Below, in pieces: positions 1 through 37,091 of a stretch of 37,091 bases of DNA. This DNA comes from Chitinophagaceae bacterium (GTDB lineage Bacteria > Bacteroidota > Bacteroidia > Chitinophagales > Chitinophagaceae): contig JAGIAP010000011.1 of assembly GCA_017744805.1 (NCBI GenBank), positions 1-37,091 of the forward strand, read 5' to 3'. The position numbers and the translations under genes were made by a program. A model generated the notes under the pieces. It saw nothing but the letters and a program-made list of their open reading frames with translations. It had not been told where the DNA came from and searched no databases. How positions within the stretch are numbered: position 1 is the stretch's first letter; each line of letters starts with the position of its first letter.

Positions 1-2
1 CG

Positions 3-725
3 GCCCACCGGGGCGCGCACCTAGAAGACCCGGAGAATTCCCTGGCCGCTTTCAGGAAAACGATAGAAATGGGCATCGATATCATCGAGCTGGATGTGCG
101 CTGTACCAAAGATGGCGTGTTGGTGATCATGCATGACAAATCCGTGGATCGTACTACCAACGGCAAAGGCAATGTGAAGGACTTTACATTCGAAGAGATC
201 CGTAAGCTCAGGTTGAAACATAACGGTGCCATAACCGAAGAGATCGTTCCAACACTGGAAGAAGCGCTCACCCTGGCAAAAGGCAAGATCATGGTTGATC
301 TGGATATCAAAGGAGAAGAATGTGTAAACGCCATCATCGATATGGTGAATAAAACCAATACTGCCGATCAATGCCTGTTCTTTGTAGGCGAAGCTACACA
401 AGCAAAAATGCTGAAGGATACAAACCCCGCCTTCATGACCCTGCTCCGCACCAATAGCGCCAAAGAAGTCAGTGAAGCCTTCAAAAAAGTGAAGTCTGAC
501 GCGATCCATATCGACGATTCCCATAACACCACCGAAGTGATCAAAGGCATCAAAGCCAATGGCGCCCGCGTATGGCACAATGCCCTGGGAGAAGTTGACA
601 AGGAAGTGAAAGCAGGTAATACAAATGCATTTGAGAAATCCATCAGTACCGGCGCCAATATCATTCAAACAGATTATCCCGCGTTGTTGAAAGAGTTCCT
701 GATCAGCAAGAAAATGTATTATTAG
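3..725 (+). CDS. Glycerophosphodiester phosphodiesterase family protein (5' truncated by window edge)
   Basis: The frame is open from base 3 (AHRGAHLEDPENSLAAFRKTIEMGIDIIELDVRCTKDGVLVIMHD), matching the GDPD motifs HRG..PENS..AF, E.DV..T.DG and V..HD. Stop at 723-725. Confidence 0.93.
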   Translation, partial: AHRGAHLEDPENSLAAFRKTIEMGIDIIELDVRCTKDGVLVIMHDKSVDRTTNGKGNVKDFTFEEIRKLRLKHNGAITEEIVPTLEEALTLAKGKIMVDLDIKGEECVNAIIDMVNKTNTADQCLFFVGEATQAKMLKDTNPAFMTLLRTNSAKEVSEAFKKVKSDAIHIDDSHNTTEVIKGIKANGARVWHNALGEVDKEVKAGNTNAFEKSISTGANIIQTDYPALLKEFLISKKMYY

Positions 726-749
726 CCCCTGTATAACCATCAAGAAAGC

Positions 750-777
750 AAAACTCCGGCCTGGTTGCCGGAGTTTT
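750..777 (+). terminator. Intrinsic terminator-like hairpin after the GDPD gene
   Basis: Perfect 10-bp inverted repeat aaaactccgg-cctggttg-ccggagtttt, 25 nt after the stop codon. Confidence 0.75.
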
Positions 778-837
778 CATTTTACTACTGACATAGGGCT
801 GTCACAGGCCCGGTTTTCTTTGCATAAAATCTCTGCA

Positions 838-1461
838 ATGGAAAAAACAGATCTCAGCAAACTATACAAAGAATACTTTACGGCCAGGGCCCTGCCACAG
901 CTAGTCGATATCGAAGCGGCCCATTTCATTTCCATTACCGGAAAAGGCGATCCCTCAGGTGAAGCATTTGCCGCTTCCATCCAGGCGCTCTACACTGCCG
1001 CCTATGGCATCAAATTCAGCTACAAAGACCTGGGAAAGGATTTTGTGGTCTCCAAACTGGAGGGGCTCTGGCAATTTGATGCAGAGAAATACAAGGGTAT
1101 CGGCATGTCTGAAGCGCCTGCAAAGATCCCCAGGTCTGAATGGGAATATCGCTTGCTGATCCGTATGCCTGATTTCGTGGAAAGAAAAATAGTGGAAAAA
1201 GCGATCCCCGGAATAGCTGACAAGAAAGAACTGGCAGATGTGAAAAAAGTGGAATGGTTTGATATGAACGAAGGGAAATGTATACAACTGCTGCATGTAG
1301 GCCCATATTCCACCGAGCCGGAATCCCTGGCGAAGATCGCGGCATTCTCTGCTGAACATGGCTTGCAACAGAATGGGCTGCATCATGAGATCTACCTGTC
1401 TGATTTCAGGAAAACAGCACCGGAAAAGCTCAAGACGATCCTGCGGGAGCCGGTAAAGTAA
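838..1461 (+). CDS. GyrI-like small-molecule-binding domain protein
   Basis: ORF 820..1461 with probable ATG at 838 (MEKTDLSKLYKEYF). GyrI-like features include ISITGKGDPSGEAF, the KFSYKDLGKDFVV region and KCIQLLHVGPY. Confidence 0.8.
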   Translation: MEKTDLSKLYKEYFTARALPQLVDIEAAHFISITGKGDPSGEAFAASIQALYTAAYGIKFSYKDLGKDFVVSKLEGLWQFDAEKYKGIGMSEAPAKIPRSEWEYRLLIRMPDFVERKIVEKAIPGIADKKELADVKKVEWFDMNEGKCIQLLHVGPYSTEPESLAKIAAFSAEHGLQQNGLHHEIYLSDFRKTAPEKLKTILREPVK

Positions 1462-1503
1462 AATGGAGTGGCCAGGCCGAATGTTTCATAATACAATCCT
1501 ATG

Positions 1504-1511
1504 TACCTTTG
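1504..1511 (+). promoter_or_regulatory. Bacteroidetes-type -7 element TACCTTTG upstream of the HxlR gene
   Basis: Exact match to TAnnTTTG, 66 nt upstream of ATG 1577. Confidence 0.5.
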
Positions 1512-1561
1512 CTAATCAAAAGTAAGCACTATACTTAAGGTTAGTGGTAACTTTTGGTTAG
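1512..1561. promoter_or_regulatory. 50-bp near-palindrome in the HxlR leader (candidate operator or RNA hairpin)
   Basis: Arms ctaatcaaaagtaagcact (1512-1530) and agtggtaacttttggttag (1543-1561) are complementary at 16/19 positions. The centre contains CTTAAG. Confidence 0.55.
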
Positions 1562-1576
1562 TAAAAACAGAGGATC

Positions 1577-1969
1577 ATGAAAATGAAAGACGGTAAAAAA
1601 AGGCTATCCGCCCCTGAATGTAATTCAGCGCTTTCCGCTGTGGGCGATGCTTTGTATGTGATCGGAGGCAAATGGAAACTGCGTATCATCATAGCTTTGT
1701 CTGAAGGCAATAAGCGCTTCAATGAACTGCAGCGGAGAGTGGAAGGGATCTCGGCCCGCGTATTGTCGAATGAATTGAAAGACCTGGAGATGAACGGCTT
1801 TGTAAGAAGAAAAGTGGACGCGAATGCCAAGCCGGTTATTGTGGAATATGAACTGATGGACTATTCCGATTCCCTGGAAGGTGTTCTGCGTGCGCTGCAC
1901 GATTGGGGCCGCCAACATAAGGCGCGTATCATGCAGCGCAGCAGGGAAACAAAACTGGAAGAAGCTTAA
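1577..1969 (+). CDS. HxlR-family winged-helix transcriptional regulator
   Basis: ALSAVGDALYVIGGKWKLRIIIALSEGNKRFNELQRRVEGISARVLSNELKDLEMNGFVRR is the diagnostic HxlR wHTH region. Confidence 0.95.
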   Translation: MKMKDGKKRLSAPECNSALSAVGDALYVIGGKWKLRIIIALSEGNKRFNELQRRVEGISARVLSNELKDLEMNGFVRRKVDANAKPVIVEYELMDYSDSLEGVLRALHDWGRQHKARIMQRSRETKLEEA

Positions 1970-2901
1970 TTCTTTTTATCCAGGGATAGGATGATGCCTC
2001 CGCCATTGCCGGTTTGCACCTGTGGCAGCTTGCCATCCCATTTCTGGGTTTTGAGATATTCGATATAAGTACCGTTGAGGCTCACCTGCTTTCTTCTGAT
2101 GGCTTCGGCCTCACCGGAAGCAGCAATTACCTGTGCTGCACTATCCGCTCTGGCCTGTGCTATCTTTCTCTCTCCTTCTGCAATAGCTACCAGCCGTTGG
2201 TTCTCGGCCACCTGTACTTCCTGTATCGCTTTCGTTTTGGCTTCGATGGATTGCTGCAGCGCTTCGGGAGGAATGATATTGGTCCTCAATTGGGAAATGG
2301 TGAACCATTTGGCTACACGCTTATTGGCCTCGTTCACGATATCGGCTTCAAATTTTTCCCTTTCGTTGAAGATATCGTCCACCGCCCATTTGTTGGCTAC
2401 ATCATTTACAGTGCCTACAATGGCGGTCTGCAACCACTGCTGTTCAATCTCCTTGATGCCTAACCGAAGGTTCTGGAACATATCGCCCACATCTCCCGGT
2501 TTCAGTGAGTAATTGAAACTGGGCTTGATAGTGGCAGAGAAACCACCCTTGGTGATCACCTGTTGTTCCGGGTAATCGATATGTTGCTGAAAGGTGGGGA
2601 ACTCATAGAGCTTGCTGATCCAGGTATTGTAGATCACCCAGCCGGTCTTGTACTCGAATTTGCTGACGCCACGGTTATCACCGGTTAGGTTCACCTTGAT
2701 ACCTACATGACCGGCATCCACACGCTCCATCACAAATGGCTGAACAGCCGAGATGATAAAACCTCCGATCAATAACAAAATACCGAACCAGAACTTGGAA
2801 GAATTGACAGCGGAGCCACCTGCACGTATCTTGGCCCAGTTGGAACGAAAATAAAGGAACACGACCAGCAATGTGCCGATCACAAATAAAGCAGTGATCA
2901 T
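1966..2901 (-). CDS. Prohibitin/SPFH-domain membrane protein
   Basis: N-terminal TM segment, then ERVDAGHVGIKVNLTGDNRGV and an Ala/Glu/Gln-rich coiled coil (AEGERKIAQARADSAAQVIAASGEAEAIRRKQ). Its stop overlaps the HxlR stop convergently (ttaa 1966-1969). Confidence 0.93.
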   Translation of the reverse strand: MITALFVIGTLLVVFLYFRSNWAKIRAGGSAVNSSKFWFGILLLIGGFIISAVQPFVMERVDAGHVGIKVNLTGDNRGVSKFEYKTGWVIYNTWISKLYEFPTFQQHIDYPEQQVITKGGFSATIKPSFNYSLKPGDVGDMFQNLRLGIKEIEQQWLQTAIVGTVNDVANKWAVDDIFNEREKFEADIVNEANKRVAKWFTISQLRTNIIPPEALQQSIEAKTKAIQEVQVAENQRLVAIAEGERKIAQARADSAAQVIAASGEAEAIRRKQVSLNGTYIEYLKTQKWDGKLPQVQTGNGGGIILSLDKKN

Positions 2902-3068
2902 CTTCTGATAAGTTTTTTTATAAGTGGGATGATGAGAAAATATATTAATGCGATCTGGATCACAATCGCCAGCACCAGCAATAGGGTAGAGCTTTGGCGA
3001 TTGATCAGGTATTCTACATTCAATGTAGTGAGCGCAATGAATAACAGTATCCTTAACAAGGCGATCAT
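2898..3068 (-). CDS. Small (56 aa) predicted two-TM membrane protein, not in the supplied ORF track
   Basis: Manual minus-strand translation: MIALLRILLFIALTTLNVEYLINRQSSTLLLVLAIVIQIALIYFLIIPLIKKLIRR*. The TGA (2898-2900) overlaps the prohibitin ATG (2899-2901) as ATGA. Confidence 0.65.
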   Translation of the reverse strand: MIALLRILLFIALTTLNVEYLINRQSSTLLLVLAIVIQIALIYFLIIPLIKKLIRR

Positions 3069-3156
3069 GGGGTTGTATTTTCTACATAATATTGGTCGTG
3101 TAATGATACTATATATTACGTAGATACAAAATGATCCCAGTTAAGAATACCCAATC

Positions 3157-3957
3157 TCAGTCCACCAGTGAGCCGCAAGTGAGGTTGGCCACCGTCCCGG
3201 TAATGGCACTGGCCTGATCGGAGGCCATGAATACGGCCGTATTGGCCACTTCTTCCAGGTTCGGTAAACGTTTCAGTAAAGTGTGGGCCTGTGCATGTTG
3301 TTGCAGCATAGCACCGATATCGATCCCGGCATCGCCCGCCGCTCTTGCAAAAACCTCCTTGCTGTGCGAGCCCTTTGCCGATGCTTCCGGGATGGCATCG
3401 GGCCTGAGGCAAACAGAACGGATACCGTACGCCCCCAGCTCTCCCGCAAAATGCCGGTTCAAGGCTTCAATTCCGGAGCAAGCCAGTCCATACCCCATGA
3501 AACCCGTGCCCGGCAATTTGGATCCGGGAGTGGAGATACTGAGCAGTACGCCGCTTTTCTGTTTCATCATTTGTCGGGCAGCCGCTTTGGCCGTAATGAA
3601 ATTAGCCCGGATATAATGATCGATGGGGAACATGAGATCCTCCAGGCTCAGCTCCGGGAAGGGCACCCCCTGGATATGGAAAGTGCCGGTCACATTTACG
3701 GAAATATCTATGCGCCCGGTTGCTGCCACTACTTCGCTGGCATGCTTGTTCACGGCTGCCTCATCCAGCACGTCCAGGGCGCTGGTATGTATCCGGCCGG
3801 AGTCGTCATCGATACCGGCCGCTACCTTGTGCAACTTAGCGGCATTCCTGGCAACCATAAAAATATTGGCGCCCGCCTGGTGAAAGGCGCGGACAATGGC
3901 GCTGCCGATGGCGCCTGAGCCCCCATACACGATGGCTGTTTTGTTTGATAATATCAT
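3157..3957 (-). CDS. SDR-family oxidoreductase
   Basis: MILSNKTAIVYGGSGAIGSAIVRAFHQAGANIFMVAR (Rossmann GxxxGxG), NVTGTF, a YG-type active-site region (GFMGYGLACSGIEALNRHFA), and C-terminal FMASDQASAITGTVANLTCGSLVD. Confidence 0.93.
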   Translation of the reverse strand: MILSNKTAIVYGGSGAIGSAIVRAFHQAGANIFMVARNAAKLHKVAAGIDDDSGRIHTSALDVLDEAAVNKHASEVVAATGRIDISVNVTGTFHIQGVPFPELSLEDLMFPIDHYIRANFITAKAAARQMMKQKSGVLLSISTPGSKLPGTGFMGYGLACSGIEALNRHFAGELGAYGIRSVCLRPDAIPEASAKGSHSKEVFARAAGDAGIDIGAMLQQHAQAHTLLKRLPNLEEVANTAVFMASDQASAITGTVANLTCGSLVD

Positions 3958-3976
3958 AATCAGGGATTTAGCAGGT

Positions 3977-3984
3977 CAAACTTA
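3977..3984 (-). promoter_or_regulatory. -7 element TAAGTTTG for the SDR gene
   Basis: Exact TAnnTTTG on the minus strand, ~20 nt upstream of the SDR ATG. Confidence 0.45.
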
Positions 3985-4086
3985 GCCAAGGCGCCCCTCA
4001 TTTTCCGGGTGTCCCTGCGCCAAATAAAGGGCAATATTCCCTGCTGGGAGTTTCATTAGTTAGGGAGTGTTTATAAAATATTTTAA

Positions 4087-4112
4087 AACTTCTTGTATTT
4101 GTTTAAGAAGTT
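4087..4112. promoter_or_regulatory. Dyad AACTTCTT-N10-AAGAAGTT upstream of the ROK regulator
   Basis: Perfect 8-bp arms at 4087-4094 and 4105-4112. The spacer contains a near -7 element (tgtatttg). Confidence 0.45.
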
Positions 4113-4150
4113 GTCTATTTTAACAGTCCGAATTATTCCAACTAAAACTA

Positions 4151-5368
4151 TTGCCAGTGACGGAAAAACAGCGGTTGTATAAGCAGAGCCTGATGAAACA
4201 TCTGTATTTCAAGAGGGAATTGTCCTGTGCAGATCTGAGCTCATATACAGACAAGAGCCTGCCTTATACTGCCAAAGCATTGGCGGAACTGATGGAGGAG
4301 GGAGTGGTGGTGGAATCGGGGCATGCCCATTCTACCGGGGGCCGCCGGCCACAGATGTATTCGTTGAAGCCGGATATCATGTTTGTGGTAACTGTGGCCA
4401 TGGATCAGTTCATCACGCATGTGGGCATTTTGGATATGCATAACCAGTATGTGGGAGAGGTAGAAAAACTGGAACTGGACCTGAGCGATCAGAATGATTC
4501 ACTGAACCAGCTTGCGCAATTCCTGGACGGGTTCATTACCCGTTCGGGTATCCCAAAGGAAAAGATCGCTGGCATAGGAATTGGAATGCCAGGATTTGTA
4601 GATGCAACCAAGGGGATCAATTACACTTTTTTACAGGCAGGCAATGACAGCATCGTAAGTCATATCGAGAAAGTGACCGGGCTTCCGGTACAGATAGACA
4701 ATGATAGCAGCCTGATTGCCCTGGCAGAACTGAGACTAGGCGCTGCCCGCGAAAAGAAGAATGCCATGGTGGTGAATATTGGATGGGGCATAGGTCTGGG
4801 ACTGGTTTTGAATGGCTCTCTCTTCCGCGGCACCAACGGATTTGCCGGTGAGTTCAGTCATATCCCTTTATTCACCAACGACAAAATATGTAATTGTGGA
4901 AAGATGGGATGCCTGGAAACCGAGACCTCACTATTGGTAATAGCCGAAAAAGCCATCAGCGGGTTGAATGCAGGCAGAGCCTCTTCCATGAAGAACCTCA
5001 GCCATAATAAAGTGGAGGATACATTCCGCGTCATCATGGATGCGGCCAACAAGGGCGATAAGTACGCAGTGGAGTTGATCTCGCAAGCGGCTTATAATAT
5101 TGGCCGCGGGGTGGCCATCCTCATCCACGTGCTTAATCCCGAGCAGATCGTTTTGAGTGGAAGGGGCGCGCTGGCAGGGAAGATCTGGCTGGCGCCGATA
5201 CAGCAGGCCTTGAATGAGCACTGTATCCCGCGCATCGCAGAGAATATCGAGATCATGGTTTCACAACTTGGGTATGAAGCGGAACGACTGGGTGCCGCTG
5301 CCCTGGTGATGGAACATTTTGATAATATCAGGCCACAAAGAAGAAGTCATAAACTTTTGACTGCCTGA
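4151..5368 (+). CDS. ROK-family transcriptional regulator (NagC/XylR-like)
   Basis: N-terminal HTH-like region, then GIGIGMPGFVD, NDSSLIALAELRLGAA, NIGWGIGLGLVLNGSLFRGTNGFAGEFSHIPL and the ROK zinc motif CNCGKMGCLET. Start is TTG 4151 or GTG 4157. Confidence 0.9.
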   Translation: MPVTEKQRLYKQSLMKHLYFKRELSCADLSSYTDKSLPYTAKALAELMEEGVVVESGHAHSTGGRRPQMYSLKPDIMFVVTVAMDQFITHVGILDMHNQYVGEVEKLELDLSDQNDSLNQLAQFLDGFITRSGIPKEKIAGIGIGMPGFVDATKGINYTFLQAGNDSIVSHIEKVTGLPVQIDNDSSLIALAELRLGAAREKKNAMVVNIGWGIGLGLVLNGSLFRGTNGFAGEFSHIPLFTNDKICNCGKMGCLETETSLLVIAEKAISGLNAGRASSMKNLSHNKVEDTFRVIMDAANKGDKYAVELISQAAYNIGRGVAILIHVLNPEQIVLSGRGALAGKIWLAPIQQALNEHCIPRIAENIEIMVSQLGYEAERLGAAALVMEHFDNIRPQRRSHKLLTA

Positions 5369-5380
5369 TAGGAAAGGCTC

Positions 5381-5419
5381 CGTGTATGCCTTTACGCAGA
5401 GAGGATACACGTTTTATTT
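5381..5419 (+). terminator. Terminator-like hairpin between the ROK gene and susC
   Basis: cgtgtat(g)cc ... ggatacacg stem followed by ttttattt. It sits inside the 71-nt gap between the ROK stop and the susC ATG. Confidence 0.55.
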
Positions 5420-5439
5420 AACCAAACAATACAGACTGC

Positions 5440-8400
5440 ATGAGACAAATGCTTTGCCGCCTTGTGTTATGCGCCATAGTCGGCGCATTGAGCTGCCTCA
5501 CAGCCTCGGCACAAGAGAAAAAATGGGTTTCCGGCACTGTGAAAGATCAGTCCGGTAATTCAGTCCAATCCGCCACCATTGGCGAGAAAGGCACCAGCAA
5601 TCAAACAGCCTCGGATAACCAGGGGAATTTTCGGATCCAGGTTGCGAACGGGGCAACACTGGTGATCAGTGCCGTGGGATTCGGTACACAGGAAGTAGCT
5701 GCCACCGGCGGTGAGATCCATATAACCCTTCAAACAGCAGCAGCAGGCCTGGATGAAGTGGTAGTAACGGCGCTGGGTATTCGCCGCCAGAAAAAAACAG
5801 TGGGCTTTGCCGTTCAGGAAGTGAAAGGCCGCGCCATCGTGGATGCCCGCGAGCCTAACCTCACCAACTCATTGTCCGGCCTCGTTGCCGGCCTCCAGGT
5901 GATCCGCTCCAGCAACGGGCCTGGTGGTTCTTCCAAGATCGTTCTCCGCGGTATGAACTCGCTCAAGGGTTCCAACCAACCCCTGGTGGTGGTGGATGGT
6001 GTTCCCATCGACAATTTCACCGGTGTGGAAAACAACGATTACTGGAATCCCCAAATGGATATGGGTAATGGTATGTCTGACCTGAATGCGGAAGACATTG
6101 AAAGTATCTCCGTACTGAAAGGTGCCGCCGCCGCAGCCCTTTACGGAAGCCGCGCCGGTAACGGCGCCATCCTGGTGACCACCAAATCCGGAAGAAAAAC
6201 GAACGGACTGGGCATCTCCGTTAGTTCCACCCTGGGCATCGAGAACTTCTTCACTATCCCCGATCTCCAGAAATCCTTCGGTCAGGGAACCGAAGGTAGT
6301 TATGGCGATAAGGCCACTGGCAGTTGGGGACCAAAGATCGAAGGTCAGGAAGTGACCAACTGGAAAGGAGAGAAAGAAAAGCTCAGCTACCACGATAATA
6401 TCAAGGCCTTCTACGGAAATGGATTGTCCAATAACCAGACCATCTCTTTCCAGCAACAACTGAAGAATTTGTCGGTGTACTCCTCGCTGAACTATTTCAA
6501 CGATAAGAGCATGATCCCTGGTGTAAAGCTCACACGCACCAACCTGATGACAAGGGTCACTTCCAAATTCGGAAAAGAGGACCGTTGGTCAACGGACGTG
6601 AAAGTGCAGTACTCCAACTCCAATGCGCGCAACAGGCCACAGGCGGGTAATAACCCCAACAACTATGCGGCCCTTTTGTATAATCTGCCTTCCACCATGG
6701 ATCTCACCCAGTTCAAAGATGCAGTGAAGCCCGATGGCACTATGCTTTGGTATGGAGTGGGCAACCAGGTGAATCCTTATTGGAATACGAAATACCGCAC
6801 CAACGAGGATCTCCGTGATCGTTTTATCCTCAATGGTTCTCTCAAATACCAGTTCACCAACTGGCTGGATGCTGAGATCAAGGCTGGTGGCGATATGTAC
6901 ACCACTCAACTAGAGAACAGACTGTTTGCAGGCAGCCCGCTGGGAACCACAGGCAGATATAGTAAAGGCATGCAGACTTTCAAGGAGATCAACTACAGCA
7001 CCCTGATCACCGCCAAAAAAGATAATCTCTTCGGGAAACTGGGAGGCTCTGCCACCCTGGGTGGTAACCTGATGAGTCAGAAATTCTCACAAGAGATCGT
7101 TGATGCTGGCGAATTGCAGGTGCCCAATCTTTTTGTGCTCACCAACGGAAAAGGGAACCCTGCCATCACTGATAAAGTGAAAGATAAAAAGATCAATTCT
7201 GTATACGGGTCCATCGGACTTAACTGGGACAGCTATCTTTTCCTGGAAGCTACCTTCAGGAATGACTGGACGTCCACGCTCAGTCCCGAGAACCGTTCTT
7301 TCTTCTATCCTTCACTCAGCCTCAGCTATCTGTTCACCGAGAACATCAGGTCATTGCCTTCCTGGTTGAGCTATGGTAAGCTCCGTGGTTCAATTGCACA
7401 GGTGGGTAACGATATGGACCCATACAATCTGTATAACACCTATATCATCGAGAAGGATCCCAATGGCAACACCATGGCTAAAAGGAACACCACGCTGTTT
7501 GATCCTACCGTGAGAAATGAATTGATCACCTCCTATGAAGTAGGTACAGAGCTCAGGTTCTTCAGTAACAGGGTAGGGCTAGACGTTAGTTATTACAAGA
7601 CCCGCGCTACCCGCCAGTTGATCGATCTGCCGATGGACCCCGGTTCCGGCTATGAGAAGAAACGTATCAATGCAGGTGAGATCACCAATCAGGGCTTTGA
7701 GATCACAGCAGATGCCAAAGTGCTGACCAGCGATAAAGGCCTCAACTGGAATATCAATGCCAACTTCTCTACCAATAAGAACAAGATCGTTGAGATCTAT
7801 CCAAAGGAAGGCGTTACAAAATATCCGCTTGCTACCTATGATGATGTTTCTGTACTGGCCGAAGCCGGAAAATATTATGGTGAGATCTATGGAAGCACTT
7901 TCCTCCGTGTTACCGATCCAAAAAATGACAACTATGGCAAACTGATCCTGACTGCTGATGGGCTTCCTCAGCGTGGCGAGCAGAATGTAAGGCTCGGCAA
8001 TCAGCAGCCCAAAGCGTTGATCGGCATCACCAACTCCTTCTCTTATCGCAATTTCAACCTGTCATTCCTTTTCGATGCCAGGCTGGGTGGCCAGATCTTC
8101 TCTGCTACCAATGCCCTGCTCCAGGAAAGCGGCGCTGCTGCAGTAACTGTAGTGAATGGAGAGAGGAAGGATTTTGTGGTGGACGGGGTGATCCCAGGTA
8201 CCGGTACAGAATATATAAAGAATGACAAGGCAGTATCTCCCCAGCGTTACTGGGAAGCAGTGGGTGTAAGCAATCTGGGCGTTACAGAAGCGAATATCTA
8301 TGATGCATCCAGTATCCGTATCCGCAACGTGCAGGTAAGCTACGAGCTGCCACGTAAGTTGCTGGGTAAAACGCCCATTCAACGCGCCAGGATCGGCGTT

Positions 8401-8550
8401 GGTTGCAACAATGTATGGCTGATCTCCAGCCATCTCAATGGCCAGGACCCTGAAGCTGTATTTGCTACAGGCAACAACGCAACAGGCTTCGAGTATTTCG
8501 CTCCGCCTACCACGCGTTCATTCCTTATCAACCTGAGCCTTAGTTTTTAA
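5440..8550 (+). CDS. susC-like: SusC/RagA-family TonB-linked outer membrane protein
   Basis: Signal peptide, carboxypeptidase-like repeat (VSGTVKDQSGNSVQSATIGEKGT), LDEVVVTALGIRRQKKTVGFAVQEVKG, plug (IVLRGMNSLKGSNQPLVVVDGVPIDN...ALYGSRAGNGAILVTTKSG), long beta-barrel. Confidence 0.97.
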   Translation: MRQMLCRLVLCAIVGALSCLTASAQEKKWVSGTVKDQSGNSVQSATIGEKGTSNQTASDNQGNFRIQVANGATLVISAVGFGTQEVAATGGEIHITLQTAAAGLDEVVVTALGIRRQKKTVGFAVQEVKGRAIVDAREPNLTNSLSGLVAGLQVIRSSNGPGGSSKIVLRGMNSLKGSNQPLVVVDGVPIDNFTGVENNDYWNPQMDMGNGMSDLNAEDIESISVLKGAAAAALYGSRAGNGAILVTTKSGRKTNGLGISVSSTLGIENFFTIPDLQKSFGQGTEGSYGDKATGSWGPKIEGQEVTNWKGEKEKLSYHDNIKAFYGNGLSNNQTISFQQQLKNLSVYSSLNYFNDKSMIPGVKLTRTNLMTRVTSKFGKEDRWSTDVKVQYSNSNARNRPQAGNNPNNYAALLYNLPSTMDLTQFKDAVKPDGTMLWYGVGNQVNPYWNTKYRTNEDLRDRFILNGSLKYQFTNWLDAEIKAGGDMYTTQLENRLFAGSPLGTTGRYSKGMQTFKEINYSTLITAKKDNLFGKLGGSATLGGNLMSQKFSQEIVDAGELQVPNLFVLTNGKGNPAITDKVKDKKINSVYGSIGLNWDSYLFLEATFRNDWTSTLSPENRSFFYPSLSLSYLFTENIRSLPSWLSYGKLRGSIAQVGNDMDPYNLYNTYIIEKDPNGNTMAKRNTTLFDPTVRNELITSYEVGTELRFFSNRVGLDVSYYKTRATRQLIDLPMDPGSGYEKKRINAGEITNQGFEITADAKVLTSDKGLNWNINANFSTNKNKIVEIYPKEGVTKYPLATYDDVSVLAEAGKYYGEIYGSTFLRVTDPKNDNYGKLILTADGLPQRGEQNVRLGNQQPKALIGITNSFSYRNFNLSFLFDARLGGQIFSATNALLQESGAAAVTVVNGERKDFVVDGVIPGTGTEYIKNDKAVSPQRYWEAVGVSNLGVTEANIYDASSIRIRNVQVSYELPRKLLGKTPIQRARIGVGCNNVWLISSHLNGQDPEAVFATGNNATGFEYFAPPTTRSFLINLSLSF

Positions 8551-8569
8551 TTATTGAAACCGAACTACA

Positions 8570-10480
8570 ATGAAAAAGCTACATATATCTTCGGGCCTTT
8601 TACTTTCAGCTATCCTGCTGTCATCGTCCTGCAAGAAGTTCGAAGACATGAACTACAATCCCAAAGAGGCTAGCGGTGATCAGGTGCAGGTGGAATACTT
8701 CATCAATAATTCCATCATCGGCGCACAAATGGATCCGCATATCGCCGAGCGGGTTTTTGTCCTGTACTGGAAAACAGCCAGCCACCAGCATCTTACCAAT
8801 GGGATCACTTCCGGTAACCTGGATGATGGCTGGAGCACAGATTATTACCGCTATATTTCAGGTTGGTTGAACTCCATCAACAAAGGCATCGAGATCGCCG
8901 ACGAGAAAAAAGCCAATGGAACTGCCTTTGCCTGGACTGAGAATCTCAAACAGGTTGCACGTATCTGGCGCGCTTACCTGATGAGTGAAATGAGCGATAA
9001 TTTCGGTCCCATCACCATCAACGGCTTCCAGGGCGTCAACCCTGAGTTCAGCGACGTGAAAACTGTGTATTATTTCATCCTCGATGAGCTGAAAGATGCT
9101 TCTGCCAAACTGGACCTGAGCCTGACGCCATCCGATGAATTGAAGAAAACAGATCCTGCTTACGCTTATAACTATGCGCAATGGCAAAGATATGCCAACT
9201 CATTGCGCCTGCGCCTGGCTATGCGCCTCTCCGAAGTGGACGCCACCAAAGCAAAGGCCGAGTTCCAGGATGCTGCTACCAAACCGTTGATCACCAATAT
9301 GAGTGATGCCTTTCAGGTAGCTGAAAAAGCTAACGGATGGGATGCGCTTTCAGGTGTGATGAGCCGCGAATGGAATGCTCAGATCCTGAGTACCACACTC
9401 GAGAATATCTATACAGGGCTGGGTGGAATTAAGTCTGCCGACCTGCTTGGCGCCAATGCACAATCGCATATCAAGCCGGCTGATTATGCAGGCCTTAAGC
9501 TCACAGACCATTTTTCCACTAAAACGAATGATCCCTTTGCAGGTTACTGGATGGATGGTATCCCTTTCACCATGGATCCCCGCGCATTCAAAGCCTTCCC
9601 GCTGGCAGGCGATTTCACCAATCCTGATTTCTGTAAATACCCTTCTTATGATCAGGAAGCATGGGAAACAACCACAGCAGATCTGAATGATGCCAATGGC
9701 AATGCAGTGTTGACGCTTGATGGCGCCTTCACCTGGAACGGTTCCAATGGTGGCGCATGGGGCGTACCAGGCTCGAAGAACGGATGGCGCGGATGGCCGG
9801 GAGCTGCCCCCAGGCTGGCTTTGAAGTACAGGAACAGTACCAATAAAAGAGTGTTCTTTGCTCCCTGGGAAACCTATTTCCTGATGGCTGAAGCGGCTTT
9901 GAGAGGATGGACAGTTCCCATGAGCGCCGAAGAAGCCTACACGGCAGGTGTTCAGGCCAGCTTCGATTATTGGGGAATTGGTGGCCTTGCTTCCACTTAC
10001 CTGAACAGTGAGGATTACAACCGCCTGGGTACCTCCGTTAAATGGAGCCATATTACCGAGCCCCCTGCCAGCTATACCGTCACCTACAAGAATGGGTATA
10101 CCAATGTAGCAGGCACTGCCACTATTCTGTACCCTGTGAACAATTTGTACAAGAACGGTGCTGTAAAGAATGATCAACTCACCAAGATCATCACACAGAA
10201 ATATATTGCCCAGGTTCCCTGGTTGCCTTTGGAATCATGGAGCGATCGGCGCAGGTTGGGACTGCCTTTCTTCGAAAATCCGAATGCAGAGGCGGCGCTT
10301 GCCAATATGCCTGATCTCAATTCCGGCAACTATATGACGGGTAGTATAAAATTCTTCCCTCAGCGACTGGCCTATCCCGGTTCACTCAAGAACACGAACA
10401 GCAAGGGATATGATCAGGCAGTGGCTGCACTGGGAGGTCCTGATAAAGTGCTCACTCCACTTTGGTGGGCTAAAAAATAA
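8570..10480 (+). CDS. susD-like: SusD/RagB-family nutrient-binding outer membrane lipoprotein
   Basis: Lipobox region LLSSSCKKFEDMNYNPKEAS, immediately downstream of susC. SusD-like helical region, with C-terminal FFENPNAEAALANMPDLNSGNYMTGSIKFFPQRLAYP. Confidence 0.93.
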   Translation: MKKLHISSGLLLSAILLSSSCKKFEDMNYNPKEASGDQVQVEYFINNSIIGAQMDPHIAERVFVLYWKTASHQHLTNGITSGNLDDGWSTDYYRYISGWLNSINKGIEIADEKKANGTAFAWTENLKQVARIWRAYLMSEMSDNFGPITINGFQGVNPEFSDVKTVYYFILDELKDASAKLDLSLTPSDELKKTDPAYAYNYAQWQRYANSLRLRLAMRLSEVDATKAKAEFQDAATKPLITNMSDAFQVAEKANGWDALSGVMSREWNAQILSTTLENIYTGLGGIKSADLLGANAQSHIKPADYAGLKLTDHFSTKTNDPFAGYWMDGIPFTMDPRAFKAFPLAGDFTNPDFCKYPSYDQEAWETTTADLNDANGNAVLTLDGAFTWNGSNGGAWGVPGSKNGWRGWPGAAPRLALKYRNSTNKRVFFAPWETYFLMAEAALRGWTVPMSAEEAYTAGVQASFDYWGIGGLASTYLNSEDYNRLGTSVKWSHITEPPASYTVTYKNGYTNVAGTATILYPVNNLYKNGAVKNDQLTKIITQKYIAQVPWLPLESWSDRRRLGLPFFENPNAEAALANMPDLNSGNYMTGSIKFFPQRLAYPGSLKNTNSKGYDQAVAALGGPDKVLTPLWWAKK

Positions 10481-10523
10481 TTCGTGGGTTTTTAGATTGT
10501 CCACCTGCGGGTACATGAGAAGA

Positions 10524-10555
10524 AAGGGCTGACCTTATATGGTTAGCCCTTTTTT
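10524..10555 (+). terminator. Rho-independent terminator after susD
   Basis: aagggctgacc-ttatat-ggttagccctt stem (one G-U pair) followed by tttttt. Confidence 0.85.
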
Positions 10556-10568
10556 ATAACTGTACTGT

Positions 10569-11537
10569 CTATACGAAATTACAGATGAACCAAAGGGTAG
10601 CCGTTGCTATCAGCACCCAGGTGATGATGCCCTGCACCATCGGCCTTACACCTACACTTCGCAACACCTCTTTGGACAGGCCAGCCCCTATCAGGAAAAG
10701 GGTAAGCGTCAGTCCGGCCTTTGCAATGCTTGTAGCATAAGCACTGAAAGATTGAACGGCTGGGATGAAAGTATTGGCGAGCATAGCAAGAATGAACAAA
10801 CCGATAAACCAGGGGATATATAGTTTTTGTCCTTTTTTCCTGAAAGCGAAAGAAGCAACAAGGCTTACGGGGATGATCCACAATGCCCTTGCCAACTTAA
10901 CGGTGGTAGCCACTTCCAGGGCTTGTGGCCCATATTTGGTGCCTGCGCCTACAACAGAGCTTGTATCATGAATGGCAATGGCCGCCCATGTGCCGAATTG
11001 TTGCTGGCTCATTCCCAGCAAATGACCGATAACAGGAAAAATGAATAAAGCGACAGCATTCAATATGAACACAGTTCCCAGTGCAACGGATATTTGTTTG
11101 TCCTTTGCATCGATGGCCGGCGCCACTGCGGCTATGGCGCTACCTCCGCAAATGGCCGTACCCGAAGCAATCAGACAGGCCGTTCTCTTATCTACTTTCA
11201 ACCATTTGCCCAGTAAGATCCCGGCTCCAAGCGTGGCGATAATGGAAACCACGGTGATGCCGAAGCCCGCCCTTCCTGCTTCCAGTGCGGCATGTGCATT
11301 CATGCCAAAGCCCAGTCCTACCACGGATACCTGCAATAACAGATGCGTAGCCTTATGATTCAGGTGCAACCAGGGATGGCCGATGAACTGGGCTACCAAT
11401 AACCCCAGCAACAAAGCTACCGGCGCACTGATGACACTGGTACAACAAAGAATAGCGATGGTGGCGAAAATGATCTCCCGGGCGCTTAGTTGCCTGTCTA
11501 AGAATTTCCTGCCGGGAATAGTCCTTGAATTCTCCAT
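10569..11537 (-). CDS. YeiH-family putative sulfate exporter
   Basis: Polytopic protein with LLQVSVVGLGFGMNAHAALEAG, ASGTAICGGSAIAAVAPAI, GTWAAIAIHDTSSVVGAGTKYG and KLARALWIIPVSL, characteristic of YeiH. Confidence 0.93.
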   Translation of the reverse strand: MENSRTIPGRKFLDRQLSAREIIFATIAILCCTSVISAPVALLLGLLVAQFIGHPWLHLNHKATHLLLQVSVVGLGFGMNAHAALEAGRAGFGITVVSIIATLGAGILLGKWLKVDKRTACLIASGTAICGGSAIAAVAPAIDAKDKQISVALGTVFILNAVALFIFPVIGHLLGMSQQQFGTWAAIAIHDTSSVVGAGTKYGPQALEVATTVKLARALWIIPVSLVASFAFRKKGQKLYIPWFIGLFILAMLANTFIPAVQSFSAYATSIAKAGLTLTLFLIGAGLSKEVLRSVGVRPMVQGIITWVLIATATLWFICNFV

Positions 11538-11589
11538 AACACAATGATTATGGGAGCAAAGTTCAGCAATGCAGATACCCGGGGGAAAT

Positions 11590-11612
11590 GGTAAATCGTA
11601 ATGATCGATTAC
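11590..11612. promoter_or_regulatory. Candidate LysR-type operator upstream of yeiH
   Basis: Imperfect dyad ggtaaatcg-taatgat-cgattacc (one-base offset) in the LysR-YeiH gap. A 7/8 -7 match, GAACTTTG, lies at 11557-11564 on the minus strand. Confidence 0.35.
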
Positions 11613-12502
11613 CTGAAGTTATGGGTCAGAGCGAATTGCATGAACAGGTTGGTTAAAGCCCCTGTGTCCCCGTGCGGGCTGATAAAATGGAAATCCCGCT
11701 GGATATTCAGCCCTTTCACTTCAATCACGGTGAATAGCCGTTGCTCCAGTTCTGCCAGGATGGAATGAATGGAAAGAAAGGCCATGCTTTGGCTATGTTG
11801 CAGGTAGCCTTTGATACTTTCCGTATTGCTGAGCTGCATCTCTTTTTTGAGTTGCGATATTTTGATGCCCAATGGCCTGAGCGCATGGGCGATCACTTCG
11901 AGCGTGCCTAAGCCTGGCTCACGCAGCAGGAGGGGGATCTTCAATAATTCCGCGGGTTTGATGATGCCTTTTTTTGCCAACGGGTTGGCGGCATTGGCCA
12001 CCAGCACCAGTTCATCTTTCAGGAAGGGGGTATAGCGGAATGCGCTGTTCTTTGCCCGTCCTTCAATGAGGCCTACATCCACCTGGTGTTGCTGTAATGC
12101 TTGTTCTATTTGCTCCGTATTGTCTGTACTGAGCGTGATGCGGATGTCCGGGAATTTTTTATGGAACGATGCCAGTACGGGCGGGAGTACATACTGGGCC
12201 ACGGTGGTGCTGGCGCCTACGCGGAGACGACCTGCTTTCTTGTCGGCTTGTGTATGCATTTCGAATTCCAGGTTCCGGTACAATGCAAACAGATCGGTTG
12301 TATAACGGAACAGCGTTTGGCCGGCAGGGGTCAGCCGGATCTTTCTGCCATCGCGCTCAAAGAGTTTCACCTTGAAATATTGTTCTATCTCATTGATATG
12401 TTTGGTAACGGCGGGCTGCGTGATGAACAGTTCTTCGGCAGCCCTGGTGAAACTGAGCCGGCTGGCAACGGTATGGAATACTTTTAACCGGAAATCGAAC
12501 AT
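11609..12502 (-). CDS. LysR-family transcriptional regulator
   Basis: MFDFRLKVFHTVASRLSFTRAAEELFITQPAVTKHINEIEQYFKVKLFERDGRKIRLTPAGQ is a canonical LysR HTH, followed by a substrate-binding domain. Confidence 0.95.
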   Translation of the reverse strand: MFDFRLKVFHTVASRLSFTRAAEELFITQPAVTKHINEIEQYFKVKLFERDGRKIRLTPAGQTLFRYTTDLFALYRNLEFEMHTQADKKAGRLRVGASTTVAQYVLPPVLASFHKKFPDIRITLSTDNTEQIEQALQQHQVDVGLIEGRAKNSAFRYTPFLKDELVLVANAANPLAKKGIIKPAELLKIPLLLREPGLGTLEVIAHALRPLGIKISQLKKEMQLSNTESIKGYLQHSQSMAFLSIHSILAELEQRLFTVIEVKGLNIQRDFHFISPHGDTGALTNLFMQFALTHNFR

Positions 12503-12582
12503 GGCATGAAGTTAACGTTTAATTGACCATTAACCTGATGTATGGCCGCAGGTACAATTTATTAATGTCGTCAAAAATGGGC

Positions 12583-12590
12583 TATCTTTG
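12583..12590 (+). promoter_or_regulatory. -7 element TATCTTTG of the tolC-macAB operon
   Basis: Exact TAnnTTTG, ~107 nt upstream of ATG 12697. Confidence 0.5.
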
Positions 12591-12696
12591 GAAACACTCA
12601 CCTGATAGTCCAAAATTACCCCTTACTCAAACTGTGTGGCCCCCAACCTCAACGATCCGGAATCCGGCTTTTACCGGACCATAAAACAGTTTGTAT

Positions 12697-14037
12697 ATGT
12701 GGAAACAATTTCCCGGAATTGCTATCAGCTCAATTTGTGCCCTTTGCTTTTCGGTTTCCCATGCACAGGACTCGCTGTCCCGTCCTGAGCTAAAATGGGA
12801 CCTGGCTACCTGTCTTTCCTATGCCGCCAGGAACAATATCCAGTTACGCACCCTGGAGCAGACAAGGCGTAGCAGTGAACAGAACCTCCTGCTTTCAAAG
12901 GCCGCCAAATACCCCAATCTCACGGGCTCCATGTCGCAAAACATCGTCAACAGCAAGAGTACAGATCCGGTGGTAGGTGGCTTTCAGACACAGGCGAATT
13001 TCACCAGTAACTATTCCCTCAATTCCAACTTCACTTTGTACAATGGGGGCTATCTCAAAAATGATGTAAAACAAAAGGAACTGCAACTGCAGGTATCCGA
13101 TCTCGATGTACAAACTGCGCTCAACGATGTCACCATCCAGATCACTCAGGCCTATCTGAACATTCTGCTGGCCAGGGAGAATATCGTTTACCTGGAAAAC
13201 CTGATCACTACCTCGCAGGCACAGTTGAAACAAGGGAAGCAACGCTACGATGCAGGCGCCATCTCCAAAAAAGATTATATCCAGTTTGAAGGCCAGGTGG
13301 CAACAGATCAGTACAACCTGGTGACAGCCCGCAATGCCTACCGGCAGAATATCATTGCCCTGAAACAGTTACTGCAATTGAACTCCTCCGTGAGCTTCGA
13401 TGTGGTAGTGCCGGATACTTTATACATGAGCCCGGTGATCACACCCTTGCCTGATGCCGCAGCAAAGGCACTGGCAATAAGACCCGAAGTGCAGGCCGAT
13501 TCCCTCAGTATTCGTGCCGCTGAGTTTGAACTGGAAAAATCGAAAGCAGGACGAAGGCCTGTGATCACACTGAATGGAGCATTGTCAACGGGGTATTCTG
13601 ATAATCGAACAGACGCCTATTTCCCGCAATTGAACAACAACTTTTACCAGCGCGCTGGCCTGTCCATGTCCATCCCCATCTTCAACAATCGCATCACCAA
13701 AACAAATATAGAGCAATCGAAGATCCAGATAGAGCAGGCCAGATTGACATTGCAGGGAACCAAAACCACGTTGGATCAGGCAGTAGAGCAGGCGTATATT
13801 TCCCTGCTCAATGCGCGTAACCAGTTCAATGTGGCGGAAGTACAGCTACGTGTTACAAAGGAAACACTGGATATCACCAATGAACAACTCAATCTTGGCG
13901 CCGTAAATATGGTGGACCTGCTGACGCAGAAGAACCTGTATGTGCAGGCCTTGCAGAATTATATCCAGGCCAAATACAGTGCCATCCTGAATCACAAAGT
14001 GTACGATTTCTATACCGGCATACCGGTTACCTTATAG
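12697..14037 (+). CDS. TolC-family outer membrane efflux protein
   Basis: Signal peptide (ISSICALCFSVSHAQ), WDLATCLSYAARNNIQLRTLEQ, repeated coiled-coil halves, LNLGAVNMVDLLTQKNLYVQA. ORF track begins at TTG 12691; ATG 12697 is preferred. Confidence 0.95.
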   Translation: MWKQFPGIAISSICALCFSVSHAQDSLSRPELKWDLATCLSYAARNNIQLRTLEQTRRSSEQNLLLSKAAKYPNLTGSMSQNIVNSKSTDPVVGGFQTQANFTSNYSLNSNFTLYNGGYLKNDVKQKELQLQVSDLDVQTALNDVTIQITQAYLNILLARENIVYLENLITTSQAQLKQGKQRYDAGAISKKDYIQFEGQVATDQYNLVTARNAYRQNIIALKQLLQLNSSVSFDVVVPDTLYMSPVITPLPDAAAKALAIRPEVQADSLSIRAAEFELEKSKAGRRPVITLNGALSTGYSDNRTDAYFPQLNNNFYQRAGLSMSIPIFNNRITKTNIEQSKIQIEQARLTLQGTKTTLDQAVEQAYISLLNARNQFNVAEVQLRVTKETLDITNEQLNLGAVNMVDLLTQKNLYVQALQNYIQAKYSAILNHKVYDFYTGIPVTL

Positions 14038-14061
14038 TATTGGCAACAGAAAACAGAAAGT

Positions 14062-15366
14062 ATGAAAAAATGGAAATGGCTGATCATCATGCTGGTCCTG
14101 GCGCTTGTTGCCGGGGCAGTCTGGTTCTGGAAGTTCAGGAAGAAAGAAGAAAAAGTGGAGCTGGAAACTGAAGTTCCTCATTACGGAAATGTAGCCATCA
14201 GCATCACGGCTACCGGCACCATCCAACCGGTGGACACCGTATCTGTGGGTACGCAGGTTTCCGGGACCATCGCCAATGTATACGCCGATTTCAATTCCGC
14301 AGTAAAAAAAGGACAGCTCCTGGCACAATTGGACAAAACGCTCTTGCTTGCGCAGGTGCAGCAATTTACCGGCGTACTGCAACAGAACAAGGCCAATCTC
14401 CTATACCAGCAAAGCAATTACGAACGCCAGAAAAAATTACTGGACGTAGGGGCTATCGCACGCGCCGATTACGAAACGGCGCTCTATCAGCTCACAGCCG
14501 CCAAAGACAATGTGACCAGTGCCGATGCCCAACTTAAAACAGCCAACAGGAACCTGCAACTCTCGGATATCTATTCACCCATCGATGGAACCGTATTGTC
14601 AAGGAACGTGAGTGCGGGGCAGACCGTGGTATCCAGCCTCAATGCACCCACCTTGTTCGTGATCGCAAAAGACCTTACCCGGATGCAGGTGCAGGCGGCA
14701 GTGGATGAAGCGGACATCGGGAATGTGAAAAAGGGACAGCGGGTCAGCTTTTCTGTAGATGCTTATCCCGAAGATCAGTTTGAAGGAACCGTAAAGGAGA
14801 TCAGGCTGCAACCCAGTATTTCCTCCAATGTAGTAACCTATGCCACCATCATCGATGCTCCCAATGATCAATTGAAACTCAAGCCAGGTATGACGGCCAG
14901 CATTACTGTGTATACCAAAGAAGCGGACAATACCCTTCTTGTTTCAGCCAGAGCAGTAAAGTTTACACCCGATTCCTCCCTGTTGAAACATTATACCATC
15001 GAAGGAAAACCCGCCTCTCAAAGAGGCATGCATAACAAGCAAGAGGAAGGAGCAACGGACACTTCCGCATTACGGAAAGAAAGACCGAAGATGAGCGAAG
15101 GAGGGGATACAACGATAAAGGCTAAGCGCGCAATCGTTTGGTTGAAAAAAGGAAATACCATTTCACGAAAAGTGATACAGGTGGGCCTTACGGACGATGC
15201 CAATGTGCAGGTATTGAATGGCCTTACCACGCAGGATTCAGTGATCACCGGCACCATCATGGCGGGCAGCATACCGGCTGCCAATAACAATGTGAGAAGT
15301 CCCTTCATGCCAACCCGGAGAGGAAGTGGCAGCGGGAGTGGAAGTGGCGGTAACAGGCCCAGATAG
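14062..15366 (+). CDS. macA-like: MacA-like periplasmic adaptor subunit
   Basis: N-terminal TM; TATGTIQPVDTVSVGTQVSGTIANVYADFNSAVKKGQLLAQLD; lipoyl/coiled-coil hairpin; YSPIDGTVLSRNVSAGQTV. Confidence 0.95.
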   Translation: MKKWKWLIIMLVLALVAGAVWFWKFRKKEEKVELETEVPHYGNVAISITATGTIQPVDTVSVGTQVSGTIANVYADFNSAVKKGQLLAQLDKTLLLAQVQQFTGVLQQNKANLLYQQSNYERQKKLLDVGAIARADYETALYQLTAAKDNVTSADAQLKTANRNLQLSDIYSPIDGTVLSRNVSAGQTVVSSLNAPTLFVIAKDLTRMQVQAAVDEADIGNVKKGQRVSFSVDAYPEDQFEGTVKEIRLQPSISSNVVTYATIIDAPNDQLKLKPGMTASITVYTKEADNTLLVSARAVKFTPDSSLLKHYTIEGKPASQRGMHNKQEEGATDTSALRKERPKMSEGGDTTIKAKRAIVWLKKGNTISRKVIQVGLTDDANVQVLNGLTTQDSVITGTIMAGSIPAANNNVRSPFMPTRRGSGSGSGSGGNRPR

Positions 15367-15387
15367 TTTTAAACTCAAATATGCACT

Positions 15388-16134
15388 ATGCCGAAATTGA
15401 TCCTGGAAGTAACAGACCTGAAACGTGAGTTCCGCATGGGAGCGGAAATTGTCCGTGCCTTGAAAGGAGTCCATTTTACGGTAGAGGCAGGAGAGTTTGT
15501 CACCATCATGGGTAGCAGCGGATCCGGAAAGACCACCCTGCTGAATATCCTGGGTTGCCTGGATAAACCTACCAGCGGAGTTTACAATCTCGATGGCGTG
15601 AACGTGAGCAATCTCAGCAGAAATGAACTGGCGCAACTTCGCAACAGGAAGATCGGTTTCGTTTTCCAGAGCTATAACCTGCTGGCCAGAACATCGGCCC
15701 TGGAGAATGTGGAGTTACCGCTCTATTATAACAGTGAAGTATCAGCGAAACAAAGATATGATCGATCGATAAAGGCGCTGGAGGCTGTGAACCTGGGCGA
15801 CAGGCTGCATCATCTTCCCAATCAGTTATCGGGTGGACAACAGCAGCGGGTGGCTATTGCCCGTGCACTTGTCAATGACCCGGTGATGATATTGGCCGAT
15901 GAAGCTACGGGTAACCTGGACTCCCGCACATCCTATGAGATCATGGCCCTGATGCAGGATCTCAACCAGCAGGGTAAGACCATCCTCTTTGTGACGCATG
16001 AGCCGGATATCGCTTCTTTCAGCAGCAGGACGATTATGCTGAAAGACGGCAAAGTGATACGCGATAGTAAAAATGAGAATATCAGATCGGCAAAGGAAGT
16101 GCTGGCCAGCCTTCCCGTTTCCGAAGATTATTAA
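15388..16134 (+). CDS. macB-like: MacB-type ABC transporter ATP-binding protein
   Basis: Walker [10 protein letters not shown], signature [15 protein letters not shown], Walker [15 protein letters not shown]-loop VTHEPDIA. Confidence 0.97.
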
Positions 16135-16143
16135 ACAGCCGCT

Positions 16144-17370
16144 ATGAAATTTGTAAACCTTTTCAAGATCGCCATGAAGGCATTGCTTCGGAACAAGATG
16201 CGTGCTTTTCTCACCATGCTGGGCATCATCATCGGCGTGGCGGCTGTTATCACCATGGTGGCGATAGGGCAGGGCTCCAAAAAAAGTATACAGGATCAAC
16301 TCTCCAGCATGGGCTCCAATATGATCACTATCCGCCCGCAAAGCAATCAGACCGTGGGTGGAGGGGCCAGGCTGGATGCCAGCAGCGTGCAGTCGCTCAA
16401 GCTCGAAGATGTAACGGCCATCGGTAAACAGGCACAGCATATCTCCGCCTTGTCGCCCGCAGTTACCAGTCGCGGCCAGGTGATCTACGCAGGCAATAAC
16501 TGGCCTACCACTATCCAGGGTGTTTATCCCGATTTCCTTACTATCCGCGACTGGCCCCTGAAAGATGGAATACTGTTCTCTGATGAGAACGAGAACAATG
16601 CCGCCAAGGTTTGTCTGCTGGGCCAAACAGTGGTGGAGAACCTTTTCACCTCCGGCGAAGACCCGGTAGGAAAGATCATCCGTTTCAATAAGATCCCCTT
16701 CAAAGTGATCGGCGTGCTGGCAGAAAAAGGAGAGAATGCCTTCGGACAGGATCAGGATGATATCGTGGTCGCACCTTTCTCCACCGTACAGAAACGGATC
16801 CTCGCCATCACCTGGGTACAAAATATCTATGCTTCGGCAACCAATGAATCGGCTACGGATGATGCGGTGGATGAGATCAGTACCATCCTGCGCACACAAC
16901 ATAAATTAAAAAGAGGGGATCAGGACGATTTTATGGTGCGCACACAAGCCGAACTGATCAACACTTTCAGCTCTACCAGTCAGTTGCTGACCGTATTACT
17001 GACGGCCATTGCAGGTATATCACTGGTGGTGGGCGGGATCGGCATCATGAATATCATGTACGTGTCCGTTACGGAACGCACCAAAGAAATAGGACTGAGA
17101 ATGTCTATCGGGGCAAGAGGGATCGATATCCTGTTGCAGTTCCTGGTAGAAGCGATCCTCATCAGTGTAACCGGTGGCATCATAGGGGTATTGCTGGGGA
17201 TACTGGCTGCACAACTCATTACTACCTTCCTGAGCTGGCCTACGCTCGTATCTCAATCGAGTATCGTTTTATCGTTCCTTGTCTGCGCCATCACCGGAGT
17301 ATTCTTTGGATATTATCCCGCACAGAAAGCGTCCAGATTGGATCCCATCGAAGCACTTCGGTACGAATGA
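16144..17370 (+). CDS. macB-like: MacB-type ABC transporter permease (FtsX family)
   Basis: ALLRNKMRAFLTMLGIIIGVAAVITMVAIGQGSKKSIQDQLSSMGSNMITI, and C-terminal GGIGIMNIMYVSVTERTKEIGLRMSIGARGIDIL...GYYPAQKASRLDPIEALRYE. Confidence 0.97.
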   Translation: MKFVNLFKIAMKALLRNKMRAFLTMLGIIIGVAAVITMVAIGQGSKKSIQDQLSSMGSNMITIRPQSNQTVGGGARLDASSVQSLKLEDVTAIGKQAQHISALSPAVTSRGQVIYAGNNWPTTIQGVYPDFLTIRDWPLKDGILFSDENENNAAKVCLLGQTVVENLFTSGEDPVGKIIRFNKIPFKVIGVLAEKGENAFGQDQDDIVVAPFSTVQKRILAITWVQNIYASATNESATDDAVDEISTILRTQHKLKRGDQDDFMVRTQAELINTFSSTSQLLTVLLTAIAGISLVVGGIGIMNIMYVSVTERTKEIGLRMSIGARGIDILLQFLVEAILISVTGGIIGVLLGILAAQLITTFLSWPTLVSQSSIVLSFLVCAITGVFFGYYPAQKASRLDPIEALRYE

Positions 17371-17458
17371 CCGGTTCCGCTATCTATTCCTGCAACTCAA
17401 CGGGTGGGCCCGCTGGTTCGGGCTTATCGTAATTTTCAGGTAGGGCCGATGGTCTAGA

Positions 17459-17488
17459 TTTACAGGTTATCCAAATTTTACCTGTAAA
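17459..17488. promoter_or_regulatory. Perfect 9-bp dyad TTTACAGGT-N12-ACCTGTAAA just upstream of ATG 17499
   Basis: Arms at 17459-17467 and 17480-17488. The second arm ends 10 nt before the start codon. Confidence 0.5.
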
Positions 17489-17498
17489 AAATAACGCC

Positions 17499-18611
17499 AT
17501 GAAAATGAACAGAGCATGCGTACTGCATGTGACTTCACTGATGATTTGCTGTTTTGCTGCCCTGGCAGCAATTGCACAACCAGATAGAAAATTGTTCGAG
17601 GGGAAAGGGAGCTACCTGTCCATGCCCCGTAATCTTAAATCCTATGTAGCCATCAACTGCGGATTCACACCGGCACAAATAAAAACCTTCAACGATAATA
17701 TGTCCGCATTCATGGAGATCATGGGTAAAACGCCCTGCATCCATCCGCCACGGGGATACGAGGTAGGCACTTATGGAGGTATTTGTGGCGATGGGGCCTG
17801 CGATGGTAGTAAGATAATGGCTGGTACCGGTGGTTATATCATCAGGGAATGGACCACAACAAACAGTAACCCGGTGCCGGAGCGGGCTGAAGAGGGACCA
17901 AGCATCAATGTATCGTTCAACGATATAAGGCCATTGATCCAAAGAAGATCGGCTGATAAAACAGGATATTCCGAACCGAATATTGTGAATACCATTGCTG
18001 GCTGTCCCGTTTTTGAGAATGGATATGTGGTGATCACAAAGATCAAAAAGCCACTGTTCAAGTATGTGACCAATGAAACGGTCCTGCGCGGGAAGATCAA
18101 AGACGAAGAGGAAGCCATCAGGAATGCGAGAGAAACCTTTGCCAAAGGATCTGCTTATCAACAATGGTTGGCTAATAAGGAGTCTACCTTGAAGGCCGTG
18201 AAAGAAGGGATGGATATCCTGGCCCAAACCAATCCGGCTGAAGCCAAAGCGAAATGGGAAAAGGCAAAAGATGGATACGATAAAATGGAACAGGAGCTGA
18301 AAAGCCGCGAAGCAAAAGAGTTGGAAGAGAACAGGAAATACCTTTCGGCATTCGAAAAAAGATTGGTGGAGTACAAGAACCAACTGGCAGCAATGTCACC
18401 TACCGAAAAGAATGCACATTTCGTTTACAATGGCAGGAAGGTGGTGATCCCAAATCCTGAATTTTTTGATACAACCAGGAAGCCTACGGATCTCCAATTG
18501 GTGATCATCGATCTTTTCAGATATGATCTGGACAACCGTTTGACACACCAACTGATCGGGAAGATCAGGAAAGAGGTCGATTTCGCTGCCCTGGTTGCTG
18601 GTATAAAATAA
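17499..18611 (+). CDS. Hypothetical secreted protein with long charged coiled-coil region
   Basis: Signal peptide (MTSLMICCFAALAAIAQ), Cys-containing N-terminal domain, then a Lys/Glu-rich helical stretch (KWEKAKDGYDKMEQELKSREAKELEENRKYLSAFEKRL). Family not recognised. Confidence 0.8.
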   Translation: MKMNRACVLHVTSLMICCFAALAAIAQPDRKLFEGKGSYLSMPRNLKSYVAINCGFTPAQIKTFNDNMSAFMEIMGKTPCIHPPRGYEVGTYGGICGDGACDGSKIMAGTGGYIIREWTTTNSNPVPERAEEGPSINVSFNDIRPLIQRRSADKTGYSEPNIVNTIAGCPVFENGYVVITKIKKPLFKYVTNETVLRGKIKDEEEAIRNARETFAKGSAYQQWLANKESTLKAVKEGMDILAQTNPAEAKAKWEKAKDGYDKMEQELKSREAKELEENRKYLSAFEKRLVEYKNQLAAMSPTEKNAHFVYNGRKVVIPNPEFFDTTRKPTDLQLVIIDLFRYDLDNRLTHQLIGKIRKEVDFAALVAGIK

Positions 18612-18614
18612 CGT

Positions 18615-18640
18615 GAAAGCCGCCATCACTGGCGGCTTTC
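18615..18640. terminator. Bidirectional terminator hairpin between convergent genes
   Basis: gaaagccgcc-atcact-ggcggctttc, perfect 10-bp stem, followed by attattatta. Confidence 0.75.
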
Positions 18641-18664
18641 ATTATTATTAGCAGAACGTAGGGA

Positions 18665-20005
18665 CTAATTTTTGACAAAGCGGATGGTATGTTCCTGTTG
18701 TTTTCCCTTCACTTGTAACAGGTATACTCCTTTCTGTAAAGTAGCCAGTTGCAATAACAAATGCTGGCTGTTCTTTTCGATGACCGCTTGCTGCCATACT
18801 GTTCTGCCGGCAGCATCGTAGATAACAACACGGGTAGCTTCAAACGCCGGCGGTATCAGCAAAGTGGCTTGCCTGTCAACCGGGTTAGGTATCATTACGG
18901 GCGCTGAATTCCGGTCAACATACGGAACAACGATAATATTGGAATAACTGAATTTTCCATTTTTGTCCAGTTGTTTGATCCGGAAATAGTTCACGCCGGA
19001 TTGAAGTTGCGGGTAGGTGTAGGCGTAAGTTCTGCTGGTGCTGCTATTACCTGCGGCAGGTAATTCAGAAACGGGTTGGTATTGTTTTCCATCCCGGCTA
19101 TATTCCACGATGAACTTATCTGTGTCCATTTCCTGTGCAGTGGCCCAGTTGATCAGTGCCTGCTGCTCTTTTCTTTCTCCCCGAACGTATAACCAGGTTA
19201 CTGGTAGTGAGCTGCCGTAAGAGAAGCGAACAGCCATTGTAAGGCTCCAGGGAAACTCCTTGCTGCGGAGAAAGAGGGTGTGTGCACCGGTTGGAAGCCC
19301 TGTAAGATCGAGGTCTACAGCTAATTGATTGATGTCCGGGGTGCCCGTAAAGCTGATAGGACGGCCATTCCCGAATCCAGGATCCGTATCGAAAAAATAT
19401 TCCATTTTCGTCAGCGGACCAGATGCCGTGGCAACAGGGTAAGGAACCGTGCCTGTATTCTCGAACACACCAATATGGGTAAGGCTCCACTGTCCAAGAC
19501 TGTTCCTGCTTCTGACCAGCAGCCGATGGATACCATTGCTGAGACCACTGATATCGATCGGCAATGTAAGCTGGTTTTGATCGGGCGATGCAGGCAATGT
19601 CAATTTGATGCCTTTGCCATAGCCAGGATCGCTATCGATAAAATATTCCATCTCTATGATATTCGAAGCGGGCGCCGGTGCATTGGGGTAAACCGGTATC
19701 ACCACATTGTCGAACAATGCGTATGCCCTCAGGCTCCAGCCGCCATCCGCATTGCGCGTTCTGAAGTAAACTCTATGCCACGATTTGGACAAGCTACTGA
19801 GGTCCACAGTTACGGGTGTTGCAGGAATATCCCTGCCCGGGGTCACCGGAACCTGGATGCCATTCCCGAACCCGGGATCGGTATCGATGAAATATTCCAT
19901 GTACACGATATTGCCCCTGTCCACACTGACGGGATAAGGGTCCTGTGCATTAGCTACCAGGCAAAGGATCCACGTTGCCATACAAAGGCATGTAATCTTT
20001 TTCAT
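18665..20005 (-). CDS. Secreted T9SS type A sorting domain protein with three DTDPG repeats
   Basis: Signal peptide MKKITCLCMATWILCLVANAQ, three MEYF(I/F)D(T/S)DPG(F/Y)G(N/K)G units, and C-terminal VMIPNPVDRQATLLIP...VVIYDAAGRTVWQ...LQKGVYLLQVKGKQQEHTIRFVKN sorting domain. ORF track starts at 20011. Confidence 0.9.
   Translation of the reverse strand: MKKITCLCMATWILCLVANAQDPYPVSVDRGNIVYMEYFIDTDPGFGNGIQVPVTPGRDIPATPVTVDLSSLSKSWHRVYFRTRNADGGWSLRAYALFDNVVIPVYPNAPAPASNIIEMEYFIDSDPGYGKGIKLTLPASPDQNQLTLPIDISGLSNGIHRLLVRSRNSLGQWSLTHIGVFENTGTVPYPVATASGPLTKMEYFFDTDPGFGNGRPISFTGTPDINQLAVDLDLTGLPTGAHTLFLRSKEFPWSLTMAVRFSYGSSLPVTWLYVRGERKEQQALINWATAQEMDTDKFIVEYSRDGKQYQPVSELPAAGNSSTSRTYAYTYPQLQSGVNYFRIKQLDKNGKFSYSNIIVVPYVDRNSAPVMIPNPVDRQATLLIPPAFEATRVVIYDAAGRTVWQQAVIEKNSQHLLLQLATLQKGVYLLQVKGKQQEHTIRFVKN
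19190..19900 (-). repeat. Three tandem ~82-aa protein repeat units
   Basis: The MEYF codons lie at 19900, 19651 and 19405 (minus strand), giving periods of 249 and 246 nt. Confidence 0.85.
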
Positions 20006-20028
20006 GATCATCTGTTTAGGTAAATGGA

Positions 20029-21027
20029 TCAGTTGTTGGATCTGGTACTAACGGTAATGCTCATGCTGGAGGATGTAGAAGGTACTGAAGTGGGAACAGT
20101 CAGTTCATAGATGGAAGGGATGGGGGGGATGCCACTCAACCTGTAAGGGTCAGGGGAGCCGAATGCTCCGCAATCCGGCGTGATGCCGTTGATGGTCTCG
20201 CCCATGCCTTTGGCCGGTGAAGCAGTGGCCAGCATGAATTTGCCATCTTTGGAGGTGCCTCCCACAAAAATGGAAGCAGCCGGTGCTGAATTGACATTCC
20301 CGTTTCCTGCAGGAAGGCTGTTAGTGGTGGATATATTGTTTTTAACGGTGCTGCTGGTTTGCGTCAATACGCTGCTGTAAAAGATATTGTTGCTGATATA
20401 CGCATTGCTGATAGTTACTCCGGTATTGTAGAAAGTATTGTTCCTTACAAGGATGTTAGAGCCCGCTGTGTGGTTGAATCCGATGGCTTCAAAGATACAG
20501 TTGGTCACTTGCAGGTTTTCGGTTGGATAAGTAGCTAAATTAAATCCATTCATCTGACATTTGTTGATCACCATATTCGACATGATCTTGCCTGAAGTCC
20601 ATTGGCTCACTGAGAGATAACATCTTTCAAAGCGAATATTGTCTGTGCCTCCATGTAGATAAGCGGTTACGGTCAGTCCCATGAAAACGGAACCAGTTGC
20701 CAATGAGTCGATATATATGGTGGCTGTTACTGTATTGGGATTGGCCTGTAACCCTGCATTGCCGTTTGTACCGGACAACAGGTAACCCGGTCCGATCATC
20801 ACCAGCTTTTTATATAAGTTGAAACCCGGATAGGCAGTGGCGCTGGGCTCGATGTAAAGCGTGTCCCCGGCAAGTACCAGAGCGCTGTTACAGGCAGCAT
20901 CCAATTGTGAGAAATCTGCAGAGGTTCCTGCGTTGTTGTTCACCCTCCATATCTTGGCCTGAGCAAACGAAGTAATTGATAAAAGCGCTGCAATGCACAC
21001 GCACCTTAAAGTAGACTTGCCTTTCAT
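20029..21027 (-). CDS. Secreted right-handed parallel beta-helix-like protein
   Basis: Signal peptide (MKGKSTLRCVCIAALLSITSFAQA). Asn-rich rungs such as NLQVTNCIFEAIGFNHTAGSNILVRNNTFYNTGVTISNAYISNNIFYSSVL. The ORF track begins at 21051; ATG 21027 fits the signal peptide. Confidence 0.75.
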   Translation of the reverse strand: MKGKSTLRCVCIAALLSITSFAQAKIWRVNNNAGTSADFSQLDAACNSALVLAGDTLYIEPSATAYPGFNLYKKLVMIGPGYLLSGTNGNAGLQANPNTVTATIYIDSLATGSVFMGLTVTAYLHGGTDNIRFERCYLSVSQWTSGKIMSNMVINKCQMNGFNLATYPTENLQVTNCIFEAIGFNHTAGSNILVRNNTFYNTGVTISNAYISNNIFYSSVLTQTSSTVKNNISTTNSLPAGNGNVNSAPAASIFVGGTSKDGKFMLATASPAKGMGETINGITPDCGAFGSPDPYRLSGIPPIPSIYELTVPTSVPSTSSSMSITVSTRSNN

Positions 21028-21048
21028 GACTAACGGTTTTTTGAAAGG

Positions 21049-21056
21049 CAAAACTA
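21049..21056 (-). promoter_or_regulatory. -7 element TAGTTTTG for the beta-helix/T9SS gene pair
   Basis: Exact TAnnTTTG on the minus strand inside dyad CAAAAC-taga-GTTTTG (21049-21064), ~22 nt upstream of ATG 21027. Confidence 0.45.
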
Positions 21057-21154
21057 GAGTTTTGAAAAACAGTGAAATAATGGAAACTGCTTATCCGCAG
21101 GATTCGTACTCCGGTACGCTAATTTTTCCGGTTCAACCTCAATTCAGGCAGGTA

Positions 21155-21532
21155 TTAACCCTGGGGTTCCTGGCTGGCCTTCTTTTGTGCCTCTAACAAT
21201 GGGCGTGGGTCGAATACCACTTTGAGATGACTGATCTTTCCATTTTTCACCTGGTACCATCCACAGCAAAAGATCGTTTCATCTTCAATCAGCAGATCAT
21301 ATAATACGCAAACATCATTGCCTTCCACAAATATGCGACGGACATTGTATTCCAGTTGCATCTTTTCCATATCTGTAAAATAGCTCTCTGCTCCGTCTCT
21401 CGAGCCAAGCACTCCTTCAAACTTCATATCCGGATTGGCATAATTCCTTGCCTCTTTGTAGTCATGGTCGTTCAACGCCTGAAGCAATCCCAACACTACT
21501 TCTTTCGGATTAGGTATAGTTGTGGTTTCCAT
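21155..21532 (-). CDS. Nuclear transport factor 2 (SnoaL-like) family protein
   Basis: VVLGLLQALNDHDYKEARNYANPDMKFEGVLGSRDGAESYFTDMEKMQLEYNVRRIFVEGNDVCVLYDLLIEDETIFCCGWYQVKNGKISHLKVVFDPRPLL shows the NTF2-like pattern. Confidence 0.85.
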   Translation of the reverse strand: METTTIPNPKEVVLGLLQALNDHDYKEARNYANPDMKFEGVLGSRDGAESYFTDMEKMQLEYNVRRIFVEGNDVCVLYDLLIEDETIFCCGWYQVKNGKISHLKVVFDPRPLLEAQKKASQEPQG

Positions 21533-21611
21533 AACTGCTTTTACAGATCATGGAAAAAAATTATGCCAGGAGGAGCTGAAACTCAATCCCCACCCGGTAT
21601 TGGGAAAACAA

Positions 21612-21632
21612 ATCCCCGCATTGAGCGGGGAT
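21612..21632 (-). terminator. Terminator hairpin for the SGNH gene
   Basis: atccccgc-attga-gcggggat, 8-bp stem just downstream of the minus-strand stop. The minus strand continues ttgttttccc. Confidence 0.65.
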
Positions 21633-21637
21633 CTTGT

Positions 21638-22300
21638 CTAGTCTTTTATGAGATGGGGTTGTATCAGCGGTTGCCAGATCTTATACCCTTTGCTGTTCAT
21701 ATGGAGATTGTCTTCCAGGAAGAGATCGGTCTTGATACTGCCGTCCTTATTGCACATAGCGGAGAAGACATCGATATAGGTGGCTTTCTTTTGTTTTTTG
21801 AGGAACTTCCTGATGCGTTTGTTGCCATCCTTCATGGCATCGAGGAATTTTTCCCTGCGTGGACTGGGCTTCATAGATATATAAGCGATGGGAACTCCGG
21901 GCATCTTGCTGCGGATCAGCAGAAAGAGCTCTTTGAATTTATTAGCAATATATTCACCTTTCACATCAGCACCCAGATCATTCTCTCCGCAGTAGATCAC
22001 GATCTGTCTGGGATTGTATTTGAAGATCACATCGTCTGCATATTGTATCACATGCGGAATGCCTGATCCTCCAAATCCCCTGTTGATAATAGTATATCCC
22101 GGGAAATAATCTTTTACATCTTTCCACATCCTGAATGAACTACTACCTACAAATAAAATCGGACTAGTGGGCGGGGCAGATAAAGAATCATCCTTTCTGA
22201 ATTTCTGGATCTCGTTGATAAAGGGCTGTGCAAAGCTCTGGGCCGCTACTACCAGCAGCAGACAAGTGAGCAAAAGGAAAGAACGGATTTTTTTCATCAT
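21638..22300 (-). CDS. SGNH/GDSL-type esterase
   Basis: Signal peptide; SPILFVGSSSFRMWKDVKDYFPGYTIINRGFGGSGIPHVIQY (block I and II); YCGENDLGADV (block III, GEND); DNLHMNSKGYKIW (DxxH). Confidence 0.95.
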   Translation of the reverse strand: MMKKIRSFLLLTCLLLVVAAQSFAQPFINEIQKFRKDDSLSAPPTSPILFVGSSSFRMWKDVKDYFPGYTIINRGFGGSGIPHVIQYADDVIFKYNPRQIVIYCGENDLGADVKGEYIANKFKELFLLIRSKMPGVPIAYISMKPSPRREKFLDAMKDGNKRIRKFLKKQKKATYIDVFSAMCNKDGSIKTDLFLEDNLHMNSKGYKIWQPLIQPHLIKD

Positions 22301-22366
22301 TGCATAAATATATCAAAGAGAAACAAGATCACGGAATTATATTAAAAGATGATAAAATAGTACTAT

Positions 22367-22395
22367 TCAAAAGTATCATTAAACTATACTTTTGA
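22367..22395. promoter_or_regulatory. Symmetric divergent promoter/operator between SGNH and GH26
   Basis: Perfect dyad tcaaaagtat-cattaaact-atacttttga. Each arm carries TACTTTTG (TAnnTTTG), one per strand and pointing outward. A separate 12-bp palindrome AATAGTACTATT abuts at 22356-22367. Confidence 0.55.
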
Positions 22396-22415
22396 TATGC
22401 CATAAACTCACTGCC

Positions 22416-23540
22416 ATGTTCCGAGCTTTGACGATTGCCATTTGCATGATCTTCCATAGTGCGCTCCTATATGCACAACTGCCTTCCGACCCACAGGCAA
22501 CGGACGCTGCCAGGCATCTGTATACAAAACTTCAATCCATCAGCAAGCAATATACCATCTTTGGTCATCAGGATGCGCTGGCCTACGGCGTAGGCTGGAA
22601 GGGAGTGAACGGAAGGGCTGATGTGAAGTCGGTGGTGAACGACTATCCCGGTGTTTACGGATGGGATATCGCACACCTGGAGCTGGATTCTGCCAGAGAT
22701 ATCGATGGTGTTCCCTTCGCCGATACCAAACGATTCATCCGTGAAGGCTACGAGCGCGGTGGTATCATCACCATCAGTTGGCATGCCCGGAACCCGCTGT
22801 CCGCGGGCTCTGCATGGGATACCACACCTGGTACCGTCAAAGCTATCTTGCCCGGCGGAGTGAAGCATGAACTGTACATATCCTGGCTGGATAAAGTAGC
22901 GGTATTCATGAACGACCTGAAAGACAGCAAAGGTGCGCTCATCCCCATTCTTTTCCGTCCATTCCACGAGCTCACAGGAAACTGGTTCTGGTGGTGTCAG
23001 AATGTAACCACAAAAGACGAGTTCAAAGAGCTTTGGAAGTTCACTGTGCATTATCTCCGTGATAAAAAACAATTACACCATTTACTTTACGTATACAACA
23101 CTGCAGGCTTCGTAACGGAAGCAGAATTCATGGAGCAATATCCCGGTGATGATGTTACCGATCTTATCAGTTTCGATAATTATCAGTACAAAACAGATCC
23201 TCAAAGCAGGGAGCAGTTCATTTCGCATATGCGAACCATGAGTGAGACCATCTGCCGGATCGCTTCGGAAAAGGGGAAGATCGCCGCCATTGCCGAGACG
23301 GGACTGGAAGCGATCCCCGATCCCAAATGGTGGACAGGCGTGGTGTGGCCAATCGTAAAAGACCTCTCTATCGCCTATGTGCTGGTATGGCGCAATCATG
23401 GATATAGTGAGCATGCCAAAAAAATGCATTATTATGCACCCTACCCAAAACAGGTATCCGCTGCGGACTTCAAAAGATTTTACAGGAATCCGCGGATACT
23501 TTTCGAAAAGGAACTGAAACACAAACTGCAACGCCCTTAA
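22416..23540 (+). CDS. Glycoside hydrolase family 26 beta-mannanase
   Basis: YTIFGHQDALAYGVGWKG, IITISWHARNP, ILFRPFHELTGNWFWWCQ (acid/base Glu), IAAIAETGLE (nucleophile region). Signal peptide MFRALTIAICMIFHSALLYAQ from ATG 22416 (ORF track begins at TTG 22392). Confidence 0.93.
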   Translation: MFRALTIAICMIFHSALLYAQLPSDPQATDAARHLYTKLQSISKQYTIFGHQDALAYGVGWKGVNGRADVKSVVNDYPGVYGWDIAHLELDSARDIDGVPFADTKRFIREGYERGGIITISWHARNPLSAGSAWDTTPGTVKAILPGGVKHELYISWLDKVAVFMNDLKDSKGALIPILFRPFHELTGNWFWWCQNVTTKDEFKELWKFTVHYLRDKKQLHHLLYVYNTAGFVTEAEFMEQYPGDDVTDLISFDNYQYKTDPQSREQFISHMRTMSETICRIASEKGKIAAIAETGLEAIPDPKWWTGVVWPIVKDLSIAYVLVWRNHGYSEHAKKMHYYAPYPKQVSAADFKRFYRNPRILFEKELKHKLQRP

Positions 23541-23548
23541 CCTGAACA

Positions 23549-25375
23549 ATGAAACTGCAATTGGTAGATATCAGCATCGTAGTATGCTACCTGGTAATGA
23601 TGGTGCTCATCGGATGGTTCCTGCGCAAGAAAGCCAGGCAGAACAAAGAGAGCTATCTCCTGGGAGGGAAGAAACTTCCCTGGTATATGCTTGGCCTCAG
23701 CGATGCATCAGATATGTTCGATATCAGTGGCACCATGTGGATGGTGGCCCTCTGTTTCGTGTACGGATTGAAAAGTATCTGGATACCCTGGCTCTGGCCT
23801 GTATTCAACCAGGTGTTCAATATGATGTACCTGGCCAAATGGCTGCGACGCTCCAACGCCAATACCGGCGCAGAATGGCTGGCTACCCGGTTTGGCCTGG
23901 AAGGCAAAGGGATAAGATCCTCGCATATCATTGTAGTGGCATTTGCCCTGATCGGCTGCCTCGGCTTCCTCGCTTACGGATTTGTAGGACTGGGAAAGTT
24001 CATGGAAATATTCGTGCCCTGGGAAGTGGTTGCTCCTTATATCCCTTTCCATGTATCCCCGGAATATGTACCGCATTTTTATGGGATCGTTTTTACACTT
24101 TTCGCGATGTTCTACTCCATTCTCGGCGGTATGCATAGTATCGTATTAGGGGATATGATCAAATATATCATTCTCGGAACAGGATGTATAGCGGTGGGTA
24201 TTATTGCGGTTACTCATCTGCGTGGTAATACACTCCATGTGCCGGCAGGTTGGGATAGCCCGTTCTTCGGAAAAGACCTGGGGCTCAACTGGAAGGGGAT
24301 TGTGGACGATGCCAGCAAGAAGATCCAGGATGACGGTTTCGGCCTGTTTTCCATTTTTTTCATGATGATGCTTTTCAAAGGCGTGCTGGCTAGCCTTGCG
24401 GGGCCGGCACCCAACTACGATATGCAGAAAGTGCTCAGCACCCGGTCGCCGAAAGAAGCGTCGAAGATGACAGGCTTCGTGTCCATTATTCTTTTACCTG
24501 TTCGATATACGCTGATCATCGGCCTCACTGTATTGGCCCTGCTCTATTACCAGCAACTGAACCTTTCCGACGGTGCGGGTGGTACAGACTTTGAAAGGAT
24601 CCTGCCCGGGGCCATCAATAATTTCCTTCCCGTCGGAATCATGGGCATCATGCTTACGGGTTTGCTCGGTGCTTTCATGGGCACCTTTTCGGGCACACTG
24701 AATGCAGCACAGGCCTATATCGTGAATGATATCTATCTCAAATACGTGAACCCGAACGCGGGCACCCGAAAGGTGATCATCATGAACTATTTCGTGGGGG
24801 TGGTAGTGGTCACTATCGGTGTGGTACTCGGTTTCTTTGCGAAGGATGTGAACAGCATCCTGCAATGGATCGTGAGCGCACTCTATGGTGGATACATCGC
24901 CGCCAATATGCTGAAATGGTACTGGTGGCGTTTCAATGCCCATGGATTTTTCTGGGGCATGATCAGCGGCATCGTAGCGGCATTGATCTTCCCGATGGTG
25001 TTCACCGGGCTCAGCCTCTACAACTGGCCATTGCTCTTCCTGATCTCCCTGGCGGGCTGTATCATCGGTACTTACACGGCGCCTCCCACTGATCTTGAAG
25101 TCTTGAAATCTTTTTATCGAACCGTGAAGCCCTGGGGCTTCTGGGGCTGGGTACATAGCCGTGTAGTGGCCGAGGATCCCGGCTTTCAGCCCAATAAAAG
25201 ATTCAAGCTCGATATGTTCAACGTGGTGTTGGGCATCATCGCGCAATGCTGCCTCACCATTCTCCCCATGTATATCGTGCTTTGGATGGAATTGCCTTTG
25301 CTGGTCACCATCGCTATATTGCTGGTGATCGCATTCATATTGAAGCGCACCTGGTGGGATAAACTGGAAGACTAA
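23549..25375 (+). CDS. Sodium:solute symporter (SSS) family sugar transporter
   Basis: Polytopic protein; GWFLRKKARQNKESYLLGGKKLPWYMLGLSDASDMFDISGTMWM, FYSILGGMHSIVLGDMIKYIIL, GPAPNYDMQKVLSTRSPKEASKM. Confidence 0.93.
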   Translation: MKLQLVDISIVVCYLVMMVLIGWFLRKKARQNKESYLLGGKKLPWYMLGLSDASDMFDISGTMWMVALCFVYGLKSIWIPWLWPVFNQVFNMMYLAKWLRRSNANTGAEWLATRFGLEGKGIRSSHIIVVAFALIGCLGFLAYGFVGLGKFMEIFVPWEVVAPYIPFHVSPEYVPHFYGIVFTLFAMFYSILGGMHSIVLGDMIKYIILGTGCIAVGIIAVTHLRGNTLHVPAGWDSPFFGKDLGLNWKGIVDDASKKIQDDGFGLFSIFFMMMLFKGVLASLAGPAPNYDMQKVLSTRSPKEASKMTGFVSIILLPVRYTLIIGLTVLALLYYQQLNLSDGAGGTDFERILPGAINNFLPVGIMGIMLTGLLGAFMGTFSGTLNAAQAYIVNDIYLKYVNPNAGTRKVIIMNYFVGVVVVTIGVVLGFFAKDVNSILQWIVSALYGGYIAANMLKWYWWRFNAHGFFWGMISGIVAALIFPMVFTGLSLYNWPLLFLISLAGCIIGTYTAPPTDLEVLKSFYRTVKPWGFWGWVHSRVVAEDPGFQPNKRFKLDMFNVVLGIIAQCCLTILPMYIVLWMELPLLVTIAILLVIAFILKRTWWDKLED

Positions 25376-25386
25376 ACGACAATACC

Positions 25387-26574
25387 ATGCTGAGCCTGGC
25401 TCGATACAAAGAAGAAGTAAGCAAAGAACTGGTCAGCATCCTGGAGTACTGGATGCATACCGTAACCGATAATGAACAAGGTGGCTTTTATGGAAAAATA
25501 GACCATGATGACATCGTTCATCCCAATGCGCTGAAAGGGGCTGTATTGAATAGCCGTATCTGCTGGACTTTCTCTGCTGCTTACAATCAAACAAAGGATC
25601 CGCAATACCTGCCCTTTGCCAAGAGGGCTCTCGACTATATTGTTGACCATTTCATCGATAAGGAATTTGGCGGCGTTTATTGGACTGTCACCGCTGCCGG
25701 TGATCCTTCAGACACTAAGAAGCAGACCTACGCCATTGCATTTGCGGTTTATGGTCTCAGTGAGTATTACCTCGCTACGCGCGATGAAACGGCAAAACAA
25801 TATGCTATCGACCTGTACAATAGCATTGTTCAACATGCCACAGAGCCAAACTATGGCGGATACCTGGAGGCTTTTGCCCGCGACTGGTCTGATCTCTCCG
25901 ATATGCGGCTAAGTGCCAAAGATGCCAATGAGAGAAAGACCATGAATACGCATCTCCATGTGCTGGAAGCCTTCGCCAACCTCTATCGCATCTGGCCGGA
26001 ACCTTCGCTGAAGAAGCAGATCGTGGAATTGATCGATCTCTTTTTACAAAAAATAATTCATCCTACTTCCCATCACCTGCAGCTATTCTTCAATGATGAA
26101 TGGGAGCCCCAATCCACACTGATCTCTTTCGGTCATGATATCGAAGCGGCCTGGTTGATCCAGGAAGCGGCAGAGGTGATCCAGGAAAACGAGCTGATCG
26201 ATAAAGTGAAAGCCCGCTCCATCCTGGTGGCCGAAGCTGCGACCGAAGCCCTTGACACGGATGGTGGCCTCTGGTATGAGCTCGATCCTGCGAACGATCA
26301 TTGGATCAGGGAAAAACACTGGTGGCCACAGGCCGAAGCCATGGTGGGTTTCTTCAATGCCTGGCAGATCAGCAGGAATGAAAAATTTCTAAAGAAATCC
26401 ATCTCTTCCTGGAGATTTATTCAAGAATTTCTAATTGACCCATATAAAGGCGAATGGATTTGGGGTATATATGATAATTACCATAACATTGCGCAGGAAG
26501 ATAAGGCAGGTCTCTGGAAATGCCCTTATCACAATGGCCGGGCATGTATCGAGATCATGCGACGGATAATCTGA
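25387..26574 (+). CDS. AGE-family epimerase, probable cellobiose/mannobiose 2-epimerase
   Basis: GGFYGKIDHDD, KGAVLNSRICWTFSAAY, FGHDIEAAWLIQEAAEV, REKHWWPQAEAMVGF and LWKCPYHNGRACIEIM are conserved 2-epimerase motifs. Confidence 0.9.
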   Translation: MLSLARYKEEVSKELVSILEYWMHTVTDNEQGGFYGKIDHDDIVHPNALKGAVLNSRICWTFSAAYNQTKDPQYLPFAKRALDYIVDHFIDKEFGGVYWTVTAAGDPSDTKKQTYAIAFAVYGLSEYYLATRDETAKQYAIDLYNSIVQHATEPNYGGYLEAFARDWSDLSDMRLSAKDANERKTMNTHLHVLEAFANLYRIWPEPSLKKQIVELIDLFLQKIIHPTSHHLQLFFNDEWEPQSTLISFGHDIEAAWLIQEAAEVIQENELIDKVKARSILVAEAATEALDTDGGLWYELDPANDHWIREKHWWPQAEAMVGFFNAWQISRNEKFLKKSISSWRFIQEFLIDPYKGEWIWGIYDNYHNIAQEDKAGLWKCPYHNGRACIEIMRRII

Positions 26575-26602
26575 ACCCTGGGCTTGCCCCAAACCTACTG
26601 AC

Positions 26603-27868
26603 ATGAAATATTTGAAAAGCCTTTATGTTCAGGTGATCATCGGAATCATCCTGGGCATTATTGCCGGGTGGCAATTCCCCGGTTTCAATGAAACTGCCAA
26701 GCTGATCAGCGAAACCTTCATCAACATGATCAAGATGGTGATCGCACCGGTGATCTTCTTTACCATCGTAGCAGGTATCGCAGGCGCCGGTGATATGAAG
26801 AAGGTTGGCAGGGTAGGGCTGAAGGCACTTATCTATTTCGAGATCGTTACCACTCTCGCACTCATCATCGGACTGGTTGTTGCCAATGTAGCGAAGCCCG
26901 GAGTTGGCGTTGTGGTCAACAATGCTTCCGATGCCAGCAAGCAAAAAGTAGCGGAATATGTTTCTGAAGCCCAGCATATGGACTGGGGCCAATTCTTTTC
27001 ACATATCGTTCCCCATAACGTGGTGGATGCCTTTGCTAAAGGCGATATCCTGCAAGTACTTTTCTTCAGTATCCTCTTTGCGATAGGGCTCAAAATGCTG
27101 GGTGAAAAAGGACATGGGCTCCTGCAAACCTTCGGAAAGATCAATGAAGTATTGTTCAATGTTCTCAAGATCATCATGAAGCTCAGTCCCCTTGCGGCTT
27201 TTGGCGGTATGGCCTTTACCATTGGGAAGTATGGGTTCGCCACCATTTTTGCGCTCGGTAAACTGCTGCTCACTTTCTATCTCACTGGCTTCCTGTTCAT
27301 TTTTGTAGTGCTGAACCTGGTTTGCATCTACTATAAGATCAATCTCTGGAAACTACTTGGTTATATCAAGGAGGAGTTGTTGATCGTTCTGGGGGCCAGC
27401 AGTAGCGAGGCGGCATTGCCTAGCATCATGCAAAAGCTCACAGCCGCCGGTTGCGAGAAAGAAGTGGTGGGATTGGTAATTCCAACAGGTTATAGTTTCA
27501 ACCTCGATGGTACCACCATCTATCTCAGTATGGCTACTATTTTCCTGGCACAGGCGTTCAATGTGGACCTCAGCCTGGGTCAGCAACTCACTATCATAGG
27601 CATCTTGCTGCTTACCAGCAAAGGAGCCGCAGGCGTTACGGGGAGCGGATTTATTGTGCTGGCCAGTACCCTCACGGCTATGAAGGTGATCCCACTGGAA
27701 GGACTGGCCCTGCTCTTTGGGGTAGACCGCTTTATGAGTGAAGGCCGAGCGATCGTGAACATCATCGGGAATACCATCGCTACGGTGGTGATTGCCAAAT
27801 CCGAGAACGAGATCGACATACAACAGTATAAGATGGTAGTGGAAAAAAAGACAACCGGGCTTATCTGA
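26603..27868 (+). CDS. Dicarboxylate/amino acid:cation symporter (DAACS family)
   Basis: FINMIKMVIAPVIFFTIVAGIAGAGDMKKVGRVG, LGASSSEAALPSIMQKL, IPTGYSFNLDGTTIYLSMATIFLAQA, GVDRFMSEGRAIVNIIGN. Confidence 0.95.
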   Translation: MKYLKSLYVQVIIGIILGIIAGWQFPGFNETAKLISETFINMIKMVIAPVIFFTIVAGIAGAGDMKKVGRVGLKALIYFEIVTTLALIIGLVVANVAKPGVGVVVNNASDASKQKVAEYVSEAQHMDWGQFFSHIVPHNVVDAFAKGDILQVLFFSILFAIGLKMLGEKGHGLLQTFGKINEVLFNVLKIIMKLSPLAAFGGMAFTIGKYGFATIFALGKLLLTFYLTGFLFIFVVLNLVCIYYKINLWKLLGYIKEELLIVLGASSSEAALPSIMQKLTAAGCEKEVVGLVIPTGYSFNLDGTTIYLSMATIFLAQAFNVDLSLGQQLTIIGILLLTSKGAAGVTGSGFIVLASTLTAMKVIPLEGLALLFGVDRFMSEGRAIVNIIGNTIATVVIAKSENEIDIQQYKMVVEKKTTGLI

Positions 27869-27909
27869 TTTGAAAATATTACCTTCGCGGCCATTCAAAA
27901 TAATGATCT

Positions 27910-28494
27910 ATGAAACTGGTAGAACTCCTCGAGGCCAGAAGTGGCAAGGTTTGCGAACTCTGCGGATCCGATAACGGCCTCAAACCCTATGAGGTGCCGC
28001 CCACATCTGACGGTACTATCGATGACACTATTCTCGTTTGTGAAAAATGCAGAATGCAATTGGAGAAAAAAGAAGAACTGGACAGCAATCACTGGGCCGT
28101 TCTCACTACGAGCATGTGGAGCGAAGTGCCCGCCGTTCAGGTTGTGAGCTGGCGGATGCTCAACCGGCTCCGTCACGAAAGTTGGGCCGCCGAGAATATC
28201 GATATGATGTATCTCACGGAGGAACAGCTTGCATGGGCCAAAGCCACCGGCGATCATGAGAATGACGGCAGCGTGGACCTGCACAAGGATGCTAACGGAC
28301 ATACACTCCAGAACGGCGACTCCGTAGTGCTGGTGAAAACCCTCGATGTCAAAGGCTCCACCATCAATGCAAAAATGGGGACCGTAGTGCGCAATATCAG
28401 GCTGGTACCGGATAATACCGAACAGATCGAAGGAAGGGTGGAAGGACAGTTGATAGTGATCCTTACCAAATATGTAAGAAGACAGAATAGTTGA
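27910..28494 (+). CDS. PhnA domain-containing protein
   Basis: Zinc ribbon CELCGSDNGLKPYEVPP...CEKC, and C-terminal KDANGHTLQNGDSVVLVKTLDVKGSTINAKMGTVVRNIRL characteristic of PhnA/YjdM. Confidence 0.93.
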   Translation: MKLVELLEARSGKVCELCGSDNGLKPYEVPPTSDGTIDDTILVCEKCRMQLEKKEELDSNHWAVLTTSMWSEVPAVQVVSWRMLNRLRHESWAAENIDMMYLTEEQLAWAKATGDHENDGSVDLHKDANGHTLQNGDSVVLVKTLDVKGSTINAKMGTVVRNIRLVPDNTEQIEGRVEGQLIVILTKYVRRQNS

Positions 28495-28516
28495 TCGAAT
28501 TGAAATAGATCTTACC

Positions 28517-28548
28517 AGGGCGGACCAGGAATGGCCGCCCTTTTTGTT
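28517..28548 (+). terminator. Intrinsic terminator after the PhnA gene
   Basis: agggcgg-accaggaatgg-ccgccct followed by tttttgttt. Confidence 0.8.
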
Positions 28549-28619
28549 TACCTGCGGCGCTTGCATTCCTCCATCTTTTTTTGTATTTTAAATGTACCAA
28601 ACTACCCTAAAACTGTTTC

Positions 28620-29276
28620 ATGTACACCCATCTGAACAGGATACCAGGCCTGGAATTATTCACCGTAGGATCAGGCAAGTATATGGTAAAGAACCTGGAA
28701 GGGCCCATTACATTGGCTTGCTGGTCCGGCTTTCAGAGTCGGCAGGGAGCTTATGACGCTCCAGGTATCATGCATCCCTCGGATGGGCATGCCCGTATCA
28801 CACTCGGAGGTGATATGATCAGTACTGATCCCGATGTTCAACCTTTCCATATCAATGCATACAATTACCTGATGGAGTTCCAGCACCCCATCCAGGAACA
28901 GATCCTGCATGCGCTGACAAGGGTGTACGGGAACCTGAAAGAAATGTATGGCGCATCGATGCCGGACCTTGTAGATATTCAGCAATTCAGGAAATTGATC
29001 GGTCTTTCCGCAGTCCACCTGCTGAATGTCAGCAAGGATGATATTGCTTATGTAGGCTATGAATTCGGTTGTACCTGGGATGAAGAATATGGATTGGGCG
29101 TGATGACACATAAGGACAGGATCATCGAGATCGGCGACGCCAGTACAGCCTTCCTCACCTGGATCGCGGATAAGGACAGGGATCCCGACAGCGATGAAAG
29201 CGATTCCATTTTCTGTACCCTGCAGGAAACGGAGATCAACCACTCCGAAAAAAAGCCATGGTGGAAATTCTGGTGA
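28620..29276 (+). CDS. DUF6985-like hypothetical protein
   Basis: Complete ORF with FQHPIQEQILHAL..., and YVGYEFGCTWDEEYGLGVMTHKDRIIEIGDASTAF, which I recall as DUF6985-like. Not verified by search. Confidence 0.65.
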   Translation: MYTHLNRIPGLELFTVGSGKYMVKNLEGPITLACWSGFQSRQGAYDAPGIMHPSDGHARITLGGDMISTDPDVQPFHINAYNYLMEFQHPIQEQILHALTRVYGNLKEMYGASMPDLVDIQQFRKLIGLSAVHLLNVSKDDIAYVGYEFGCTWDEEYGLGVMTHKDRIIEIGDASTAFLTWIADKDRDPDSDESDSIFCTLQETEINHSEKKPWWKFW

Positions 29277-29279
29277 TGT

Positions 29280-29786
29280 CTATAATTCTATTTCGAATAA
29301 ACTGTAATCGCCCATCTTGTAATGCTGTGGCAGATCTGCTTCCGGATCTACGCTGGTTATGCCCAGGTAATTGAAGCCACAACCGATATAGTATTGGTTC
29401 AGTTTTTCATTACCGCTGCCCGTATCCATTCGGATGAATTTCTTTCCATTTTCTTTGGCATGATCCTTTGTCCATTCAACGATCAGCTTTACAAATCCCT
29501 TTCCCCTGAAGTCCGGATGGGTAGCGATGCGATGCAGGTACACGGCGGGATCGGTATCCTTCTCCTTCCAGATATCCGGATCGTTGAAGCTGGTCACAAA
29601 CACACAAGCGATCTCATCGCCCATGACAATTTTCCATTGACGACCTTCGCTGATCTCCTTCAGTACGAGATCCCGCTCAAAACCAAGCCAGCTACGGCTT
29701 GTATGCTGTTTCTGAAAGGCCGTGGCTTTGTCGTAAATATCAAATATCGTATCGATATCCGATGGTAAGCTGTTGAGGATCTTCAT
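29280..29786 (-). CDS. GNAT-family N-acetyltransferase
   Basis: YLHRIATHPDFRGKGFVKLIVEWTKDHAKENGKKFIRMDTGSGNEKLNQYYIGCGFNYLG is the acetyl-CoA binding region. ATG 29786 preferred over the longer ORF. Confidence 0.9.
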   Translation of the reverse strand: MKILNSLPSDIDTIFDIYDKATAFQKQHTSRSWLGFERDLVLKEISEGRQWKIVMGDEIACVFVTSFNDPDIWKEKDTDPAVYLHRIATHPDFRGKGFVKLIVEWTKDHAKENGKKFIRMDTGSGNEKLNQYYIGCGFNYLGITSVDPEADLPQHYKMGDYSLFEIEL

Positions 29787-29874
29787 GAGCTGTCTGTTTG
29801 TTTTCCGGTACAAATTTCCGGAAGAACGCTGATTGAAAACAGATTCAGATTTTTGAAGTTAGACTGTATCAGAT

Positions 29875-30840
29875 CTATGAATTGTATCTTTTCCGGTAAT
29901 CGGCAGGGGTCATGCCGGTTACTTTGCGGAACACTTTTCTGAAAGAATGGATATCTGCATAACCGGTATCCAGCATGATCTCGTTCACGGAACTATTGCT
30001 ACTTTCCAATTGCTTTTTGGCTGCTTCCATTTTCACTTTCTGGATATATTCTGTGAGGGTATGCCTGGTGGCTTTGCTGAACCGGCGCTCGAAAGTCCTT
30101 CTGCTGCAATTGCTTCTTGCCGCCAGTTCGTCCACATTGAACTTGTCTGCATAATGCTGCTCCAGGTATTCCTGGATATCCAACACCATTTGATCGGAAT
30201 GGTCTTTCAATCCCTGGAAAACGATAAAAGGGGATTGGAGGCTTTTGTTGAGATCGATCACGAAGTATTTGGCGATGCGGATGGCGATATTCCGGTTGGT
30301 GAGCTTTTCGGTAAGATGGAGCAGCAGGTTCCAGTATGCCGTACTGCCACCGCTGGTGTACAGGCCGTTCTGGTCGGTGATGATCTTATCGTCCACCAGC
30401 GTGGTGAGCGGATAGAAATACCTGAACTCATTGGAATAGGCCCAGTGGGTAGTGCATTGTTTATTCTTCAGCAGGCCCGAATAGGCCAGGAGGAATGCAC
30501 CTGTGCTCAAACCGGCTACAGACGCGCCTTTCCGGTATTGACTGGCGATCCATCCTCCGAATTCCCGATTCGGATAATTGGAGGTCATCATTTCCCCGGT
30601 AAGGGCTGGAATGATCACCAGGTCTGTTTTGTCGATCTCCGAAATGGTGATCTGGGGGAATAAGGCAAAGAGGTTGTTTTGATGGATTGGTTCCCGCGTC
30701 AATCCCGCCAGTTGGATATTGAAGAGGTCGGTTTCCCCGGTCTCCCGCAGAAATTCGTTCACTTTTGAGAACAAGGTATATGAATCCGCAATGGAAGCCA
30801 GGGATGCATTGTGCAAAGCCAGGATGGTGATAGTTCTCAT
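29875..30840 (-). CDS. GlxA-family AraC-type transcriptional regulator (DJ-1/PfpI + AraC HTH)
   Basis: MRTITILALHNASLASIADSY, GASVAGLSTGAFLLAYSGLLKNKQCTTHWAY, C-terminal AraC HTH (FNVDELAARSNCSRRTFERRFSKATRHTLTEYIQKVKMEAAKKQLE...GYADIHSFRKVFRKVTGMTPADYRKRY). ORF track extends to 30945. Confidence 0.93.
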   Translation of the reverse strand: MRTITILALHNASLASIADSYTLFSKVNEFLRETGETDLFNIQLAGLTREPIHQNNLFALFPQITISEIDKTDLVIIPALTGEMMTSNYPNREFGGWIASQYRKGASVAGLSTGAFLLAYSGLLKNKQCTTHWAYSNEFRYFYPLTTLVDDKIITDQNGLYTSGGSTAYWNLLLHLTEKLTNRNIAIRIAKYFVIDLNKSLQSPFIVFQGLKDHSDQMVLDIQEYLEQHYADKFNVDELAARSNCSRRTFERRFSKATRHTLTEYIQKVKMEAAKKQLESSNSSVNEIMLDTGYADIHSFRKVFRKVTGMTPADYRKRYNS

Positions 30841-30950
30841 GTCATAAAGGTAGACAATTGGATTGTCGCAGTCACCCACCATGGATTGACGGAATGGCAA
30901 TTCATAAATGCCGCTGGTAGTTGATATTTTCGCAGTACAAATCAATAATC

Positions 30951-31376
30951 ATGAAGGATTTTGTTCCGTATTTACAGTTCAACGGGAATGCAAAAGCGGC
31001 CATGACCTTTTACAGGAAAGTATTGGGAGGCGAATTCACCGGCTATTCAACCTATGGAGAGATACCGGGTGGAGAAAAGATGCCGGCAGACGACCAGGAA
31101 AAATTTATCCATATTGCCCTTACTACCCCAAATGGTCACCGGATAATGGCCACAGATAAGGTTTCGGGCATGGGCATGGATCCTGTTGCCGGGAATAACC
31201 TGCATATATGCATCCTTACGGAATCAGCGGAAGAAGCGGACCTGGTATTCGAAGGCCTTTCAGACGGCGGCGCCATCATGATGCCGATGAACAAAACTTT
31301 CTGGGGCGATTATTTCGGAATGTGCACCGATCGGTTCGGCATCCATTGGATGATCAGTCATGAATCCAATAAATAA
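30951..31376 (+). CDS. VOC-family protein (PhnB-like)
   Basis: MKDFVPYLQFNGNAKAAMTFYRKVLGGEFTGYSTYGEIPGG...FWGDYFGMCTDRFGIHWMIS. Confidence 0.92.
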   Translation: MKDFVPYLQFNGNAKAAMTFYRKVLGGEFTGYSTYGEIPGGEKMPADDQEKFIHIALTTPNGHRIMATDKVSGMGMDPVAGNNLHICILTESAEEADLVFEGLSDGGAIMMPMNKTFWGDYFGMCTDRFGIHWMISHESNK

Positions 31377-31392
31377 ACTACAATCATACGCT

Positions 31393-31611
31393 ATGTCGTT
31401 TCAAGCATACCTCGATAATATCAAAGCCAAGACGGGTAAATCAGCCGATGACCTGAAGAAACTGGCAGAAAAAAAGAAATTCCTGGTGAAAGGGGAACTG
31501 GATCCCAAAGTGAAAGCGGGGGAGATCGTCAACTGGCTCAAAGAAGATTTTGACCTGGGGCATGGCCATGCCATGGCGATCTATGCATATTTCAAAGGGA
31601 AGCGGGAATAA
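31393..31611 (+). CDS. DUF4287 domain-containing small protein
   Basis: MSFQAYLDNIKAKTGKSADDLKKLAEKKKFLVKGELDPKVKAGEIVNWLKEDFDLGHGHAMAIYAYFKGKRE. Confidence 0.88.
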   Translation: MSFQAYLDNIKAKTGKSADDLKKLAEKKKFLVKGELDPKVKAGEIVNWLKEDFDLGHGHAMAIYAYFKGKRE

Positions 31612-31631
31612 TGTAATCAGGGTATTATTGG

Positions 31632-31673
31632 GAGTGACCGTCGCTAACGGGATAACGCAACCGACGGTCACTC
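31632..31673. terminator. Perfect 12-bp hairpin between convergent genes (no U-tract)
   Basis: gagtgaccgtcg - 18-nt loop - cgacggtcactc in the DUF4287/DUF1444-like convergent gap. Confidence 0.5.
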
Positions 31674-31681
31674 AAAGAATA

Positions 31682-32623
31682 TCAGGCATCTTTTGCCGGT
31701 AATTGCTGCAATATATCCAGGAACTCTAAACCAGGCTTGAACACCAGTTTGTTCTCTCCCAGCTCAAAGGGCAGTGATTGAAATACGCCTTTGTGGTACC
31801 AGTACAAATGATTGCTCACAGAACCCGGCCCTTCTTTGAACATGCCTGAAATGATGAATGGCAGGCTGTTCACTGCTTCAATGGCTTCGGTTGTCTCGAT
31901 GGGATAGATGATGGCCGCATGCCTGTGGGGAACACCGATCAATGATCCAAACTCGCCATTGAGCGCCGGGTATTTATCAAGCGAGAACACGAAATTAGGA
32001 ACGAAATGATGTTCGTCCTGGATGAACCATATATCGAAATCATTGATGGTTTCCCTCGAAAAATCGAAATTGTATTTCTTCTCTACATTCCTCTTCCCGA
32101 TCTCGAAAAGCTCATCCTGACTCTTATTCCAGTTTTGCATTTGCTCCGGCTTTACATTGATCACACTTTGCGGAAGATCGAATGACAACATGGTGAATGC
32201 ATCACCGGCAAATGCCCGTTTTACGAAAATATCTTTCTGTACATCATTCAGCACATCACCATTGAAAAGGCGTATAGCGAGAAAATCTTTGGCATATTCA
32301 AAGTCACGCGACTTCACCTCGAACAGTTTAGTGAAATCCGAGATCTGTTCCATTTCATGAAAATGTGTATTGATAAGGCTTTCCCAACTGGAGGGCGCTG
32401 ATAGCTTGCAGGTTTGCGCCAGGTTGATCAGGCCTAATTGCTCAAATATGGCATTGCTGCCACTCAGGTATACCACACCATCCCCGATGCTGTAATTCAG
32501 ATTTCGTTTTTTTAACATGGCTTCCAGCTCAGTGATGAAAACATCATATTCATCAGCAGAAAAAAAGGATGCAGCCCAGGCCGGAACTGTCTTGGCTTTG
32601 GATTTTTTGAGGAAAGAGAACAT
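31682..32623 (-). CDS. Hypothetical cytosolic protein, possibly DUF1444-like
   Basis: ORF from ATG 32623 (MFSFLKKSKAKTVPAW). General resemblance to DUF1444 architecture (VYLSGSNAIFEQLGLINLAQTCK; NWNKSQDELFEIGKRNVEKKY; HFVPNFVFSLDKYPAL). Family assignment tentative. Confidence 0.7.
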   Translation of the reverse strand: MFSFLKKSKAKTVPAWAASFFSADEYDVFITELEAMLKKRNLNYSIGDGVVYLSGSNAIFEQLGLINLAQTCKLSAPSSWESLINTHFHEMEQISDFTKLFEVKSRDFEYAKDFLAIRLFNGDVLNDVQKDIFVKRAFAGDAFTMLSFDLPQSVINVKPEQMQNWNKSQDELFEIGKRNVEKKYNFDFSRETINDFDIWFIQDEHHFVPNFVFSLDKYPALNGEFGSLIGVPHRHAAIIYPIETTEAIEAVNSLPFIISGMFKEGPGSVSNHLYWYHKGVFQSLPFELGENKLVFKPGLEFLDILQQLPAKDA

Positions 32624-32750
32624 CGGTATAGGGTTATGAATAAAAAAGAAACTCAATGCGTGCAATAAACGATGCAATGAACTGAAATAGTATGGATGTG
32701 TATAAATGCAGGGGGCATTTTAAAGGGCGGAAAAATATTCCAGCCTTTCT

Positions 32751-34229
32751 TTATTCTTCTCTTGTGCTGTAAATATAATTCGAGAAAACAGGAGGAACAC
32801 GGCTCAGGTCGTAAAAGTCTTCCCGTATGTTGGTCACATTCCCGTTATTCAATGTGAAAGTGAGCATGGCCCATCCATTGTACAATTCTTTACCATTGGG
32901 TTTAAGATTCGGTTCTTGCCAAACGATCTGCCCATAAGGAGGTGGTTTGATGGGTCCATATGGCAATGCTGCATGGCCGAGACATCTTGCATAGGTTTTG
33001 GTTGTGAATGATGGTGCGGCATAAGGAATGGCAACGGGGCTTTTGTATACGAGCCCATTGTGCACGTGCCCCCAGTACCATGCATAGGGATCACCACCCA
33101 ATGCATTCCTGATCTCTGCCCATAGCGGGCTCACTGCAGACAGGTCGGGCTCAAACCCGTTATGGTGTGTGAAGAGAATGGTCTTGGCAGGATTGGGTCT
33201 GTACTGCTGCAGGAATTTTGTTTGAACATCAGTGGGTGATCCGATGCTGCCCGTCATGAAGGCATCTGTAGTGGAAGCCTGGTAGGCAGAATCGAGGCCA
33301 AGCAACACCCAATCCCCCATTTTCAAAACAAAATAGCTGGACCCTTTTTGGGCGCTGAACAACGAATTGACGCCACCATTGGCAGCATCCAATGCATCAT
33401 TGAAATAACCGATGGCACCACTGTACATCTCGTGATTGGAGTTGAGCGTGAAAGACCTGCCCTTGTAATCCGGAGGCCAGAAAAAATTCAGGTTGCTTGT
33501 TTCTTCTCCGGGAAAAAAGAATTTATCTCCGTGTGGACCATTGGCGGTGGGTGTGCCTGCATAATACACATCACCCACGTGCAGGATATAATCTGGCTTT
33601 TCCTTGTAAATACTTTGCATGATGCGTTGCAGTGTATAATCGCCGGTGCCGCAATCCCCGATCACGGCCAGTTTCACCGTGCCTGTGCTGATCTTGTTCA
33701 ATTGTATCACCGGTGGCGGGGTGGTTGGAAGGGTAGGTCCCCAGTACCACAGATCATAGATGGTGGATTGCAGCAGGTTAAGTACAGCTACCAGCCATCC
33801 CTGATCGTAAGTGGCCCATTGCTTTGTGCTCAACACGCTTCCATCTGTGTAGATGAGCTCGTTTGTTTTGAAGAAATCTGCATTGACGGTAGTCATTTGT
33901 GAAGAAGGAAGGCTGAGATCGAGAATGATGATGAGCGCGTCGAACAATAGTTTCTCGTGAGGCGAGAACATGGATTGATCGATGAGTAGTGGATTGTTCA
34001 GCCAGTACAGTATCAGTCCCAGGTCAACCGTTCCATCCCCTTTTTTATAGCCGGTGGGTGGAGGTGGAATGAAACCTTTCCATACATTCTGAGCAACCAT
34101 AAAGCTGATCAGCTCATATTCGCAATCAGGTAAGTATTGGAGCAGTGCCTGGAAATCTCCGAGGATCGAAGCGTCTGCCTCCAGGCGCTGCTTTAGTTCG
34201 GCAGCGAGTTGTTGAACATCCTGTTCCAT
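32751..34229 (-). CDS. Calcineurin-like metallophosphoesterase with ~180-aa N-terminal extension
   Basis: Metal motifs VIGDCGTGD, HVGDVYYAG, NSNHEMY, LFTHHNGF and YWGHVHNG. N-terminus MEQDVQQLAAELKQRLEADASILGDF lacks a signal peptide. Confidence 0.9.
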   Translation of the reverse strand: MEQDVQQLAAELKQRLEADASILGDFQALLQYLPDCEYELISFMVAQNVWKGFIPPPPTGYKKGDGTVDLGLILYWLNNPLLIDQSMFSPHEKLLFDALIIILDLSLPSSQMTTVNADFFKTNELIYTDGSVLSTKQWATYDQGWLVAVLNLLQSTIYDLWYWGPTLPTTPPPVIQLNKISTGTVKLAVIGDCGTGDYTLQRIMQSIYKEKPDYILHVGDVYYAGTPTANGPHGDKFFFPGEETSNLNFFWPPDYKGRSFTLNSNHEMYSGAIGYFNDALDAANGGVNSLFSAQKGSSYFVLKMGDWVLLGLDSAYQASTTDAFMTGSIGSPTDVQTKFLQQYRPNPAKTILFTHHNGFEPDLSAVSPLWAEIRNALGGDPYAWYWGHVHNGLVYKSPVAIPYAAPSFTTKTYARCLGHAALPYGPIKPPPYGQIVWQEPNLKPNGKELYNGWAMLTFTLNNGNVTNIREDFYDLSRVPPVFSNYIYSTREE

Positions 34230-34393
34230 GATTGATAAGTTTTAAGGTGATAGGTATTTGAAGCTCTTTGAAGTTACGATTCTGGAAAGCGTAGCTGGCA
34301 GGTGTTTACACCCTTATTCAAATGATTGATCGATAAACCGGAACCACATTCAGTTTCTTTGATCAATCTCGGGGAATTGGCGTAAATTATGGA

Positions 34394-34834
34394 ATGATCA
34401 TCAACAAGACCATCAATATAAACGCACCCGCATCCAGGGTATGGGAAGCGCTTACCACGCCTTCCATCATGAGGAAATGGATGACGGATGCTGAAATGGA
34501 TATCGTTTCTGAATTCAAAACGGGTAGTACTATTGTGATCAGCGGGAACCTGCATGGGATCCCTTATGAGAACAAAGGCACTATCCTTCAATGTGAACCT
34601 GCAGCAGTGCTCAAATACAATTATTGGAGCTCTTTATCCCAGCATGAGGATACTCCCGAAAATTATTCCCTGATCACATTCAGGTTGATGCCCGGAGAAG
34701 GCGCTACTACCCTGGTTTTTACTCAAACCAATTTTACGGAGGATGTGATCTTCAAACATTTCAATTTTTACTGGAACACCGCTTTGCAGTTATTGCGGAA
34801 ATTAAGTGAAGGTGAGCGACTGCCGGGGCAATGA
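34394..34834 (+). CDS. SRPBCC (START/AHSA1-like) domain protein
   Basis: MIINKTININAPASRVWEALTTPSIMRKWMTDAEMDIVSEFKTGSTIVISGNLHGIPYENKGTILQCEPAAVLKYNYWS. Confidence 0.93.
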   Translation: MIINKTININAPASRVWEALTTPSIMRKWMTDAEMDIVSEFKTGSTIVISGNLHGIPYENKGTILQCEPAAVLKYNYWSSLSQHEDTPENYSLITFRLMPGEGATTLVFTQTNFTEDVIFKHFNFYWNTALQLLRKLSEGERLPGQ

Positions 34835-35048
34835 CAGGTTCATCCTTTTTTTGTTTTCCTGTTTTATCTTTTCCCTGAATGAAATAGTTGAATAATCTCT
34901 CACAGCAATAGACAGTCTCATCTCCCCAATCCCCTGCATACATCGTCGGAAAATAAAGCTTCAGTTTTTCCAATATGAACGATAGCTCAACAATGATCCA
35001 TACATATCCGAAAGGGTAGCTGTTATCTTTTACCATTTCCGCATGCAT
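34761..35048 (-). CDS. Possible small hypothetical protein (uncertain)
   Basis: 95-aa ORF mostly in the otherwise empty gap 34835-35159, with an AGGA-like sequence before the start. It overlaps the SRPBCC 3' end tail-to-tail by 74 nt. Confidence 0.25.
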   Translation of the reverse strand: MHAEMVKDNSYPFGYVWIIVELSFILEKLKLYFPTMYAGDWGDETVYCCERLFNYFIQGKDKTGKQKKDEPVIAPAVAHLHLISAITAKRCSSKN

Positions 35049-35159
35049 TCCTGCGATGGCGAAATGAGGTATGGACTGGCTATAGGGTGAAAAAACGGTT
35101 TTCCGGGCTGGTGGAGTTGTTTAGATTTGGTGCCAATTTTTACCTTATTCATTGAACAT

Positions 35160-35453
35160 ATGCACAATCAGGAAACAAACTTGTTCCGGATCCGGCAACA
35201 GTATGAACTTATTGTAGAATGGTTCAGACTGCATGGCGGAAAAGATAAAAATGGGGCTTCCATGCACCCCGAAGTGCCTGCCGGCCTGCCTTCCCCCGAA
35301 AAGGCGACGATCCCGCAGATCCAGCTCATTGCTGAATTATTGAAAGATGGGGTGCTTGATAAGTATAATACTGAATACGCTTCCAATGGACTTGCGTTGG
35401 AGCAGATCGCAGAGGACATCCTTGCATTACTCTCTCCGGGTATGAATGCTTGA
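35160..35453 (+). CDS. Small hypothetical protein
   Basis: 97-aa ORF from ATG 35160 (MHNQETNLFRIRQQYELIVEWFRLHGGKDKNGASMHPEVPAGLP...). A -7-like TACCTTAT lies nearby. Confidence 0.6.
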   Translation: MHNQETNLFRIRQQYELIVEWFRLHGGKDKNGASMHPEVPAGLPSPEKATIPQIQLIAELLKDGVLDKYNTEYASNGLALEQIAEDILALLSPGMNA

Positions 35454-35543
35454 GGATATTGATTATTCTGGGCGGATATCGTTTAAAGAAAAATATGTTC
35501 CCTTATTGTGATCACTCTGGCAAGTTCCTGTATGTCTCGTTGG

Positions 35544-36797
35544 CTACTCGAATACCAATACAATTTCATTATTCTTCGACAGATCTGTATTGAGCGTAAG
35601 GGTTTTGCTCTCTCCGCCGTATTTGATGCGTAATTCAGCAGTATTGGGTGGTATGGAACCGAGGTTATCGGCTACAAAAAGCAATCGGTTCTCGCCTTTG
35701 TTCAGTTTGATGAGGATCTCCTGTATGGCGCGCTTTACCGGGAATCCGCGTTTGATCCATTCCCCATTCAGTCTGAGAGAGATGCTGTCCCCATCCTGGA
35801 CCTGTGTATCCCGTAATTCCAGAATGATCTCCGCAGTATTGACAGGGATCCTGGCCAGGGGAGTAGTGAAACGTCGCGTTACGGTATCAGGTGTCCGTTC
35901 CTGTTGCAGTGTTGGTACAGGAGCATGGTAAATATTGGCTACGATGAAGGTGGCATAAGCATTGTAGCGGTTGCCGAATGAGAAGGCATATTCTTTTCCA
36001 TCGATATTGGTCAGCAACTTGCCTGTATTCGGTTGTATATTCCCGTAATTGTCAGCAAAGAAAATAAGGAGGTTCCTGCCGCTATCCAGTATCAATTCCT
36101 GTACACGATTCTTGTCTGTGATCTGTTCTTGCGTAAATACAGCCTTCCCGTTGTGTAGCAGCGTAACCGTGTCTTTGTCATAGCGTTCATTATCCTCCAG
36201 TTTCACGATGAGTTGGTTTTGCCTGGATATGATGCTGTCATAGATCCCGAAATATACCTTGCTGGTTTCCGGGTGAAGTATTCGCCGGGCGCTGGAATCG
36301 GGAAACGGCTTGTTGGTTGAGCGGGAGAGCGTGATCCGTTCCCGGTATAGAAAATCTCGTAACATCACTTTGGAGTGAACGAAGATCTCATCATCGACGT
36401 ACATGCCCCGCATCCAGAAATCAGCCTTGTCGATGAACAGGCGATTGACACTGATTGTATTATCCTTCAGTTGTAGTGTGCCGTTCAGGTACCAGAGCCA
36501 GATGCCTAATTTGAAAGGAGTTTCCTGCAAAGGATATTTGGAACGTCCGATGCCCAGTTCGGATTCACTCTTCCGGACCAGCAAAAACTCATAAACGCCG
36601 GTAAAGACCCTGTTCTGTATCCTGATCACCGCCGGGTATAGCAGGCCCTGCTGTGGCTTCCCGATATGTATCTGGAGATTGATCTCCGGATGGTTCGTTG
36701 GCTTCCAGGTCATTTGCCAAACACCCGTCCAGGGATCCGTTTGCGCGTTCGCTGTAGAAAACAGGAAAACAGAAAATATGTAAACGAGGGATCGCAT
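35544..36797 (-). CDS. Secreted hypothetical protein with a tandemly duplicated C-terminal domain
   Basis: Signal peptide MRSLVYIFSVFLFSTANAQ from ATG 36797. Two related ~90-aa units share N-LLxFxADNxGxIxPNT. Confidence 0.8.
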   Translation of the reverse strand: MRSLVYIFSVFLFSTANAQTDPWTGVWQMTWKPTNHPEINLQIHIGKPQQGLLYPAVIRIQNRVFTGVYEFLLVRKSESELGIGRSKYPLQETPFKLGIWLWYLNGTLQLKDNTISVNRLFIDKADFWMRGMYVDDEIFVHSKVMLRDFLYRERITLSRSTNKPFPDSSARRILHPETSKVYFGIYDSIISRQNQLIVKLEDNERYDKDTVTLLHNGKAVFTQEQITDKNRVQELILDSGRNLLIFFADNYGNIQPNTGKLLTNIDGKEYAFSFGNRYNAYATFIVANIYHAPVPTLQQERTPDTVTRRFTTPLARIPVNTAEIILELRDTQVQDGDSISLRLNGEWIKRGFPVKRAIQEILIKLNKGENRLLFVADNLGSIPPNTAELRIKYGGESKTLTLNTDLSKNNEIVLVFE

Positions 36798-36931
36798 AGG
36801 AGATGGCAACTTAACAAAAAAAATGATGCACCTCAAATCTTCAGTTGGTCAACCAGAATTTGCAGTTGGTCCATTGAGTATCGTAAAACCCCTGTGGATG
36901 GATAACTTCAACGTCCATCAACACATCGAAA

Positions 36932-37091
36932 ATGAAGCGTATATATTTCTGCCTCCTGGCCATAGCCACCACTTTGTTCTCCATGGGGCAATCCGGGAAG
37001 AAAATGGTCACCATCAAAGGAACCCTCACCGGCGATCTGAAAGGACATAATAAGATCTATCTTATTACACGTACCGGTACAGATTCAGCCC
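36932..37091 (+). CDS. Truncated N-terminus of a secreted protein (possibly DUF4369/thioredoxin-type)
   Basis: Frame from ATG 36932 open to window end: MKRIYFCLLAIATTLFSMGQSGKKMVTIKGTLTGDLKGHNKIYLITRTGTDSA. Signal peptide plus an I.G.l.G...g...iyL-type start. Not in the ORF track. Confidence 0.6.
   Translation, partial: MKRIYFCLLAIATTLFSMGQSGKKMVTIKGTLTGDLKGHNKIYLITRTGTDSA

Follow-up and report, generated by a model that had tools for sequence, protein, structure and literature searches.

A small ORF of 56 codons, lying immediately upstream of an SPFH gene in a Chitinophagaceae bacterium, is a genuine gene, far beyond what chance would yield. The best explanation for its product, to which a probability of about 0.6 can be given, is that it forms a hairpin in the inner membrane, is the regular operon partner of a phage-type SPFH and acts as a rim subunit of the SPFH cage, a reading in which both contact and function are what we infer. 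In the window, by which the whole 37,091-nucleotide stretch analysed is meant, the relevant features are the following:

1966-2901, minus strand: 311-aa SPFH/Band_7 protein of the PHROG_200 type, with N-terminal TM helices at residues 2-27 and 35-53, then the SPFH domain and a long helix (213-273).
2898-2901, minus strand: ATGA stop/start overlap of the small ORF with the SPFH ORF, whose start lies at 2901.
2898-3068, minus strand: 56-aa two-TM small membrane protein (helices 2-22 and 28-55), predicted to be N-in/C-in with a periplasmic turn, EYLINRQSST.

The translation of 2898-3068 on the minus strand is MIALLRILLFIALTTLNVEYLINRQSSTLLLVLAIVIQIALIYFLIIPLIKKLIRR*, and both the peptide and the ATGA junction to the SPFH gene, as described in the initial annotation, match the window sequence exactly. 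The tests that had been set beforehand for this ORF (conservation, a conserved overlap and dN/dS) all speak for a true gene that is linked to the SPFH. A search of 60 relatives with the peptide gave matches at E <1e-9 in four congeners and in one member of another genus (G014), five other genomes in all, with the SPFH gene adjacent every time, while the one congener of five without the small ORF (G003) is also devoid of a close SPFH. Across 299 genomes from the family, the small ORF adjoins every one of the 16 full-length close SPFHs. A scan of named Chitinophagaceae-type genomes (Pseudoflavitalea, Pseudobacter, Pollutibacter, Taibaiella, Lacibacter, Flavihumibacter, Ferruginibacter and others) provided 31 near-complete orthologous SPFH genes, and a two-TM ORF of 55-72 aa, with two hydrophobic segments, is found directly upstream in 31/31; the 4-nt overlap seen in the window recurs in 21 of these loci, the stop-start distance being between -6 and +7 nt in the remaining ones. 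Between the window and its nearest relative (G001) the small ORF shows 24 synonymous and 5 non-synonymous differences (dS ~1.06, dN 0.04, dN/dS ~0.04), a ratio about equal to that of the SPFH gene.

The layout extends further than the sequence. A two-TM ORF also lies upstream of SPFH relatives in three genomes that do not belong to the family, and upstream of most distant SPFHs, chromosomal or prophage, whose starts are lipoprotein-like; one genome (G594) has a relative of the SPFH and no such ORF. When the phylum was searched with the profile of the small protein, only the genome of the window itself was recovered; the sequence type is therefore a narrow one, however broad the layout. Pfam and NCBIfam searches with the 56-aa peptide matched no family (NdhL and the other Pfam matches were far under the cut-off), and solved structures searched by sequence gave none for it. 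An antisense ORF at 2929-3123 on the plus strand was discarded as a true gene, as it is interrupted by stops in relatives, and inspection of the upstream region for consensus promoters, including the Bacteroidetes TTTG/TAnnTTTG pattern, gave nothing useful. The small ORF thus stands as an example of a conserved gene overlooked by length cut-offs and gene callers.

The downstream gene belongs to the SPFH/Band_7 family, matching Pfam PF01145 with E=4.5e-22 (79.4 bits, cut-off 23.6), and to PHROG_200, whose profile it matches over residues 6-302 (E=3.2e-56). It carries two TM helices in place of the lipobox that is common in PHROG_200 and that the profile does not require; a lipobox was found in 0/77 window-type viral SPFHs. 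Taking into account that the loop between the two TM helices is basic, the SPFH domain should face the periplasm. Its structure model, of moderate confidence (mean pLDDT 65), has the human prohibitin complex as its nearest solved structure (E=2e-9), with further matches to stomatin and HflK/C and, lower, to QmcA-YbbJ (8z5g). Matches of Fis1 to the SPFH profile, obtained when solved structures were searched by sequence, were taken as chance. NCBIfam searches with this protein matched no family, and PADLOC defence models gave none for it.

AlphaFold2 models the 56-aa peptide as a two-helix hairpin with a mean pLDDT of 93. The chain ends with the second helix, without an NfeD/OB-fold domain or a Pfam NfeD match. 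In 102 of 105 small proteins the C-tail contains more basic residues than the loop, and thus both ends of the hairpin are predicted to lie inside. The turn itself is conserved: the motif E-[YF]-x-[ILVF]-[NS]-R is present in 43 of 73 small proteins, and a D-[ILV]-[ST]-G-S-W type in 16 of the 33 chromosomal ones. After correction for the SPFH domain, divergence of the small protein follows that of the SPFH N-terminal region only weakly (partial r 0.15).

Profile comparison shows clear homology between the chromosomal small proteins and the viral ones of the window type (score 63.6, against a shuffled maximum of 22.3). Toward PHROG_1130-type proteins the score is 34.4, above 40/40 shuffles (maximum 28.9), while that of the pooled phage small-protein profile was equalled by 1 of 40; block-shuffled controls had been added because, for the crAss set against itself, the reversed profile did not serve as a control (78%). 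This comparison suggests, less firmly, homology of the window small protein to PHROG_1130. A direct PHROG search with the window protein returned no PHROG_1130 match, only phrog_1470 at E=0.62, and PHROG_1130 matches 8/8 of the proteobacterial-phage small proteins tested. Even so, the window protein shares the traits of PHROG_1130, that is, two TM segments, a C-terminus predicted to lie inside and a gene position immediately ahead of a PHROG_200 gene.

The window SPFH is of the phage type (PHROG_200), and its two-gene layout occurs widely among phages. SPFH relatives occur in >500 phage records, and in IMG/VR 256 contigs, of up to 345 kb, encode relatives of the SPFH profile A2 (80 were kept, 53-78% identical). 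By automatic scoring, a two-TM ORF lies upstream in 44 of 53 non-redundant viral SPFH loci, versus 11 of 121 control ORFs (9%; Fisher p=6e-22). The small-ORF/SPFH arrangement can be recognised in annotated phages such as N4 (gp19-gp20), Moo19, ORM_20, Mx1, ProddE, Paxi, crAss-like phages, Cellulophaga phi4:1 and the P1-like RCS47. A first annotated set contained the two-TM ORF in 14/15 cases, FL-1 being the exception; in Lak-B5 it lies 82 nt before the matched part of the SPFH. A second set, chosen to be widely spread, had it in N4 (gp19), RCS47, Fraca and the myoviruses KB57 and R7, with one small gene between hairpin and SPFH in the last two; no clear two-TM ORF precedes the SPFH in phiEa104 and Ab22, and only a single-TM protein does in Staphylococcus and Bacillus phages (L274:515-823, L282:545-817, L276:658-792). 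In one viral contig, hairpin and SPFH lipoprotein share one frame as a single ORF (L162:2312-3307) that retains the SPFH start codon, possibly a natural fusion of the two. A sequencing error may also account for this arrangement, which is seen in a single metagenomic contig.

Some further observations concern these loci. The two-TM ORF of RCS47 (L280:630-866) is unannotated, matches PHROG_1130 (E=6e-16) and precedes an SPFH lipoprotein gene. The single-TM protein of the Staphylococcus and Bacillus phages has a long charged tail in 2/3. The annotation of phage SPFH genes as serine protease or transposase, under hits H9, H46, H79 and H122, is apparently wrong. Two small-protein/SPFH modules lie ~7 kb apart in a single prophage-like region (L122:2158-3110 and 9215-10167), and the module is also doubled in one IMG/VR contig (L145 and L152).

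In the SPFH tree, chromosomal and viral window-type SPFHs form one bush in which at least three label changes are forced, and the chromosomal clade itself includes two viral contigs. This topology supports an exchange of the SPFH between phages and hosts; the direction and number of transfers are not supported, because the root of the tree is its midpoint.

The initial annotation had suggested that the peptide could be a dedicated partner of the SPFH. Near-universal adjacency and the one fusion speak for this, but two species of one genus (G125 and G200) keep the small ORF (L102:1483-1692 and L104:621-827) in genomes with no SPFH of this type at E up to 1. These orphans are under purifying selection (pN/pS 0.24 between the two species), and thus a strict dependence of the small protein on the SPFH is doubtful, and it may act alone. 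Their neighbours, as named from their translations, are presumably a divergent cyanophycinase-like gene and an APC-type transporter. It could therefore be proposed that the hairpin works by itself, or that it acts on a different membrane protein (FtsH or another SPFH, for instance), and that it is co-transcribed with the SPFH to serve a shared process and not as its subunit. The orphans, and the extra gene that separates the pair in KB57 and R7, fit this alternative, yet the adjacency and stop/start overlap that recur in phages and hosts, together with the fusion, make it unlikely.

Still less probable is that the hairpin is a class II holin, or a holin-like lysis regulator, acquired from a phage, with the SPFH adjusting lysis timing. 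Size, two TM segments, N-in/C-in topology and the charged C-tail agree with class II holins, and a peptidoglycan hydrolase or endolysin is encoded one to three genes away in cr126, cr106, SA5 and SEP1; however, no endolysin is adjacent in the window, in N4, in the chromosomal loci or in most loci, purifying selection retains the hairpin in bacterial chromosomes, and PHROG_1130 is not filed as lysis. That the ORF is a translated leader tuning SPFH translation, its product having no role of its own, is very improbable: the stop does overlap the SPFH start, but the low dN/dS, the conserved loop motifs, the confidently predicted hairpin, the orphans and the remote phage homologues all stand against it.

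As the two genes accompany each other in many phages as well as in environmental bacteria, hairpin and SPFH are probably one machine. As rim companion of the cage, the hairpin would be made just ahead of the SPFH by coupled translation and therefore in near-stoichiometric amounts. The SPFH, whose fold is nearest to prohibitin and HflK/C, would oligomerise into a cage at the periplasmic side of the inner membrane, and the hairpin would pack at the membrane rim of this cage, its conserved short loop directed toward the SPFH domain. Most phages have a lipoprotein SPFH without membrane-spanning helices, and here the hairpin would provide the membrane-spanning rim. In the phage, the pair would most likely reorganise the host inner membrane, or the FtsH/HflKC quality control, during host takeover, candidate uses being the blocking of superinfecting DNA or the guarding of the membrane until lysis; the chromosomal pair of Chitinophagaceae would be related to it through phage-host exchange. 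Genes near the pair in N4 (gp18) and Moo19 (gp29) are annotated as similar to P22 gp17, and in phiSH19 an exclusion gene lies near the SPFH (PMC3220722), a hint of superinfection exclusion from gene context alone.

In the broadest form of this proposal, a previously undescribed two-part device of tailed phages, consisting of the two-TM hairpin and a periplasm-facing SPFH cage, would take over or seal the host inner membrane; Bacteroidota and Proteobacteria phages would carry it and Chitinophagaceae chromosomes would retain it, a suggestion whose chances we place slightly below even. The open-licence literature on phage SPFH, superinfection exclusion, N4 gp19/gp20 and PHROG_200/PHROG_1130 gave no description of the hairpin and phage SPFH as a pair. 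The context given in the initial annotation was right in tying the gene to an SPFH, but too narrow, overlooking the PHROG_200 type and the phage layout. A minimal partner can now be paired with a phage SPFH family found in >500 sequenced phage records and, since the pair is present in N4, which infects E. coli K-12, what phage SPFH proteins do can be tested directly.

Three known systems come closest. One is the phage pair exemplified by N4 gp19-gp20, filed as PHROG_1130 "membrane protein" and PHROG_200 "lipoprotein", with which the window pair shares gene order, a close or overlapping junction, size and topology, whereas its small protein has no PHROG_1130 match and its SPFH has two TM helices and no lipobox. 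The HflK/HflC and prohibitin cages resemble the window SPFH in fold, in the long C-terminal helix and in the periplasmic orientation predicted for it; unlike them, it has no adjacent FtsH or second SPFH gene, and its companion is a two-TM hairpin. SPFH-NfeD is an established operon partnership, in which the partner has been proposed to aid oligomerisation (PMC13086221). These operons (QmcA-YbbJ, FloA-NfeD) likewise join an SPFH scaffold and a TM partner in two genes; their SPFH domain faces the cytoplasm, whereas that of the window would face the periplasm, and the window partner is a bare 56-aa hairpin with neither an OB-fold domain nor an NfeD match.
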